In this document: positions 1 to 64,000 of the stretch, one piece after another
How the letters are laid out: each line of letters opens with the position of its first letter
How positions within the stretch are numbered: position 1 is the stretch's first letter
Assembly (NCBI GenBank): GCA_038396585.1
Contig: CP121691.1
Coordinates: forward strand, 186,001-250,000
Length of the DNA: 64,000 bases
DNA from: Vallitaleaceae bacterium 9-2
GTDB taxonomy: Bacteria; Bacillota; Clostridia; Lachnospirales; Vallitaleaceae
Direction: 5' to 3'
Position numbers and translations under genes: made by a program
The notes under the pieces: generated by a model
Told to the model about the DNA's origin: nothing
The model's database searches: none
Seen by the model: the letters and a program-made list of their open reading frames with translations, nothing else

Positions 1-465
1 GCATATGAAGAAGAAATTCGACAAATGCATATGATTTTCCAAGAGGATTCAGAGTTCATTGATGTATTGTGTCATCCAAAGATATCAAGTGAAGAAAAGA
101 TGCATATTATTGAGACCACCTTTGGTGGAAAAGTGCATCAAGAATTTGTCGGATTTTTAATTTTAACCATTAATAAATCAAGACAAAAAAATATTCTTGA
201 TATTTTACATTATACCATCGATAAAATCGATGAATATAATGGATATGTGAAGGCATATGTGACGAGTGCAATTGAGTTGACAGAACAAAATAAACTTGAC
301 ATCACGAAAAAACTCGAAGCGCAGACACAAAAGAAAATCAATTTGATAACACAGTTAGATCATACAATTATCGGTGGAATACAGATTCGTATCAAGGATC
401 GAATTGTGGACAACAGCATTAAGACATCACTGCATCGTATGTCCCAAACCGTGTATGAAGCATAA
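1..465 (+). CDS. atpH: ATP synthase F1 delta subunit, 5'-truncated by window edge
   Basis: The reading frame is open from base 1, so the start lies upstream of the window. About 154 C-terminal residues remain of a family usually near 180. Delta (OSCP) joins F1 to the peripheral stalk of the membrane ATP synthase. What is visible is the typical charged helical region followed by the beta-rich C-terminal end, with a GGIQIRIKDRIVDNSI stretch that matches the conserved delta C-terminus (GG..I.....DGS). It is followed after 39 bases by atpA and belongs to the atp operon. Identification rests on this motif plus gene order H-A-G-D-C. Confidence 0.93.
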   Translation, partial: AYEEEIRQMHMIFQEDSEFIDVLCHPKISSEEKMHIIETTFGGKVHQEFVGFLILTINKSRQKNILDILHYTIDKIDEYNGYVKAYVTSAIELTEQNKLDITKKLEAQTQKKINLITQLDHTIIGGIQIRIKDRIVDNSIKTSLHRMSQTVYEA

Positions 466-504
466 AGGAACAAATATATTTAAGAAAGGCGGTAGATTCT
501 CGGT

Positions 505-2022
505 ATGAATTTAAAACCAGAAGAGATCAGTTCTGTTATTAAAGAACAGATTAAACGATATAAAACTGAGCTTGAAGTAGCCGATGTAGGTACTGTAATT
601 CAAGTAGCCGATGGAATCGCCCGTATCCATGGATTAGAAAAAGCAATGGCAGGTGAGTTGCTCGAATTTCCAGGAGACGTATTTGGTATGGTACTTAACC
701 TTGAAGAAGATAATGTGGGTGCCGTACTTATGGGTGATGACAAAAATATCAGCGAAGGCGATATAGTAAAAGCAACAGGTAGAGTAGTTGAAGTACCCGT
801 TGGTGACGGACTAAAAGGTCGAGTTGTTAATGCACTTGGACAACCGATTGATGGAAAAGGTCCAATTAAATCGAACAAGTTTCGTCCTACAGAAAAAGTT
901 GCACATGGAGTTATTTCTAGAAAATCAGTAACAACACCATTGCAGACAGGAATTAAGTCAATCGACTCGATGATTCCAATTGGTCGTGGACAACGTGAGT
1001 TGATTATCGGAGATAAGCAAACAGGAAAAACAGCGATTGCCATCGATACGATTATCAACCAAAAGAAAGAAAATGTTCTTTGTATATATGTAGCTATAGG
1101 ACAAAAGGCTTCCACAGTAGCAGGGATTGTTAAAACCCTTGAAGCCAACGGCGCTATGGATTACACTACAATAGTAGCTGCAACAGCAGCAGAACTCGCA
1201 CCACTTCAATATCTTGCACCTTATTCAGGATGTGCGATTGGTGAAGAATGGATGGAAGAAGGAAAAGACGTCTTAATCATCTATGACGATTTATCAAAAC
1301 ATGCTGTCGCTTATCGTGCGATGTCACTACTTCTTCGTAGACCACCAGGACGTGAAGCATACCCTGGAGACGTATTCTACTTACATTCACGTTTGTTAGA
1401 ACGTGCAGCGCGTCTTAACGAAAGTCTGGGCGGAGGTTCTCTAACAGCACTTCCGATTGTTGAAACACAAGCCGGAGATATCTCAGCATATGTTCCAACC
1501 AATGTTATCTCAATTACTGATGGACAGATTTTCTTAGAGACTGAATTATTTAATGCTGGATTTAGACCTGCGATTAATGCAGGGTTGTCTGTATCCCGTG
1601 TAGGTGGTGCAGCACAAATTAAAGCCATGAAAAAAATCGCAGGACCAATTCGTGTTGAGCTTGCGCAATATCGTGAATTGGCAGCATTTGCTCAATTTGG
1701 ATCTGACTTAGATAAAGACACACGTGACCGATTAGTACAAGGGGAACGTATTATGGAAGTGCTTAAGCAAACACAATATGCGCCTATGTCTGTTTCGGAA
1801 CAAGTGTTAATCTTATATGCGGTTACTCGTAAATATCTGATGGAATTTGATGTTAGTCAAATCAAAGCATATGAACAACAATTTCTTGAGTATGTGGATA
1901 GTCACTATCCTGAAGTTAAGAAGGATGTTCTTGGAAAAGACGGATTAACAGATGAATTGGATAAAAAATTAACGTCAATTTGTGATGAATTTCAAGAGGA
2001 GTTCAAAAAATCACTAGAATAG
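505..2022 (+). CDS. atpA: ATP synthase F1 alpha subunit
   Basis: Non-catalytic nucleotide-binding subunit of the F1 hexamer, acting at the cytoplasmic face of the membrane. The 505-residue length is normal for the family. The beta-barrel domain occupies about residues 25-95, the Walker A loop GDKQTGKT is at about 169-176, and [17 protein letters not shown] near 364-380 is the alpha/beta family signature. The ATG is preceded by a purine-rich aagaaaggcgg ribosome site. It is cotranscribed with atpH upstream and atpG, which starts 10 bases after its stop. Nothing is missing or odd. Confidence 0.98.
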
Positions 2023-2032
2023 GAATGATGAT

Positions 2033-2902
2033 ATGGCTTCAATAAGAGAAATCAAGCGCCGTAAAGTCAGTATTACAAGTACTCAGCAGATTACAAAGGC
2101 TATGAAACTTGTTGCGACCGCAAAGCTGCAAAAAGCAAAGGCGGCAGCAGAGTCGACACGCCCATATTTTCAGACAATTCATCAAACGATTTCCTCCATT
2201 TTGGCACAAAGTGAAGGGCTTACGCATTCGATACTTGAAGGCCGAGATGGGAAAAAAACCTTATATCTTGTAATGACATCGAATCGAGGTCTAGCAGGAG
2301 GATATAACAGTAATATTGGAAAAATTGTGATGAATCATCGCGAAGAAAATGATATTCAGGTCGATGAAGAAAAAATTTATGCGATAGGTAAGCGTGGAGC
2401 AGAATACCTTCGAAAGCGTGGAGCAAACATTACAGAAACTTTTCATGATGTTCTTGAAGAGCCAACATATGATAAAGCGATGGAATTGAGTAAAATGATT
2501 TTGGAACTTTATATGAATAAGGAAATAGACCAAGTCTATATTGCTTATACACATTTCCAGTCAACATTAACTCAAGAACCAAAGCTGATGAAAGTCATAC
2601 CGGTTCAACCGGAAGAGTTTAATGATCAAGAAGAAAAGACGACATCTGTGATGAATTTTGAACCTTCACCAGAAGAGGTGTTAAAGCAGATTATGCCTAA
2701 GTATTTGAGTAGTGTTATTTATGGTGCTTTAAAAGAATCAGTAGCAAGTGAACATGGTGCGCGTATGACTGCCATGGATTCTGCAACGAATAACGCGAAT
2801 GAAATGATTGATAAATTAGCATTACAATACAATCGAGCTCGACAAGCATCTATTACTCAAGAAATTACAGAGATTGTTGGTGGAGCCGAAGCACTTCAAT
2901 AG
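2033..2902 (+). CDS. atpG: ATP synthase F1 gamma subunit
   Basis: Central rotor shaft subunit that couples rotation of the membrane c-ring to catalysis in F1. At 289 residues it is of normal length. The N-terminal coiled-coil strand carries the family pattern IREIKRRKVSITSTQQITKAMKLVATAKL. The C-terminal strand ends with ASEHGARMTAMDSATNNANEMIDKL and then NRARQASITQEITEIVGGAEAL, both highly conserved in gamma subunits. The gene sits between atpA and atpD in the usual order. Confidence 0.98.
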   Translation: MASIREIKRRKVSITSTQQITKAMKLVATAKLQKAKAAAESTRPYFQTIHQTISSILAQSEGLTHSILEGRDGKKTLYLVMTSNRGLAGGYNSNIGKIVMNHREENDIQVDEEKIYAIGKRGAEYLRKRGANITETFHDVLEEPTYDKAMELSKMILELYMNKEIDQVYIAYTHFQSTLTQEPKLMKVIPVQPEEFNDQEEKTTSVMNFEPSPEEVLKQIMPKYLSSVIYGALKESVASEHGARMTAMDSATNNANEMIDKLALQYNRARQASITQEITEIVGGAEALQ

Positions 2903-2929
2903 GGAGTGCACAAATTTTGAACAAGATAA

Positions 2930-4336
<1,407 letters not shown>

Positions 4337-4347
4337 AAGGTGATAAC

Positions 4348-4758
4348 ATGGATAATGGAATGATCAAATTAAAAATCATTACACCAGATGGCGAATTCTA
4401 TGATGGTGAAGTGAAGCGAGTTGTCATTCGAACGACAGAAGGCGAAATGGGAATCTTAGATGATCATGCGCCGACGACCGTAGCACTTTCAACGGGAACG
4501 TGCACCATTTTAACCGATGAACAAGAAATCAAAGGTCTAGTTCATGGTGGCTTTACTGAGATAAAAGAAAATGCGGTGACATTGTTGCCAGATGCAGCAG
4601 AGTGGCCCAATGAAATCGATATTGAACGTGCAAAGCAAGCAAAGAAACGTGCAGAAGAAAAATTGGCCCAAGATAAGGACCATGTAGAAGCAAAGCTTGC
4701 ATTAGAACGAGCAATTACACGATTAGATGTTATGGAATGGTATGATGGACATAACTAA
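4348..4758 (+). CDS. atpC: ATP synthase F1 epsilon subunit
   Basis: Regulatory and rotor subunit that sits on gamma and inhibits ATP hydrolysis. At 136 residues it has the normal two-domain form. The N-terminal beta-sandwich contains LKIITPDGEFYDGEVKRVVIRTTEGEMGILDDHAP. The C-terminal helical hairpin (about residues 90-136) is rich in Ala, Lys and Glu. It starts 11 bases after atpD with an aaggtgat ribosome site and is the last gene of the operon, directly followed by a strong intrinsic terminator. Confidence 0.97.
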   Translation: MDNGMIKLKIITPDGEFYDGEVKRVVIRTTEGEMGILDDHAPTTVALSTGTCTILTDEQEIKGLVHGGFTEIKENAVTLLPDAAEWPNEIDIERAKQAKKRAEEKLAQDKDHVEAKLALERAITRLDVMEWYDGHN

Positions 4759-4763
4759 ACCAT

Positions 4764-4815
4764 AAAAAAGAGGCTTGAATGTATGGGACTTTCCCACATT
4801 CAAGCCTTTTTCTAT
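4764..4815 (+). terminator. bidirectional intrinsic terminator, atp operon / DUF4173-like gene
   Basis: A perfect 12-bp stem, AGGCTTGAATGT (4771-4782) with ACATTCAAGCCT (4796-4807), is followed by TTTTTC. On the other strand the A-run at 4764-4769 gives a T-run after the same stem. The element can therefore end both the atp operon and the convergent minus-strand unit. Confidence 0.93.
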
Positions 4816-4860
4816 TTTGATTGCGATGGAAAAAGTATAACACTGCTCTTTAAGCTAAGC

Positions 4861-6243
4861 TTAAGGCAATATAGTAAACTCTTGCCAAGGGCGTTCTTTA
4901 GCTTCTTTGACATTATCTTCAAAACGCTCATAATAATATGCATAATAAGGAAGTTCTTTTTTCTCAGGATGATCATCGAAGTATTTTTCAATGACAGGAT
5001 AAGCGTCTGGAGATAGGCTAAGTAGATAATCAAAATCAAAGTCATCACTTTCTCCATCACGTTCAATATTTTTTTCTGCAATATGTCCTTCAACATTATA
5101 ATAGGCTGAACCAATATAAAATACTATACTATAAGCGATAATAAGTAGCATGACTTTAGGGTTATATGTAATCAGGTAGATGCTCACCAGTAGAATAAAT
5201 CCCATTAAAAAAATTAAAAACATATAAACCAGTAAACGCAGTACGGTAAAGCCATATATATTTTCATAGAGTGACATGCGGTAAAACGCGGAGATACTCA
5301 TAACAAATGTGCAGATGAGCGTGATTTCTTCTAGTGCACGCTGTAGCTTTCTTTTTTCGGCGTTTAAAAGTTCTAAACCAATAATGGCAAGAATGTTAAG
5401 AATAGCAACGGTTAATAATTCAAAAAAACCTTCACGTGCATACTCAGCATAGCTGATACCCTCAGGTAGAGAGCCTGCTTGAATAAAAAGGTAACGCAGT
5501 TGGATATAGACATAGAAAGCATAAACGCCATTAATGATTATCAGAAACGTAGTAATAACCAAGTGGGATTTTGTAGGAGGTGAAGGCTCTTTTCCTATGG
5601 ATGTCGAGTCAGCCAAAGGAGTGTTTAAGTGATTTTTGATTTTCTCTGCAACAAAATGTCCATAGATAAAACTTGAAAGCGCTAGAACAAAAATATATCG
5701 GAAAATTAAACCTCCGGAAATCGATATGTCCTCCACAAATCGAGTAAACATATCTAAAACGATAAGATCCGATGAAATAAGTAAAGGAACAACAACTAAT
5801 AAAAAAGGAAAGGCAATTAAAACGCCATAGACAATATACTTGATTTCTTCTCTTCCCTTAGTTATCTTTTTAATAGCATCTTGTACAAAGTGGTGAATAT
5901 ATCCAAATGGACGAAAAAGTACAATAAATAAGTGGGACACTATATGCACAGGCTGTGTCATGTTAAAAGGTACATATAAGCTTGCAAATAAAAAAGGGAA
6001 TAAAAATATAGTTAACACCTTAAACACCATAAAATTACGCACGATATAGATTCCCGATAATAATACGATAATCGCTAATTTTATAAATGCTGAACGATCA
6101 AACTGACGCTTTCCTAATTTCATGGTGTATAAGACAAATCCTAAATTAATGAAGATAGCCAAGGTAAAACCAAGACCTGGTTCGTAGTAAAGTATAAAAA
6201 GATTGGTTAAGACACCAACAATAAATGCAAATAATAATATCAT
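4861..6243 (-). CDS. DUF4173/DUF4153-like multi-pass membrane protein
   Basis: A 460-residue protein made largely of hydrophobic segments; I count roughly ten to twelve possible membrane spans. The C-terminal motif NVEGHIAEKNIERDG followed by FDFDYLLSLSPDAYPVIEKYF resembles the conserved end of the DUF4173 (DUF4153-related) family, where N-x-x-x-x-I-A-x-x-N-I-x-R precedes a short periplasmic or cytoplasmic tail. The biochemical function is unknown. Its start overlaps by four bases the stop of the small HTH regulator upstream, so the two are translationally coupled, and both belong with the DUF2975-like gene. The family name comes from memory of motifs, not from a search. Confidence 0.7.
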   Translation of the reverse strand: MILLFAFIVGVLTNLFILYYEPGLGFTLAIFINLGFVLYTMKLGKRQFDRSAFIKLAIIVLLSGIYIVRNFMVFKVLTIFLFPFLFASLYVPFNMTQPVHIVSHLFIVLFRPFGYIHHFVQDAIKKITKGREEIKYIVYGVLIAFPFLLVVVPLLISSDLIVLDMFTRFVEDISISGGLIFRYIFVLALSSFIYGHFVAEKIKNHLNTPLADSTSIGKEPSPPTKSHLVITTFLIIINGVYAFYVYIQLRYLFIQAGSLPEGISYAEYAREGFFELLTVAILNILAIIGLELLNAEKRKLQRALEEITLICTFVMSISAFYRMSLYENIYGFTVLRLLVYMFLIFLMGFILLVSIYLITYNPKVMLLIIAYSIVFYIGSAYYNVEGHIAEKNIERDGESDDFDFDYLLSLSPDAYPVIEKYFDDHPEKKELPYYAYYYERFEDNVKEAKERPWQEFTILP

Positions 6244-6455
6244 TGTTCATCCTCCTCATATGCGATAATATCTCCTGGTTGACATTCCAAGATTTCACAT
6301 AATTTTTCAAGTGTAGAAAAGCGAATAGCTTTTGCTTTATTTGTTTTTAAGATAGAGAGATTGGCATTGGTGATGCCGATAGCATCAGCAAGATCTTTGA
6401 GAGCGATTTTTCGCTGTGCCATTACAACATCTAGATTAATGACTATTCGTCCCAT
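6240..6455 (-). CDS. YozG-type XRE/Cro-family small HTH regulator
   Basis: A 71-residue protein that is one helix-turn-helix domain and nothing else. Its pattern is MGRIVINLDVVMAQRKIALKDLADAIGITNANLSILKTNKAKAIRFSTLEKLCEILECQPGDII. This is the YozG-type cytoplasmic regulator commonly encoded beside DUF2975 membrane proteins. Known family members bind DNA as dimers and often control their own operon. It lies 11 bases downstream of the DUF2975-like gene and overlaps the DUF4173-like gene by four bases. It probably represses the unit's own promoter, but no operator is proven. Confidence 0.9.
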   Translation of the reverse strand: MGRIVINLDVVMAQRKIALKDLADAIGITNANLSILKTNKAKAIRFSTLEKLCEILECQPGDIIAYEEDEQ

Positions 6456-6466
6456 GTGTGCCTCCT

Positions 6467-6961
6467 TTATATGGTTAAATCATTTTCTTCTTTAATTTGA
6501 ATGGCTTGATTGAATAATAGTGTAAGTACAAGACAAAAGACAGAAGCCATAAAAAAAACAAATACAATAACAACAGTCATTACTGAATTGACGACAAAAA
6601 CCTTGCTAAAAAAAACAAGGGAAATCACAAAAGTTAAAATAGCAAGACGTAAAAGTCTGGAAACATTTTTGTGAATGAATACATCTTCTAAAATACAGCT
6701 CTTAAAAATCTTGCGCAATTCATCCAGCACCAAAAAGGCTAAAATTCCTGAAATATAAAGCAATACTAAAAAATACATATATAGTGGATGCTCAGGACCT
6801 AACATTGCATATCCAGAACCGATTTCATAACGTAGAACCGTTTTTACAATGGGAGGGAGAAAAACAAGTGTAACTAAAGCGGTAAACTCTAATAATAGAA
6901 TCAAAATGTGTGTAAGCTTTGCGACAAATGTCATGGGTATTTTTTCAACAAGACGTAACAT
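6467..6961 (-). CDS. DUF2975-like membrane protein
   Basis: The frame is open from 7027, but the start used here is the ATG at 6961-6959, because it has an AAGGAGG ribosome site at the right distance; the upstream methionines have none. The 164-residue protein has about four hydrophobic spans (roughly residues 15-37, 60-82, 103-125 and 130-152). That, and the pairing with a YozG-type HTH gene, fits the DUF2975 family. The function is unknown. First gene of a three-gene minus-strand unit. Confidence 0.75.
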   Translation of the reverse strand: MLRLVEKIPMTFVAKLTHILILLLEFTALVTLVFLPPIVKTVLRYEIGSGYAMLGPEHPLYMYFLVLLYISGILAFLVLDELRKIFKSCILEDVFIHKNVSRLLRLAILTFVISLVFFSKVFVVNSVMTVVIVFVFFMASVFCLVLTLLFNQAIQIKEENDLTI

Positions 6962-7005
6962 AAGAACCTCCTTAATTTTGTATTCGATACTCTTGCTTTT
7001 TTTGT

Positions 7006-7034
7006 ATAATAACACATAGTATATCATTAATCAA
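7006..7034 (-). promoter_or_regulatory. sigma-A-type promoter for the DUF2975/HTH/DUF4173-like unit
   Basis: Read on the minus strand: TTGATT (7034-7029), a 17-base spacer, and TATTAT (7011-7006). It is about 45 bases upstream of the DUF2975-like start. Prediction from consensus only. Confidence 0.6.
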
Positions 7035-7102
7035 TATATATTTATCGAAAAACAATAAAAAGTAATTGAAAAAGGATAAATAAAGAGGCGTATACAAATG
7101 AG

Positions 7103-7131
7103 TTGTGAAAAAATGAAAAACATGGTACTAT
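7103..7131 (+). promoter_or_regulatory. sigma-A-type promoter for the YesS-like regulator
   Basis: TTGTGA (7103-7108), a 17-base spacer and TACTAT (7126-7131), with a TG at 7123-7124 giving an extended -10. It lies about 47 bases before the regulator's start codon and is divergent from the minus-strand promoter at 7006-7034. Confidence 0.6.
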
Positions 7132-7177
7132 TTCATTAAGTAGTATAGTAATATCAAAACTATTTTAGGAGTTAGTG

Positions 7178-9481
7178 ATGGAAAGAACAAAACATCTAAG
7201 TTATCGTGCAAAAGTTTTTTTGCTTTTAATGATTAGTGCTGTAATACCCATTTTTATTCTAGGGATTTATTCATACAATACATATCGCATTGGGATTAAT
7301 AAAGAAGTCAATCTGACCATAGAATCTTCAGCAAAACAATTAAAAATCCGTATGGATTCAACGATGAATAGCATTCGAAAATATTACCTTGAGTCGGTGC
7401 AGACAGATGAAATTCAATGGTTGATGAATGAAGATATTTGGTATTCGGATTATAGTAAGCTTATAAAGGCACAAGATAAATTAAAAAGCACATACTATCT
7501 ATCGGATTATATTACCGGATATACATTTATAAACTGGGATACAGGGTGGGTTCTTAGTAATCGGGGACTTTATCCTTTCTCATTAAGTTTAAATCCAGAA
7601 CAAGTCCAAGCGTTAAAAGGTAACGGACAAGGTTGGATTAATAATATGGACCTAGTGACGCATCAACATCTGCGCCGCGAGGAAGTTGACTTGGAAGGTG
7701 TTTTGTTTTATGTGAATCTTCCGGTGACTCAAAATGAAAAAAATGCACTTCTAACGGTTAACGTTGATTTGAATCGAATCAATTCTGTTGTTCTTGATGA
7801 ACAGGCTAATGTTGAGATTATCATTATTGATGGTCAAGGAAAAGTCGTGTATAGTACCCACTCTGAGATTTCTGATGCGTTACTTTCAAACGCTGATACA
7901 CGCAAAGATCAAACACAGATTAGGATCAATGGAAAGGAAAAATATCAGATTGGAAGTCTACAGTCAGATGTTATCGATTGGACGTATTATGTAGCCTGGG
8001 GAACAAAGAGGGCGGATGCTGGAGCGGCCAACATCGTTCTTATGACAGGAATTGTTTTATTGGGATTTGCATTGGTGATTGTTCTGGCACTTTTATTTAC
8101 ACGAGCAATCTATCGTCCGGTGCATGACTTAAGTGATTATGTAACAGAAGCGACGGAGATGCTTGAACAAGAAGTACTTGATCAAGAGCCAGTAGAAGAG
8201 TATAGGGATGATTTTAGTCGAATATCCGGGAAGATCGATCGCTTAGTTGACAATACAACAGCATTGGAAAAGACGATTGAGAACCAAAAATCACAATTAT
8301 GCGAGTTTTTTGTGACCCGATTGATTAATGGGACACTGTATTCGGAGCAAATTGACATGTATGTTAAACAATTAGGCATTCAAATGCAGGCGCATTATTT
8401 GGTTATGACCATAGGCTTAAAAAATCTAATGAATGAAGATTATGATGAGATGAAGCAAGATGCACTTCGCCTTCAGGTGATGGAAACCATACCCGAAGAA
8501 ATTCGAAAGCGTCTTGCCATGCCACCGGCAAGTAACTCGCGGGTGATAACAGCAGTCGTTACCGATAATGATATTAAAGACTTGGAGAAAAAAGCCATTG
8601 AAGTATATAAAGGCATTGATATTTTTGTTCAAATGGAATATCAATTTGCTATTAAAGTTGGGGTGAGCTCGGTATATTCTGACTTGAAGCAATTTAGAAA
8701 TGCACACAGCGAAGGGATTGAAGCACTTAAAAATAATGAAGTGCTCCACGAGAAAAACACATCGGCGGACTTTGAAGGTGTGATGTTCTACACAGATATT
8801 GATCGAAAATATGAAACACGCGTATATGATCGTCTCATGGAAAGAGAAATTCGTGTAGCTGTAGACAGTGGCGATGAAAAAAAGGCGTTTGAGATTATTG
8901 ATCAGTTTATTCAACATCTATTGAATCATCAAGTGGCGAAGATGGAGCAACAATTTTATATCCATCATTTTATGGATGAAATACTTATGGTTATTATCGA
9001 AGCCGGTATTTCACTGGATGATATTTTTATAGGTGGACGTATGAGCGTCTATCAAAGTATCCATCAGATTTATGATATAGAACGGCTGGGAAATTTTTAT
9101 AAATATGGCTTGATTGTTCCGATTATTGAACAGTTAAATCAGCTACGGACTAGTAAATCCTCTGAGATTATTCAAGAAATAATTGCCTTGATTGAAGCAA
9201 CGGGTGGCGATATAACTTTAAGTGAATGTGCAGAGCAGTTGAATTATCATACCACTTATATTTGGAAAGTCATGAAAGTTGAAAAGAACACGACATTTAC
9301 TGAGTATGTAGCACAATATAAAGTGAAAGCGGCTAAAGAATTATTGCTTACCACATCAAAAACCATTGCAGTGATTGCCAAGGAACTAAATTATACCAAT
9401 GCACAAAACTTTATACGCTTTTTTAATCGAATGGAAGGAATCACACCTGGAAAATACCGAAAAAAGAATAAAGAAAGATAA
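7178..9481 (+). CDS. membrane-anchored AraC-family regulator (YesS-like)
   Basis: The ATG at 7178 is preferred over a GTG at 7175 because AGGAG (7167-7171) is then six bases away. The 767-residue protein has a membrane span near residues 12-34 and an extracellular sensor region (Cache-like, about 35-285). A second span is near 286-308, followed by a HAMP-like stretch and a cytoplasmic linker. A two-helix-turn-helix AraC domain fills the last ~100 residues (ITLSECAEQLNYHTTYIWKVMK and later IAVIAKELNYTNAQNFIRFFNR). Length and plan match Bacillus YesS/RhgR-type activators of rhamnogalacturonan genes. It directly precedes the importer and enzymes it probably controls. Confidence 0.9.
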   Translation: MERTKHLSYRAKVFLLLMISAVIPIFILGIYSYNTYRIGINKEVNLTIESSAKQLKIRMDSTMNSIRKYYLESVQTDEIQWLMNEDIWYSDYSKLIKAQDKLKSTYYLSDYITGYTFINWDTGWVLSNRGLYPFSLSLNPEQVQALKGNGQGWINNMDLVTHQHLRREEVDLEGVLFYVNLPVTQNEKNALLTVNVDLNRINSVVLDEQANVEIIIIDGQGKVVYSTHSEISDALLSNADTRKDQTQIRINGKEKYQIGSLQSDVIDWTYYVAWGTKRADAGAANIVLMTGIVLLGFALVIVLALLFTRAIYRPVHDLSDYVTEATEMLEQEVLDQEPVEEYRDDFSRISGKIDRLVDNTTALEKTIENQKSQLCEFFVTRLINGTLYSEQIDMYVKQLGIQMQAHYLVMTIGLKNLMNEDYDEMKQDALRLQVMETIPEEIRKRLAMPPASNSRVITAVVTDNDIKDLEKKAIEVYKGIDIFVQMEYQFAIKVGVSSVYSDLKQFRNAHSEGIEALKNNEVLHEKNTSADFEGVMFYTDIDRKYETRVYDRLMEREIRVAVDSGDEKKAFEIIDQFIQHLLNHQVAKMEQQFYIHHFMDEILMVIIEAGISLDDIFIGGRMSVYQSIHQIYDIERLGNFYKYGLIVPIIEQLNQLRTSKSSEIIQEIIALIEATGGDITLSECAEQLNYHTTYIWKVMKVEKNTTFTEYVAQYKVKAAKELLLTTSKTIAVIAKELNYTNAQNFIRFFNRMEGITPGKYRKKNKER

Positions 9482-9491
9482 TGAACCCCAA

Positions 9492-9529
9492 AATACACAT
9501 AATCATTTTATTGATTATGTGTATTTTTG
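9492..9529 (+). terminator. intrinsic terminator after the YesS-like gene
   Basis: A 14-bp perfect stem AATACACATAATCA (9492-9505) with TGATTATGTGTATT (9512-9525) is followed by TTTTG. It separates the regulator from the importer operon, which therefore needs its own promoter. Confidence 0.85.
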
Positions 9530-9600
9530 TTGTCAGGATGTTGATTATTCTCCCAAAAAAACAGGTCTAAACGAAGGTTTTCTTAAAAAAAGACATATTT

Positions 9601-9630
9601 TTGAACAAGTGTCAACATAATGAGTATAGA
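9601..9630 (+). promoter_or_regulatory. possible promoter of the rhamnogalacturonan importer operon
   Basis: TTGAAC (9601-9606), an 18-base spacer and TATAGA (9625-9630), 63 bases ahead of the first permease gene. The -10 match is only moderate, as would be expected for a promoter that needs the AraC-type activator encoded just upstream. Low-certainty prediction. Confidence 0.35.
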
Positions 9631-9692
9631 TGTAACATGCGATGGATGATACTCTTAATGTAGATGAAACACGAACATAAAAGGAGGATATC

Positions 9693-10664
9693 ATGGATCA
9701 AAATGGCGTGGCTGTGACCAAGGCAAACGTATTGCCAAAGCGTAGTAAAAAAGAAAAATATCAGGAGACAATAAAATATTTAAAACAACATAAATGGTTG
9801 TATTTAATGTTAATCCCGGGATTGGTATACTTAATTGTTTTTCGTTATATACCAATGGGAGGTATTATCATTGCCTTTCAAAAATATAATCCATATTCAG
9901 GCATATCCGGAAGCGAGTGGGTTGGACTGTATTACTTTAAGATGCTTTTTACCAGTCCGGATTTTCCAAGGATTTTGGTCAATACGCTAAGTATTTCCCT
10001 GCTGAGCCTTATCTTCTTTTTTCCGGCACCGATTATACTAGCACTACTATTAAATGAGATAAAACATGAACGCTATAAACGAACGGTTCAGACATTTATC
10101 TATATTCCCCATTTTATTTCGTTGGTTATTGTGGCTAGTTTAACCTATCAACTTCTTAATATTAATGACGGGATTATAAATCAAGTGATTGAGATGTTTG
10201 TTGGAGAAAAAATTAACTTTTTGGGTAAACCGGAGTACTTTAGGGGGCTTATTGTTGGACAAAATATTTGGAAAGAGACAGGATATGGAACCATCATATT
10301 CTTGGCAGCACTAGCGGGAGTTGACGTTAGCCTCTATGAAGCGGCGCGAGTCGATGGTGCTGGACGGTGGAAGATGATGTGGCATGTAACGCTTCCAGCT
10401 ATTCGAGGGACAATCATTATCATGCTGATTTTACGTGTAGGATCCATCTTAAATACTGGGTTTGAGCAAATCTTTTTGATGAAAAATGCTCTAAATAGTT
10501 CCGTTGCAGAAGTGTTTGATACGTATGTGTACACCAAAGGTATTATTAATGCACAATATTCTTACAGTACTGCAACCGGTTTGTTCAAATCTATCGTTGG
10601 TATGATTATGGTTCTTGGTGCCAATAAATTAGCTAAAAAAGCCGGAGAGTCGGGAATTTACTAG
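9693..10664 (+). CDS. ABC sugar importer permease, LplB type
   Basis: A 323-residue inner-membrane permease of the carbohydrate-uptake class 1 importers. After a charged 30-residue cytoplasmic N-terminus come about six spans. The permease EAA loop appears as EAARVDGAGRWKMMWHVTLPAIRGTIIIM (about residues 216-244), where the ATPase docks. The nearest known types are LplB/YtcP-like permeases serving rhamnogalacturonan or aldouronate oligosaccharides. A strong AAGGAGG site precedes the ATG. No ATP-binding gene lies in the cluster, so an MsmX-like shared ATPase elsewhere is expected. Confidence 0.92.
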   Translation: MDQNGVAVTKANVLPKRSKKEKYQETIKYLKQHKWLYLMLIPGLVYLIVFRYIPMGGIIIAFQKYNPYSGISGSEWVGLYYFKMLFTSPDFPRILVNTLSISLLSLIFFFPAPIILALLLNEIKHERYKRTVQTFIYIPHFISLVIVASLTYQLLNINDGIINQVIEMFVGEKINFLGKPEYFRGLIVGQNIWKETGYGTIIFLAALAGVDVSLYEAARVDGAGRWKMMWHVTLPAIRGTIIIMLILRVGSILNTGFEQIFLMKNALNSSVAEVFDTYVYTKGIINAQYSYSTATGLFKSIVGMIMVLGANKLAKKAGESGIY

Positions 10665-10680
10665 AAAGGAGATCGATATT

Positions 10681-11583
10681 GTGGCAAAAAAAACAGTGAA
10701 AAAAAATAAGATCAAAGGGTCAAAAGCAGACCGTATAACCAATATTATTATTTACATCTTTGTGGGACTGGCAGGAATAGGAACATTACTTCCTTTTTTA
10801 TATGTACTGGCCGGGTCTTTTGCAACAGAAAAAGAGTTAACGGAAAAAGCCTTTTTCATTTTTCCGACAGTGATATCAACCAATGCATATAAGTATATTT
10901 TTGAAACGGGAGAGATATTTAATGGCTTGAAAAACTCTATTTATCTTACAGTTGTTGGAACAACCGTCAATATGTTCTTTACCACGACTTTTGCTTATCC
11001 ATTGGCAAAGACCCATCTTAAAGGAAGAAACTTTTTCCTAAAAATGGTCGTGATTACGATGCTCTTTAGCGGAGGGATGATTCCAACCTTTTTATGGGTT
11101 AAGGAGCTAGGACTTTATAATAGCTTTGCTGGATTAATTTTGTTGGGGGCGATTAACCCATTTAATATGATTATTGTAAAAAACTTTTTTCAAGAATTAC
11201 CGGCAGAACTTGAAGAAGCGGCGCGAATTGACGGATGTAATGACCTGCAGATTTTTTCGAAAATTGTACTTCCATTGTCAAAGCCAGTTATTGCATCTAT
11301 TTCATTATTCTACGCGGTAGGGCATTGGAACAACTATTTTGGACCAATGATTTATCTAAAAGATACAAGTAAAGAAACGGTGCAGATTGTACTTCGACGC
11401 ATAGTGCTACTAGCTGGTGGCGTACAGGCTGATGGAATGGACTTTGATATTTTAGGGACACCGCCAGACAAAGCGGTGAAAATGGCAGCAACGGTAGTAG
11501 CGACGGTTCCGATTCTAATGATTTATCCATTTGTTCAAAAATATTTTACTAAAGGCGTAATGGTAGGGGCCGTCAAAGGCTAA
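10681..11583 (+). CDS. ABC sugar importer permease, LplC/YtcP type
   Basis: A 300-residue second permease of the same importer. The start is a GTG preceded by AAGGAG; no better ATG is nearby. About six membrane spans, an EAA loop LEEAARIDGCNDLQIFSKIVLPLSKPVIASI (about 177-207), and the typical C-terminal ending KYFTKGVMVGAVKG common to MalG-like permeases. It starts 16 bases after the first permease stop and forms the heterodimeric channel with it. Confidence 0.92.
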   Translation: MAKKTVKKNKIKGSKADRITNIIIYIFVGLAGIGTLLPFLYVLAGSFATEKELTEKAFFIFPTVISTNAYKYIFETGEIFNGLKNSIYLTVVGTTVNMFFTTTFAYPLAKTHLKGRNFFLKMVVITMLFSGGMIPTFLWVKELGLYNSFAGLILLGAINPFNMIIVKNFFQELPAELEEAARIDGCNDLQIFSKIVLPLSKPVIASISLFYAVGHWNNYFGPMIYLKDTSKETVQIVLRRIVLLAGGVQADGMDFDILGTPPDKAVKMAATVVATVPILMIYPFVQKYFTKGVMVGAVKG

Positions 11584-11589
11584 TACCTT

Positions 11590-11615
11590 GCACATATTTG
11601 TGCCGGACTTGGCAC
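11590..11615 (+). promoter_or_regulatory. overlapping hairpins between permease and binding-protein genes
   Basis: Two small stems share bases: GCACA (11590-11594) with TGTGC (11599-11603), and GTGCC (11600-11604) with GGCAC (11611-11615). Only one can form at a time. There is no T-run, so this is not a classical terminator. It could stabilise the downstream messenger or slow the polymerase. Function inferred only from position. Confidence 0.3.
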
Positions 11616-11642
11616 GAGCATTTAAAATTTAAGGAGGAAGTT

Positions 11643-13196
11643 ATGAAGAAGTTCAAAAAACCGATTACACTAATTTTAACACTAGCACTTGTCGTATCGC
11701 TATTTGCAGGATGCGCAAAAAATGACGAAAGCAGTACAGGTTCAAATTCAGGTGCACAAGAAAAGGATGAAAATGGATTAGCACAGATTTCGATGATGAC
11801 CTTTGACTTTGAAGGAAGCCCTCTTTCCGGTGAACATTCAGAAGAAGTTATATCAACAATGGAAGAATATACACAAACAAAAGTAGATTTTACATGGGTT
11901 CCTGGGGATAACTATGAAGAGCGCCTAGGATTGACATTGGCTTCGCCAGATGATATGCCGATGATTATTGCAGTGGGCAGTATGACTTCAGCGATTACAA
12001 GTGCTGCTGAAGCGGGAGCGTTTTGGGACTTAAATGATTTTATGTTTGATGCAGAAAAATATCCAAATCTATCTCAAGCAAATCCCAATGTCAACAAAAG
12101 TCTGACGGTGAACGATCAGTTAATCGGAGTCTATCGTGCACGACCTATTGGACGCCTAGGCATGGGATATAGAGCAGATTGGGCAGAAGCCTTAGGGATA
12201 GAAGAACCAAAGACAATTGAAGACTTATACGATATGATGTATCAGTTCACATATAATGATCCGGATGGTAATGGAATTGATGACACATATGGTTTGTCCT
12301 TATGTAAATATACAGGACCGCTAGATGTCATTCAGACATATTTTGGCGTTGGAAATGCTTGGGCAGAAGTTGGAGGACAACTTGTACCGATACATCAAAC
12401 ACCGGAATATATGGAAGCACTTAACTGGTTGAAAAAAATGTATGATGATGGACTTGTCTATGCAGACTGGGCTGTTCGAGATACATCAACGTGGAGAGAA
12501 GATATTCAAACAGGTGAATGTGGTATTTATATTGATGTACTTGACAGTTCAAGACGTATCTGGGATTACTTTATAAATAATGAGATTCCGGCTGTTGAGG
12601 GAACATCCTATGAATATGCGACGATGAATTTGGTTGGAACAATTAATGATAAAACATTGGCTACTTCTGGATATAATGGATTTTTTGTTATTACTAAAGC
12701 CGCAAAAACTGAGGAAGATGTGGCCGCATGCTTAAACTTCTTAGATAAGATGTCGGATGATGCAATGATTACACTTTCATCATATGGACTTGAAGGCAAA
12801 CATTGGGTAAAAGATGAAAATGGATATTTAGAAAGTTTGATTTTAGGAGATGCAGTTGCGGCAAAAGCGTTCTCAGCACTTAATCAAACGGTGGCGTATA
12901 TCCCGAATATGAAAGCAACAGATATCGGACCAGAAATGACAGACCGCCTCTTAATTGAAGAAGAGATTAAAGCGGCCAATGTAGACTACGCTGTATTTAA
13001 CCCGGCAGCAGCCTATATCGTCAACTCTGAGACGTACTCCCTAAGTGGGGCAAACTTAGATGAAATTATTGATAATGCTAGAACACAATATATCTGTGGT
13101 GAAATTGATGAGGAAGGATTAAAAGCAGCTTGGGAAAACTGGGAACGTCAAGGTGGACAAGCGGTTATAGAGGAAATAAATGCACAACACAATTAA
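11643..13196 (+). CDS. extracellular oligosaccharide-binding lipoprotein (LplA/YtcQ-like)
   Basis: The frame is open from 11598, but the start used is the ATG at 11643 because AAGGAGG precedes it and the protein then opens with a clean lipoprotein signal. This is MKKFKKP, a hydrophobic core, and the lipobox LFAGC with the acylated cysteine near residue 22, followed by a Ser/Gly/Asn linker. The 517-residue body fits the long binding proteins paired with LplB/LplC permeases. It captures oligosaccharides outside the membrane; the rhamnogalacturonan substrate is inferred from the enzymes downstream. It ends the importer operon before a terminator. Confidence 0.9.
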   Translation: MKKFKKPITLILTLALVVSLFAGCAKNDESSTGSNSGAQEKDENGLAQISMMTFDFEGSPLSGEHSEEVISTMEEYTQTKVDFTWVPGDNYEERLGLTLASPDDMPMIIAVGSMTSAITSAAEAGAFWDLNDFMFDAEKYPNLSQANPNVNKSLTVNDQLIGVYRARPIGRLGMGYRADWAEALGIEEPKTIEDLYDMMYQFTYNDPDGNGIDDTYGLSLCKYTGPLDVIQTYFGVGNAWAEVGGQLVPIHQTPEYMEALNWLKKMYDDGLVYADWAVRDTSTWREDIQTGECGIYIDVLDSSRRIWDYFINNEIPAVEGTSYEYATMNLVGTINDKTLATSGYNGFFVITKAAKTEEDVAACLNFLDKMSDDAMITLSSYGLEGKHWVKDENGYLESLILGDAVAAKAFSALNQTVAYIPNMKATDIGPEMTDRLLIEEEIKAANVDYAVFNPAAAYIVNSETYSLSGANLDEIIDNARTQYICGEIDEEGLKAAWENWERQGGQAVIEEINAQHN

Positions 13197-13210
13197 TCAA
13201 AGTGTATAGA

Positions 13211-13243
13211 AAAAGGGCTATCTTTTGATGGCCCTTTTTGTCC
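13211..13243 (+). terminator. intrinsic terminator after the importer operon
   Basis: Stem AAAAGGGC (13211-13218) with GCCCTTTT (13231-13238), then T-rich sequence. It ends the importer transcript 15 bases after the binding-protein stop. Confidence 0.8.
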
Positions 13244-13245
13244 TT

Positions 13246-13402
13246 GAACAATATCTCTTCGAGATAGCGCGACAGAGTCGCTTTGTGCATCTCTAGGAAA
13301 GTCCTACTTTAGCTTTCTGCTTTAAAACTTAGCAGAAAGCGTCAAGGATCTTTCCCGCCACGAACAATATCTCTTCGAGATAACGCGACAGAGTCGCTTT
13401 GT
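13246..13402. repeat. composite hairpin repeat: 41-bp direct repeats around a 51-bp dispersed element
   Basis: Two 41-base copies (13246-13286 and 13362-13402) differ at one position. Each folds into two small hairpins, TATCTC-TTC-GAGATA and GCGAC-AGA-GTCGC. Between them lies a 51-base element (13303-13353) holding a perfect 10-bp hairpin, GCTTTCTGCT (13312-13321) with AGCAGAAAGC (13331-13340). The 51-base element recurs at 41173-41223. The block sits between the importer terminator and the PL11 gene and has no reading frame. I do not recognise the family; it may be a small non-autonomous palindromic element. Confidence 0.75.
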
Positions 13403-13437
13403 TCTAGTTAAGCATGCTGATATGAAAGGGTAGAAGA

Positions 13438-15870
13438 ATGTTAGATATTTGGATTAATGAAATATTAGATGAAACCATCACCTTGTCATGGGAAAAATTA
13501 ACTCAAGCAACAAGTTATCACATATATTGGGCGGACTATCCTCATGATACGATGCAATATGTATGTCTTGGTACAACCTCCGCATTAAGCTATAGCGTAA
13601 AAAAGTCAACGCATGTACCGCATTATTTTAAAATAATAGGAGTCGATGAAAAGGGTGAAGTGGTGGCGACGAGTAAAGTCCTTAAGACACCAATATATCG
13701 ACAGTTAGATGAGCAACTTGAAAAACTTAATCGTGGACTTATTGCAGTAAAATGTCATGAAGGTGTCTTTTTAAGTTGGCGGCTTATGCGCGATGAAGTT
13801 CATGGATATACGGACACGGGATTGTCAGGGGTAGATTTTTATATCTATAAAAATGAAGAAAAGCTGGTGTTGATTACAGAATCAACGAACTATATAGATG
13901 TAAAAGGGGTGCAGACAGATAGCTATGCGGTTCAACCTGTTTTTAAAGGTAAGCTAGGCAAAATGAGCCAAGAAGTGAAGCCATTTGCATCTGGAAACGA
14001 ATACATTGATATACCGATGGAGCCGCCAGAATCAGGGATAACGCCAAAGGGCGAAAGGTATTTTTACCGGATTAATGATATGAGTGTTGGAGATGTTGAT
14101 GGGGATGGCGACTACGAATATATCGTCAAATGGGATCCGAGTAATTCACAAGACGTATCAATAAAAGGTTACACAGGAAAGTGCTATATCGATTGTTACA
14201 AATTGGATGGACGTCTTCTTTGGCGCTTGGATATGGGGGTGAATATTCGGGCTGGGGCCCACTATACCCAGTTTATGGTCTATGATTTTGATGGAGATCA
14301 AAAAGCTGAAATCTCGGTAAAGACCGCACCGGGAACTTGTATGACACGTTATCATGAAGACGGGTCAATAAAGTCTGTTGACTATATCTCGATACCTAAG
14401 CGCGATATACTAGCAGGGGTTACTCATGAGGACAATTATGTATGTAGTGCAGAGGATTATTATAACCACTTGGTACAGGTTTTTATGGATTGGCACAAGC
14501 ACCCTGAGGTATGTAAGGGGCGTTGGCCACAGACGCTTGAAGCGTGCTTTGGCATAAAAGAACAGTATAGCTATCCACTCACACGTGAAGATGCAAAAGC
14601 TCTCGTCGATTATTTTATTGGAGTCTATGCACCAATGCGTAGTGAAAAAAATCATCTAGAGACCTTTGAAGGATTTATTTATGAAGGGCCTGAGTATCTC
14701 ACGATGTTTGCTGGAGATGGTAGAGAATTAGAGACGATAGCGTTTAAATTTGTACGAGAAGATGATGGATTGATGTGGGGAGATTATGCGATGGCCCGTA
14801 TTGAGCCATGTAACCGTGTTGACCGGTTTTTATCCGGAGTTGGGTATTTGGATGGAAAAAACCCATATCTAATTATTGCGCGTGGATACTATACTCGAAC
14901 AACCCTTGTAGCTTATCGTTTTATAGGTGACCATCACGAAGAATATTTTTCCATTGATTCGGGACATGTACCGATGGATAATCCGTTTAATGATCAGGCA
15001 CACCTACATGAAGGAAGCGACCCGGTGTATGGCTGTTTGGCGGGGCAGGGAAATCATAGCTTAGCGACAGCAGATGTTGATCAAGATGGCTATCAAGAGA
15101 TTATCTATGGTGCAGCCGTCATTGATCATGATGGCTCTGTCCTTTATAGCAGTTATGATGCGCTACCTAATGGACAGCGGGCTAAACTTGGGCATGGTGA
15201 TGCTTTACATGTGGCCAACATTAATCCTGACAAACCGGGACTGGAGATTTTTAGTGTGTTTGAGGGGGCTGAGTATGCGCCGTATGGTTTTGCCCTACGG
15301 GATGCTCAAACCGGTGAAGTGATTTTTGGAGAATATGCCTTGACAGATCTAGGACGATGTATGATTGGCGATATTGATGCTAAAACGCGTGGGTTACAAG
15401 TTTGGGTGAATGAAACGTTTGACTGTTATGGAAATCCTTTAAAGGTTAATCTACTTGGAACGAATCAATCTATTCGATGGGCAAAAGATTTGTCAACACA
15501 GATCTTAGATGGTGTAGATTATATACATGAGACCCATTCGGGTGTGATTAATGATAATGAACATGGTGTCTACTTAGCACCCAAAAACATGGCGACAAAT
15601 AATGGCACCAAAGGAAATCCGTGCCTTGTAGCAGACTTGTTTGGTGACTTTAGAGAGGAACTTGTCCTAAGAAAAGAAGACAATACAGGGGTGCGCATAT
15701 ATACGAATACGGAATTGACAACACATAAACTTTATACACTGATGCATGACATACAGTATCGTACAGGGATTGCGTGGCAGAATAATTGCTATAATCAACC
15801 TTGCTATACATCGTTTTATTATGCACGTGATATGGAATGGAAAAACATATGGGAGAGATTAAATGGATAA
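13438..15870 (+). CDS. PL11 rhamnogalacturonan lyase, probably cytoplasmic
   Basis: Cleaves the rhamnose-galacturonate backbone of pectin rhamnogalacturonan I by beta-elimination. The 810 residues start with a fibronectin-III-like region (about 1-90). The usual PL11 N-terminal beta domain follows (about 95-195), then the eight-bladed propeller, with calcium-binding repeats such as GDVDGDGDYEYIVKWDPSNSQD (about 217-238) and DFDGDQKAEISVKTAPGT. There is no signal peptide, so it resembles intracellular exo-acting YesX more than secreted YesW. An insert of roughly 90 residues near 325-430 lengthens the protein beyond the ~610-residue Bacillus enzymes. The start has a gaaaggg site. Its end overlaps the next gene by eight bases. 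Confidence 0.9.
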   Translation: MLDIWINEILDETITLSWEKLTQATSYHIYWADYPHDTMQYVCLGTTSALSYSVKKSTHVPHYFKIIGVDEKGEVVATSKVLKTPIYRQLDEQLEKLNRGLIAVKCHEGVFLSWRLMRDEVHGYTDTGLSGVDFYIYKNEEKLVLITESTNYIDVKGVQTDSYAVQPVFKGKLGKMSQEVKPFASGNEYIDIPMEPPESGITPKGERYFYRINDMSVGDVDGDGDYEYIVKWDPSNSQDVSIKGYTGKCYIDCYKLDGRLLWRLDMGVNIRAGAHYTQFMVYDFDGDQKAEISVKTAPGTCMTRYHEDGSIKSVDYISIPKRDILAGVTHEDNYVCSAEDYYNHLVQVFMDWHKHPEVCKGRWPQTLEACFGIKEQYSYPLTREDAKALVDYFIGVYAPMRSEKNHLETFEGFIYEGPEYLTMFAGDGRELETIAFKFVREDDGLMWGDYAMARIEPCNRVDRFLSGVGYLDGKNPYLIIARGYYTRTTLVAYRFIGDHHEEYFSIDSGHVPMDNPFNDQAHLHEGSDPVYGCLAGQGNHSLATADVDQDGYQEIIYGAAVIDHDGSVLYSSYDALPNGQRAKLGHGDALHVANINPDKPGLEIFSVFEGAEYAPYGFALRDAQTGEVIFGEYALTDLGRCMIGDIDAKTRGLQVWVNETFDCYGNPLKVNLLGTNQSIRWAKDLSTQILDGVDYIHETHSGVINDNEHGVYLAPKNMATNNGTKGNPCLVADLFGDFREELVLRKEDNTGVRIYTNTELTTHKLYTLMHDIQYRTGIAWQNNCYNQPCYTSFYYARDMEWKNIWERLNG

Positions 15871-16672
15871 GAAATCGATGCGAAAAGTATATTATTGCTT
15901 TCCACAAGGAAAACACAAAGTATTTACACTTAGTTATGATGATGGACGTTGTGCAGACCGACGATTAATAGAAATTATGAATCGTCATGGAATTCGCGGA
16001 ACCTTTCACTTAAATGCTGGATTAATGGGAAGTCATGACCGCATTCCCAAAGAAGAAGTAAGCACTTTATATCAAGGACATGAAGTGGCAGCCCATACCT
16101 ATAACCATCCGACGATTGCCCGTTCGCCTAGAGAAGAATTAATCGATCAGGTCATGCAAGATCGAAAAGAGCTAGAGGCACTGGTAGGATATCCTGTTCG
16201 AGGCATGTCCTATCCGAATGGATCATACAATCAACGCATTATTGAAGCATTGCCGCACCTAGGAATTGAGTACTCACGTGTGGTCGGAGGACATCAAACC
16301 TATCAACTGCCAGATAATTTTTACACTTGGCAGGCAACGTGCCATCATAATCGTCAAGGTATTGAACGTGCCAAAGAGTTTGTTGAGTTACATAAGACGC
16401 AGTATTTATATATGTTGTACATATGGGGACATAGTTATGAGTTTGATAATGACGATAATTGGGAGACCATTGAAGAAATATGTCGAATTGTTGGAAACCA
16501 AGAAGATATTTGGTATGCGACCAATATTGAGATTGTAGATTATTTAAAGGCGCTTGATCGTTTGCAGTTTAATACAGAACGCACGCAAGTGTTAAATGCG
16601 TCCCATCTGACACTTTGGCTAGATGTAGATGGGAAAAAGACGATGATTCAACCCGGTTTGAACGTGTTGTAA
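15863..16672 (+). CDS. polysaccharide deacetylase family protein (NodB fold, CE4-like)
   Basis: A 269-residue metal-dependent deacetylase-like protein. Motif 1 is FTLSYDDGRCADRRL with the paired aspartates (about residues 23-37). Motif 2 is HTYNHPT with the two metal histidines (about 76-82). An arginine/tyrosine region MSYPNGSYN follows near 115. There is no signal peptide or membrane anchor, so it is cytoplasmic, unlike peptidoglycan deacetylases. It overlaps the PL11 lyase by eight bases and is followed after 10 bases by the rhamnosidase-like gene. It may remove acetyl groups from imported rhamnogalacturonan oligosaccharides; this role is inference from context. Confidence 0.85.
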   Translation: MDKKSMRKVYYCFPQGKHKVFTLSYDDGRCADRRLIEIMNRHGIRGTFHLNAGLMGSHDRIPKEEVSTLYQGHEVAAHTYNHPTIARSPREELIDQVMQDRKELEALVGYPVRGMSYPNGSYNQRIIEALPHLGIEYSRVVGGHQTYQLPDNFYTWQATCHHNRQGIERAKEFVELHKTQYLYMLYIWGHSYEFDNDDNWETIEEICRIVGNQEDIWYATNIEIVDYLKALDRLQFNTERTQVLNASHLTLWLDVDGKKTMIQPGLNVL

Positions 16673-16682
16673 AAGAGGTGAT

Positions 16683-19466
16683 ATGATGAGTTGTGGAATA
16701 CATCCTTTTTGGTTTTGGAACGCAGATATGGATGAGGCAACGATTTGCGAACAGATACGGATGATGCATGAACAAGAGATAAGTGGATTTGTGTTATGTG
16801 CAAGGCAAGGATTAACGATTCCCTATTTATCGCAAAAGTGGTTTGACCTTGTTCGATGTGCGGTTGAAGAAGCCAAAAAATATGAAATGGTGGTATGGTT
16901 GTATGATGAGCAGCCCTATCCAAGTGGCATTAGTGGAGGAAAGGTTGTGCTGGACCATCCCGAGTTTGAAGCTAAGCGACTAGCACCCCATATTATTTAT
17001 GAGGAAATTATATCCCATGAGCAGGAGATACAGATAGAATTAGAATGGGGGAAGCCGCTCTATGCTAAGGCTTTTCCGGTAATGTCTCAAGAGCAACACA
17101 TTCTCCTAAATCAGGGCATTGATCTTAAAGAAAATATCGGGAGTATATTTCGTGAAGAGGTCTATCATGAGTCGGGCTTGACGGCATATAATCGTAAACG
17201 CTTCTTAGCATGTGATCCTTATTATAGATTGGAAGTAAACTTACCGCCCGGCTGCTATAAAATCATTGTGTTCATGGAAGTGCCGGTGCGTGGACATAAA
17301 TACTTTGACTATTTTGTGGATCCGCTAAATGCAAATGCGGTAGATTATTTTATTGAAACAACACATACACAATACAAAAAACACCTAGGTGAATTTTTTG
17401 GAGAAACCATTAAAGGTTTCTTTACAGATGAGATTCATCCGACAGGATATGAAGATCAAGTTTTGCCTTGGTCACCTCAGATGCCAAGAATTTATCATGA
17501 AACAACAGGACGTAACCTATTGGATGAACTTCCGGCACTTTTTCTTGATGGTGTTGGCGATGTAGAGAGGATACGTCAAGACTTTTATACAAGTTTAGTG
17601 GATGAATTTATAGAAAGCTATGATAAGAAAATGTTAGCGTGGTGCCATGAGAATCATTTGCAATATATTGGAGAAAAACCGATTTTAAGAAGTGAACAAC
17701 TGGCATATATGGATATTCCGGGTATTGATGCCGGACATCAAAAAGTAGGGACAACACCTGAGATGTTTAGTCAACGATATCGTGCCAATGGAAAAATCGT
17801 TGCGTCAGCCGCACATTTTTATCATAAAGAATATGCCCTATGTGAAGCTTTTCATAGTATCGGTTGGGGGCTGGAGATACAAGATATGAAGTGGACCTAT
17901 GATTGGCTCTTGCTTCAGGGGGTGACGATGTTTGTAAACCATGCATATTATAGTAATGCGCAAGGGCTTGCCAAACATGATGCGCCACCTTCGGGATTTT
18001 TTCAGATGCCTTGGTATCAACATCAAAAACAATTGTCTCAATATGTGAAAACGATAACTTCGGCTATGGATGGTGGCAAACGCCCTATAGAGGTGCTTTT
18101 GGTGGATCCAATTGTATCCACGTGGAAGTATCGGACGAAGCAAATGCGAGAAAAACGTCTATCTCAATTTGAGCAAATGCAACAAGCATTGTTTTTGGCC
18201 GGCTATGATTTTTATATTATGGATCCACGTTTGCTAGAATATTGCACCAAGGAAGAGGACGGACTGCGTTATGAAGAGCAGTTGTTCAAAGTTGTCGTTG
18301 GTCCAGATGAAATAAATGTAAAAAAGGTTCTAGAGCAATGTCAACTAAAACACATTCCAAGATATGAAGTGCTTCAACAGGGAATGAAAATTGATGGCAT
18401 CTATGCGATTGCCTGGGAGAAAGAAGGTGACCACTATCATTTTGTTGTCAATACAGCTGATTTTAGAGGACAAGTTGAACTGGTGAATCAAGACAGACAA
18501 GAGTTGAGTACATTTTACATTCGGGCCTTTGAAAGTGTGTTGATCATTAACCAAAGCGTTAAGCAAGCTTATGCACCCCAAGACAAAAGGACATGGACGC
18601 TTGATCTTGAACAAGCCTGTGCCATTAAGCGGTTAAAAGAAAATGCACTCCGAATAGATACGTGGGAGTTAACATTAGAAGGGCAGTCCCATACAGTCAA
18701 GGCAAAACCGATTATTGATCAGCTTGCCGATGGAGGATTTATGTTGCCACTAAAACGCCAGGATCGTTTTGGAACACCAAAACAATTGCTGTTTCCAACA
18801 GTATACATGAAATATGGGACGTATTTTTTTCTTGAGGTTTGTAATCCAATTAAACTGCGTGTTGAAAAAAAAGGTATATGTGGACAATGGAGTATGCTTA
18901 TTAATGGGCATGGTCTAACATCGGAAAACATTTTGCAAGAGAAAAATTATACAAAGGATGGGTATGAAGTTGATATTACATCGTATTTATGCCAAGGGTT
19001 AAACACGATTGAGGTTTTGCTTGAAGCAAAAAAATCGTGGGAAGGTATACGAACACCTATATATCTTCTGGGAGATTTTTCAGTGCATACAAAAAATGGG
19101 CGTTTTGTACTGTGTGAAAAAAGAACAAGAGGAAAGCTAGGTCAATACCAGGCAATGGGAATCCCCTACTATGTCGGTGATATTCAATATAGTTATACAG
19201 TAACGGGAGCAAAGGATATAGATTGGCTGTCTATTGACGATCCAAAGTTCCAACAAAGTGCCATGCTTATCGTTAACGGACAAAATGTAGGTGTAAGGAC
19301 ATTTTCGCCATATGTATGGAATGTAGAGAATATATGGAAAAAAGGGGAAAATCGGGTTGAGATTATTGCATCTACAACGCGATTAGGGTATTATGAAGAT
19401 CAGCATTATATAGCAAATCACACTCCTTATGGAGCATACGTAACATATGAAAGGGATTTTGAATGA
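16683..19466 (+). CDS. GH106-like alpha-L-rhamnosidase family protein
   Basis: A 927-residue glycoside hydrolase-type protein. The N-terminal pattern GIHPFWFWNADMDEATICEQIRMM followed by VWLYDEQPYPSGISGGKV is characteristic of the large GH106/rhamnosidase-like group, which starts with a (beta/alpha)8 barrel. The C-terminal third contains beta-rich jelly-roll segments (about 700-920) of the galactose-binding type. No signal peptide. It probably removes non-reducing rhamnose from oligosaccharides made by the PL11 lyase. The exact family and specificity are not proven. An aagaggtgat site precedes tandem ATG codons (16683 and 16686). Its stop overlaps the start of the GH105 gene. Confidence 0.75.
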   Translation: MMSCGIHPFWFWNADMDEATICEQIRMMHEQEISGFVLCARQGLTIPYLSQKWFDLVRCAVEEAKKYEMVVWLYDEQPYPSGISGGKVVLDHPEFEAKRLAPHIIYEEIISHEQEIQIELEWGKPLYAKAFPVMSQEQHILLNQGIDLKENIGSIFREEVYHESGLTAYNRKRFLACDPYYRLEVNLPPGCYKIIVFMEVPVRGHKYFDYFVDPLNANAVDYFIETTHTQYKKHLGEFFGETIKGFFTDEIHPTGYEDQVLPWSPQMPRIYHETTGRNLLDELPALFLDGVGDVERIRQDFYTSLVDEFIESYDKKMLAWCHENHLQYIGEKPILRSEQLAYMDIPGIDAGHQKVGTTPEMFSQRYRANGKIVASAAHFYHKEYALCEAFHSIGWGLEIQDMKWTYDWLLLQGVTMFVNHAYYSNAQGLAKHDAPPSGFFQMPWYQHQKQLSQYVKTITSAMDGGKRPIEVLLVDPIVSTWKYRTKQMREKRLSQFEQMQQALFLAGYDFYIMDPRLLEYCTKEEDGLRYEEQLFKVVVGPDEINVKKVLEQCQLKHIPRYEVLQQGMKIDGIYAIAWEKEGDHYHFVVNTADFRGQVELVNQDRQELSTFYIRAFESVLIINQSVKQAYAPQDKRTWTLDLEQACAIKRLKENALRIDTWELTLEGQSHTVKAKPIIDQLADGGFMLPLKRQDRFGTPKQLLFPTVYMKYGTYFFLEVCNPIKLRVEKKGICGQWSMLINGHGLTSENILQEKNYTKDGYEVDITSYLCQGLNTIEVLLEAKKSWEGIRTPIYLLGDFSVHTKNGRFVLCEKRTRGKLGQYQAMGIPYYVGDIQYSYTVTGAKDIDWLSIDDPKFQQSAMLIVNGQNVGVRTFSPYVWNVENIWKKGENRVEIIASTTRLGYYEDQHYIANHTPYGAYVTYERDFE

Positions 19467-20584
19467 ATAAACAAGAAATTATTAAAAAAATTGATGCTGT
19501 TGTAGAACGGCTTATGACATTAGGTGCGGCGGATAATGAAAAGGACAAGACCACTTCAGCAGAGGCGCACAAAAAAGGAATCATTGAACGTGATTTTGGT
19601 ATTAAAGAATGGGATTGGCCTCAAGGGGTCGGCTTATTTGGATTAACAAAGCTACAAAGCTATTATGGAGATACACGGTATGATGACTTTTTAAATCAAT
19701 GGTATTTGGATAATATTGTCCTTGGTCTTCCGTCACAAAATATTAATACAACGGCACCGTTTCTAACATTAAACGGACTTGCACAGCGTATAGATGACCA
19801 GGGGTTTGAGCAATTGTGCATTCAAAGAACAGAATGGTTAATGCAGCATTTGCCAAAAACAAAAGAAGGTGGATTCCAGCATGTCACAAGCGCCATTGGC
19901 GATCGCATGGGCGTGCGCCTCAACGAAGGAGAGCTTTGGATAGATACCTTATTTATGGCAGTGCTATTTTTAAATGCGATGGGTCATCGTCATAATCGTG
20001 TGGAATGGCGAGAAGAAGCGCTAAAACAAGTGCTTATACATATAAAATATTTATATGATAAAAAAACAGGGTTATTTTATCATGGATGGAGTTTTTTGCG
20101 CAATGATAATTTTGGTGAAATATATTGGGGACGAGGCAATGCATGGTTTACCTTTGGAATTATTGAATACTTAGAAGCCGCCAAGACGACCCTACCTAGA
20201 GCGACGCAAGAATATATTCAAGAGACCTATGTTGCACAAGTAGAGCGTCTTATTCAGTTGCAAGACCCAACTACAGGTTTATGGCATACTGTCTTGGATG
20301 ATCCGACCAGCTATTTAGAAGTATCAGGTTCATCAGGAATCGCAGCGGGTATATTGCAGGGGATTCGTTGCGGATATTTGGATGCATCTTATCAAGCCTA
20401 TGCAATGAAAGCCATTGATGCTATCGCAAAAGCAGTCGATGAATCAGGGACGGTTACAGGCGTTTCAGCAGGAACCGGGATTGGTATGGATGCTCAGCAT
20501 TATAAAGATATTATTATTGCACCAATGGCCTATGGGCAATCATTGGGGTTACTTGCATTAACAGAAAGTTTGTATTTTATATAG
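19463..20584 (+). CDS. GH105 unsaturated rhamnogalacturonyl hydrolase
   Basis: Removes the delta-4,5-unsaturated galacturonate left at the non-reducing end by rhamnogalacturonan lyase. The 373-residue (alpha/alpha)6-barrel protein matches YteR/YesR in length and carries GELWIDTLFMAVLFL, the substrate-binding acidic segment (about 152-166). It also has FGEIYWGRGNAWFTFGI (about 214-230), the GH105 signature. No signal peptide, so cytoplasmic. Coupled to the rhamnosidase-like gene through an ATGA overlap and ended by a strong terminator, making it the last gene of the operon. Confidence 0.94.
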   Translation: MNKQEIIKKIDAVVERLMTLGAADNEKDKTTSAEAHKKGIIERDFGIKEWDWPQGVGLFGLTKLQSYYGDTRYDDFLNQWYLDNIVLGLPSQNINTTAPFLTLNGLAQRIDDQGFEQLCIQRTEWLMQHLPKTKEGGFQHVTSAIGDRMGVRLNEGELWIDTLFMAVLFLNAMGHRHNRVEWREEALKQVLIHIKYLYDKKTGLFYHGWSFLRNDNFGEIYWGRGNAWFTFGIIEYLEAAKTTLPRATQEYIQETYVAQVERLIQLQDPTTGLWHTVLDDPTSYLEVSGSSGIAAGILQGIRCGYLDASYQAYAMKAIDAIAKAVDESGTVTGVSAGTGIGMDAQHYKDIIIAPMAYGQSLGLLALTESLYFI

Positions 20585-20593
20585 TGTAATATT

Positions 20594-20640
20594 AAAAAGC
20601 TGTCCTATGCATTAATTTTTGATGCATAGGACAGCTCTTT
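20594..20640 (+). terminator. intrinsic terminator after GH105
   Basis: A 15-bp perfect stem AGCTGTCCTATGCAT (20598-20612) with ATGCATAGGACAGCT (20622-20636), then CTTTG. It closes the rhamnogalacturonan enzyme operon. Confidence 0.9.
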
Positions 20641-20690
20641 GCTTTTCAATCGAGATAATAACACGTATAATAGGAGGAGGAGGTGTTTAT

Positions 20691-21554
20691 ATGGAACAAA
20701 AAATTCGTAGTATAAAAAGAATAACAAAAGGTCAACGAGCGGTTGATGGTGCAGGAGTACATCTTGTTCGCGTTCTTGGATATCATGACACAAAGGAATT
20801 TGATCCGTTTTTGATGCTTGATGCATTTGACTCAAAAAATCCAGAAGATTACATAAAAGGATTTCCATGGCATCCACACCGAGGCATAGAGACAATAACA
20901 TATTTGATTGAAGGGCGTATTGAACATGGGGACAGCTTGGGTAATCATGGAAGTATCTTAGCTGGCGAATGTCAATGGATGACAGCAGGATCCGGAATTA
21001 TTCATCAGGAGATGCCAAAGGCTTCAAAACGTATGTTGGGAGCGCAATTGTGGCTTAATCTTCCGGCAAAAGACAAGATGACAACGCCAAGGTATGGAGA
21101 TATCAAGCAAGACCAAGTACCGATTCTTAAAGAAGATAATCATACAGTACGTATTATATCGGGTCAGTATTTAGGGCATCAAGGTGCATTTCAAGGACAG
21201 TATATTCAAGCGACGTATCTTGACGTTACAGTTGAGCCTAATTCAACATGGTCCTACACAACACCTAAAGATGAGAACTTATTTGTATACATTGTTGAAG
21301 GTGAGGCTGGGTTTGGTGATGCGTTAGATCAGCTTATTGAAGAAAAACATGCGGTTTTGTTCACACAAGGAGAGCAATTCTTACTACAAACCAAAGAAAA
21401 AAGTATACGATGCCTGCTTTTCATGGGAAAACCCCTGCATGAACCGATTGCTTGGGGCGGTCCGATTGTTATGAATACTCGAGAGGAGCTTGATTTAGCC
21501 TTTCGAGAGTTGGATGAAAATACATTTGTAAAACATAGAGAAAAAAGTAATTAG
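20691..21554 (+). CDS. pirin family protein
   Basis: The frame opens at 20619 inside the preceding terminator, but the ATG at 20691 has a strong GGAGGAGG site and gives a normal pirin start, so it is used here. The 287-residue bicupin has the metal-binding motif HPHRGIETITYLIEG (about residues 62-76), then HGDSLGN and HQEMP, supplying the His and Glu ligands. Known pirins include quercetin dioxygenases and redox-linked regulators; the role here is unknown. It stands alone between two terminated units, 62 bases before signal peptidase I. Confidence 0.92.
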   Translation: MEQKIRSIKRITKGQRAVDGAGVHLVRVLGYHDTKEFDPFLMLDAFDSKNPEDYIKGFPWHPHRGIETITYLIEGRIEHGDSLGNHGSILAGECQWMTAGSGIIHQEMPKASKRMLGAQLWLNLPAKDKMTTPRYGDIKQDQVPILKEDNHTVRIISGQYLGHQGAFQGQYIQATYLDVTVEPNSTWSYTTPKDENLFVYIVEGEAGFGDALDQLIEEKHAVLFTQGEQFLLQTKEKSIRCLLFMGKPLHEPIAWGGPIVMNTREELDLAFRELDENTFVKHREKSN

Positions 21555-21616
21555 GGAACATTGGATGAAGTTCTATCGTCAGATATAGATGATATTTTTT
21601 AACGGGAGACGAACAT

Positions 21617-22159
21617 ATGAGCAAGGAAAAAATTAAAGAAGAACTAATAAGCTGGACAAAAGTCATTGTATTTGCAATGACACTGGCATATGTGATCAAC
21701 CATCTGGTGATTATCAATGCCTATGTTCCTTCACAATCCATGGAAAATACCCTGCAAGTGAAGGATCGATTAATCGCTAATCGATTGGCCTATCTTTTTA
21801 ATGAACCCAAACGTGGAGATGTTGTTATCTTTGAGTTTGATCAAGATGGGGAAGAAAAACACTACGTGAAGCGCTTAATCGGCTTGCCGGGAGACATAGT
21901 CAATATCCGAGAAGGCAATGTTTATGTCAATGACCAGCTGCTTAAGGAACCTTACTTGAAGGAAGCGATGGATAATAATGAAGATGGTAACTTTGAGGTT
22001 CCAAAAGGATATTATTTCTTCTTAGGAGACAATCGTAATAAAAGTATTGATGGGCGTTTTTGGGTAAAACCATATATTTCCAAGAAAGCTGTTTTGGGCA
22101 AAGTCGTCTTAAGTTACTATCCGAACTTTCGACTGATAACAGGACAAAAGGACAAATAA
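21617..22159 (+). CDS. lepB: signal peptidase I
   Basis: Membrane-bound serine/lysine peptidase that cleaves Sec signal peptides on the outer face of the membrane. It has 180 residues, one N-terminal span (about 12-34), then the nucleophile serine in VPSQSMENTL (about 36-45) and the lysine base in HYVKRLIGLPGD (about 76-87). The GDNRNKSIDGRFW box is near 139-151. Length and motifs match small Gram-positive SipS/LepB enzymes. It is preceded by a gggagac ribosome site. Confidence 0.95.
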   Translation: MSKEKIKEELISWTKVIVFAMTLAYVINHLVIINAYVPSQSMENTLQVKDRLIANRLAYLFNEPKRGDVVIFEFDQDGEEKHYVKRLIGLPGDIVNIREGNVYVNDQLLKEPYLKEAMDNNEDGNFEVPKGYYFFLGDNRNKSIDGRFWVKPYISKKAVLGKVVLSYYPNFRLITGQKDK

Positions 22160-22194
22160 AAAGAAGGTTATGACATTTTATCCATGGAGTAAGT

Positions 22195-22203
22195 TGGTAT
22201 AAT
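22195..22203 (+). promoter_or_regulatory. extended -10 promoter for the GH51 gene
   Basis: TGG then TATAAT (22198-22203) forms a consensus extended -10 about 40 bases ahead of the GH51 start. No good -35 box is visible at 17 bases. Prediction only. Confidence 0.5.
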
Positions 22204-22243
22204 AGTCTTATAAATCAAGTGTTTTACTTGGAAGGAGATTATT

Positions 22244-23719
22244 ATGCAAACGTATATTGTTGATACAAAAAAGCAAAAAGCACAAATTAACCGAAATATT
22301 TATGGGCATTTTTCTGAACATCTGGGACGATGTATCTATGAAGGCCTATATGTGGGGGAAGATTCTCATATTCCCAATATCGACGGCATGCGTACAGACG
22401 TTATAGAAGCTTTAAAAGCCATGGGATTACCCTTGCTTCGGTGGCCTGGAGGCTGTTTTGCGGATGAGTATCATTGGAAAGATGGAATAGGACCAAAAGA
22501 ACAACGTAAAAAAATGATTAACACCCATTGGGGTGGAGTGGTCGAAGATAATAGCTTTGGAACCCACGAGTTCTTACGCCTATGTGAACTACTGGAATGC
22601 GAACCTTACATCAATGGAAATGTTGGTAGCGGAACCGTACAGGAAATGTCGGAGTGGGTAGAGTATATGACGTTTGACGGATTGTCTCCCATGGCTAAAC
22701 TGCGTGAAGAAAATGGACAAAAAAAACCGTGGAAGGTAAAATACTTCGGTGTTGGTAATGAAAACTGGGGCTGTGGGGGGAACATGCGTGCAGAGTACTA
22801 TGCAGACCTTTATCGTCGATATTCCACCTATACAAGAAACTATGGTGATAATCAATTGTTTAAAATAGCAGGCGGACCCAATGTCGATGACTATCACTGG
22901 ACAAAAGTTTTGATGGAAGTTGCCGGACCTTTTATGGACGGCCTAAGCTTACATTATTATTCCTTTGTCAATAATTGGGATAATAAAGGCTCGGCAACAC
23001 AGATGAGCGAAATGGATTATTATCGTGTCTTGAAAAATACATGGAAAATGGAAGAATTGGTGACTAAACACAGTCAGATCATGGATCAATATGATCCTCA
23101 AAGACGTGTGGCACTTATAGTTGACGAATGGGGAACATGGTATGATGTTGAACCAGGAACTAATCCTGGGTTTTTGTACCAGCAAAACAGTATGCGAGAT
23201 GCACTCGTTGCCGGCATTAATCTGAATATTTTTAACAAGCATGCACAGCGGGTACGAATGGCCAATATTGCACAATTAGTCAATGTGTTGCAATCGGTGA
23301 TTTTGACGGAAGGTGAAAAGATGATAAAGACACCTACTTATCATGTTTTTGACATGTACCAAGCACATCAAGATAACCAATTGCTTGAAAGTTATATTTC
23401 AACACCTGATCTTTTGATAGATGATGTTACAATTCCAGCCATTACCGAGTCGGCGTCTATCAATCCTTTAGGACAGGTTGTTTTGACCTTGTGTAATTTG
23501 GATTTAAGCCAAGAACAGCATATAGATGTACATACTTTAGGGTATCAGCCAAAAAAAGTGGAGGGGCATATTCTTCACGGTGCTATGGATGCGCACAATA
23601 CCTTTGAAGCACCCAAGAATCTTACAAAACAAGAATTTGACCAAGTTGTGTTAAATGACAAAGGCTGCCATATTACACTTCCGGCATGCTCCGTTGTTCG
23701 CTTGATTCTTGAAGCATAA
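22244..23719 (+). CDS. abfA: GH51 alpha-L-arabinofuranosidase
   Basis: Releases arabinofuranose from arabinan or arabinoxylan oligosaccharides. At 491 residues it is normal for GH51. The acid/base glutamate lies in [13 protein letters not shown] (about residues 167-179) and the nucleophile in [11 protein letters not shown] (about 290-300), both intact. The C-terminal beta domain ends near 490. No signal peptide, so it works on imported oligosaccharides, possibly side chains of the pectin handled by the neighbouring locus. It has its own ribosome site (ggaaggag) and promoter. Its stop codon overlaps the start of the next small gene by one base. Confidence 0.95.
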
Positions 23720-23970
23720 TGGGACCCTGTAAACGATGTTATGCCTTTGTCGATGGAAGTGCTGATCTTTATACAGCGATGCAAAAGCATATGAAAAATC
23801 TGCCGCCTGAGATGAAGTGTACCCAAGAAGTCTATGAACGACGCTTGGCCCAGTGTGAGGCGTGTGAAAAACTTCAAAATGGCATGTGTGCATATTGTGG
23901 CTGTTTTGTCATCTTGCGAGCGCGTAAAAAAAATCAATATTGTCCATATCCAAAGACCCCTAAATGGTAG
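23719..23970 (+). CDS. small Cys-rich DUF6171-like protein
   Basis: An 83-residue protein with eight cysteines in three clusters: CKRC near the N-terminus, CEAC in the middle (about 52-55), and CAYCGCF with a final CPYPKTPKW. This arrangement fits the DUF6171 family, thought to bind zinc; no function is known. The ATG overlaps the GH51 stop (TAATG), giving translational coupling, and no separate ribosome site is evident. The following terminator stem includes the last codons and the stop codon. Confidence 0.75.
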   Translation: MGPCKRCYAFVDGSADLYTAMQKHMKNLPPEMKCTQEVYERRLAQCEACEKLQNGMCAYCGCFVILRARKKNQYCPYPKTPKW

Positions 23971-23980
23971 GGGTCTTTTA
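23953..23980 (+). terminator. intrinsic terminator overlapping the DUF6171-like gene end
   Basis: Stem AAGACCCCT (23953-23961) with AGGGGTCTT (23969-23977), then TTT. The 5' arm is coding sequence and the stop codon lies in the stem-loop. Confidence 0.85.
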
Positions 23981-24057
23981 GTGCATTATGTCAAAGATGA
24001 GGGCAAGAAAATAGGACGTATCTAGGACGAAAGGATGCAAAATAAGGAGATATACCT

Positions 24058-24075
24058 ATGAAAAAAGCCTTGTGA
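24058..24075 (+). other. five-codon mini-ORF (MKKAL) with a strong ribosome site
   Basis: ATG AAA AAA GCC TTG TGA, with AAGGAG eight bases upstream. The first residues resemble those of the 25-residue peptide at 24264 (MKKVL). It may be a decayed copy or chance; its end overlaps the -35 box of the promoter at 24070-24098. Confidence 0.3.
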
Positions 24076-24098
24076 ACATGGGTAGAATATACTATAAT
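24070..24098 (+). promoter_or_regulatory. sigma-A-type promoter for the structured leader
   Basis: TTGTGA (24070-24075), a 17-base spacer and a perfect TATAAT (24093-24098). A start near 24105 would give a leader of about 160 bases before the peptide ORF. The 23971-24376 stretch has no conventional gene: it holds the mini-ORF, this promoter, the leader and the peptide ORF. Confidence 0.65.
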
Positions 24099-24205
24099 TT
24101 AGTTTATGGTATACGTTTTTTGTAAACTTTGCCATAAGCCGGCATATAATATTAGTTTACATTGAGTTTGGAATCATTTTTCGACACATAAAGATTAGAG
24201 AAGCG

Positions 24206-24262
24206 GATATAGCCTGTTTTATTAGCGGAACGAAGCAGAGAAAATATACAGGAGGCTATATC
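24206..24262 (+). promoter_or_regulatory. hairpin sequestering the peptide ORF's ribosome site
   Basis: GATATAGCCTGT (24206-24217) pairs with ACAGG, bulged AG, GCTATATC (24248-24262). The AGGAGG site (24250-24255) lies inside the 3' arm, next to the ATG at 24264. Translation of the peptide should be low while the stem is closed. The 30-base loop contains AGCGGAACGAAGC. Confidence 0.6.
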
Positions 24263-24263
24263 G

Positions 24264-24341
24264 ATGAAAAAAGTTCTAAGTATTCTTATGAGTTTAGCAA
24301 TGGCTTTATTAGCATCAGGTGCAGCACATAAAGTAATATAA
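24264..24341 (+). CDS. 25-residue hydrophobic peptide, unknown function
   Basis: Begins MKKVLSILMSLAMALLASG and ends with AAHKVI. It reads like a short membrane-inserting or signal-peptide-like peptide with two N-terminal lysines and a hydrophobic run of about 17 residues. AGGAGG lies nine bases upstream. It has no cysteine and no AgrB partner nearby, so an Agr-type signal is not supported. It lies wholly inside a long inverted repeat and just before the HD-GYP gene, so it could be a leader peptide or a small membrane partner. It is also possible that it is not translated. Confidence 0.45.
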   Translation: MKKVLSILMSLAMALLASGAAHKVI

Positions 24342-24376
24342 TATTAACATGCCGGCTTAACAAAGGAGCGTGGCTG

Positions 24377-25714
24377 ATGAAACAAAAACATAAAAAGACG
24401 ATTATTTTAAATAGTATATTAGGAATTATATATTTTATAGTAGCTTTTATTTTTTACCAGCAATTTGGTATAAGCGACTGGAAGCAACTTTTGTTTTGGA
24501 GTGTCCTTGCCATTGTTGCAGAATCCTTTGTCGTGGTATCTTCGGCGGGAACATCCACATCGGTGGGGACAGCAATCTATCTGTATGCTGCAGTTCTTGG
24601 AACACCACTGGATGTTATGCTGGTCGTAACCTTAGGGGTGCTGCTTTGCTTTCCGGAGATTAATGACAAACGACGCCATATATTGAATACTCCGCTGTAT
24701 AAAATGTTGTTTAATGTCTTTAATATATCCCTTTCCATGGGACTTGCCAGTGTGTTCTTCAAATTTTACCAAGGAGACTTTAACATTGTTGTCTATGCGC
24801 TTGTAATGTTTGTTGTTCTTGCGGCAGAAGAACTCATTAACGGGTTTATCTTATATCAATATTTTTCGATTCAGCTAGATGATATTAAGGCGCGAGATAT
24901 TTTGAAGGATATTTTAGGATCATATCTTAATTCCATTGCAATAGGTACACTCGGAATATTTTTAGTATTTGCAGACTATACTTATGGCAAATCCATTGTT
25001 ATCATATTGTTTATTCCAATTTTATTGGCTAGATATTCGTTCAAATTATATTATGATTCTCAACGAATGGCAATTGATACCATACATGCGCTTAATGAAG
25101 CACTTCATGCAAAGGATGCCTATACCGGGGGGCATACAGGGCGGGTTCAACAATATGCCATGGATATAGCTAAGGCATATAAATTGACGAGCCACCAGAT
25201 TGACACCATTGATAAGGCGGCGTTATTACATGATATTGGCAAAATCGGTATTCCGGATGATATACTCAATAAAAACGGTAAGTTAACGGCTGAAGAGTAT
25301 CGACGGATACAAGAACATGCAACAATTGGCGGGCATATTATAGGAAGTGTACATTCCTTGAGAAAGATATCGTTGATTATTATTCAGCATCATGAACGTT
25401 ATGATGGTAAGGGATATCCCAATCAGCTGTCGGGAGATCAGATAAGCATTGAAGCGGCAATCCTTATGATTGCAGACAGTTTTGATGCCATGACATCGGA
25501 TCGCCCATACCGTAAAGCATATACAAAAGAGTATGCAATTAAGGAATTAATAGAAAATGCTGGGATTCAGTTTCATCCCAAAGTGGTCAAATGCTTCGTT
25601 GAAGAAGTGCTGTCACAGCCTGGATATAATGTAGGGGACGCTACGGCGGAGATTGTTGAAATTGACCAAGTACTGGAGGCACAAAATACTTCGGAAAGGG
25701 CAAAAGAGGCATGA
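24377..25714 (+). CDS. membrane-bound HD-GYP phosphodiesterase-like protein
   Basis: The 445-residue protein has about seven N-terminal membrane spans (residues 10-220), then a cytoplasmic HD-GYP domain (about 232-420). The metal and catalytic motifs are HTGRVQQYA (about 252-260), LLHDIGKIGIPDDIL (about 280-294), and HHERYDGKGYP (about 340-350), the GYP signature. Members of the family degrade cyclic di-GMP, or in some cases other cyclic dinucleotides. The membrane part probably senses a signal. An aaaggagcg site precedes the ATG. Its end overlaps the DUF5317 gene by four bases. Activity is inferred from intact motifs. Confidence 0.92.
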   Translation: MKQKHKKTIILNSILGIIYFIVAFIFYQQFGISDWKQLLFWSVLAIVAESFVVVSSAGTSTSVGTAIYLYAAVLGTPLDVMLVVTLGVLLCFPEINDKRRHILNTPLYKMLFNVFNISLSMGLASVFFKFYQGDFNIVVYALVMFVVLAAEELINGFILYQYFSIQLDDIKARDILKDILGSYLNSIAIGTLGIFLVFADYTYGKSIVIILFIPILLARYSFKLYYDSQRMAIDTIHALNEALHAKDAYTGGHTGRVQQYAMDIAKAYKLTSHQIDTIDKAALLHDIGKIGIPDDILNKNGKLTAEEYRRIQEHATIGGHIIGSVHSLRKISLIIIQHHERYDGKGYPNQLSGDQISIEAAILMIADSFDAMTSDRPYRKAYTKEYAIKELIENAGIQFHPKVVKCFVEEVLSQPGYNVGDATAEIVEIDQVLEAQNTSERAKEA

Positions 25715-26229
25715 TATTTGAGGGGATTGTTTTAGCCGTTATTTTTGGATATCTTCGAAAAGGGCGAATAAAAAATTTGGAAAATATCACTATACAATAC
25801 TGGGGAGCATTTATTTTTGCATTTGGGATGCAAACGATAGCCTTTGTGATTGAATCGATACCGGAAGTGGGATTTTATTTATTGCATATTGGAAGTTATG
25901 TTCTTATTGTGTTTGTCTGTATAAGAAACCATCGCTTCATAGGAATGTGGCTTATGGGTATAGGAACTTTCTTAAATGGCTTGGTTATTGCACTAAATCA
26001 TGGTATGATGCCTGTTAAGCTCCCAATAGGAGCGGAACCGATTTTTGACCGAGGGCACATGCTCCTAACACATACAACGCAATTGGGATTTTTAGCCGAT
26101 ATTTTTGTTATAGAGATTCCAAAACTATCCACTCGAGTGATGAGCGTTGGAGACTTTATAATTGTTGTAGGTGTGTTTCATCTTGTACAACAGGGCATGC
26201 AAGCAAAAAGGGAAAATAATACGGTTTAA
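25711..26229 (+). CDS. DUF5317-like membrane protein
   Basis: A 172-residue protein with four or five hydrophobic spans. The stretch GLVIALNHGMMPVKLP, then DRGHMLLTHTTQLGFLADIF, and the closing segment VMSVGDFIIVVGVFHLVQ match what I know of the DUF5317 family. Function unknown. It is translationally coupled to the HD-GYP gene (ATGA overlap), which suggests a joint membrane complex or a shared signal. No further gene follows in the unit. Confidence 0.75.
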   Translation: MIFEGIVLAVIFGYLRKGRIKNLENITIQYWGAFIFAFGMQTIAFVIESIPEVGFYLLHIGSYVLIVFVCIRNHRFIGMWLMGIGTFLNGLVIALNHGMMPVKLPIGAEPIFDRGHMLLTHTTQLGFLADIFVIEIPKLSTRVMSVGDFIIVVGVFHLVQQGMQAKRENNTV

Positions 26230-26237
26230 AATAGAAT

Positions 26238-26268
26238 GGACTTTACTGCTAGGTATAGTCTTTTTTTC
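26238..26268 (+). terminator. weak terminator-like stem after the DUF5317-like gene
   Basis: A short GACT/AGTC stem with a long loop is followed by a run of seven Ts. The stem is weak, so termination may be partial. Confidence 0.35.
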
Positions 26269-26356
26269 ATATGTCAAGGCAAGCTTCCTGATGTAAATAA
26301 TATTTTGGCAAAATAAGGCGCTATAGTCGCGTTGCAGATAGTGTAAGGAGAAGGAA

Positions 26357-28135
26357 ATGAAAGCAAAAAACGCCATATCACTTAAATCAAAAATTATTGT
26401 ACTTATCGTATGTGTGTCAATACTACCGATGGTTGTTTTGGCAATTATGGTGTCATATAACTATAATAATATCATTAAAGAGCGTTTTGTATCTTATGCC
26501 CAAGGTAATATGAGCCATGTGACGGCAACCATTAATAATGAGCTGGAGGGCATGCAAGAGTCAGTGCGCTATATGCTTCAGGACCCAACATTTAATGATG
26601 TCATCGTAAAGCAACCCAACGTGGAAGAAAATTCACTTGAGATGTTTGACCTTATCCGAGATATTAAATCGTATCTAAGTACGATTGTCTTTGGTAAGAA
26701 AAACTATGATGTAGGGGGGATTTTCTTCTATAAAACAGACCAACATGTCTACTATCCAAAAGAGGTTGGGTTAATCGATCGAAATGAGATTCCTGTTGAA
26801 GAAATGGCTAATCTAGCAAGAAGCAGCGTTAAAACCCAGTTTTATGAAACTTATGTCGATGGTCAACTCAACGTATACTTGACGCAGTTATTGTTGCACA
26901 AGGATAGTTTCAAGCCAATTGCCATGATGTATTACCGCATTGACCCGGAGTACTTAGAGCATATTTTAGAAAATATAAATATTCAGTCGGATGAGTCCAT
27001 ATATTTATATGCTGATGAGGCGCGTGTCATTGCATCCAAAGGAACCGTGCGTAATGACCACAAGATTTTAAGTGAGGAATTTAGAGAAAAAGAGCCGGGC
27101 TTATATATCCAAACAATGGATCAAGAGGAATATTACATCATTACAGATCGTATTCCGACGCTAAACTTATCTTTGATTACCCTCGTTTCATCGAAAATGT
27201 TAATGCAAGACTCTGAAAAAATTATACGCCTAGGGATTATATTGTACTTGGCAATGGTACCTTTTTTTATATTGATGGCATATGTTCTTTTTCGTGTAAT
27301 ATTAAAACCGATGCGAGAACTCACATCAAAAATGAAGGCGTTTGAACGAGGGGAGCTGGATGTTAAGGTGCCTGAAACGCGAACGGACGAGTTCGGCGTT
27401 GTTTATAATGCATTCAACAGGATGACCCAAAATATTAATCGACTTGTGAGCGATGTGTATGTAAAAGAGCTGGCAAAAAAAGATGCTGAAATATCGGCAC
27501 TTCAAGAACAAATCAATCCGCATTTTTTATATAATACGTTGGAATCTATTAATTGGCGCGCTCAACTTGCAGGCGAAGAAGAAATTGCACTCATGATACA
27601 AGCCCTTTCAAAGCTGATGGACGCATCCACAAACCGTTCCAAACGTAAGGTTATTACAGTCAAGGAAGAAGTCGGATACTTAAATCAATATATGTATTTG
27701 ATTCAGATGCGCTATTCAGATAGTCTAAAATACAAGCAGACTATTGATGCATCAATTCAGGATGCACTAGTCCCCAAGCTTCTTTTGCAACCGTTAATCG
27801 AAAATGCGGTTAAGCATGGTATAGAACCGATTGGTGAAGGGTGCATCGAATTGATTGGAAGACGAGATGGTGAACGATTAGAATTTATTGTACGCGATAA
27901 TGGCAGTGGAATGGATGAAGAACAGTACAAGAAAATACAATGCATGATTACCGAAGAAAAAGGAATTATGGATATGAAAAAAGGCGAAGGTGCAAGTGTT
28001 GGGCTTCAAAATGTATTCAGACGAATACAGTTAATATATGGCAATGATGCAAAAATATGGATTGAAAGCAGTCAAAATGAAGGAACATCCATTATGATTA
28101 GCTTTCCGGCGACTCTAGAAACGATGACAGAATAA
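26357..28135 (+). CDS. sensor histidine kinase, YesM/LytS-type
   Basis: A 592-residue membrane kinase. It has spans near residues 12-34 and 291-313 around an extracellular Cache-like sensor domain. A HAMP domain follows (about 315-365), then the His_kinase domain with the phosphoacceptor in EQINPHFLYNTLESINW (about 383-399). The ATPase domain has an N box LIENAVKHGIEP (about 478-489) and a G box VRDNGSGMD (about 512-520). It pairs with the response regulator that starts nine bases after its stop. It probably senses the sugar taken up by the importer that follows. Confidence 0.93.
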   Translation: MKAKNAISLKSKIIVLIVCVSILPMVVLAIMVSYNYNNIIKERFVSYAQGNMSHVTATINNELEGMQESVRYMLQDPTFNDVIVKQPNVEENSLEMFDLIRDIKSYLSTIVFGKKNYDVGGIFFYKTDQHVYYPKEVGLIDRNEIPVEEMANLARSSVKTQFYETYVDGQLNVYLTQLLLHKDSFKPIAMMYYRIDPEYLEHILENINIQSDESIYLYADEARVIASKGTVRNDHKILSEEFREKEPGLYIQTMDQEEYYIITDRIPTLNLSLITLVSSKMLMQDSEKIIRLGIILYLAMVPFFILMAYVLFRVILKPMRELTSKMKAFERGELDVKVPETRTDEFGVVYNAFNRMTQNINRLVSDVYVKELAKKDAEISALQEQINPHFLYNTLESINWRAQLAGEEEIALMIQALSKLMDASTNRSKRKVITVKEEVGYLNQYMYLIQMRYSDSLKYKQTIDASIQDALVPKLLLQPLIENAVKHGIEPIGEGCIELIGRRDGERLEFIVRDNGSGMDEEQYKKIQCMITEEKGIMDMKKGEGASVGLQNVFRRIQLIYGNDAKIWIESSQNEGTSIMISFPATLETMTE

Positions 28136-28144
28136 GGAGACAGT

Positions 28145-29008
28145 ATGGGAAAATATAAGATTTTTATTATTGATGATGAACCGATGGTAATCAAAGGGCT
28201 TAAAGAACTTGTTCCCTGGGAGGAAATCAATTGTGAGATTTGTGGCACAGCAAAAAATGGTGTAGAAGGATTACAGTTGATTGGAGAATTAAAGCCGGAT
28301 ATCGTTGTTAGTGATATTCGAATGCCGAAGTTAAATGGATTGCAGATGATTGAAAAGCTAAGGGCGGTAACGAAAGAGACAAAGTTTATTGTATTGACAA
28401 GTTATCGTGAGTTTGACTATGCACAAAAAGCCATTGAACTAGGCGTTATAAAATATTTATTGAAGCCGACGAATATAGAAGATATAAAATCTGCTGTAAT
28501 CGAAGCAATGATGCAATTAGATGATGAGCGTTCCAAGGAAGACGATGTTAAACGCTTAAGGAAAAAATTAATTGAGACCATCAATGTCTTTGATGAAGAA
28601 GCAGTTGAAGAAGCGGTGAATGAGCCGATTAAAAAACAAAAGGACCAGATAACATCCTCAAAAGAGGAAGAAAATGAATCAAGAATTAAGTATTTAGCGG
28701 TTCAAGCAATTAACTATATGAAAGAAAATTATAGCCACAAACTGGATCTTCAAGAAGTTGCAGACCATCTTCTTATTAGCACATGGTATTTGTGCAAAAT
28801 ACTCAAACAGGAACTGGATAATTCTTTTGTGCAGCTGCTTAATGAGATTCGCGTTCAAGAAGCGAAACGGCTTCTTGTTGAGACGCAATATAAGGTTTAT
28901 GAGATAGGAGAGCTTGTAGGATATACAGACACACCGTATTTTACGAAGACTTTTAAAAAGTACACAGGTGTAACTCCTAACCAATATAGAAACACAAATT
29001 ATGTCTAG
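28145..29008 (+). CDS. response regulator with AraC DNA-binding domain (YesN-like)
   Basis: 287 residues. The receiver domain (about 1-122) has the acidic pocket IDDEPM, the phosphoacceptor aspartate in PDIVVSDIRMPKLNG (Asp near 57), and the lysine in YLLKPTN. A charged linker (about 130-180) leads to an AraC-type double helix-turn-helix at about 185-287. It is shorter than typical YesN proteins because it lacks the usual long middle domain. Phosphorylated by the adjacent kinase, it probably activates the importer operon directly downstream. Confidence 0.93.
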   Translation: MGKYKIFIIDDEPMVIKGLKELVPWEEINCEICGTAKNGVEGLQLIGELKPDIVVSDIRMPKLNGLQMIEKLRAVTKETKFIVLTSYREFDYAQKAIELGVIKYLLKPTNIEDIKSAVIEAMMQLDDERSKEDDVKRLRKKLIETINVFDEEAVEEAVNEPIKKQKDQITSSKEEENESRIKYLAVQAINYMKENYSHKLDLQEVADHLLISTWYLCKILKQELDNSFVQLLNEIRVQEAKRLLVETQYKVYEIGELVGYTDTPYFTKTFKKYTGVTPNQYRNTNYV

Positions 29009-29053
29009 GTAATATAAGAATAAGACAATAAAATGGGTATCGATTGGACAAAA

Positions 29054-29069
29054 TTGTGCAATTGTACAA
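29054..29069. promoter_or_regulatory. possible activator site upstream of the second importer
   Basis: A 16-bp imperfect palindrome TTGTGCAATTGTACAA lies 110 bases before the binding-protein gene, in a stretch with several ACAA-G units. A site for the YesN-like regulator is plausible from position only. Confidence 0.3.
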
Positions 29070-29179
29070 GAATAGACAAGAAACAACAAGATTGACTTCT
29101 TAAATATTACCAAATGAAGTGTTAATATATAGGTACAGTAAATGTTACAAAATATTATATCTGTAAAGGGAGGAACACA

Positions 29180-30538
29180 ATGAAAAAACTTTTATCACTA
29201 GTACTTATGGTAGCACTTATGGCATCTTTGTTTGTAGGATGTGGTCCAAAAGAAACGGACACTAGCACAGACGCAGGTAGCTCAAGTGAAGCAACAACAG
29301 ACGATGCAGGCGCAGCAGATGAAACTGAAGACGCAGGCGAAACAGAAGAAGTAGCACAAGACGTAGAACTTCGAGTTGTAACAATGTTTGGTGGTACAGA
29401 CCCATCAACAGAAACATTCGAACAACAAATCAAAGATTTCATGGCAGCAAATCCACATGTAACAATTATTAACGAATCAATGACATCTGTCGGAGATGAG
29501 TATAGAACAGCTGTAAAAACTGACTTCTCAACAGGAAACGAAGCAGACGTTACATTCTTCTACACAGGAGCTGACGTAAAAGGAATTATTGAAAGTAATA
29601 GCGTAGTACCTTTGTCAGAAGTTCGTGAAACATTCCCAGAAGTTGGAACAGCTATTTCAGAAGGTATCCTGGATTCAGTTAGAGAATTTGATGGTGAAGT
29701 ATATGCGTTACCATTAACTGGTTTCTATGAAGGATTATTTATCAACAAAGGACTTTTTGATGAATATGGCCTTGAATACCCAACAACTTGGGAAAACATG
29801 GTTAAAGCGATTGAAGTATTCAACGAAAATGGAATAACTCCATTTGCAGGTCCTGTAGCACAATCACATTACATGATTGAGCACTTCATTCTTGCACAAG
29901 CAGGTGTTACTGAGCACCAAAACATGTTAGACGGCGACGTTCCTCAATCATGGGTTGATGGATTAACACTTATTAAAGACTTCTATGACATGAAAGCGTT
30001 CAGTCCTGATGCGATTTCAATGGAAATCGAAGCAGCACAAAACCTTTTCCGTCAAGAAAAAGCAGCTATGATCTTAGAAGGTTCTTGGTTCATCGGTGGA
30101 TGTGATGAAGCACTTCAAGAGAAAATGACAGTTATTCCAATGCCTACAGCGCCAGGTGGAGCAAAAGATCCTTCATCTATCGTTGCTGGATATTCAAGTG
30201 GATACTATATCTCAAGAAGATCATATGAAGACGAAGCGAAGCAACAAGTTGTTATTGACTTAATCAACTATTTAACATCAGCAGATGCAATTAAAGCGAT
30301 TGCAACAGCAAATGGTGGAACACCAAGTGCGGCTGTAACAGTTGAAGGTCTTTCACAAGTTGCATTAGATGGACATAAGATTGCAGCAGCAGCTAGTGGT
30401 CTTACAATGCCAATCGACTCTCGTTTAAAACCAGAAGCATTTAACTATATTGTTAAAGAAGGTGTTCCATTCATCGCATTTGGTGAAAGAACAGCAGAAG
30501 AAGTTTTAGCAGAAGTTAAAAATATTCAGAATCGTTAA
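29180..30538 (+). CDS. ABC importer sugar-binding lipoprotein
   Basis: The 452-residue family 1 solute-binding protein begins with a lipoprotein signal (MKKLLSL, a hydrophobic core, and LFVGC with the acylated cysteine near residue 21). A long linker rich in Thr, Ser, Asp, Glu and Ala (about 22-60) follows. The mature part fits carbohydrate-binding proteins of class 1 importers. Codon choice is noticeably uniform, suggesting high expression. It is separated from its permeases by a stem-loop, which fits more binding protein than permease. The substrate is inferred to be an N-acetylglucosamine disaccharide from the genes downstream. Confidence 0.9.
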   Translation: MKKLLSLVLMVALMASLFVGCGPKETDTSTDAGSSSEATTDDAGAADETEDAGETEEVAQDVELRVVTMFGGTDPSTETFEQQIKDFMAANPHVTIINESMTSVGDEYRTAVKTDFSTGNEADVTFFYTGADVKGIIESNSVVPLSEVRETFPEVGTAISEGILDSVREFDGEVYALPLTGFYEGLFINKGLFDEYGLEYPTTWENMVKAIEVFNENGITPFAGPVAQSHYMIEHFILAQAGVTEHQNMLDGDVPQSWVDGLTLIKDFYDMKAFSPDAISMEIEAAQNLFRQEKAAMILEGSWFIGGCDEALQEKMTVIPMPTAPGGAKDPSSIVAGYSSGYYISRRSYEDEAKQQVVIDLINYLTSADAIKAIATANGGTPSAAVTVEGLSQVALDGHKIAAAASGLTMPIDSRLKPEAFNYIVKEGVPFIAFGERTAEEVLAEVKNIQNR

Positions 30539-30544
30539 AAAAAC

Positions 30545-30587
30545 TATAGCAGCATATCGATATCTATCGCCGTGCTGCTATATTTAT
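30545..30587 (+). terminator. intercistronic stem-loop, probable partial terminator
   Basis: Stem TATAGCAGCA (30545-30554) with TGCTGCTATA (30573-30582), then TTTATA. The short T-run suggests partial read-through or messenger protection between the binding protein and the permeases. Confidence 0.6.
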
Positions 30588-30626
30588 ACCCAAATAACGC
30601 AATAAACTATAAAAAGAGGTAATAAA

Positions 30627-31496
30627 ATGAAGCTATATGAAAATAAAAAAACAATTTTTCTTTTTTTGTTTCCGGCGTTGCTTTTTATGACAGTGTTCTT
30701 ATTTTATCCATTTTTCATGAATATCATAAAAAGCTTTTATGCATCGGATGGGTACTATAATTCAACATTTATTGGTATTGACAACTATACACGAATGCTG
30801 AACGACAAAACTATGCACGTGGCAGTCAAAAATACATTTATCTTAATGGCATATATCATTATTTTTGAACTTGGTATAGCCCTTATATTAGCAGTACTGG
30901 TTAATGGTATTTCAAAAGGAGATCGTTTCTTCCAAACTGTTTTCTTTTTCCCAATCGTTATTTCTGCAACAGCTATCGGTATGATGTTTAACTTGTTTTA
31001 CGCATATGATGGTGGTCTGTTAAATAATATAATTGTTAACCTTGGCGGAGAGCCCAAAGTGTGGAAAACGGTTGAAACAGCTCTGGAAATTATTGCCGTC
31101 CCGACCGTTTGGCAGTATGTCGGTTTCTATTTTGTCCTTATGCTAACAGCGATTAAGCAAATTCCAAAGTCATTATATGAATCAGCCATGCTAGATGGAG
31201 TGACAGGGTTTAAAAAATTGATTTATATCACTATTCCACTGATTCGAAATGTTCTGATTACATGTCTTGTATTGGCAATTACAGGAACCTTAAAAGTATT
31301 TGACCTTGTTCTTGTCATTACCAATGGGGGCCCAATGAACTCGTCGCAGGTTCTGGGATTATATATGTATCAAAAGACATTCATTGATGAAGCCTTTGGC
31401 TATGGCGCTTCCATTTCAGTTGTTATCGTTGTCATCGGATTAGGTGTTTCATTCATAGTGAATCGAATATTTAGACAGGAAGAATTTACGTATTAA
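30627..31496 (+). CDS. ABC sugar importer permease, MalF/UgpA type
   Basis: A 289-residue inner-membrane permease with six spans. Its EAA loop appears as ESAMLDGVTGFKKLIYITIPLIRNVLI (about residues 188-214). TNGGPMNSSQVLGLYMYQKTF after the loop is typical for sugar permeases of this type. It precedes the partner permease by 17 bases. No ATPase gene is nearby, so a shared ATPase elsewhere is expected. Confidence 0.92.
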   Translation: MKLYENKKTIFLFLFPALLFMTVFLFYPFFMNIIKSFYASDGYYNSTFIGIDNYTRMLNDKTMHVAVKNTFILMAYIIIFELGIALILAVLVNGISKGDRFFQTVFFFPIVISATAIGMMFNLFYAYDGGLLNNIIVNLGGEPKVWKTVETALEIIAVPTVWQYVGFYFVLMLTAIKQIPKSLYESAMLDGVTGFKKLIYITIPLIRNVLITCLVLAITGTLKVFDLVLVITNGGPMNSSQVLGLYMYQKTFIDEAFGYGASISVVIVVIGLGVSFIVNRIFRQEEFTY

Positions 31497-31513
31497 GAGA
31501 AAAGAGGATTAAC

Positions 31514-32338
31514 ATGAAGAAAAGTAGAATTTTGTCAAAAATTATGTATATCGTTCTAGCTTTTTGGGCGTTGACAACAATCTATCCACTTGTTTGGGTT
31601 ATAATCAACTCATTCAAAGATACACAAGAGATTGTTATGAATTCATTTTCGCTTCCCCAACGCTTTTTTTTAGAGAACTATCAAATAGCACTTGAAAACA
31701 ATATACTTCAAGGATATGCAAACTCGCTTATTATTTCTGTAACGGTTGTATTTTTTGTATTACTGTTTGGATCTTTAGCAGCATATACATTGGCACGTTT
31801 TCGATTTAAAAGCAAGATGGTTATACAAGGGTTGGTTATATCATCACTGATGATTCCTATCTTTGCAACAATCGTACCTGTATTTGGAATTCTGTTAAAA
31901 ATGAATTTGTTTAATAACTATTTGGGGCTTATCCTTCCACAGATTGCTGGAAACTTAGCTTTTACAATTTCAACGTTGGCAGCATATATGACAACGATTC
32001 CGATTGAGATGGAAGAAGCAGCATTTATAGAAGGATGTTCAGCGTATCAGGTTTTCAAAAAGATAGTACTACCGATTACAAAACCATCATTAGCAGCTGT
32101 AGGAATATTCGTTTTCTTATGGTCATACAATGATTTGTTCTCGGCACTTATTATTCTTCGTACACGTGACAAAATGCCGATTAACGTATTGCTTACGGAC
32201 ATTAGTTCACAATATGGAACGGATTACGGATTAATGGCAGCGGTTATTGCAATTATCGTTGTTCCAATTGTAACTGTATATATCTTTGCACAACAATTTA
32301 TTATCGAAGGTATGACCTCCGGAGCAGTGAAAGGCTAG
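31514..32338 (+). CDS. ABC sugar importer permease, MalG/UgpE type
   Basis: 274 residues with six spans. The EAA loop is MEEAAFIEGCSAYQVFKKIVLPITKPSLAAVGIF (about 156-189), and the C-terminus FIIEGMTSGAVKG is the usual ending of this permease class. It forms the channel with the preceding permease. Nine bases separate it from the phosphohexomutase gene, so the importer and the catabolic genes form one transcription unit. Confidence 0.92.
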   Translation: MKKSRILSKIMYIVLAFWALTTIYPLVWVIINSFKDTQEIVMNSFSLPQRFFLENYQIALENNILQGYANSLIISVTVVFFVLLFGSLAAYTLARFRFKSKMVIQGLVISSLMIPIFATIVPVFGILLKMNLFNNYLGLILPQIAGNLAFTISTLAAYMTTIPIEMEEAAFIEGCSAYQVFKKIVLPITKPSLAAVGIFVFLWSYNDLFSALIILRTRDKMPINVLLTDISSQYGTDYGLMAAVIAIIVVPIVTVYIFAQQFIIEGMTSGAVKG

Positions 32339-32346
32339 GTGAGAAC

Positions 32347-33759
32347 ATGATTAAATTTGGAACAGGTGGCTGGAGAGCCATCATAGGTGATGAGTTCACA
32401 CGTGAAAATGTTATTCGCATTGCACAAGCTGTTGTAGAGATGATGAAAGATGAAGAGGTGGCAGCACCGGGTATCGTTATCGGCTATGATCGACGGTTTT
32501 TATCAAGACGAGCTGCGCATTGGCTTAGTGAAGTCTTTGCAGGAAACGATATTCGTGTATGGTTAGTTGATACAGAGGCGCCAACGCCAATTATTATGTA
32601 TGCAGTTGAAAAATATGAATGTGCATATGGAATGGCGGTAACAGCGAGTCATAACCCAGCAGAATATAATGGGATAAAAGTCTTTGTTCGTGAAGGACGT
32701 GACTCAGATGTAACGGTTACAGACCGTATCGAAATGAAAGCTAACAGTATAAATAAAGAAGAGGTAAAAACGCTCATCTATGAAGAGGGGCTTAGTGAAG
32801 GAAAAATACAATTAATCAGTCCGTTTAATGATTATATAGATACGATTCTTAGTATGCTTAATGTTGAAGCGATTCGTAACAAACATTTGAAGATTCTTCT
32901 TGATCCAATGTTTGGTGTATCAAAAACATCATTACAGACCATTTTAATGTCTGCACGTTGTGATGTAGATGTGATTCATGACCGACATGACACTATGTTT
33001 GGTGGACGATTGCCATCGCCAAGTGCTCAAACATTAACGCGATTAAGTGATTTTGTTGTCGAAAAAAAATACGACCTTGGTATTGGAACCGATGGAGATG
33101 CTGACCGTTTAGGTATTATTGACGAAACGGGAGAGTTTATTCATCCTAATAAGATTATGGCGTTACTCTATAATTACCTTCTTGAGTATAAACATTGGGA
33201 AGGTGGCGTCGTACGTAATATTGCAACGACGCATCTACTGGATGCCATTGCCAAAAAACATGGACAAATGTGCTATGAAGTGCCTGTTGGATTTAAATAT
33301 GTATCAGCAAAAATGCAGGAGACAGATGCTATCATTGGTGGAGAAAGTAGTGGTGGTTTAACTCTTAAAGGGCATGTCAATGGAAAAGACGGGATTTTTG
33401 CTGCAGGTTTACTTGTAGAGATGATCTCTGTGACAGGAAAACGTCTAGGCGAAATGCTTAAAGTTATTGAAGATACTTATGGCTCTTTTGAGATGACAGA
33501 AGCCAACTTAGAGTTTCACCCGAAGGAGAAAAATCGCTTGTTAAACTTATTATATGAAGAAAGAAGCGTGCCTGACTTTGGGAAAGTGATTGATCATATT
33601 AGCTATGATGATGGTGTTAAAGTATACTTTGAAGATGGTGGATGGATTATTGCCAGATTTTCAGGAACAGAACCATTGCTTCGAATCTTTGCAGAAGATT
33701 CAAGTGTGGATATAGCAAATACATACATACAAAAAATGAAGGAGTTTTTGGAGATATAG
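32347..33759 (+). CDS. phosphohexomutase (phosphoglucomutase/phosphomannomutase family)
   Basis: A 470-residue alpha-D-phosphohexomutase. The phosphoserine loop is TASHNPAEYNGIK (about 98-110), the metal loop GTDGDADRLG (about 246-255), the sugar-binding loop GGESSGG (about 334-340), and the C-terminal phosphate-binding loop RFSGTEPLLRI (about 438-448). All four are intact. In this operon, between an importer and a GH94 phosphorylase, the likely reaction is conversion of GlcNAc-1-phosphate to GlcNAc-6-phosphate, feeding NagA. Glucose or mannose phosphates are equally possible from sequence alone. Confidence 0.9.
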   Translation: MIKFGTGGWRAIIGDEFTRENVIRIAQAVVEMMKDEEVAAPGIVIGYDRRFLSRRAAHWLSEVFAGNDIRVWLVDTEAPTPIIMYAVEKYECAYGMAVTASHNPAEYNGIKVFVREGRDSDVTVTDRIEMKANSINKEEVKTLIYEEGLSEGKIQLISPFNDYIDTILSMLNVEAIRNKHLKILLDPMFGVSKTSLQTILMSARCDVDVIHDRHDTMFGGRLPSPSAQTLTRLSDFVVEKKYDLGIGTDGDADRLGIIDETGEFIHPNKIMALLYNYLLEYKHWEGGVVRNIATTHLLDAIAKKHGQMCYEVPVGFKYVSAKMQETDAIIGGESSGGLTLKGHVNGKDGIFAAGLLVEMISVTGKRLGEMLKVIEDTYGSFEMTEANLEFHPKEKNRLLNLLYEERSVPDFGKVIDHISYDDGVKVYFEDGGWIIARFSGTEPLLRIFAEDSSVDIANTYIQKMKEFLEI

Positions 33760-33768
33760 GAGGCATAT

Positions 33769-35346
33769 ATGTTTATTGCAGATCAAGTATTTGAAAAAAT
33801 GACATTGAAAGAAAAAATTGCTCAGATGTTTCTTCAATACTATCAAGGATATGACAAGATGCCGGAAAAATTTGTTGAAATGAATCGTAAGGACCAATTG
33901 GGCGGATTCATTTTTTTTTCTGGCAACAATGTCAAGAGTCTAAGTCAGTTAAAGAAAATGACTGAAGAAATCAACAGCCATGTTACTGAGAGCAAACATC
34001 AAATTCCGTTTTGGCTAACCATTGACCAAGAAGGAGGACAACTAACAGCAATCTTTAACGAAACAACAATTTTTCCAGGTAATATGACGTTAGGTTTTGC
34101 TAATGATAAAACCTTGGCATATCAACAAGGACGTTATGTTGCGAGAGAATTACGCTACGCCGGAATTAATCTATGCTATGCACCGGTTTTAGATGTAGAT
34201 TATGATGCGAAAAATGGTGTGAGCATTGTCGATAACCGTAGATATTCAACAGAGCCACAAGTGGTTGCGGATATGGGAACAGCTTATATAGAAGGAATGC
34301 AAGAAGAAGCGATATTTGCCTGTGGAAAACATTTCCCAGGAATGCGTATTACAGAAGTTGATACACATTTTCAGGTGGATAGAAACCCAGAGTCAATGCA
34401 GCGCTTGGAGAACGTTGAGATTTTACCGTTTAAACAGGCGATTGAAAATGGTTTAAGTTGTATTATGACACACCATGGGATTTTTGAAGCCATGGATCCA
34501 GAACTACCTGCGTCGCTATCGCCTAAGGTTGTAGGCTATCTACGAGAACAACTTGGTTTCAAAGGATTAGTGGTGACCGATGATTTAGTGATGAAAGCGA
34601 TTCTTAATGAATATGGAGAAAAAGAATCTATCAAATTAGCCATTAATGCAGGTTCAGACCTTATTATATCCACATGTGCATGTGATTGGTTTGTTGATTA
34701 TGTGTATACATGTGTTGAAAATGGCGAGATTAGTGAAGAACGAATCAATGATTCGGTATATCGTATATTAAAGGCAAAAGAAGCCTTAACCCATGAACAA
34801 GCAAAGCCAGAGCATGATATCAAAGAAATTGATGCAGCGCAAGGAAAAAAATTATCAAAAGATATTGCGCAAAAAGGCATTATTCTTCACAAAGGAACAC
34901 AGGAAGAGCTTCCAGTAGATATTCAAGGTAAAAAAGTGGGGATTGTTTTTGGAAATCCGGCACGACTTGTAATGAGTGATGCCACGAATCTGTATGATAT
35001 ATCACTAAAAGACATATTAAATAGAGTCACAGGACATCAAGAAATCAAAGAGGCAATTATGCCTTGGAATCCAACGGATGAAGAGATAATTAGTTTAGCA
35101 GATGTGGGAATTATCTCAGATGTTATTGTATTTAGTACAGTTAATGCATATCGTTTTACCCGTCAGCTAGATGTGTTAAAAGAAATCCGTAAATATTGTC
35201 CAAATAAACCTATTATTGCAATTGCTTCAAGAAGTCCGATGGATGCAGAACATCTAAGTGAGTATGCGGATATTGTCATTAAGACAGGGGGCATTATCGA
35301 GAGCACGTTTGAAGCTGTATTTGAAAAAGTGTTTAAAGGCAGGTAA
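33769..35346 (+). CDS. GH3 beta-N-acetylglucosaminidase, NagZ/Nag3-like
   Basis: 525 residues without a signal peptide, so cytoplasmic. The GH3 barrel (about 1-345) carries the substrate loop FWLTIDQEGGQL (about 82-93), the NagZ-type general acid/base dyad in KHFPGMRITEVDTHF (Asp-Thr-His, about 185-199), and the nucleophile aspartate in GLVVTDDLVM (about 267-276). A second alpha/beta domain fills the C-terminal third. The segment usually reading PGHGDT is replaced by PGMRIT. Some enzymes of this type act as phosphorylases, so hydrolysis or phosphorolysis of GlcNAc glycosides is possible. Strong taggagg ribosome site. Confidence 0.87.
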   Translation: MFIADQVFEKMTLKEKIAQMFLQYYQGYDKMPEKFVEMNRKDQLGGFIFFSGNNVKSLSQLKKMTEEINSHVTESKHQIPFWLTIDQEGGQLTAIFNETTIFPGNMTLGFANDKTLAYQQGRYVARELRYAGINLCYAPVLDVDYDAKNGVSIVDNRRYSTEPQVVADMGTAYIEGMQEEAIFACGKHFPGMRITEVDTHFQVDRNPESMQRLENVEILPFKQAIENGLSCIMTHHGIFEAMDPELPASLSPKVVGYLREQLGFKGLVVTDDLVMKAILNEYGEKESIKLAINAGSDLIISTCACDWFVDYVYTCVENGEISEERINDSVYRILKAKEALTHEQAKPEHDIKEIDAAQGKKLSKDIAQKGIILHKGTQEELPVDIQGKKVGIVFGNPARLVMSDATNLYDISLKDILNRVTGHQEIKEAIMPWNPTDEEIISLADVGIISDVIVFSTVNAYRFTRQLDVLKEIRKYCPNKPIIAIASRSPMDAEHLSEYADIVIKTGGIIESTFEAVFEKVFKGR

Positions 35347-35352
35347 TCCATA

Positions 35353-37917
35353 ATGAAAAAAAATGTAGAAAAGTATTTACGTATGTATCATGAAATTATG
35401 TCAGGCGACAGTGTGCTTTGTGAAGGTAAGATTCCGGGGGGGTATTTTATTGATAGAGATATAATGATGTTGCCAACAGATACAGGTGATACAAGATATC
35501 CATATGGAGCGGACGGATTTAACTATTGGACCTATGGATCTGGCTATATCCATTGTAATGAAGGGTTGTTTTCTCCTTTTTTACGTGCAAGTGAAGGAGC
35601 AGAACCAAAAATTGCTTTTTTTGCAGGCATACAAGGTGAAAACCACAAGTTCTCTTGTTTGTCAGTTCCCATTATGCAACAAGAGCCTCAAGAGCTTGTT
35701 CGCTTTACCGTATTTAGTAAAGATAAGACATACTATATTACAGATACGGATAAGCTGACAACGGCATTAATTACTTATGTTAAAGGTCGAAAAATTTATT
35801 ATAAGTTGATGTTGATGAACAAAACGGGACAGCCGTTGACTGTTTTTTCGAGTGCTTACTTCAATCCTTTTTTGAAAAATGCATTGGTTGAAAATTCAAC
35901 AGACCGATGGTTTAGACAAGTACGTTATCATGAAGATCAACAATTAGGCTACTTTAATATTGAGACATATGAAGAGCGTGATAGGGATTCAATGGCAACG
36001 AACTATGGAGTTATTTATACCGATGTAGATAAACCTGAAAAGGTATTAAGTGCAAGTCACACGACATCGCGTTATCAGTACGTTGGCGGGGCGAGATCTT
36101 CCTTGCATACGGCGAAAGTGTTTCAAGAGGAAGCGTTGGCAGATAATGTTCATGCGACGTCATTTACTGAAACAGGAATTTGTGGAGATTTTATAACATA
36201 CCGTCTTGAGGATACGATTGAATATCATGTGGAGATGCGTTATGCGCGAACAGATGAAGAGTTTGCTGCATTGACACACACTCAAGTGCAAGAAAAACCA
36301 TCAGAAGTAAAAGAGCAGTTCTTAGCACAAGTTGATGGTGGTAGAGATATTAATTCGGCAATTATGAATGGCTTTTTACATCATTTAAAAGAACAAGTAA
36401 CATTTTGTTCTGAGATTAAAGGGTATATACAATTATCACATTTTTCTTTGATTGGAATTCGTGATATTTTCCAGGCGCTTGAAGGGTATCTATACTATGA
36501 GCCGGAAAAAGCAAAAAATAAAATGTTGGAAGCACTTGATTTTACAAGTCTAACAGGACAGCTTCCCCGTCAATATTCTTTGCCGGAGCATGAGAACAGT
36601 TTGCCGGCAATGGATTTACGTCCATTTATTGACCAAGGTGTATGGGTTGTCTCAACGATTATGACCTATCTGAGATTTACTAATGATTGGTCGCTCTTAA
36701 ACGAGCAATGTGGGTACTATGATTTTGTTGATGTACATAAGCACATAGCTAAAAAGAACGATGTCAAGGAATCTGTACTTATGCACTTGGTGCGTATTAT
36801 GGAATATCTTCTTGAAAATCGTGACCATGAACATACAAAATGTGTCTTAGCTCTATATGGTGACTGGAATGATGCGCTTGATGGACTGGGACGAAGCCAA
36901 GACCCGAACAAAGAGTATGGAACAGGCGTCTCTGTTATGGCAACGTTACAAGTGTATCAAAATCTCTGTGAAATGCTGGAAATAATGGGATATCTTAAGG
37001 ATAAACCAGAATATAGCCATTTGTATGAGATTTTGCACGAACGAGAAGAAGGCTATCAGAAGGCAAAAGAAGAAATTATTGAAGGATTGCTTGCGCATGC
37101 AATCGATGGCGACCACATTATCCACGGTTGGGGCGACCAAAAATCATATCTAGTAGGTAGTCGCAATGATCCTGATGGAGTGGCGCGTGATGGTTTGACA
37201 AGTCAAGCGTTTTGGATTCTTTCAGAGTTCATGAAAATTGATGCGAATTATCCAAAGCATCGAGAATATATTTTAAAAGCGTATGAACGTTTAGACTCAA
37301 AATATGGCTATAAAACATTTGAACCGTACTTTGAAAAAGGCGTTAAAGGTGTTGGACGAATACCAAATCTTCCAAAAGGAACTGCGGAAAATGGCGCAAC
37401 CTATATTCACGCGAGTATGTTTGGTGCGATGAGTTTGTTTGCGATTGGAGAAGGAAAGCAAGCTTGGGATCAACTTGAAAAGCTACTTCCATTTACGCAT
37501 GATACAGTTTCAGTGTCTCCATTTGTTGTTCCAAACTCCTATGGAGATAATGAGGAGTTCCATATTGATGGAGAATCAATGCAAGATTGGCAAACAGGAA
37601 GTTCGAACGTACTTTTTAAATTATTGGTGCGCTTTGTATATGGATTCGAGCCAACCTTAGGTGGACTAAAAATTCAGCCAAGCCGCTATCAATATTTTGA
37701 TAAACTATCACTTAAGATTAATTATCTAGGAAAGAAAATTCATCTTAAGTACTCGGGAAAAGCCAAAGAAGAAGCAACAAACCGAGAGTTCAAAATGAAT
37801 GGAGAAGTACATAAAGGCAATGTAGACCCATATATGCAAATGGAGACATTGTTCATTCCGGATGAATGGATACAACGATCCAATGATGAGATTCTTATAG
37901 AAGTCATTGATAGATAA
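35353..37917 (+). CDS. GH94 glycoside phosphorylase, chitobiose phosphorylase-like
   Basis: The 854-residue protein is of GH94 type: an N-terminal beta-sandwich (about 1-300), a helical linker and an (alpha/alpha)6 barrel. The catalytic-acid motif is ALYGDWNDALDG (about residues 498-509), and GTAENGATYIHASMF (about 676-690) is the phosphate-side loop. There is no signal peptide. GH94 enzymes split beta-linked disaccharides with phosphate to give a sugar 1-phosphate. With NagA, NagB, a phosphohexomutase and a GlcNAc-type GH3 beside it, N,N'-diacetylchitobiose is the likeliest substrate, but cellobiose-type activity cannot be excluded. The ribosome site is weak and the gene starts seven bases after the GH3 stop. 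Confidence 0.82.
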   Translation: MKKNVEKYLRMYHEIMSGDSVLCEGKIPGGYFIDRDIMMLPTDTGDTRYPYGADGFNYWTYGSGYIHCNEGLFSPFLRASEGAEPKIAFFAGIQGENHKFSCLSVPIMQQEPQELVRFTVFSKDKTYYITDTDKLTTALITYVKGRKIYYKLMLMNKTGQPLTVFSSAYFNPFLKNALVENSTDRWFRQVRYHEDQQLGYFNIETYEERDRDSMATNYGVIYTDVDKPEKVLSASHTTSRYQYVGGARSSLHTAKVFQEEALADNVHATSFTETGICGDFITYRLEDTIEYHVEMRYARTDEEFAALTHTQVQEKPSEVKEQFLAQVDGGRDINSAIMNGFLHHLKEQVTFCSEIKGYIQLSHFSLIGIRDIFQALEGYLYYEPEKAKNKMLEALDFTSLTGQLPRQYSLPEHENSLPAMDLRPFIDQGVWVVSTIMTYLRFTNDWSLLNEQCGYYDFVDVHKHIAKKNDVKESVLMHLVRIMEYLLENRDHEHTKCVLALYGDWNDALDGLGRSQDPNKEYGTGVSVMATLQVYQNLCEMLEIMGYLKDKPEYSHLYEILHEREEGYQKAKEEIIEGLLAHAIDGDHIIHGWGDQKSYLVGSRNDPDGVARDGLTSQAFWILSEFMKIDANYPKHREYILKAYERLDSKYGYKTFEPYFEKGVKGVGRIPNLPKGTAENGATYIHASMFGAMSLFAIGEGKQAWDQLEKLLPFTHDTVSVSPFVVPNSYGDNEEFHIDGESMQDWQTGSSNVLFKLLVRFVYGFEPTLGGLKIQPSRYQYFDKLSLKINYLGKKIHLKYSGKAKEEATNREFKMNGEVHKGNVDPYMQMETLFIPDEWIQRSNDEILIEVIDR

Positions 37918-37924
37918 AAGAGGA

Positions 37925-37953
37925 TTGACAAGAGAAATATCCCATGATATATT
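37925..37953 (+). promoter_or_regulatory. sigma-A promoter of the ROK regulator gene
   Basis: TTGACA (37925-37930), a 17-base spacer and TATATT (37948-37953), with TG at 37945-37946 (extended -10). The operator-like site begins directly after the -10 box, where a repressor would block transcription. Confidence 0.75.
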
Positions 37954-37974
37954 TAAGTTAATAAACTTTACTTA
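37954..37974. promoter_or_regulatory. operator-like site, copy 1 (ROK gene)
   Basis: TAAGTTAATAAACTTTACTTA, an imperfect dyad with TAAGT/ACTTA arms. It matches copy 2 at 39157-39177 in 19 of 21 positions and lies at the expected transcription start of the ROK gene. Confidence 0.65.
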
Positions 37975-38003
37975 TGTAATTGGCGGATGTTTTAGGAGTT
38001 GAC

Positions 38004-39140
38004 ATGGTGTATAAAGGAAGCACACAAACGGATGTAAAACGTGATAATCAAAAGATGATTTTTTCGCTTCTTTTTGAAAATGGACCGATGACTCGAGCTG
38101 AACTTTCTAAGGCGCTTGAGTCATCGAAGCCTACCGTGTCAAAAAATGTAGCGGAACTGCTTCAAACAAAACGTATTATTGAAGTGGGCAAAGAAAAAAC
38201 CGCTGTAGGTAAAAAAGGTATTCTGATTGATGTGAATCCGAATTACCAATATGTCCTGGCAATTGATTTGGCAAAAGACAATTTTCATTTGGTTGTAGCT
38301 AATTTACGGGGACAATGGCTGCTTGACCAAAGTGTCTCAGTTGAAGAGGTTTATGATCCTGAACACGTTCATAATTATTTAAGGATTTATTTTGAACAGG
38401 CAAAAAGTGCGAATATTGATCTGACAAAGATCGCACAGGTAGTGATATCTTATCCAGGTGTTGTTGGGCAAAATGATGGCTACTATTTAACAAATGTTCA
38501 AGATAAGGAAGTTTTATTGCATGAAGTGAAAAAGTTTTTACGGGCGAAGAACTTTAATACTATTTTTGTTAAAAATGATATTAATTTAGCTGCTGTTGCA
38601 GAAAAGCGTTATGGAGTACTTCAAGATGAAGCAAACTTATATTTGCTAAGTGCACATATAGGTGTTGGGATTGGCATAATACTCAATCATCGTTTATATG
38701 AAGGCGAACGTAATGCAGCAGGGGAAATCGGCTTTATTCTTCCGAAAAAACAACAAGACGGACAATACTATACTCTTGAAGAGCGGGTAGGCTTACCTGC
38801 AATTATCCAACGTTTTCAGGAGCTAACAAGACGACAGGAATCCTTTAGTACCATTCAAAAACACTTGGCTGTCCAAACAGACTCTCAGTTGATGGACTTA
38901 TATGATGAAATTCTTGAAGAATTTGCGGTAGCCATTACAAATGTTGCATTGGTCTTAGATATACAAAAAGTTGTCTTGACCGGACATGTTTTTGATTTAA
39001 AAGATACGATGATACTTGACTTACAAGAACGTGTGAACCGAATGACACCGATTGAGACCAACATCTATCGATCAATGACGAATCATGCTTCAATCAAAGG
39101 TGCAGTACTTGTGGGAATAGAACGAAGTATTGAGCAGTAA
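38004..39140 (+). CDS. ROK-family transcriptional regulator (NagC/XylR type)
   Basis: The start used is the ATG at 38004, preceded by AGGAG at five bases; an upstream TTG at 37980 would overlap the operator region and has no site. The 378-residue protein has an N-terminal winged helix-turn-helix (about 12-75, GPMTRAELSKALESSKPTVSKNV) and a ROK sugar-binding domain. The usual CxCGxxGC zinc motif is missing; I see no cysteine in the protein. It probably represses itself and nagAB through two matching sites and is released by GlcNAc or GlcNAc-6-P. Confidence 0.88.
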   Translation: MVYKGSTQTDVKRDNQKMIFSLLFENGPMTRAELSKALESSKPTVSKNVAELLQTKRIIEVGKEKTAVGKKGILIDVNPNYQYVLAIDLAKDNFHLVVANLRGQWLLDQSVSVEEVYDPEHVHNYLRIYFEQAKSANIDLTKIAQVVISYPGVVGQNDGYYLTNVQDKEVLLHEVKKFLRAKNFNTIFVKNDINLAAVAEKRYGVLQDEANLYLLSAHIGVGIGIILNHRLYEGERNAAGEIGFILPKKQQDGQYYTLEERVGLPAIIQRFQELTRRQESFSTIQKHLAVQTDSQLMDLYDEILEEFAVAITNVALVLDIQKVVLTGHVFDLKDTMILDLQERVNRMTPIETNIYRSMTNHASIKGAVLVGIERSIEQ

Positions 39141-39156
39141 ATTAATGCATACCCTA

Positions 39157-39177
39157 TAAGTTAATAAAGTTTACTAA
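39157..39177. promoter_or_regulatory. operator-like site, copy 2 (nagA)
   Basis: TAAGTTAATAAAGTTTACTAA lies 12 bases before nagA and overlaps a possible -10 (TATAAG, 39155-39160). Same spacing to its gene as expected for a repressor site; shared with copy 1. Confidence 0.65.
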
Positions 39178-39189
39178 TGGAGGTGTAAC

Positions 39190-40344
39190 ATGAAGGCGAT
39201 AAAAAATGGAAAGCTATACTATGAAGGAAAATTTCAAAGTGAAAAAGTTCTCTTGTATTCAGATAAGATTGAAAGTGTTTTGTCCCAAAGTGCATATGAG
39301 GATATAAAACAACATATTGATGAAGAGATTGATGCAAAAGGTGACTTCATTGTTCCGGGATTTATTGATGTACATATTCATGGATATCAAGGGGTTGATG
39401 TTATGGATGGAACAGTGGCATCCCTTAATACGATGAAAAAAGGACTTGTCGAAAACGGAGTGACGTCCTTTTTAGCGACAACGATGACGATGTCTAAGCC
39501 CAAAATTACACAGGCGCTAGAGGCTGTACGCGATATAATGAAAGAACAGGAAGCGACAACCTATGGTGCAACAGTTGTTGGAGTACACTTGGAAGGTCCG
39601 TTTATCAATCCGGCAAAAAAAGGTGCTCAACCAGAAGAATATATTATTCGACCAGAAGAAGATCTGATTAAACCGTATTTAGAAATGATTAAAGTCGTAA
39701 CGATTGCGCCAGAAGTAGAAGACAGTCTAGACTTTATAAAAAAATACCATAACACCATCAATTTTTCCTTAGGGCATACAAGTGCGACATATGAACAAGC
39801 GATGGAAGCTTTTGAATGTGGAGCCTGTGCAACAACACATACTTTTAATGCGATGACAGGAATGCATCACCGAAAACCAGGAGTTGTAACGGCTGCATTG
39901 ACATCGGATTGCTATACAGAACTCATTGCAGATAAGTTCCATGTACATGAAGGGATTTTTCCTCTTTTTGTAAAGGCAAAAGGTCTACAAAAGATACTAC
40001 TGGTTACAGACTGTATGCAAGCAGGTGGCTTAACGGATGGTGAGTATGAGCTTGGTGGACAAAAAGTAACAGTAAGTGACGGTAAATGCCTATTGGATTC
40101 AGGAACGATTGCCGGAAGTGTTCTTAAGCTGAATGACGGCTTAAAAAATTTCCATGATAATGTTACGCAACGTCTTGAGGAGATTATACCGGTTGTTACA
40201 TTAAACCAAGCAAAATACCTTGGATTAGAGAATGTAATCGGCTCACTAGAAGAAGATAAACAAGCAGATATAGTCATTATGAATGACCAATTTGAAATTC
40301 AGAAAACAATCGTAAAGGGGACAACAGAATATGAAAACAATTGA
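39190..40344 (+). CDS. nagA: N-acetylglucosamine-6-phosphate deacetylase
   Basis: Removes acetate from GlcNAc-6-P to give glucosamine-6-P. 384 residues of the amidohydrolase fold. Metal and active-site motifs are HIHGYQGVDVMDG (about 60-72), HLEGPFINPAKKGAQ (about 133-147), LGHTSATYEQAMEA and THTFNAMTGMHHRKPG (about 196-230), and the catalytic aspartate in VTDCMQAGG (about 275-283). Good ggaggtgt ribosome site. Its 3' end overlaps nagB by 14 bases. Confidence 0.97.
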   Translation: MKAIKNGKLYYEGKFQSEKVLLYSDKIESVLSQSAYEDIKQHIDEEIDAKGDFIVPGFIDVHIHGYQGVDVMDGTVASLNTMKKGLVENGVTSFLATTMTMSKPKITQALEAVRDIMKEQEATTYGATVVGVHLEGPFINPAKKGAQPEEYIIRPEEDLIKPYLEMIKVVTIAPEVEDSLDFIKKYHNTINFSLGHTSATYEQAMEAFECGACATTHTFNAMTGMHHRKPGVVTAALTSDCYTELIADKFHVHEGIFPLFVKAKGLQKILLVTDCMQAGGLTDGEYELGGQKVTVSDGKCLLDSGTIAGSVLKLNDGLKNFHDNVTQRLEEIIPVVTLNQAKYLGLENVIGSLEEDKQADIVIMNDQFEIQKTIVKGTTEYENN

Positions 40345-41080
40345 TATGAACAACATGAAGATCATCAAAGTAAAAGACTATGAAGAAATGAGTCAAAAAG
40401 CAGCAAAGCTAGTTGAAGCGCAAGTACTTGTTAAGAGAAATAGCGTATTAGGCTTAGCAACAGGTTCAACGCCAGAAGGTATGTATCAAGAATTGGCAAA
40501 AAAATATCGTAACGATGAAGTGGATTTTAAAGATGTGGTTGCATTTAACCTTGATGAGTATTATCCGATATCTGCAGATAATGATCAAAGCTATGCCCAC
40601 TATATGCGAGAGCATTTTTTCCAACATGTTAACATCCAAGAAAACAACAGAAACATACCGGATGGGTTAAATAAAGATGTTCAAGCAAGCTGTCGTGCAT
40701 ATGACCGTGCATTAGAAGCCGCAGGGAATGTTGATTTGCAAATCCTTGGAATCGGAACAAATGGACATATTGGCTTTAATGAACCGGATGAGCACTTTGC
40801 AGTGGGGACACATTTAGTGGACTTGAATGAAAAAACCATTCAAGATAATGCAAGATTTTTCGAGCACATTGATGAAGTGCCAAAACAAGCTTTAAGTATG
40901 GGTGTAGGAAGTATCATGCATGCGAAGAAGATTGTTCTGTTAGCGAGTGGTAAAAACAAGGCAGAGGCGATAAGAGCTATGGTCAAAGGACCCGTAACGC
41001 CAGAACTTCCGGCATCAATTCTTCAGATGCATCAAGATGTTACACTAATTATTGATGAAGAGGCTGCATCTGAGCTATAA
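40331..41080 (+). CDS. nagB: glucosamine-6-phosphate deaminase
   Basis: Converts glucosamine-6-P to fructose-6-P and ammonia, the entry into glycolysis. At 249 residues it is typical of the Gram-positive enzyme. Conserved parts are GLATGSTPEGMYQEL (about 37-51), FNLDEYYPISADNDQSY (about 72-88), and GIGTNGHIGFNEP (about 136-148). It overlaps nagA by 14 bases, so the two are coupled, and it ends the operon before a strong terminator. The start at 40331 has an aaagggg site; a second ATG at 40346 is possible. Confidence 0.97.
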   Translation: MKTIDMNNMKIIKVKDYEEMSQKAAKLVEAQVLVKRNSVLGLATGSTPEGMYQELAKKYRNDEVDFKDVVAFNLDEYYPISADNDQSYAHYMREHFFQHVNIQENNRNIPDGLNKDVQASCRAYDRALEAAGNVDLQILGIGTNGHIGFNEPDEHFAVGTHLVDLNEKTIQDNARFFEHIDEVPKQALSMGVGSIMHAKKIVLLASGKNKAEAIRAMVKGPVTPELPASILQMHQDVTLIIDEEAASEL

Positions 41081-41110
41081 AAAATATACAATACTTTTAA
41101 CGATAATGTA

Positions 41111-41159
41111 AAGAGTGGGTTGATAACAACAGTATGTGTTATCAACCCACTCTTTTTTT
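41111..41159 (+). terminator. intrinsic terminator after nagB
   Basis: A 17-bp perfect stem AAGAGTGGGTTGATAAC (41111-41127) with GTTATCAACCCACTCTT (41138-41154), followed by a run of Ts. Very strong. Confidence 0.95.
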
Positions 41160-41172
41160 AATCTCTACAAGG

Positions 41173-41223
41173 CCTACTTTAGCTTTCTACTTTAAAACTT
41201 AGCAAAAAGCGTCAAGGACCTTT
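41173..41223. repeat. dispersed 51-bp hairpin element, second copy
   Basis: Matches 13303-13353 at 48 of 51 positions. The central hairpin is imperfect here: GCTTTCTACT against AGCAAAAAGC. The 41-bp flanking repeats of the first copy are absent. Like the first copy, it lies just after a terminator and before a promoter, in the same orientation relative to its neighbours. Confidence 0.75.
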
Positions 41224-41235
41224 TTAGTTAAACTA

Positions 41236-41263
41236 TTGACAAAAAAAGAAAAAAAGGTATAAT
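41236..41263 (+). promoter_or_regulatory. sigma-A promoter of the DUF2325-flavodoxin-DUF3793 operon
   Basis: TTGACA (41236-41241), a 16-base spacer and TATAAT (41258-41263): both boxes are perfect. A Fur-box-like sequence starts five bases after the -10. Confidence 0.85.
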
Positions 41264-41267
41264 AATA

Positions 41268-41286
41268 GATATTGATAATGAGAATC
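41268..41286. promoter_or_regulatory. Fur-box-like operator
   Basis: GATATTGATAATGAGAATC agrees with the 19-base Fur consensus (GATAATGATAATCATTATC) at 15 positions. It lies on the expected transcription start, so iron-loaded Fur would block the promoter. Confidence 0.75.
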
Positions 41287-41310
41287 GATATCAAAGAGAG
41301 GAGCGTTACT

Positions 41311-41598
41311 ATGAGTATTGTTTTAGTTGGCGGACATGATCGAATGCATCGTCAATATAAGGTTTTATCAAAAGAGTTTGGACATAAAATAAAAATCATG
41401 ACACAAATGAAGACGGAATTTACAAAGCGTATAGGAAATCCCGATGGGATTATCGTCTTTACAAATACAGTATCGCATAAAATGGTAAAGCATGCATCCG
41501 AAGCGGCGAAGAAAAACAATGTACCTATTATTAAATGTCATACAAGTAGTCAAAATGCACTCAAAGCAGTTTTGGAAGAATTAGAAAGGATGATATAA
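41311..41598 (+). CDS. DUF2325 family protein
   Basis: The start used is the ATG at 41311 (gaggagcg site), not the upstream ATG at 41272, which lies inside the Fur box. The 95-residue protein begins MSIVLVGGHDRMHRQYKVL and contains GIIVFTNTVSHKMVKHASEAAKK, which fits DUF2325 (a small Rossmann-like alpha/beta fold). The function is unknown. It starts a three-gene operon with flavodoxin and DUF3793, and the promoter indicates expression under iron shortage. Confidence 0.85.
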   Translation: MSIVLVGGHDRMHRQYKVLSKEFGHKIKIMTQMKTEFTKRIGNPDGIIVFTNTVSHKMVKHASEAAKKNNVPIIKCHTSSQNALKAVLEELERMI

Positions 41599-41600
41599 CA

Positions 41601-42023
41601 ATGAAAACAGTGATTATATATTGGAGTGGAACAGGTAATACAGAGATGATGGCAGAGGCTTTGCATAAAGGGATACTAGAAAACGATTCCAGTGCCCAGT
41701 GTATACGTGTTGAGCAAGCAACACTAGATCAGGTTAAAGAGGCCGAGCTGGTCGTACTTGGGTGCCCTTCGATGGGAGCTGAAGTCTTGGAAGAAGATGA
41801 AATGGAGCCTTTTGTAGATTCGATTCAAGAGGTCATTGCCAATAAAAAAATCTTGCTTTTTGGTTCGTATGGCTGGGGAGACGGAGAATGGATGCGTGAT
41901 TGGGAAGCGCGAATGGAAAGCTATCAAGGACATTTGATTGCTGAAAGCGTGATTATTAATGAAACACCGGGAACACAAGAACTGGAAACATGTACAGATA
42001 TCGGAAGAAAAATATCCCAATAA
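41601..42023 (+). CDS. flavodoxin
   Basis: 140 residues, short-chain flavodoxin. The FMN phosphate loop is WSGTGNTEMMAEA (about residues 8-20). The isoalloxazine-contact loops are around GCPSMGAEVLEE (about 55-66) and FGSYGWGDGEWM (about 91-102). It carries electrons in place of ferredoxin, and family members are commonly induced when iron is scarce, which agrees with the Fur-box promoter. It starts two bases after the DUF2325 stop. Confidence 0.95.
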   Translation: MKTVIIYWSGTGNTEMMAEALHKGILENDSSAQCIRVEQATLDQVKEAELVVLGCPSMGAEVLEEDEMEPFVDSIQEVIANKKILLFGSYGWGDGEWMRDWEARMESYQGHLIAESVIINETPGTQELETCTDIGRKISQ

Positions 42024-42042
42024 AGCGAAGAGAGGAATGCTG

Positions 42043-42669
42043 ATGCGCAATCAATTAGTGGTCGATTCATACTATACAATGGAAAGTTATGATGACTTAG
42101 AATACCTACTATGCAAAATCTTATTTCATAGCGCACCAACACTCTTTGGAGGAAAGGTTGCATCACTTATTAGCTTTAAACAGAATCGAAGAAGAAATGT
42201 TCTTCAATTATGGAATCAATATCGAAAAGAGATTAAAAAGTATATTCCATTAAATTTCTGTGAGTTATCGCGTGATGAAAAACATGTCGTGGTCTTATTT
42301 TACCATTCAAAACGACTAGGGAAGAATTTAAAAGAGACGAGTTGTCATTGCTTTTTGCAATCCTGTGGCTATACCAGTCCACATGATATCAAAAGTTCTC
42401 TTAAGTGCCTTAGACAACGTTTTGTGAAGTCATGCCCTCATGAAATAGGTGTGTTTTTAGGCTACCCCATTGAAGATGTCAAGTGCTTTGCCAGTGGTAA
42501 AAATGAAGAACCGATGGTGATTGGTTATTGGAAAGTGTATTCTAAAGTTCAAGAAGCGTTAAATATATTTGCACAATATGATCAAGCCCGCGAAGATGTA
42601 TCAATATCTCTTCTTGAAGGGATACATCCAACGCAGGTCGTAGAGAAGCTCTACCAAGCAGTTTCTTAA
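42043..42669 (+). CDS. DUF3793 family protein
   Basis: The frame is open from 41959, overlapping flavodoxin, but the ATG at 42043 has an agagg site about seven bases away and is preferred. 208 residues. Segments such as HSAPTLFGGKVASLISF, VVVLFYHSKRLGKNL and CPHEIGVFLGYPIEDVKCFA, ending in a conserved GYWKVY, fit DUF3793. Function unknown. The repeated occurrence of this family with flavodoxin and DUF2325 suggests a part in iron-poor metabolism or metal handling. Confidence 0.82.
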   Translation: MRNQLVVDSYYTMESYDDLEYLLCKILFHSAPTLFGGKVASLISFKQNRRRNVLQLWNQYRKEIKKYIPLNFCELSRDEKHVVVLFYHSKRLGKNLKETSCHCFLQSCGYTSPHDIKSSLKCLRQRFVKSCPHEIGVFLGYPIEDVKCFASGKNEEPMVIGYWKVYSKVQEALNIFAQYDQAREDVSISLLEGIHPTQVVEKLYQAVS

Positions 42670-42685
42670 AATCGACTAAAAAATA

Positions 42686-42714
42686 TTGACATTGATGTCA
42701 AAAGGTTATATACT
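42686..42714 (+). promoter_or_regulatory. sigma-A promoter of the SRP RNA gene
   Basis: A perfect TTGACA (42686-42691), a 17-base spacer and TATACT (42709-42714). Transcription should start near 42721, about 58 bases before the mature RNA, so the primary transcript would need 5' trimming, as known for Bacillus scRNA. Confidence 0.75.
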
Positions 42715-42778
42715 AAGTATTGCTGTACTTATGAATCAATGGGATACTAAGTATGGTAATTATATATGAGATAAAGTT

Positions 42779-43042
42779 TCCGTGCAGCCGGGGAGATAGC
42801 GGTGCCCTGTACCTGCAATCCGCTACAGCAGGGGTGATGCTAAACTGAGACTTTCATTTTGTAAGGCTGCCTCGTAAAAGTGGTGTTGACGGTTGGGTCT
42901 TACGCAACAGGAATCTGTGAACCGTGTCAGGTCTTGACGGAAGCAGCACTAAGCAGAACCTCCTGTGTGCCGTAAGGGTGCCTGATCAGAGCTAACTATA
43001 TGAGTAACGCTTATGGGTGATTGGCGAAGGGCAGCGCACGGA
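42779..43042 (+). ncRNA. ffs: signal recognition particle RNA, large Bacillus/Clostridium type
   Basis: About 264 bases, close to the ~270-base Bacillus scRNA. The ends pair: TCCGTGC (42779-42785) with GCACGGA (43036-43042). The 5' domain has the Alu-type core (GGGGAGATAGCGGTGCCCTG, then CCTGCAATCCGCTACAGCAGGG). The S domain has GTCAGGTC and GGAAGCAGCA, the conserved Ffh-binding loop of helix 8, with GTGTTGACG and GGGTGCCTGATCAGAGCTAAC as in Bacillus. The RNA scaffolds Ffh for co-translational membrane targeting. The position before dnaX-ybaB-recR is the same as in B. subtilis. Confidence 0.95.
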
Positions 43043-43055
43043 TTTAATTTTGCCT

Positions 43056-43084
43056 TTTACAAGTTTTGTTAAAAGTGGTATGCT
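43056..43084 (+). promoter_or_regulatory. sigma-A promoter of dnaX-ybaB-recR
   Basis: TTTACA (43056-43061), a 17-base spacer and TATGCT (43079-43084), with TG at 43076-43077 (extended -10). It overlaps the terminator-like hairpin at 43059-43100. Confidence 0.65.
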
Positions 43085-43104
43085 ATTTAATGAAACTTGT
43101 TTTG
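43059..43104 (+). terminator. terminator-like hairpin between SRP RNA and dnaX
   Basis: ACAAGTTTTGTTAAA (43059-43073) pairs with TTTAATGAAACTTGT (43086-43100) over 15 bp including two G-U pairs, with a 12-base loop and a short T-run. It probably ends the SRP RNA transcript. The -10 box of dnaX lies in the loop. Confidence 0.6.
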
Positions 43105-43126
43105 ATATAAAAGTGAGGGATATTTT

Positions 43127-44743
43127 ATGAGTTACCAAGCTCTATATCGTAAATGGCGACCGGATCATTTTGATGATCTTGTAGGCCAAAATCATATTGT
43201 TAGAACGTTGACAAATCAAGTCGAAGCAGGGCGTACGTCCCATGCTTATCTTTTTTGTGGAACAAGAGGAACCGGAAAGACATCAACAGCAAAAATCTTT
43301 GCACGTGCCGTTAACTGTGAAAATCCTATACAGGGAAGTCCATGTAATTCTTGTCCGACATGTCAACATATGCTTCATCATCAAAATATGAATGTCATAG
43401 AGATTGATGCGGCAAGTAATAATGGAGTAGACAATATTCGAGAAATACGTGAAGAAGTGCGCTATACCCCGACAGAAGGAAAATACAAAGTCTACATTAT
43501 TGATGAGGTGCATATGCTAAGTGCAGGTGCCTTTAATGCGCTGTTAAAAACGCTAGAAGAGCCACCGGAACATGTGAAGTTTATCTTGGCAACAACAGAA
43601 CCTCATAAAATACCCGCAACCATTTTATCCAGATGTCAACGATATGACTTTAAACGGATATCTACAGAAACCATTGCAGCAACACTAAAACATTATTTGG
43701 AAGAAGAAGCGATTGAAGCGACAGATCGTGCGATTCATTATATTGCAAAAGTGGCCGATGGTTCCATGCGTGACGGTCTTAGTGTATTGGACCAATGTAT
43801 TGCGTTTTATTTAGGAGAAGAGATTACTTTAGATAAAGTATTGGATGTGCTTGGAGCTGTGGACACGGACGTGTTTTATGAGCTTACAGAAGGTATTATT
43901 TTGCGAAGCACAAAGACGGCAATGGAGGTTATTGAACGCATCGTCATGCAGGGACGTGATTTGAGCCAGTTTTTACTGGACGAAATTGCGTACTTAAGAA
44001 ATCTGCTTGTGGTCAATACCATTGCAGATTCCAAAGAATTATTGGATGTATCAGATGATGTCTATGATGCCTTAAAAAAACAAAGTGACCAGGTAGAGGA
44101 AAATCTAATTATACATCTTATTAAATCATTTTCGAATCTAGAATCACAGATAAAATACATGACGGGAAAGCGAACATTGATTGAAATTGAATTAATTAAG
44201 CTTTGTCAGCCAGAATTAAACACAGAGCAAGAGGCAGTGTTATCAAGACTCCATACCGTAGAGCAACAGATACATGCCGGAATGCTTAATGCAGAGCGCT
44301 ATGCACAGATGCATCCGAGTGATATGGGAGCCCATACACAAGGAGAACATCAACAACAGCCTCAGCAGGTTAAACAAAAAGTCGAGATTAATACGGATGC
44401 ATTTCCTGAGGACATTCAAGTGGCGATTAAGGGATGGGCAAAAGTGGTTACAAGTACAACCGGATTATTAAAAGCAACCTTAAAGGAAGTATTGCCCTTT
44501 TATATGAATGACCAAAAACTAACCCTTGTGTGTAAGAATAGTGTCCAGAAAAACACCTTGTCAGAAGAGCAATATTTGAGTAAAATAATAGATGTACTTG
44601 AGTCTTTATATAAAAAGCGGTTTGAACTGAATGTCATTGAAGAAACAGAATATAGTGCATCCGGTGAAGGAAACTTTGAAGATATTGAACGAGCAATTCA
44701 TAAGATACGTAATAAAATCAACTTTGATGTTGAGATTCAGTAG
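43127..44743 (+). CDS. dnaX: DNA polymerase III subunits gamma/tau
   Basis: AAA+ clamp-loader subunit that places the sliding clamp on DNA. 538 residues. Walker A is GTRGTGKTST (about residues 44-53). The zinc cysteines lie in NCENPIQGSPCNSCPTC (about 64-80), Walker B in YIIDEVHMLS (about 124-133), and the sensor/arginine-finger region includes TILSRCQRYDF (about 165-175). The C-terminal part after about 380 is poorly conserved. I saw no clear slippery sequence for a frameshifted gamma form. It heads the operon with ybaB and recR. Confidence 0.97.
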   Translation: MSYQALYRKWRPDHFDDLVGQNHIVRTLTNQVEAGRTSHAYLFCGTRGTGKTSTAKIFARAVNCENPIQGSPCNSCPTCQHMLHHQNMNVIEIDAASNNGVDNIREIREEVRYTPTEGKYKVYIIDEVHMLSAGAFNALLKTLEEPPEHVKFILATTEPHKIPATILSRCQRYDFKRISTETIAATLKHYLEEEAIEATDRAIHYIAKVADGSMRDGLSVLDQCIAFYLGEEITLDKVLDVLGAVDTDVFYELTEGIILRSTKTAMEVIERIVMQGRDLSQFLLDEIAYLRNLLVVNTIADSKELLDVSDDVYDALKKQSDQVEENLIIHLIKSFSNLESQIKYMTGKRTLIEIELIKLCQPELNTEQEAVLSRLHTVEQQIHAGMLNAERYAQMHPSDMGAHTQGEHQQQPQQVKQKVEINTDAFPEDIQVAIKGWAKVVTSTTGLLKATLKEVLPFYMNDQKLTLVCKNSVQKNTLSEEQYLSKIIDVLESLYKKRFELNVIEETEYSASGEGNFEDIERAIHKIRNKINFDVEIQ

Positions 44744-44761
44744 ATATAAGGAGGAATTATT

Positions 44762-45112
44762 ATGGCAAAAAGAGGCGGTTTCCCAGGTGGCGGTATGCCA
44801 GGAAATATGAATAATTTGATGAAGCAAGCACAAAAGATGCAACAAAAAATGGCAACAATGCAAGAAGAGTTGGATAGCCAGGAATTTGAAGCAGTTGTTG
44901 GTGGTGGCGTTGTTAAAGCCATTGTCACAGGTAAAAAAGAACTCAAGACCGTTACAATTGATCCGGAAGCAGTGGATCCAGATGATGTTGAAATGTTAGA
45001 GGACCTTATTGTAGCAGCGGTTAATCAAGCAATTAAAACAGCAGATGAAACTGTGAATAAGGAAATGTCCAAATTAACAGGAGGCTTAGGTCTGCCTAAT
45101 GGTATGATGTAA
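44762..45112 (+). CDS. YbaB/EbfC nucleoid-associated protein
   Basis: A 116-residue DNA-binding dimer. It has a glycine-rich N-terminus ([24 protein letters not shown]), the central [17 protein letters not shown] strand, and the closing [11 protein letters not shown]. These are standard for the family. Its position between dnaX and recR is conserved across bacteria. A strong aaggagg site precedes the ATG. Confidence 0.96.
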
Positions 45113-45114
45113 TC

Positions 45115-45714
45115 ATGGATTATTATGGAACACATATACGAAAGTTGATTGAGGAGTTCTCAAAGCTTCCAGGTATTGGAGCAAAGACGGCGCAGCGTCT
45201 GGCTTTTTATATGGTTAACCAGCCAGAAGAAGCGGCAGAGCGTTTTTCAAAGGCGATTGTTGAAGCTAAAAAAAATACCCGTTATTGTGAAAAATGTTGT
45301 ACCATTACGGACGATGCATTGTGCCCGATATGCCGAAGTGAAAAACGCGATGGCTCGACAATCATGGTGGTTGAAGAGTCAAAAGACTTGGTAGCCTATG
45401 AACGTACAAAGCAATATACGGGATTATATCATGTGCTTCACGGAGCAATATCTCCCATGCTTGGCATTGGACCTAATGATATCCGCATCAAAGAATTGGT
45501 GACGCGTATAGGTGCACAAGAGATTCAAGAAGTAATTTTGGCGACCAACTCAACGGTGGAAGGAGAAGCGACAGCTGTCTATATCAGCAAAATTCTTAAA
45601 CCCCTTGAAGTAAAAGTTAGCCGAATTGCTAATGGAGTGCCTGTAGGCGGCGATTTAGAATATGTGGATGAAATTACTTTATTGCGTGCACTTGAAGGGC
45701 GCAAGACACTTTAA
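45115..45714 (+). CDS. recR: recombination mediator RecR
   Basis: A 199-residue ring-forming protein of the RecFOR path, which loads RecA at gaps. A helix-hairpin-helix (about 8-28, FSKLPGIGAKTAQRLAFY) precedes the four-cysteine zinc motif CEKCCTITDDALCPIC (about 57-72). The Toprim domain starts TIMVVEESKDLVAYE (about 82-96), and the Walker-B-like end is ANGVPVGGDLEYVDE (about 176-190). It starts two bases after ybaB. Confidence 0.97.
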   Translation: MDYYGTHIRKLIEEFSKLPGIGAKTAQRLAFYMVNQPEEAAERFSKAIVEAKKNTRYCEKCCTITDDALCPICRSEKRDGSTIMVVEESKDLVAYERTKQYTGLYHVLHGAISPMLGIGPNDIRIKELVTRIGAQEIQEVILATNSTVEGEATAVYISKILKPLEVKVSRIANGVPVGGDLEYVDEITLLRALEGRKTL

Positions 45715-45725
45715 AGAGGATTATA

Positions 45726-45757
45726 AAATAACCGAAGGTATTTCGGTTATTTTTTTG
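45726..45757 (+). terminator. intrinsic terminator after recR
   Basis: Stem AAATAACCGAA (45726-45736) with TTCGGTTATTT (45742-45752), followed by TTTT. Ends the dnaX operon. Confidence 0.9.
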
Positions 45758-45800
45758 TGCAGTTTTGCCGATGTAGATAGTAGAGAATGGAGATGATACA

Positions 45801-48800
45801 ATGGCAACGAATATGATGATTCAGTCGATGAATGGAAAACCCATTGAAAATATATTAAATCAAGGAAAAAATATGAGCTCCCTTCAATTATCAACAGGGG
45901 ATCTCTTTTATGGTGAGATTATCCACATGGATGATCAAGAAATGAAGATAAGCATTGATCATCAGTCAAATTCACAGGAAATGCTCCTGCAGATGAAAAA
46001 TGCATCCCAAGAATTTCAGGTAGGCGAGACAATAGCGTTAAAAGTAGTCGAAGCAACAAAAGACATCTTAAAAGTATCTGTAGAAAAGCTGGAAACAGCA
46101 AATAAAAGTAGTCAAAATCACGACCCGACCAAAGATAAGCTTCAAGTAGGAAGCACAAAACAGACGATGCTTCAAGAAGAAAAACGTATGGAAGATACGG
46201 AGGCTATGACCCAAAAAAATTATGCTCAAGATTTTGCAGAGCAGGTAAAGCAAATTGAGACATCGTTATCAGAAAAAGAATATATGGCGCTTTTAAAAGA
46301 AGGATACGATTTGACAAAAATGAGTGTTCCCATGTTAAATCAGTTTTTAAAAATGCATCATCAACATACAGGTGGGGACTTTACGAAAGCTAATGTGGAT
46401 AAGATAAAAAAATTTGCAGATAAAGTGGATAAAGTCAAGCAAATGGATACACCAGATGTGGTTAAGTTTTTGTTGGGCAATAAAGCAGCGACAATCTCAG
46501 AAATGTATAAAAGCTTATACTCAGGAGGTGAGCAACTACCGGAGTATGTTATGACAGAAGCCGATTATGAAAGTATAAAAAGTAGTGCACATCAGATGAT
46601 TTCCAAGATACCAACCCAAAATGCACAGGAACTTCAGGCAATGACAAAGGAGCTGGTAATGCGTGGAGGTGCCTTAGACCAACGCAGTTTGGATGTCCTT
46701 GGGTTTTTGAACCAAGAACATCAAGGAGAAGATGTTCTAAAGATGGCGTTATATCAGTATGAAAACAATGCAAAGCTTGAAAATTATAGTATCTCTGAAG
46801 GGGAAAGTGTGGATACTATTATGTCGCGCCAAGAAATCGAACAAGCACTCGAAGAGATCCAAACGATTACAACCAAGGATTTACAACATGTACTAGCGCG
46901 CAATAAAGCGGCAACACTTGATAATATTATCCATATCCGTTTGGACCAAGAACTTCAACCTAATGAGGTGATAACAAATGTACAAGACATTGAAGAAAGC
47001 CTTGATAAAGAAATTGAAAATCTAAATATCTTACGATATCAGATGACCTTTAAGGCGGCGCTGCGATTAAGTCTTCAAGGGATTAATATTCGAACAACGC
47101 CATTAGACTCACTGCGTAGTGCGACCCAGCAAATAGCAGCAGAGCATATTCCAAGTGATGACATACAATCACAAGAGGCAACAGAAGGTTTGGAACAAAC
47201 ACAGGTAATGACACAATCGCCACAACAGGTATGGACGTTATGGCAGTCGAATATGGCACGTATTAATGGAGCGGCAACGCAACTGATTGCCGATGCGTCC
47301 CAAGTGTTACCAACCAACCAAATATCGATTAATACATTGCTTGCCAGAGCAAAAGCAGGTACAGAGCGATATGATACACTTCGTACACAGGTTCGACCAG
47401 ATTTGGGAGACCGAATCGAGAAGGCGTTTTCAAATGTGGATGCCATATTAAAAGATTTGGAGTTAGAGACAACGCTTTATAATCAGCGTGCTGTGGAGAT
47501 TTTAGGACGTAATAATATGGAGATAACACGTGAGAATATCCAGAAAATAAAACTGATTGACTTGCCGTTGCAAGAACTTCAAAAAAATATGATGCCCCAG
47601 CATATAGTATCCTTTTTAAAAGAAGGAAAAAATATAATGAATATGCCAATAACTACGTTGACACAAGCGGTGAATAATAAAACAAATACGACGCGAATTA
47701 ATCCTGTAGACCAAATGATTAAAGAGCTACATCAACTTTTAAAAGCAGAAGATGTTCCAGAGGCAACGAAAGAATCGGTTATTGGAGTTTATCGACTCAT
47801 GCATACGATTTCGTCGACCCACAATGCAGCGGTTGGTTTTTTATTGGAACATACATTGCCTGTAAATCTAGAAAACCTCTTTGAAGCGTCTAAGTATATT
47901 CGCCAAACCCAGCATCAAGAAGGAAAAATGGATGTTACCATCGATGATGCGACCGGATTTTTGGAAACGGTTAAGCAAGAAGGACCTTCAATTATGGAAC
48001 AAATTGTGACCGGATACTATGAGAAGGATATGGAGCTTCAAGCATTTTTGGAACATCCATCCAGTCTTGAAGATGAAGTCGAGAGCACTTTGCAAGAAAT
48101 ACGTGATAAAGTACAAGCCTTGGATTATGATAAAATCGATCAGATACTGTTAAAGTTAGATGGACTAACACAAACGGATGGTATGCAGTCGATGGATAAA
48201 ATTATGCATTTGACCATTGATGAGATTACGGTATTAGAACAAGTGCAAAAAGATCCATTTATGTTTAAAATGCTGTTTGAAGAGATGGTGGCAATTGCTC
48301 AGGAAAATGATGTGAATAATACATGGATTGATCCGCTTTTTCAATCATATATGAACAGTCTTGAACAGCAGACAGGCGAAGAAAACGGACGTCAAGGTAT
48401 TTACAAGCAATTAGAGCAAATCAAAGAAGAGTTTTTGGAAAAAGCGTTAGAGAGACTGGTTGAAAAAAACGACGGGGAAGGTCGTGCACGATCTTTTTCT
48501 GATGTGACGCGAGAGATTGAAGCGTATGGGGGACTAGAAGAAAAGCTTTTAGAGGATGAGAGCTATCATACGATTCCGGTGATGATTAATCAACAAATAC
48601 AACAAATGAATGTGTATTATTTTGAACAAGAGCGTCGTCAAGGCAATCAAGAGGCATCCTCGTCCATATATATGCAGCTTACGACAGAGCATATGGGGAC
48701 TGCGAATATTCGTATACGCTTTTCAGATGTACCGGAGGTGACCATGTTTGCAACAACAGACAGTGGTAATCAAAAGATGCAAGAGTATGAAGAAGAGATT

Positions 48801-48953
48801 CGTCACGCTCTTTTGGAACTGGATATGTCAATTCGAACCATCACCTATGCCTCTTTTGAGGTACCTAAACCTATGAGATTCAATGGGGAACAGGCAAAGC
48901 GAAACCAACCTATACGTCGATATCAAGAGAGTCGTTTTGAGAAGGTGATATAA
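45801..48953 (+). CDS. DUF6240/FliK-like flagellar hook-length control candidate
   Basis: A 1050-residue cytoplasmic protein with no signal peptide or membrane span. The N-terminus (about 25-100) has a small beta-rich domain, STGDLFYGEIIHMDDQEMKI. The long middle part is helical and repetitive in character, rich in Gln, Glu and Met. The C-terminal ~110 residues (YMQLTTEHMGTANIRIRFSD, then a short globular end) resemble the FliK C-terminal domain. I recognise it as DUF6240-like. The position directly before a small ORF, flagellin and fliS supports a flagellar export or ruler role. Function inferred. Confidence 0.7.
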   Translation: MATNMMIQSMNGKPIENILNQGKNMSSLQLSTGDLFYGEIIHMDDQEMKISIDHQSNSQEMLLQMKNASQEFQVGETIALKVVEATKDILKVSVEKLETANKSSQNHDPTKDKLQVGSTKQTMLQEEKRMEDTEAMTQKNYAQDFAEQVKQIETSLSEKEYMALLKEGYDLTKMSVPMLNQFLKMHHQHTGGDFTKANVDKIKKFADKVDKVKQMDTPDVVKFLLGNKAATISEMYKSLYSGGEQLPEYVMTEADYESIKSSAHQMISKIPTQNAQELQAMTKELVMRGGALDQRSLDVLGFLNQEHQGEDVLKMALYQYENNAKLENYSISEGESVDTIMSRQEIEQALEEIQTITTKDLQHVLARNKAATLDNIIHIRLDQELQPNEVITNVQDIEESLDKEIENLNILRYQMTFKAALRLSLQGINIRTTPLDSLRSATQQIAAEHIPSDDIQSQEATEGLEQTQVMTQSPQQVWTLWQSNMARINGAATQLIADASQVLPTNQISINTLLARAKAGTERYDTLRTQVRPDLGDRIEKAFSNVDAILKDLELETTLYNQRAVEILGRNNMEITRENIQKIKLIDLPLQELQKNMMPQHIVSFLKEGKNIMNMPITTLTQAVNNKTNTTRINPVDQMIKELHQLLKAEDVPEATKESVIGVYRLMHTISSTHNAAVGFLLEHTLPVNLENLFEASKYIRQTQHQEGKMDVTIDDATGFLETVKQEGPSIMEQIVTGYYEKDMELQAFLEHPSSLEDEVESTLQEIRDKVQALDYDKIDQILLKLDGLTQTDGMQSMDKIMHLTIDEITVLEQVQKDPFMFKMLFEEMVAIAQENDVNNTWIDPLFQSYMNSLEQQTGEENGRQGIYKQLEQIKEEFLEKALERLVEKNDGEGRARSFSDVTREIEAYGGLEEKLLEDESYHTIPVMINQQIQQMNVYYFEQERRQGNQEASSSIYMQLTTEHMGTANIRIRFSDVPEVTMFATTDSGNQKMQEYEEEIRHALLELDMSIRTITYASFEVPKPMRFNGEQAKRNQPIRRYQESRFEKVI

Positions 48954-49108
48954 TGGCAAGAGATGAAGGCATTAAAACATTAGCAGAAAAAATGATAGAG
49001 ATTATTGGTAAGATGGATCAAGAACTTGGGTTTGAAAAAGCACAAGAGGCAATAGCATCTCCAATGCAACAAGAGGTAAACATCGAGAAAATTCGTCAAA
49101 AAGATTAA
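48953..49108 (+). CDS. 51-residue hypothetical protein
   Basis: MARDEGIKTLAEKMIEIIGK, then MDQELGFEKAQEAIASPMQQ and EVNIEKIRQKD: a small, charged, probably helical protein. The ATG overlaps the stop of the DUF6240-like gene (TAATG) and AAGGTGAT lies just upstream, so translation is well supported. It recalls neither an anti-sigma factor nor a chaperone I know. By position it could be a small partner of the FliK-like protein or of flagellin export. Function unknown. Confidence 0.6.
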   Translation: MARDEGIKTLAEKMIEIIGKMDQELGFEKAQEAIASPMQQEVNIEKIRQKD

Positions 49109-49132
49109 TTTTTTTACGAAATCATCCGATAA
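49106..49132 (+). promoter_or_regulatory. sigma-28 (SigD)-type promoter for flagellin
   Basis: CCGATAA (49126-49132) is close to the sigma-28 -10 consensus (CCGATAT/GCCGATAA), with TAAT (49106-49109) as a -35 close to TAAA at 16 bases. It is 44 bases ahead of the flagellin start. This is what is expected for a late flagellar gene. Confidence 0.6.
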
Positions 49133-49176
49133 AGGTAGAGAAGAGATAATATTTTCAATCAGAAAGGTGTGTACTT

Positions 49177-50580
49177 ATGAGAATTAACCATAATATACCG
49201 GCGCTTCGAGCTTTAAATCAATTGAATCGGTCCAATAGTAAATTAGACACAACATTAGAACGTCTTTCATCAGGTCTTCGAATCAATCGAGCAGCCGATG
49301 ATGCCGCAGGTTTGGCAATCACTCAAAAGATGGACACGCAGGTAAGAGGGTTGGAACAAGCGAATCGAAATGCCATGGATGGCATATCATTAATACAGAC
49401 GGCAGAAGGTGCATTAAATGAAGTGCATGCGATGCTACAAAGAATAAGGGAATTGGCGGTTCAAGTTTCTAATGGTACTTATGATGCGTCCGATCGAGAA
49501 GCGGTGCAAAATGAAGTCAATGAGTTACAAAATGAGATTCAACGAATCTCGGATGATACAGAATTTAATGAAATGAAATTATTAAATGGAAGCGTTGACC
49601 GTCGTACATTTTCAGAAGACGAAACCGTAGGCAATATCGTGTCCATGAGTGATACGGTGACTCCTGGTGAATATGCTTTTGAAGTGACACAGGCAGCAAC
49701 CCAAACAGAAGCTGTGGGTAGTGGCGTTGCCGCAGGCTTTTTTGATGGTGATGGTAAAGCAAGTGTTGGTGGTGTGATTAATGTTAATGGAGAGCAAGTT
49801 GAAATTAATATAGGTGACACAGCCGATGAAGTTTTTGGAAAAGTGCGAGATGCGTGTGAACGTGTTGGTGTCACATTAACATCATCGAATACGCCATTTG
49901 CAAATGGTGAGAGCTTGACTTTTACCCATGATAAATTTGGTGTGGACTATGAGATTGAAATTACCGGAACGAGTGATTTACTCGCAGGATTAGGCGTAGA
50001 TACTCCAAATCTAACGGTTACAGATGGGACGGATATAGTTGTGGCTACACCGACAGGGTTCCCTGCGGATATGACTGTTGAAGCGTCTGGGAATGAAGTC
50101 GTATTTAAAGCATCGGGTAACTTTGAATTACGTATAGCAGGAGCGGGTGCGTTAGGAACAACGACAATCAATATTCTAGAAACAGGACCATTAAACCTTC
50201 AAATTGGAGCTAATGAAGGACAATTTATGGAGATTCGTATCCAAGAGCTGTCACCTAAGACATTGCGATTAACGGAGATGAACTTAGCGACAGTTGAAGG
50301 GGCTCAAGAGGCAATAACGATTGCAGACGAGGCGATAACAACAGTTTCAAGTGTGCGAGCTAAACTGGGTGCTTACCAAAATCGTTTGGAACATACGATT
50401 GCAAACTTGCAGTCTGCCGGCGAGAATATGACAGCGTCTATGTCACGAATTCAGGATGCAGACATGGCATATGAAATGGCTCAGTTTACTCAACAAAATA
50501 TTATTCAGCAAGCCGGAACATCTATGCTGGCACAGGCAAATCAGAGGCCGCAATCATTGTTACAGCTTCTACAAGGATAG
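49177..50580 (+). CDS. hag: flagellin
   Basis: The filament protein, exported through the flagellar channel. 467 residues. The conserved D0/D1 N-terminal helices (about 1-140) contain LERLSSGLRINRAADDAAGLAI. A variable surface region of about 200 residues (145-340) is rich in Gly, Thr and Val with beta structure. The C-terminal D1/D0 (about 345-467) has MSRIQDADMAYEMAQFTQQNI and ends SLLQLLQG. An agaaaggtg ribosome site precedes the ATG. The next gene is its chaperone. Confidence 0.97.
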   Translation: MRINHNIPALRALNQLNRSNSKLDTTLERLSSGLRINRAADDAAGLAITQKMDTQVRGLEQANRNAMDGISLIQTAEGALNEVHAMLQRIRELAVQVSNGTYDASDREAVQNEVNELQNEIQRISDDTEFNEMKLLNGSVDRRTFSEDETVGNIVSMSDTVTPGEYAFEVTQAATQTEAVGSGVAAGFFDGDGKASVGGVINVNGEQVEINIGDTADEVFGKVRDACERVGVTLTSSNTPFANGESLTFTHDKFGVDYEIEITGTSDLLAGLGVDTPNLTVTDGTDIVVATPTGFPADMTVEASGNEVVFKASGNFELRIAGAGALGTTTINILETGPLNLQIGANEGQFMEIRIQELSPKTLRLTEMNLATVEGAQEAITIADEAITTVSSVRAKLGAYQNRLEHTIANLQSAGENMTASMSRIQDADMAYEMAQFTQQNIIQQAGTSMLAQANQRPQSLLQLLQG

Positions 50581-50588
50581 GTGATTAA

Positions 50589-51059
50589 ATGAACAAGGAA
50601 CTTGTTAATGAGTATCAAACCCGTATTGTTAATGCCAGTCGTAAAGAGCTTTTAGTTATTAATTATGAAATGCTTTTATCAGAGCTTGAAGAGGCTCTTG
50701 AAGGGCTAGATAGTGATAATAATCTTCGCTTTGAAAAGGCTATGCATATGGCGCAAAAACTTCTAAGAGAGTTAAGTGAAGGGTTAAATTTTGAATATGC
50801 AATATCAAAAGAGTTGCTGTCGCTTTATATCTATGTGAATAAACTTTTTTTGGATGCACAGGTCCATGATCTAAAAGAACCTTTAGAGGAAGCGGTGACA
50901 ATTATCCGTATCCTTTTAGATGGATGGAAGCAAGTAGAAAGCGATGAACAAGAGCCGGTTATTGCAAATGGACAAAAGGTCTATGCAGGATTGACTTATG
51001 GTAAAGCAGCGCTTAATGAGTCGGTTGATTCTAAACCTAATCGAGGTTATAAGGCTTAA
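50589..51059 (+). CDS. fliS: flagellin chaperone FliS
   Basis: 156 residues, mainly helical. The N-terminus is YQTRIVNASRKELLVINYEMLLSELEEAL, and the middle contains LLRELSEGLNFEYAISKELLSLYIYVNKLFLDA. These match FliS (YQ...V..ASP.ELI.MLYDG), although the usual TSP/LYDG pattern is altered to NASRKELLVINYEML. It binds the flagellin C-terminus and prevents early assembly. It starts nine bases after flagellin and ends before a terminator. Confidence 0.85.
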   Translation: MNKELVNEYQTRIVNASRKELLVINYEMLLSELEEALEGLDSDNNLRFEKAMHMAQKLLRELSEGLNFEYAISKELLSLYIYVNKLFLDAQVHDLKEPLEEAVTIIRILLDGWKQVESDEQEPVIANGQKVYAGLTYGKAALNESVDSKPNRGYKA

Positions 51060-51088
51060 AACAGAATAGAGTGATATAAATATTCAAC

Positions 51089-51125
51089 AAAAAAGAGCTA
51101 TTGCGAAAGCAAAAGCTCTTTTTTA
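51089..51125. terminator. bidirectional terminator, fliS / ferredoxin
   Basis: AAAAGAGCT (51091-51099) pairs with AGCTCTTTT (51114-51122), with a small inner GC-GAAA-GC stem. A T-run follows on each strand. It serves the convergent flagellar and ferredoxin genes. Confidence 0.88.
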
Positions 51126-51136
51126 ATCGTTATGTA

Positions 51137-51310
<174 letters not shown>

Positions 51311-51344
51311 TTACACCTCCTACTTAATCTGTTAACAGTCTCAT

Positions 51345-51371
51345 TTTATACCATATAAACAATAAATACAA
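51345..51371 (-). promoter_or_regulatory. promoter of the ferredoxin gene
   Basis: On the minus strand: TTGTAT (51371-51366), a 15-base spacer and TATAAA (51350-51345) with an upstream TGG (extended -10). A perfect 10-bp palindrome CTGTTAACAG (51329-51338) lies at the expected start site. Confidence 0.45.
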
Positions 51372-51401
51372 GATGAAATTTTTACTAGTCTTAATCTGTA
51401 T

Positions 51402-52133
51402 TTATTCGTTCATAACAACGTGTTTATTATGTGTTTTAAAAATATCATATGTTCGTTGCATGAGAGCGGCACTTGGTTCAGGAGTATCTTTTAATGTATA
51501 GTCTAGTCCAAGCTCTTTCCACTTGTATCCACCCATTTGATGGAATGGCAAAAGCTCGATTCGATCAATATTAGGATAATTGCTTAAGTGTTTGGACAAG
51601 CCTGTGATTGCTTCTTCTTGATCGGTTAGATCAGGGACAAGAACGTAACGCACCCATGTAGAAATATTTTTCTCGCGCAGGTAGTCTAAAAACTTTAAAG
51701 TAGGTGCCAACTCAACACCAGTCAGATTTTTATATTTTTCAGGATCAAAGTGTTTTATATCTAATAATACAAGGTCGGTCAGGTTAAGGATTTCTTTGAC
51801 TTGATCATTAAAAATATAACCGGATGTATCAATGGCGGTATGAATACCGTGTTTTTTTAAGCGCGTGAAGAACTCTTTGACAAAATCAAGTTGTAAAAGG
51901 GGTTCTCCCCCGGTGACGGTAACACCGCCACCAGAATAATTCATGTAAGATTTATATTTTAAAGCTTCTTCAACTAAGTGATCTATGGAGGTGTCTTTTC
52001 CGTCTTTCATAATCCAAGTATCAGGGTTATGACAATATTTACAACGTAATGGGCATCCTTGAGTGAATACAACGAAGCGAATGCCGGGGCCGTCAACGGT
52101 TCCGCAAGTTTCGATGGAATGGATTTTTGCCAT
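51402..52133 (-). CDS. pflA: pyruvate formate-lyase activating enzyme
   Basis: Radical-SAM enzyme that installs the glycyl radical on PflB. 243 residues. The 4Fe-4S/SAM motif is GCPLRCKYCHNPDTW (CxxxCxxC, about residues 26-40). YSGGGVTVTGGEPLLQ (about 64-79) is the SAM-binding GGEP region. It follows pflB by 29 bases on the minus strand with a strong aaggagg site, in the usual pflBA order. Confidence 0.97.
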   Translation of the reverse strand: MAKIHSIETCGTVDGPGIRFVVFTQGCPLRCKYCHNPDTWIMKDGKDTSIDHLVEEALKYKSYMNYSGGGVTVTGGEPLLQLDFVKEFFTRLKKHGIHTAIDTSGYIFNDQVKEILNLTDLVLLDIKHFDPEKYKNLTGVELAPTLKFLDYLREKNISTWVRYVLVPDLTDQEEAITGLSKHLSNYPNIDRIELLPFHQMGGYKWKELGLDYTLKDTPEPSAALMQRTYDIFKTHNKHVVMNE

Positions 52134-52162
52134 TGTTTTACCTCCTTATTTGAATCTATAAA

Positions 52163-54394
52163 CTAAGCTCGTTCGTGGAAAGTACGGTTAATAACGTCAA
52201 GTTGTTGCTCGCGAGTTAATTTGACAAAGTTAACCGCATATCCAGATACACGGATTGTCAACTGAGGATATTGCTCAGGATGATCCATAGCGTCAATTAA
52301 AGTTTCTTTGTCAAAGACGTTAACGTTGATATGGTGACCGCCGTCATGGAAATATCCGTCAAGCATTCCGACAAGGTTGGTTACACGCATATCTAAATCT
52401 TTTCCAAGTGCTTTTGGAACAATAGAGAATGTGTAACTGATACCATCTTCAGCGTGTTCAAATGGTATTTTTGCAACAGAAGCCATAGATGCAATAGCAC
52501 CGTTATGGTCACGTCCGTGCATTGGGTTAGCACCAGGAGCAAAAGGATCGCCTGCTTTACGTCCATCTGGAGTTGAACCTGTTTTCTTACCATAAACAAC
52601 GTTTGAAGTAATAGTTAAGATACTCATTGTTGGAACGGAATCACGATAAGTCTTGTGCTTACGTAGCTTATTCATAAAACGTTCAACGATATCTGTAGCG
52701 ATAAGGTCAACACTATCATCATTGTTTCCATATGCAGGATAGCTGTTAGGTTCAACTTCGTAGTCAACAGCAAGACCTTCATCATTACGGATAACTTTTA
52801 CAGTTGAATGCTTGATTGCAGATAATGAATCGGCAACAACAGAGAGTCCGGCGATACCACATGCAGAGGTTCTTAGTATATCCCGATCATGAAGAGCCAT
52901 TTGAAGCTTCTCATAAGCGTATTTATCGTGCATGTAATGAATGATGTTTAAGGTATTGATGTAAAGTTGAGACAACCAATCAAGAATTTGGTCGAATTTT
53001 GCCATAACTTCGTCATACTCAAGTACATCAGAAGTAATAGGTGCAAACATTGGAGCAACTTGTGTTCCGCTTTTTTCGTCAACACCGCCGTTGATAGCGT
53101 ATAATAATGCTTTTGCCAAGTTAGCACGTGCGCCAAAGAACTGCATTTGCTTTCCGATAGGCATTGCAGATACACAGCATGCGATACCATAGTCATCCCC
53201 GTAGGTTGGACGCATAAGATCATCGTTTTCATATTGGATGGATGAAGTGTCGATGGATACTTTTGCCACGAAACGTTTGAAAGCTTCCGGCAATTGTTCA
53301 GACCAAAGCACAGTTAAGTTTGGTTCTGGAGCTGGTCCGAGTGTATATAATGTATGCAATACACGGTAGCTTGTTTTTGTAACCAGTGGGCGTCCGTCAA
53401 TAGCTACACCACCGATTGATTCAGTAACCCAAGTTGGGTCTCCGGAGAATAAGTCATTGTATGAAGGCGTTCTAAGGAATCGCACCATACGAAGTTTAAT
53501 AACAAAATGATCAATAAGTTCTTGAGCATCTTTTTCTGTTAAGAGTCCACGATCAATGTCGCGTTGAATATAAATATCTAAGAATGTTGACACACGTCCA
53601 AGACTCATTGCAGCACCATCTTGTTCTTTAATAGCAGCAAGATAACCAAAATATGTCCATTGGATAGCTTCTTGAGCTGTTGTAGCTGGAAGGCTGATAT
53701 CATATCCATAGCTTTCTGCCATTTGCTTAAGCTCTTTAAGTGCTTTTACTTGTTCAGACAACTCTTCACGAAGAATAATCACATTTTCTTCCATGTAATC
53801 CATTTCAAGTTGTTTTTTTGAGGATAACTTTTCTTCGATAAGTCGATCAACACCATATAGAGCAACACGGCGATAGTCACCGATAATACGTCCACGGCCA
53901 TATGCATCAGGAAGTCCAGTAATAACACCACTTCGGCGCGCACTTCGCATATCCTCAGTATAGGCATCAAAAACACCATCATTATGTGTTTTACGATAAC
54001 GTGTGAAGATCTCTTTTGTATTTGGATCAAGCTCATATCCATATGAATCTAGGGCGTTTTCAACAACACGAATACCACCAAATGGCATAATTCCACGTTT
54101 TAGTGGAGCATCTGTTTGAAAACCAACAATTTTTTCGATGGATTTGTCCAAATATCCAGGTCCATGTGAAGTGATTGATGAGGGAACTTTAGTTTCAGCA
54201 TCTAAAATTCCTTTGTCGCGTTCTTCAAGCATTAGCTTACTGACTTGATCCCATAGTTTTGTAGTATCTTCTGTAGCTGTCTCTAAAAATGCATCGTCAT
54301 CTAAGTATGGCGTGAAGTTTCTTAAAATAAAGTCACGAACATTAATGCTTGTTGTCCAACTTCCTTTGTTAAAATCATTCCATGCAGCATTCAT
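52163..54394 (-). CDS. pflB: formate C-acetyltransferase (pyruvate formate-lyase)
   Basis: Oxygen-sensitive glycyl-radical enzyme turning pyruvate and CoA into acetyl-CoA and formate. 743 residues. The adjacent active-site cysteines lie in [27 protein letters not shown] (about 400-426), and the radical glycine is in [14 protein letters not shown] near the C-terminus (about 714-727). It is first in the pflBA operon, with an aaggagg site. The promoter carries a palindrome in its spacer, so regulation by redox or carbon state is likely. Confidence 0.98.
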
Positions 54395-54477
54395 TAAGAA
54401 TTCCTCCTTTATGCTCTCTTAAAAATATAATATCAAATGAAAAAACCTTTTAAAAGGTTATTCATGTTTATGATTAT

Positions 54478-54506
54478 ATTATATATGTATACTGTATACA
54501 CGTCAA
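54478..54506 (-). promoter_or_regulatory. pflBA promoter with palindromic operator in the spacer
   Basis: On the minus strand: TTGACG (54506-54501), a 17-base spacer and TATAAT (54483-54478). The spacer holds the palindrome GTATACAGTATAC (54499-54487). A bound repressor would block the polymerase. The regulator is not known. Confidence 0.75.
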
Positions 54507-54583
54507 GAGGTTTTTATCGGATAATGATAATTGTTCTTAATCGCACGAAAAAAATGATTTTAATACGCACAATCTTATGAATA

Positions 54584-54592
54584 TGATATAAT
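54584..54592 (+). promoter_or_regulatory. extended -10 promoter of trxB
   Basis: TGA then TATAAT (54587-54592), 42 bases before the trxB start. The -35 region is poor, as is usual for extended -10 promoters. Confidence 0.5.
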
Positions 54593-54633
54593 AAAGAGCA
54601 AAGTGACTACGAATGTTAAAGCGGAGGTTAATT

Positions 54634-55542
54634 ATGAATGAAGTATTAGATTTAGTCATTATCGGAGCAGGACCAGCCGGGATGACAGCGGCTATTTATG
54701 CGAGCCGAGCACAGATGAAGTTTGTTATTTTAGAAAAAGCGTTTCCTGGAGGACAAATTACAAATACATATGAAATCGAAAATTATCCGGGAATCAAGAC
54801 AGCATCAGGATTTGAACTTACAACGATGATGCAAGAACATGTAACAAACTTTGGTATTGAGATTCAAACAGAAGATGTTCAAGACGTTGAGTTAGATGCA
54901 ACGATAAAAATAATAAAAACATCAACAAATACCTACCATGCCAAGACGGTAATTTTTGCCATGGGAGCAACGTGGAAAAAACTTGGGGTTGAAGGGGAAG
55001 AGACTTTTTCAGGACGTGGAGTCTCCTACTGTGCCACCTGTGACGGTGCTTTTTATCGCAACAAGACGACGATGGTTGTCGGGGGCGGTGACGTAGCTGT
55101 AGAAGATGCTATCTATCTGGCGCGTATGTGCGAAAAAGTCTATCTTGTACATCGCCGCGATGAATTACGTGCAGTAAAAGTGTTGCAAGAAAAACTGTTT
55201 GAACTTGAAAATGTTGAAATTATCTGGGACAGCGAGTTGACCAAGATCGAAGGGGACCAATTTGTGAGTCGAACAGAAGTAGCCAATAAAAAAACCGGTG
55301 AAGTGCGCTCAATCGATGCAGATGGTGTATTTATAGCTGTAGGAAGTAACCCTAATACTGAATTTTTACGTGGAAAAGTCGATATGGATCAAGGGGGCTA
55401 TATAGCAACCGGAGAAAACTGCATGACCAATGTTGAAGGTGTTTTTGCAGCAGGAGACTTACGCCAAAAATCCCTGCGACAAGTCATCACAGCATGTGGA
55501 GATGGAGCAACGGCGGTCTATAGTGCGGAGCGTTTTATATAG
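54634..55542 (+). CDS. trxB: thioredoxin reductase
   Basis: The ATG at 54634 is used because GCGGAGG precedes it; the frame is open seven codons further up without a site. The 302-residue flavoprotein has the FAD loop VIIGAGPAGMTAAIYA (about 8-23), the redox-active cysteines in SYCATCDGAF (about 135-144), the NADPH loop VVGGGDVAVEDAIYLA (about 153-168) with HRRDELRA, and the C-terminal FAD motif VEGVFAAGDLRQK (about 271-283). It reduces thioredoxin in the cytoplasm. No thioredoxin gene is nearby. Confidence 0.95.
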   Translation: MNEVLDLVIIGAGPAGMTAAIYASRAQMKFVILEKAFPGGQITNTYEIENYPGIKTASGFELTTMMQEHVTNFGIEIQTEDVQDVELDATIKIIKTSTNTYHAKTVIFAMGATWKKLGVEGEETFSGRGVSYCATCDGAFYRNKTTMVVGGGDVAVEDAIYLARMCEKVYLVHRRDELRAVKVLQEKLFELENVEIIWDSELTKIEGDQFVSRTEVANKKTGEVRSIDADGVFIAVGSNPNTEFLRGKVDMDQGGYIATGENCMTNVEGVFAAGDLRQKSLRQVITACGDGATAVYSAERFI

Positions 55543-55579
55543 ACCTATAGAGAGTGCATAAGAAGTAATGGAGGAAAAG

Positions 55580-56206
55580 ATGAAAATAAAAACCATAGAA
55601 GTGAGTTTTTTGCAAACCAATTGTATGATCATATGGGATGAAGCGACACACCATGGTATTATTATTGATCCAGGTGCAAAAAGCGCTAAAGTTCTTGATA
55701 CTATTGAAACTGAAAACTTAGTCATTACGCATATTCTTATTACACATGGACACTTTGACCATGTAGGCGGAGTGAATTTTTTAGTAGAAGCATTAAAAGA
55801 ACAAGGCCAAGCGCCACAGGTGTGTATGCATGGTTTGGAAAAAGAGGAAATGGAAGCAGGGGCTAAAAAACAGCATGAAAAACAGTTTTTTGATATTGAT
55901 ATAGATTTAAAAGACAAACAATCATTAAACGTAGGATTTACAGCATTTGATCTAATTGTGGTTCCGGGACATACAAGCTATAGTGTGTGCTTTTATAATA
56001 AGGAGCACGGGTTTGTTGTATCAGGAGATACCCTCTTTTACCGAACGATTGGTACATCTGGATATTATAATGGACCGGATACAGACTTGCGCGAGTATGT
56101 GAAAAGACGTCTACTAACGCTTGCGGATGAGACTGTAGTATATCCTGGGCATGGAGATACGACAACAATTGGTGATGAAAAGCGAATGAATCCGTTCCTT
56201 GCATAA
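55580..56206 (+). CDS. metallo-beta-lactamase-fold hydrolase (glyoxalase II-like)
   Basis: The start is the ATG at 55580, five bases after GGAGG; an ATG at 55568 lies before that site. The 208-residue protein carries the metal motif THGHFDHVGG (HxHxDH, about 59-68), a further histidine in VVPGHTSYSVCFY (about 130-142), DTLF (about 154-157), and the last ligand in VVYPGHGDTTTI (about 189-200). It is probably a cytoplasmic thioester or similar hydrolase; the substrate is unknown. It follows trxB by 37 bases and may be cotranscribed with it. Confidence 0.9.
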   Translation: MKIKTIEVSFLQTNCMIIWDEATHHGIIIDPGAKSAKVLDTIETENLVITHILITHGHFDHVGGVNFLVEALKEQGQAPQVCMHGLEKEEMEAGAKKQHEKQFFDIDIDLKDKQSLNVGFTAFDLIVVPGHTSYSVCFYNKEHGFVVSGDTLFYRTIGTSGYYNGPDTDLREYVKRRLLTLADETVVYPGHGDTTTIGDEKRMNPFLA

Positions 56207-56288
56207 TACGCCTGTTATCTTAAGGTTATGAAGATACATATATGTGTCGATATAAAATATATAAATAACCTTTAAAGTAGGTGATATA

Positions 56289-57158
56289 ATGAATGGAAAA
56301 GTCTTATTGTTTGTACGAGATTATCAGATAAAAAGAAACTTGATTAGTTTGCTGACACATTTACAAGTCCAGTTTATGGAATGTTTTGAAGAAGAAGAAT
56401 TGAGCTTTAAGTTGCAATTATATACACAAGGCAATCGTATATTTATTTATGAGTTTACAGGCAATGTCAAACAAGAAGAATATGAACGTGTGAAAGCGAT
56501 CAAGGACAAAGGCTGGAAAATCCTTGCTATTTATCCAAGGTATTCAACCCGCTTTATTGATGAAAGCCAAAAAATACAGATTGACGATATATTAACCCAT
56601 CCGATTGAACCGGAATCCATGAAGCGCAAGATGATTGCACTTATTAATAAGATGGCACCGGAAAGTAAAACTCAGCCAGTTCATCCTGAGAACTTACAAG
56701 ATGCAGTGCGGGTTGAGATAAACCGAGCAACACGAGGTAATTATCCCTTGTCGTTTATTATGATTTCTCCACCGGAGATGTCCGATGAACACAAGGATAT
56801 TTTTTCTGGAAAACTAAAAGAACATCTACGAGAGACGGATATGATTTATACAGAAGATGATGCAAACACATACATGATGTTGTGTCCGTTTACTCCTAAA
56901 AATCTTCTGGTTGAAGTAGAAAACAAGATTCGACGGGTATTTGAAGAGCTTAGGGAACCCTTTAAGATAGCGCGTAAAGACAAAGTATATGTTCATGGAC
57001 TTACACTAGATGAAGATGGTCAATCGTATCAAGAAATCTATGAAAAATTGCTAAAAGGCATTCATGACAGTAAATTATTAGATCAAGAGGATATTCAAGA
57101 TATATTTAAAGATCGCACGAAGCTTATGGCGTATCGTAATCTGTTTAAGCGAATATAA
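56289..57158 (+). CDS. receiver-like protein with degenerate GGDEF-like C-terminal domain
   Basis: 289 residues, no membrane span. Residues about 1-115 look like a response-regulator fold (VLLFVRDYQIKRNLISLL, then ILTHPIEPESMKRKMIALI) but lack the usual acidic pair and a clear phosphoacceptor aspartate. Residues about 135-275 have the alternating pattern of nucleotide-cyclase domains (VRVEINRATRGNYPLSFIMI, LRETDMIYTEDDANTYMML), but no GG(D/E)EF motif is present. It therefore looks like a non-catalytic sensor or effector. A PilZ gene follows. I do not recognise a named family. Confidence 0.55.
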   Translation: MNGKVLLFVRDYQIKRNLISLLTHLQVQFMECFEEEELSFKLQLYTQGNRIFIYEFTGNVKQEEYERVKAIKDKGWKILAIYPRYSTRFIDESQKIQIDDILTHPIEPESMKRKMIALINKMAPESKTQPVHPENLQDAVRVEINRATRGNYPLSFIMISPPEMSDEHKDIFSGKLKEHLRETDMIYTEDDANTYMMLCPFTPKNLLVEVENKIRRVFEELREPFKIARKDKVYVHGLTLDEDGQSYQEIYEKLLKGIHDSKLLDQEDIQDIFKDRTKLMAYRNLFKRI

Positions 57159-57163
57159 CTTGC

Positions 57164-57192
57164 TTGTTTCTTCATATGTTTTGTATTATAAT
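57164..57192 (+). promoter_or_regulatory. sigma-A promoter of the PilZ gene
   Basis: TTGTTT (57164-57169), a 17-base spacer and a perfect TATAAT (57187-57192), 37 bases before the PilZ start codon. Confidence 0.65.
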
Positions 57193-57228
57193 GAAGGTGT
57201 AAGAATATGAGACGGAGAAGGTGAATAG

Positions 57229-57588
57229 ATGAAAGAACGCAGAAAGTATAAACGTTTGCCAATTAAGTTAATCATTGATATTGACAAACTCTTTAGACAA
57301 GATAATGAAATTATTAGCGACATAAATGAATCGATTGAAGTCGTCGATATTTCAAAACGTGGTATCGGCTTTTTGTGCAAAGATGAATTGCCATTAGATT
57401 ACTACTTTAATGCAAAGATTCAATTTGATGAAGTACGTTTTTTCTATTGTGTCATTAAAATTATCCGTAAAGAAAAGATTGACCAGGGATATCATTTTGG
57501 ATGTGAATTTGTTGGACTGGCAGAGTTCTTATCTAAAAAAGTAGATGAATATGAATCGATTCTTAATGATATGGATTCAGAAGTATAG
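57229..57588 (+). CDS. PilZ domain protein
   Basis: A 119-residue single-domain cyclic-di-GMP receptor candidate. The RxxxR motif is in ERRKYKRLPIKL (about 3-14) and the second motif is VVDISKRGIGFL (D-x-S-x-x-G, about 38-49), both needed for ligand binding. A following beta-barrel runs to about residue 105. It is transcribed from its own promoter, downstream of the receiver-like protein and ended by a terminator. A link to motility or the cell surface is plausible. Confidence 0.88.
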   Translation: MKERRKYKRLPIKLIIDIDKLFRQDNEIISDINESIEVVDISKRGIGFLCKDELPLDYYFNAKIQFDEVRFFYCVIKIIRKEKIDQGYHFGCEFVGLAEFLSKKVDEYESILNDMDSEV

Positions 57589-57611
57589 AAAGATGTGCGT
57601 GACTAAGAGAT

Positions 57612-57640
57612 AAAGCAGTACATGATGTACTGCTTTTTGT
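57612..57640 (+). terminator. intrinsic terminator after the PilZ gene
   Basis: AAAGCAGTACA (57612-57622) with TGTACTGCTTT (57626-57636) around a three-base loop, then TTG. It lies just before proA. Confidence 0.88.
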
Positions 57641-57666
57641 TTAACTTTTTTTACTGGAGGTATGAT

Positions 57667-58947
57667 ATGAGCATGTTAGAAGCTGCGGCACAAGCGAAAA
57701 AGGCATCAATTAAATTAGCGGCATCATCAACGAAACTAAAGAATAAGGCTTTGAAAAATATTGCTGAAGTATTGGTGGCCAACAAGAAGATGATTATAAC
57801 GGCAAACCAATTAGACTTAGAACAAAGCGAAGCAGAACATTTAGAAGCGCCGTTACTGAAAAGACTGCGTTTTGATGATGCAAAGATTGAAGAAGTGGTG
57901 GAAGGAATACACAGTTTAATCAAACTAGAGGACCCTGTGGGACAAGAATTGTTAAAAACCGAACTTGATCATGGGTTGATGTTGGTTAAAGAAAGCTGCC
58001 CTATTGGTTTGATTGGTGTTATCTTCGAGTCGCGCCCGGATGCCCTTGTTCAGATTGCAAGCCTTTGTTTAAAAAGTGGCAATGCAGTTATGCTAAAGGG
58101 TGGAAGTGAAGCAAAAAGAACGAATAAGGTTTTGACCGAACTTATTGTTCAGGCAACGGATGAAGCGGGGATTCCTAGTTCATGGATTCATAATATTGAA
58201 TCCCGAGCAGAAGTGTCTAAAATGCTAGGTCTTGATGAATATATTGACTTGATTATTCCAAGAGGCTCCAACGCATTTGTGCGATATATTATCGAAAATT
58301 CAAGAATTCCGGTTCTAGGTCATGCAGATGGCATCTGCCATGGATATATTCATCGGGATGCGGATATACAGATGGCTGTTGATGTTGCTCTAGATTCAAA
58401 AACCCAGTATGTGGCTGTATGTAATGCCATGGAAACACTATTAGTGCATCGAGGCATTGCCAAGGAGTTTTTGCCTAAATTAGCTGCAGCATATGCACCC
58501 TTTAATGTTCGCATCCATGGGTGTGAAAAAACACAGATGATTATTGACTGTGAACCGGCAACAGAACAAGACTGGAAAACAGAATATCTAGATTATGAAA
58601 TTTCGATTCGAATTGTTGATAGTATGGAAGATGCAATAGAACATATTAATACTTATGGTTCAGGACATACAGAGACGATTGTGACACAAAACAAAGACAA
58701 GGCAAAAACATTTATGATGCTTGTTGATTCAGGAAATGTTTTTCACAATTGTTCAACACGATTTAGTGATGGATTTAGATATGGATTTGGTGCGGAGGTT
58801 GGGATTAGCACCAACAAAATACATGCAAGGGGTCCGGTTGGACTTGATGGGCTATTAATCTATAAGTACAAACTTTATGGGCATGGACAAATTGCAGGTG
58901 ACTATGCACAAGGTATAAAAAAATTCACCCATCGACACATTAAGTAA
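57667..58947 (+). CDS. proA: glutamate-5-semialdehyde dehydrogenase (gamma-glutamyl phosphate reductase)
   Basis: Second step of proline synthesis, NADPH-dependent reduction of gamma-glutamyl phosphate. The ATG at 57667 has GGAGG six bases upstream; an upstream extension of 15 hydrophobic residues from 57622 overlaps the terminator and is rejected. 426 residues. The catalytic cysteine lies in TQYVAVCNAMETLLVH (about 249-264), the cofactor loop includes VIFESRPDALVQIA (about 118-131), and GFGAEVGISTNKIHARGP (about 376-393) is conserved at the C-terminus. No proB lies next to it. Confidence 0.96.
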   Translation: MSMLEAAAQAKKASIKLAASSTKLKNKALKNIAEVLVANKKMIITANQLDLEQSEAEHLEAPLLKRLRFDDAKIEEVVEGIHSLIKLEDPVGQELLKTELDHGLMLVKESCPIGLIGVIFESRPDALVQIASLCLKSGNAVMLKGGSEAKRTNKVLTELIVQATDEAGIPSSWIHNIESRAEVSKMLGLDEYIDLIIPRGSNAFVRYIIENSRIPVLGHADGICHGYIHRDADIQMAVDVALDSKTQYVAVCNAMETLLVHRGIAKEFLPKLAAAYAPFNVRIHGCEKTQMIIDCEPATEQDWKTEYLDYEISIRIVDSMEDAIEHINTYGSGHTETIVTQNKDKAKTFMMLVDSGNVFHNCSTRFSDGFRYGFGAEVGISTNKIHARGPVGLDGLLIYKYKLYGHGQIAGDYAQGIKKFTHRHIK

Positions 58948-58969
58948 CATATGATTTTGGAATTATTAT

Positions 58970-59015
58970 AGGCCAAGGAAAATTTTTCATCAACGAAAAA
59001 TATCCTTGGCCTTTG
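58970..59015. terminator. bidirectional terminator, proA / galM
   Basis: AGGCCAAGGA (58970-58979) pairs with TCCTTGGCCT (59003-59012), with an inner ATTTTTC/GAAAAAT stem. It lies between the two convergent genes. Only a short T-rich tail follows on the plus strand. Confidence 0.75.
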
Positions 59016-59024
59016 TGTATGATT

Positions 59025-60074
59025 TTAGTTGTTTTTAAATCGATAGGTTGTCTTTGTACGATATATTTGTCCCGGTTCTAGAAAGCGACTTTCAACAAAT
59101 GGTGCATTAAGAGCATCCGGGTAATACTGGGTTTCAAGGCAAAAGGCTGCTTGCTTTTGAAGGGGAATATTATCGCTGGCAATAAAGGTATTATCAATAT
59201 AATTGCCAGAATAGAAAACGACACATGCAGCATCTGTGGTGACTTCCATGATGCGACCTGTTTTTGGGTCTTTGGCAACGATTAAGGGAGCGCTTGATGG
59301 CTGATTAAGCTCAAAAGCGTGATCGTATCCACCGGCGATACGAATTTGCTCTACATCGTCATTGATATTTTTACCAATAGGTTTTGCTACACGAAAATCA
59401 AAGACGGTACCTTCTACAGGGCTAAGACAAGTAGCGATGGTCTCTTCATTTACTGGAGTATATCGGGTTGCTTGAATTTCTAATTCATGGTCATGAATCG
59501 TTGTTGTATAGTCTCCACTTAGGTTGAAATAGCAGTGATTAGTCATGTTAACAAAGGTTTTTTTATCAGTTGTACACGTGTATTGAAGGGTGAGGGCGTT
59601 GGTATTATCAAAAGAATAACTGACGGTACAATCTAGATTACCTGGAAAGCCCTCGGTCATATCGGGACTCATATGATGTAAGGTAATACTGGCTTTTTCC
59701 TGACTGCAGTATTCGCTGACTTCCCATATTTGCTTGTCAAAAGCATTAGGACCTCCATGTAAGTTGTTGTTACCATCATTTTTGGCTAAAGTATATGTGG
59801 TGTCGTCAATGTCAAAGGAAGCGCCGGAAATCCGTCCGCCGACACGACCAATCATTGCGCCAATATATCCATCATAAGTTTCATACTTTTGAACATCATC
59901 ATAGCTAATGGCAACATTTTTAAAGATACCGTCTTGATCAGGTACGTTGATACTTCGGATGATTCCCCCTAGGTTTAAAATGGACACACTGGCACCTGCT
60001 TCATTCGTGAGTGTATACTCCATCACATCATCGCCGGCTTGAGTTTTTCCAAAGAGCTTTTTGCTGATTTCCAT
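59025..60074 (-). CDS. galM: aldose 1-epimerase (mutarotase)
   Basis: Interconverts the alpha and beta anomers of galactose and glucose. The ATG at 60074 has AAGGAGA upstream; the frame continues twelve codons further without a site. The 349-residue beta-sandwich has NNLHGGPNAFDKQIWEV (about 88-104) with the catalytic-type His, TNHCYFNLSG (about 179-188) with the second His, the Asp region in IAGGYDHAFEL, and the base glutamate near the C-terminus in FCLETQYYPDALN (about 309-321). Monocistronic on the minus strand. Confidence 0.95.
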   Translation of the reverse strand: MEISKKLFGKTQAGDDVMEYTLTNEAGASVSILNLGGIIRSINVPDQDGIFKNVAISYDDVQKYETYDGYIGAMIGRVGGRISGASFDIDDTTYTLAKNDGNNNLHGGPNAFDKQIWEVSEYCSQEKASITLHHMSPDMTEGFPGNLDCTVSYSFDNTNALTLQYTCTTDKKTFVNMTNHCYFNLSGDYTTTIHDHELEIQATRYTPVNEETIATCLSPVEGTVFDFRVAKPIGKNINDDVEQIRIAGGYDHAFELNQPSSAPLIVAKDPKTGRIMEVTTDAACVVFYSGNYIDNTFIASDNIPLQKQAAFCLETQYYPDALNAPFVESRFLEPGQIYRTKTTYRFKNN

Positions 60075-60258
60075 AATGCATATCTCCTTCTCTACACTAG
60101 ATTTTTGCAAACAATTTTACGATAAAATCCATTATACACCAACGCTTATAATGCTACAAGTAAGCAAGGGATAAAATCCGTTTCGACTGTTGCGAAAACA
60201 AGTAAAATATGTAATACTATAGAATGAAAACTAAAATAAATTTATGTTAGGAGACAAA

Positions 60259-61017
60259 ATGGAAAAAGTTGTATTAGCTACAGTTGGTGATGTGGAAATC
60301 ACAAAAGAGCAAATGATCAATATTTTAAGAAATATTCCTCAAGAGCATGCAGCAAGTGTTGCTGGTGAAGAAGGACGCGTACGTTTACTTGATGAAATGA
60401 TTGCAGGTGAACTTTTATACTTAGACGCAAAGAAAAATGGTCTTGATGAAGAAGAAAACTTTCAAAAAATCTTAGAAGATACAGCTAGAACTTTATTACA
60501 ACGCTATGCTGTAAATAAATTATTTGAAGGCATTGAGGTTTCAGATGATGAGATTAGTACACATTATGATGAAAATAGAGACCAATATACAGAAACAGAA
60601 AAAGCGAGTGCAAAGCATATCCTTGTAGATACAGAAGAAAAAGCACTTGAAGTTAAACAAGAAATCGAAGACGGCAAAAGCTTTGAAGATGCAGCAAAAG
60701 AGCACTCAACATGTCCTTCAAAAGAACGTGGTGGTGAGCTTGGAGAATTTGGACGTGGCCAAATGGTCAAAGAATTTGAAGATGCGGCATTTGATGCAAC
60801 TATCGGAGAGCTTGTAGGACCTGTACAAACACAATTTGGATTCCATTTATTGATTGTCGATGCAGTAATCCCAGCAGCGGTTCAACCTCTTGAGCAAGTA
60901 AAAGATGCAATTCAAGGGCAGTTGGCACAAGCAAAGCAAGCGGATGTATACTTTAAGGCAGTGGACGAATTGAAAAAAGAGTATCCTGTAAAAGTGAATC
61001 CTGAAGCATTGAAATAA
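60259..61017 (+). CDS. parvulin-type peptidyl-prolyl cis-trans isomerase, cytosolic
   Basis: The ATG at 60259 has TTAGGAGA five bases upstream; an ATG at 60244 precedes that site and is rejected. 252 residues. The N-terminal SurA/PrsA-like helical part (about 1-110) leads to the PpiC domain (about 112-205), with KASAKHILVDTEEKALEV, a Gly-rich GELGEFGRGQMVKEFEDAAF, and FGFHLLIVDAV at the end. Unlike PrsA it has neither a signal peptide nor a lipobox, so it acts in the cytoplasm as a folding helper. It is ended by a terminator. Confidence 0.93.
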   Translation: MEKVVLATVGDVEITKEQMINILRNIPQEHAASVAGEEGRVRLLDEMIAGELLYLDAKKNGLDEEENFQKILEDTARTLLQRYAVNKLFEGIEVSDDEISTHYDENRDQYTETEKASAKHILVDTEEKALEVKQEIEDGKSFEDAAKEHSTCPSKERGGELGEFGRGQMVKEFEDAAFDATIGELVGPVQTQFGFHLLIVDAVIPAAVQPLEQVKDAIQGQLAQAKQADVYFKAVDELKKEYPVKVNPEALK

Positions 61018-61029
61018 GCTATGACTCCT

Positions 61030-61062
61030 AGGGCCGTTCAGATTCTGTTCGGTCCTTTTATA
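61030..61062 (+). terminator. intrinsic terminator after the parvulin gene
   Basis: AGGGCCG (61030-61036) pairs with CGGTCCT (61050-61056) including one G-U pair, then TTTT. Confidence 0.65.
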
Positions 61063-61150
61063 TACCTTTTTTAGAAGGTCCATGATATAATTAGAGGACA
61101 AAGAAATTTTCTTAGAGTAAATACAAGAGCATTACAGAATGGAGAAGCGT

Positions 61151-62074
61151 ATGCCGCTAACAAAAAAGCAAGGATTTTTAAATAAGGTGTATGACATAAT
61201 ATCAAAAGATCAGGTATTATGTGATGAACCTTTAAAAGAATATACATCATTTAAGATAGGAGGACCTGCAGATTACTTGATTTTTCCAAAAACTAACATG
61301 CAGGTTAGTCGTATAATTAAGCTTTGTAAACAAGAAGAGATGCCTCTATTTATCCTTGGTAATGGAAGTAACCTCTTGGTTACAGATGAAGGCTTTCGTG
61401 GTGTAGTGATTCAACTATACAAAGCATTTAATACAATAACGGTCGATCAGACAAGGATAATAGCTCAAGCAGGTGCTAGACTTAGTCAAGTGGCCAATGC
61501 AGCAGCGCGTGCCAGCTTAACAGGGCTTGAGTTTGCCTCAGGGATTCCAGGAACCTTAGGCGGAGCCGTCTTTATGAATGCAGGAGCCTACGGAGGCGAG
61601 ATGGAGCAAGTTGTGCGCCGGGTGACAGCAGTAGACATGGAGGGGAACCTATTTGAATTCACACATGATGAGCTAGCGTTTGCGTATCGCCACAGCATGT
61701 TGCAAGATCGGCACATGATTGCCCTAGACGTTGTGATAGAACTTCAAAAAGGAGATCAAACAGAGATTCGACGGATTATGTTTGAACTGAACAAACGTCG
61801 CAAAGAAAAACAGCCATTAGAATTTCCAAGTGCGGGAAGCACATTTAAACGTCCGGAGGGATATTTTGCAGGAAAGCTTATTATGGACGCTGGCCTTGCG
61901 GGATACCGGGTTGGAGATGCGATGGTGTCAGAAAAACATTGTGGATTTATTATTAATGTAGGTGAGGCGACCTGCTCAGATGTATTGGCGCTCATTGAAC
62001 ATATTCAAACGGTTGTCTATGCGAAGTTTCAGGTCACGTTGGAGCGAGAAGTCAAAGTTATTGGTGAGCGGTGA
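61151..62074 (+). CDS. murB: UDP-N-acetylenolpyruvoylglucosamine reductase
   Basis: Second committed step of peptidoglycan precursor synthesis, FAD- and NADPH-dependent. The ATG at 61151 is preferred because GGAG lies six bases before it. 307 residues. The FAD-binding part has FKIGGPADYLIFP (about 32-44), LGNGSNLLV (about 72-80) and ASGIPGTLGGAVFMNAGAYGGEM (about 132-154). The catalytic serine region is PSAGSTFKRPEGYFAGKLI (about 227-245). It is the first of murB-rapZ-yvcK-whiA, a conserved Firmicutes order. Confidence 0.97.
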   Translation: MPLTKKQGFLNKVYDIISKDQVLCDEPLKEYTSFKIGGPADYLIFPKTNMQVSRIIKLCKQEEMPLFILGNGSNLLVTDEGFRGVVIQLYKAFNTITVDQTRIIAQAGARLSQVANAAARASLTGLEFASGIPGTLGGAVFMNAGAYGGEMEQVVRRVTAVDMEGNLFEFTHDELAFAYRHSMLQDRHMIALDVVIELQKGDQTEIRRIMFELNKRRKEKQPLEFPSAGSTFKRPEGYFAGKLIMDAGLAGYRVGDAMVSEKHCGFIINVGEATCSDVLALIEHIQTVVYAKFQVTLEREVKVIGER

Positions 62075-62088
62075 ATTAAGGAGATAAG

Positions 62089-62961
62089 ATGCAATTTTCA
62101 ATTATAACAGGTATGTCGGGTGCAGGAAAAAGCACCGTATTAAAAAATCTTGAAGATCTAGGATATTTTTGTGTGGATAACTTACCGCCTACACTCATCG
62201 GAAAGTTCGCTGATATCTGCTTTAGCCCAGACTCGGGTATCAATAATGTGGCATTAGGGATTGATGTTCGTGGTGGAGAGTTTTTCAATGTGTTGTTTGA
62301 AGAAATTGATAAATTAAAAGCTGCTGACTATGAGATTAACATGGTTTTTTTAGAATCCTCTGATGACGTCTTAGTGAAGCGGTTTAAAGAAACGCGTCGC
62401 CGTCACCCCTTAGTGAGTGTTGGACGCATAGAAGATGGGATTGCACAGGAACGCGAGCTGTTAAAAGAAGCAAAACGACGCGCAGATTATATTGTAGATA
62501 CGTCGTCGTTACTGACACGAGAATTGAAAAATGAAATATACAAAATATTTATAGAAGAAAAAAGCTATGATAACTTAATTGTGTCGGTATTGTCCTTTGG
62601 ATTCAAATATGGAATTCCTTCAGATGCGGACCTTGTCTTTGATGTGCGCTTTATTCCCAATCCTTTTTATCTGGAAGAGCTTCGCTCAAAAAGTGGAAAC
62701 GATCAAGAAGTACAAGAGTATGTTATGAAATGGGAGTCGTCACAAGTTTTTATGAACAAGTTGACGGAGATGATTTCGTTTTTGCTCCCACATTATGTAC
62801 AAGAAGGAAAAAACCAACTTGTTATTGCAATAGGATGCACCGGGGGCAAGCACCGTTCCGTGACGTTAGCCAATGAGCTTTATGCACGGTTGGATGCAGA
62901 TGAATACAGTGTCAATGTCTATCATCGAGATATTCAAAAAGATGCGCGTTTAGGGAAGTAA
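62089..62961 (+). CDS. rapZ: RapZ/YvcJ-family nucleotide-binding protein
   Basis: 290 residues. Walker A is GMSGAGKST (about 8-16), LGIDVRGGEF (about 56-65) is a conserved loop, and FLESSDDVLVKRFKETRRRHPL is near 86-107. The C-terminal domain contains VIAIGCTGGKHRSVTLA (about 246-262). In Bacillus YvcJ binds and hydrolyses nucleotides and affects competence; in E. coli RapZ controls the glucosamine synthase small RNA. The role here is not shown. It starts 14 bases after murB. Confidence 0.95.
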   Translation: MQFSIITGMSGAGKSTVLKNLEDLGYFCVDNLPPTLIGKFADICFSPDSGINNVALGIDVRGGEFFNVLFEEIDKLKAADYEINMVFLESSDDVLVKRFKETRRRHPLVSVGRIEDGIAQERELLKEAKRRADYIVDTSSLLTRELKNEIYKIFIEEKSYDNLIVSVLSFGFKYGIPSDADLVFDVRFIPNPFYLEELRSKSGNDQEVQEYVMKWESSQVFMNKLTEMISFLLPHYVQEGKNQLVIAIGCTGGKHRSVTLANELYARLDADEYSVNVYHRDIQKDARLGK

Positions 62962-62970
62962 GAGGATGCT

Positions 62971-63924
62971 ATGTATAAAAATAAAAGGATTGTATGCATT
63001 GGAGGCGGAACAGGTCTATCAACAATGCTTCGGGGCTTAAAAGAATATACCGATGAACTTACAGCAATCGTTACGGTAGCTGATAACGGGGGACATTCGG
63101 GAATCTTAAGAAAAGAGATGAATATGTTGCCGCCAGGTGATATTCGTAACTGTCTATTAGCTTTAGCTGAAACTGAACCTATTATGAAAGAAGTGTTTCA
63201 ATACCGTTTTCATGATGGGGTGCTTAAAGATCATAATTTTGGAAATCTATTTTTAGCCGCCTTAACGTCAGTTTATGGAAGCTTTGAAAAAGCGGTTGAA
63301 AAAGCAAATGAAGTTCTTGCAGTAAAAGGGCAGGTGTTGCCTGTTTCGATGGAAGATATTCAGTTAAAAGCTACCTATGAAGATGGAACAACAGTTATTG
63401 GAGAACATGAGATTGTTTATACAAATAAAAGTAGTTACAAACGTATTATGGGAGTTGAATTGGTTCCACAAGAAGTACAACCCTATCCAAAAGCCATTGA
63501 AGCGATTTTAAAAGCGGATTTGGTTGTTTTGGGACCGGGAAGCTTATATACAAGCATTATTCCGAATTTATTGGTAAGCGGTGTTGTGGATGCCATTAAG
63601 CAATCATTTGCAACGATTGTCTACGTAGGTAATATCATGACACAGCCGGGAGAGACCGATGGTTATACCCTAAAAATGCATGTAGATGCCATCGAAAAAT
63701 ATCTAGGAAAAGATGTGCTACAATATATCATTGCCGATGATTCGCAGTTTGATGAAGAAGTACGTAAGCGCTATTTGGAAGAGCATTCCATTAAGGTAAT
63801 CAATGATATTGATATAGATGTCTATAGAAATGTCATTACAGATCAGATTGGATGGTATTCTAAAGAGAGTGGTTATATCCGTCATAATGCGGAAAAATTA
63901 GCCGAGATTATTATTGAATTATAG
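62971..63924 (+). CDS. yvcK: YvcK-family gluconeogenesis/cell-shape factor
   Basis: 317 residues. The UDP-sugar-binding N-terminus is VCIGGGTGLSTMLRGLKEYT (about 8-27), followed by VTVADNGGHSGILRKEMNMLPPGDIRNCLLALAE (about 35-68), and VLGPGSLYTSIIPNLLV (about 187-203). In Bacillus YvcK binds UDP-GlcNAc and is needed for growth on gluconeogenic sources and for cell shape. In the motif after ADNGG the usual serine is histidine (GGHSG). It starts nine bases after rapZ and precedes whiA. Confidence 0.95.
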   Translation: MYKNKRIVCIGGGTGLSTMLRGLKEYTDELTAIVTVADNGGHSGILRKEMNMLPPGDIRNCLLALAETEPIMKEVFQYRFHDGVLKDHNFGNLFLAALTSVYGSFEKAVEKANEVLAVKGQVLPVSMEDIQLKATYEDGTTVIGEHEIVYTNKSSYKRIMGVELVPQEVQPYPKAIEAILKADLVVLGPGSLYTSIIPNLLVSGVVDAIKQSFATIVYVGNIMTQPGETDGYTLKMHVDAIEKYLGKDVLQYIIADDSQFDEEVRKRYLEEHSIKVINDIDIDVYRNVITDQIGWYSKESGYIRHNAEKLAEIIIEL

Positions 63925-63940
63925 GAAGAGGTGAAGACAA

Positions 63941-64000
63941 GTGTCCTTTTCATCGACGATAAAAGAAGAAACTGCTCGACTGATTGATTCGCCAAGGCAT
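63941..64000 (+). CDS. whiA: WhiA-family DNA-binding protein, 3'-truncated by window edge
   Basis: Only 20 codons are visible, from a GTG start with GGAAGAGGTGA upstream, reading (M)SFSSTIKEETARLIDSPRH. SFSS-x-x-K-E-E is the typical WhiA start, and whiA follows yvcK in most Firmicutes. WhiA has a LAGLIDADG-like and a helix-turn-helix domain and affects cell division; these parts lie outside the window. Confidence 0.85.
   Translation, partial: MSFSSTIKEETARLIDSPRH

Follow-up and report, generated by a model that had tools for sequence, protein, structure and literature searches.

What does the leader of an HD-GYP gene control when a long-range inverted repeat within it encloses a short open reading frame? 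The window (the whole stretch of DNA analysed, 64,000 nucleotides from Vallitaleaceae bacterium 9-2) presents this question ahead of an HD-GYP/DUF5317 gene pair, with the following layout.

24070-24098, plus strand: promoter-like site TTGTGA-17-TATAAT (consensus scan, 10/12), a putative promoter
24104-24137, plus strand: 5' hairpin TTATGG/CCATAA, read directly, with a 3-nt overlap with the outer arm
24135-24154, plus strand: 5' arm of the outer stem, read directly; conserved half 24135-24145
24264-24341, plus strand: micropeptide MKKVLSILMSLAMALLASGAAHKVI, 25 aa, read directly, with counterparts in related loci
24339-24359, plus strand: 3' arm of the outer stem, read directly; conserved half 24349-24359; starts with the peptide stop codon
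24377-25714, plus strand: HD-GYP protein, 445 aa (PF13487, E 9.6e-41), with an N-terminal membrane domain and a C-terminal HD-GYP domain
25711-26229, plus strand: DUF5317 membrane protein (PF17248, E 7.3e-25), its start overlapping the HD-GYP stop

The outer stem comprises 19 bp and encloses 184 nt (24155-24338). Its outer half, TAAGCCGGCAT (24135-24145), pairs with 24349-24359 over 11 bp with zero mismatches, its inner half, TAATATTA (24147-24154), pairs with 24339-24346 over 8 bp, and an A / AC internal loop lies between them. The 3' arm opens with the peptide stop codon TAA (24339-24341), and 3 nt separate the arm's end from the HD-GYP ribosome site AAGGAG (24363-24368). Two alternative pairings are also present, 24104-24109 with 24132-24137 (6 bp) and 24121-24128 with 24154-24161 (8 bp). 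The original prediction had named the repeat, the enclosed reading frame, the stop codon in the 3' arm and these alternative pairings, and direct reading finds all of them in place. Its proposal of a switch working through the alternative 5' pairings is unsupported: partial counterparts were judged by eye in the same-genus genome G001 (L060), a non-systematic inspection by eye saw none outside the window genome and G001, and the pairings look local to the window genus.

A scan of the leader region for promoter-like sites gave four, against 2.0 (sd 1.4) in shuffles, which is weak evidence alone; two of the four are weak minus-strand sites at 9/12. The site at 24070-24098 is probably the leader's own promoter in the window genus. 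The folding energy of the leader, −66.3 kcal/mol (z −2.34, with 4 of 200 shuffles equally good), is modestly unusual by itself, and relatives were therefore compared.

A search of 59 related genomes, the window's included, with the HD-GYP protein yielded 16 genomes whose match starts no later than residue 37 and reaches the C-terminal part, and a related leader lies upstream in all 16. These leaders share two UAGCGRA-type boxes, a small hairpin, the motif GGCTAT at the start region of an ORF of 25-30 aa, and the outer arms. A first covariance model, R1, was built from the 16 sequences (two families); its pairing was one column off, which made its searches effectively sequence-driven. In the order, R1 matched 17 of 392 genomes, these being the 16 and G085, another genome of the same species as the window, and in the class 41 of 391 at E ≤ 0.1. 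A further set of loci was picked through a neighbouring LeuA-domain protein rather than through the RNA; among the best 80 of 540 such LeuA-gene loci, R1 matched 58 at E ≤ 0.01 by hand count, three of the 80 being from training genomes. A second model, R2, carries the corrected pairing and was built from 85 R1 matches, including many class genomes and 39 of the 80 LeuA-gene loci. The R2 counts of 42 of 391 class genomes at E ≤ 0.01 (38 of the 42 also R1-positive) and, in the best 80 of 540 LeuA-gene loci, of 63 at E ≤ 0.01 and 72 at E ≤ 1 at the expected place hold partly by construction because of this training overlap, which does not apply to the R1 counts. In the phylum R2 matched 37 of 398 genomes at E ≤ 0.01, with the window genome (G000) and G453 as known training genomes.

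The class matches made by R1 alone (G460, G484 and G746) are absent from the R2 results and were set aside as probably false. Among the LeuA-gene loci, L120 has a weak R2 match after its second LeuA-domain gene, the layout was recognised by eye only in L119, L131, L146 and L161, and L128 ends at the LeuA-domain gene. Carriers include Thermotalea metallivorans, Geosporobacter, Caloranaerobacter azorensis, Alkaliphilus, Caldicoprobacter and Caproiciproducens, as well as Symbiobacterium, recognised by eye. Reading 28 of the 37 phylum matches, with G000 and G453 excluded, revealed a peptide ORF after the core in all 28 (two cut by contig ends), a LeuA-domain motif upstream in 24 and an HD motif downstream in 22. 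The six loci without an HD motif are L228, L229 and L231, which lie on short stretches, and L220, L227 and L233. A mobile element or MITE was rejected on copy number, since R1 finds one match in the window genome and R2 one per positive class or phylum genome, except for a second weak match in G625.

The outer stem was examined at 46 loci among 57 distinct R1 matches from the order and class, and 45 were tested, L085 ending too early. Each locus was scored by its strongest ungapped helix joining the sequence 5' of the core to the sequence 3' of the peptide. A locus's own arms gave a mean of 34.7 and a minimum of 26, with 43 of 45 loci above 26.5, the 99th percentile of shuffled 3' sides (mean 17.8, maximum 32.5). 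Swapped 3' sides from other loci, clade-mates included, gave a mean of 19.6, a 95th percentile of 30.5 and a maximum of 51.5; the window's own ungapped score is 28. The letters of the arms vary by clade and their pairing is retained, as in AAGCCAAAACATC/GATGTTTTGGCTT, GACCGGCAT/ATGCCGGTC, AACCCGAAT/ATTCGGGTT and others. The G+C-rich 11-bp half, together with the core near the peptide ribosome site, is what is conserved between relatives.

The LeuA-gene loci provided the second set, which shares genomes with the first and is not independent of it. Testing covered 66 of the 72 loci whose R2 match lies where expected; five of the other six are on short contigs, and in L132 the ORF is present and was missed. 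In these 66 tested of the best 80 of 540, own arms scored a median of 34.0 (minimum 21.5) against 18.0 for swapped arms, and 54 own pairs exceeded the shuffle 99th percentile, against 5.5% of swapped pairs. Judged by comparison of sequences, a chance origin of the repeat is excluded. The covariation that the original prediction looked for in homologous leaders is present, both in these stems (43/45 and 54/66) and in the P1 and P2 pairs described below.

The place of the 3' arm bears on two ideas about its role. Its start ranges from −2 to 38 nt from the peptide stop codon in the 45-locus set, and tightly timed coupling is disfavoured because of this variation. Transcription attenuation, in which the outer stem would be a terminator unless the peptide is translated, draws on the T-run found after the 3' arm in L067, L075 and L077. 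The window leader, however, has no T-run after the arm, a scan of the region gave 0 terminator-like sites, and the loop measures about 180 nt, making attenuation highly improbable.

The long arm pair had been put forward as the structure of this leader. It is real and it covaries, but a conserved core of about 80 nt between the arms was missing from that account. Its parts in the window are as follows.

24187-24267, plus strand: conserved RNA core, about 80 nt (R2 match E 6.2e-13, the sequence being among R2's training set)
24195-24206, plus strand: Box 1, TTAGAGAAGCGG (consensus UAGCGRAGCGR; alignments A1 and A5)
24206-24214, plus strand: 5' strand of P1, GATATAGCC (pairing tested in 84 distinct rows)
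24215-24237, plus strand: P2 hairpin TGTTT/AAGCA, with the loop box TTAGCGGA at 24222-24229
24236-24240, plus strand: conserved CAGAG, invariant among the 16 sequences of A1
24254-24262, plus strand: 3' strand of P1, GGCTATATC, covering the SD's end and the spacer before the peptide start codon

The plan of the core is thus a pair of boxes (AGCGRAGCG and UAGCGRA), the hairpin P2, in which 24215-24219 pair with 24233-24237, and the stem P1, in which 24206-24214 pair with 24254-24262 at the SD and start region of the peptide. The peptide SD AGGAGG occupies 24250-24255, and P1 overlaps only its 3' part. The outer stem was considered as a structure alternative to P1, and by eye no overlap between the two is seen. 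P1 mostly reads ATATAGCC/GGCTATAT, with AGTTTGCC/GGCAAACT-like and other variants. In the window's own genome the pattern CAGAG-N13-GGAGGCTAT has 16 two-mismatch matches and is uninformative, the spacing in the window being 10.

These pairs were tested in an alignment of 85 sequences, 84 of them distinct. Having been made with R1, in which the pairing is shifted by one column, the alignment is not biased toward the P1/P2 pairing under test. Over P1 and P2 together, 90.4% of cells are paired; shuffles give 82.2% and slid registers no more than 47.0%. Covariation is 0.250, compared with 0.134 ± 0.009 for the shuffles and 0.090 at most for the slid registers. Cells changed on both sides number 85 against 25.2 in shuffles, and 70 of the 85 fall in P2. 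In P1, 91.6% of cells are paired and both-side change occurs in 5 of 8 pairs (15 cells); in P2 the corresponding figures are 88.5% and 3 of 5 pairs (70 cells). The number of pairs changed on both sides, 8, is not above slid registers (up to 10), and the number of further pair types, 24, is unremarkable: shuffles give 21.8 and come as high in 56 of 500 cases, and slid registers go up to 24. In the G+C-rich 'type B' relatives the P1 pairing (P1a/P1b), tested in 36 of 38 sequences with L215 and L119 left out, did not stand out, with own means of 11.3 against 10.5 swapped and 11.1 against 10.8. TRAP-like (U/G)AG repeats were considered and dropped, several of them lying in the covarying P2 strand and not being conserved.

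The leader holds a covarying structured RNA without an overlapping Rfam match. At gathering cut-offs Rfam 15 gives a single match in the window, a bacterial large SRP RNA at 42780-43041 on the plus strand (177 bits), and none over the leader element; no match overlaps the element in nine related loci at E ≤ 10 or in ten further loci at E ≤ 1. The earlier failure to match the leader to a known riboswitch class agrees with this outcome. In L110 a sub-threshold match to Clostridiales-2 RNA (2714-2796, plus strand; 42.4 bits against a cut-off of 58.6) precedes the LeuA-domain gene. The c-di-GMP riboswitches GEMM-I and c-di-GMP-II accompany cyclic-dinucleotide metabolism in Clostridia. Unlike them, the leader here has a micropeptide cistron as its nearest target, and no match of the Rfam c-di-GMP riboswitch models overlaps the element in the window or the 19 loci. 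A literature search, with subscription papers and supplementary tables outside its reach, found no paper describing the leader element among those listed; the element is filed as a putative cis-regulatory RNA with an unusual target, the micropeptide cistron.

Could the core be a riboswitch, its boxes forming a small-molecule aptamer and P1 its expression platform? The near-invariant unpaired boxes, the short covarying helices, the position of P1 over the SD region, the normally single copy per genome and the fixed gene context would all fit. Many riboswitch classes serve several gene contexts, however, and only one is seen here; no Rfam match overlaps the element either. One family, the Downstream-peptide motif (RF01704), was later named the glutamine-II riboswitch. 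This motif, an RNA conserved within the 5' UTR ahead of peptide ORFs 17 to 100 aa long, provides a precedent for a candidate riboswitch on small peptides (PMC2864571). It resembles the present leader in placing a conserved RNA ahead of a short conserved peptide ORF, and differs in that the passages on it describe neither a long-range outer stem nor an HD-GYP partner (PMC2864571). The motif is also cyanobacterial, and its Rfam model is unmatched at the element. A riboswitch is thus a possible reading, and a tentative one.

The enclosed peptide is a conserved product under purifying selection, as judged from 17 close pairs of equal length (one of 18 was skipped for unequal length), in which pS is 0.390, pN 0.086 and pN/pS 0.22. 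On this evidence the reading frame is more than a coupling uORF, and the original prediction needs amending on that point. Across loci the peptides measure about 20-34 aa and are built of a basic start, some 15 hydrophobic residues and a short tail, often with (A/S)GGA-x-x-x-W; W falls within the last six residues in 50 of 66 peptides, and the window peptide has the tail AAHKVI with no W. Pfam and NCBIfam contain no family above cut-off for the peptide: the window's was searched at E ≤ 0.01 and E ≤ 0.1, respectively, and, with autoinducer families in mind, five relatives' peptides in NCBIfam (E ≤ 10) and three in Pfam (E ≤ 1). All family matches lie below cut-off, among them AimP_fam (E 0.15) and LPAM_1 (E 0.0085). 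An arrest peptide like SecM was rejected: the chains have at most 34 residues, the window's 25, and are too short for pulling outside the ribosome, whose tunnel holds about 30-40 residues. About 2 kb upstream in the window, and also in G001, lies a signal peptidase I-like gene (by eye; 21617-22159, plus strand), which would be of interest if the peptide is cleaved.

Two readings fit the peptide: a single TM helix, or a signal peptide that yields a product of 4-6 residues. The second reading leads to an exported pheromone, in which signal peptidase would cut after (A/S)GGA and free a peptide of 4-6 residues to be sensed by the membrane domain of the HD-GYP protein. By eye, many peptides have Sec-like n, h and c regions and a short tail past a possible cleavage site. 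Yet the tail W tends to persist across the phylum (50/66) rather than vary freely, one TM helix is an equally good reading, and the NCBIfam autoinducer families give no match at or above cut-off. A pheromone is accordingly unlikely.

Small hydrophobic peptides behind a partly paired SD also recall type I toxins, the mRNAs of which silence a hydrophobic toxin by SD sequestration and 5'-3' long-distance pairing. The aapA mRNAs are described with a small ORF, a hidden SD and ends paired at long distance, an architecture like the present one, and the aapA/IsoA and hok systems share with it the SD sequestration and long-distance pairing around a small ORF (PMC6733600). The leader here, unlike these systems, lies inside a conserved, operon-like cluster in normally one copy, covaries across orders and is tied by deep synteny to one enzyme. 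No antitoxin RNA or antisense gene was found at the leader by the promoter-like scan, which gave only the weak minus-strand sites. A toxin is very improbable, and by the tests made the element is not shown to belong to the Downstream-peptide class or to the aapA/hok mRNAs.

The protein that follows the peptide is a predicted HD-GYP phosphodiesterase with its motifs intact, the HD, HH and GYP columns being invariant in 22 sequences. In its model (pLDDT 84.0) the C-terminal domain aligns with 4mcw at Z 24.9 (rmsd 2.5 over 188). The N-terminal half aligns with S components at Z 10.6-14.0, the highest being 4m5b (Z 14.0, rmsd 3.4 over 186), and with RibU 5kbw at Z 13.3 (rmsd 3.0 over 162), a helical Z of about 13 being one that a common arrangement can also give; Foldseek pairs the protein with TmRibU at E 0.12 and TMt 0.73. 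The sensor half is ECF-S-like in its predicted fold. KdpF, CydX and CbiN are small membrane subunits of larger membrane proteins. The likeness to them consists in one short hydrophobic peptide per membrane partner, with a partner that is S-component-like here as in CbiM/NikM; the micropeptide here differs in having no family match above cut-off, an HD-GYP enzyme as partner, and an RNA element.

Two kinds of gene flank the element. An HD-GYP-type ORF follows it in 45 of 46 loci by eye (L085 ends), with DUF5317 next in most loci, and a gene for a LeuA-domain protein of about 209 aa precedes it in 43 of 46. Half of the model of this protein (pLDDT 88.8) resembles the regulatory domain of LeuA/citramalate synthase (3f6h, Z 10.7, rmsd 3.3 over 118; Foldseek 3hps E 1.8e-5 and 3f6g E 1.3e-4), and the (beta-beta-beta-alpha)2 regulatory fold of the LeuA type is found in it. 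Its N-terminal half is matched about equally, at Z 8-9.5, by the C-terminal domains of CDF transporters and by acyl-CoA synthetase domains (VIA-align). No Pfam match at cut-off was found for it in three relatives, and no curated family at cut-off covers parts of this protein or the N-terminal half of the HD-GYP protein.

This neighbour raises the prospect of a protein-bound leader, in which a cassette protein or global regulator, such as a LeuA-domain autoregulator or a CsrA-like protein, would bind the GCGRA/GGA boxes. The boxes are repeated, and the gene upstream in 43 of 46 loci encodes a half-model like an amino-acid-binding regulatory domain. CsrA prefers GGA, however, and GGA is not strictly retained, the box variants GCGAA and GCGTA occurring as well. 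Moreover, G000, G001 and G085 have no LeuA-domain gene before the element, which stays by the HD-GYP gene in the window genome though the LeuA-domain gene (C1:175088-175708, L183) lies 34.5 kb off. Protein binding of this kind is doubtful.

In G000 the LeuA-domain gene is followed, by eye, by a gene like that after DUF5317 in the same-genus genome G002. Because the LeuA-domain gene lies apart, beside this G002-like neighbour of DUF5317, the RNA seems to have moved in the window genus as a single block with the genes for the peptide, HD-GYP and DUF5317. In place of the LeuA-domain gene, the leader is preceded there by the promoter-like site. L183 also adjoins small-heat-shock-like and histidine-kinase-like genes (by eye). 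The best reading of the element's partner would be the HD-GYP gene rather than the LeuA-domain gene, because the element persists without the latter and is not found in L145 and L156, which have neither element nor HD-GYP gene in the 3 kb downstream of the LeuA-domain gene.

To follow the partnership, 331 genomes of the class were sampled; an HD-GYP match counted as full-length at a query start ≤ 9 and an end ≥ 400, with at most five candidates scored per genome. A full-length HD-GYP of this type occurs in 42 sample genomes, and the micropeptide lies upstream in 42 of 42. Of these genomes 35 are R2-positive, with the peptide read in every one; four (L246-L249) carry peptide, arms and a diverged core, the core at R2 E values between 0.0012 and 0.15 in a small search, one (L245) retains arms and peptide and is missing the boxed core, and two have the peptide without RNA. 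L245 has the appearance of a locus that lost its RNA core naturally. The RNA-less version, seen about 300 nt upstream of the HD-GYP match in L250, L251 and L253, runs from a 31-32 aa peptide ending in KWG through a terminator-like hairpin to a more distant full-length HD-GYP; G521 carries both versions, L253 being its second full-length copy. The RNA is dispensable for the peptide/HD-GYP pair, because L245 lacks the core and L250, L251 and L253 lack the RNA. The expectation that close relatives keep the repeat with the gene pair holds in all 45 loci but not in G615 and G680, where a more distant HD-GYP copy has the peptide and no RNA. Outside the 42, R2-positive genomes are G472 (element at a contig end) and G467 (E 0.0078); G731, G739, G748, G755 and G756 are R2-positive and not in the HD-GYP sample table. 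The G467 match (L252, 996-1078) is weak, with E 6.2e-5 in a small search.

The leading explanation, held at a probability of about 0.6, is that a cis-acting RNA gates translation of the micropeptide and that this peptide partners an ECF-S-like HD-GYP phosphodiesterase. The long-range outer stem closes the micropeptide cistron and may insulate it both from the gene upstream and from the ribosome site of the HD-GYP gene, which sits a few to some tens of nucleotides downstream of the stem. P1 would hide the ribosome site of the peptide until a factor (metabolite, protein or RNA) binding the boxed core opens it or locks it, and the state of P1 would set peptide output. Ribosomes reaching the peptide stop would possibly couple the two cistrons. 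The peptide may then tune cyclic-dinucleotide breakdown, acting on the HD-GYP/DUF5317 complex either as its small membrane partner or as a short signal that is exported. Control of a cyclic-dinucleotide enzyme, as first proposed for this leader, survives in the tie of the RNA to HD-GYP/DUF5317, but the core covers the ribosome site of the peptide and the first target would be the micropeptide.

A conserved RNA and peptide that recur in many Firmicutes beside one kind of membrane-bound HD-GYP enzyme suggest an undescribed signalling module. The wider claim, that this is a phylum-wide new class of riboregulator in which an aptamer-like RNA gates a micropeptide dedicated, as ligand or as subunit, to an HD-GYP receptor of S-component fold, is plausible and falls somewhat short of an even chance. 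The comparison supplies a testable RNA class outside the Rfam 15 matches, with two covariance models, and an unannotated micropeptide family under purifying selection together with the one enzyme that it accompanies. If the wider claim is true, membrane sensing, a tiny peptide and cyclic-dinucleotide breakdown would form one RNA-controlled system, placed in several lineages beside hpf, secA and prfB; its confirmation would give cyclic-dinucleotide signalling in Clostridia a peptide-controlled receptor, with an RNA timing peptide synthesis.

That recurrent position near hpf-like and secA genes in several lineages links the module to genes of ribosome hibernation and protein export. The secA gene follows DUF5317 in 7 of 20 flanked class loci (L185, L189, L194, L196, L197, L200 and L201), with short ORFs between the two in L200. 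By eye, an hpf-like ORF precedes the cassette in five of these seven and a prfB-like gene follows secA in six, the L200 listing ending at secA. A secA motif also occurs in the flank of 10 among the best 80 of 540 LeuA-gene loci, some from the same genomes. The place beside hpf-like and secA/prfB-like genes is possibly ancestral. In the window genome the element lies at 0.21 Mb and secA-like matches at 0.78 and 1.70 Mb.
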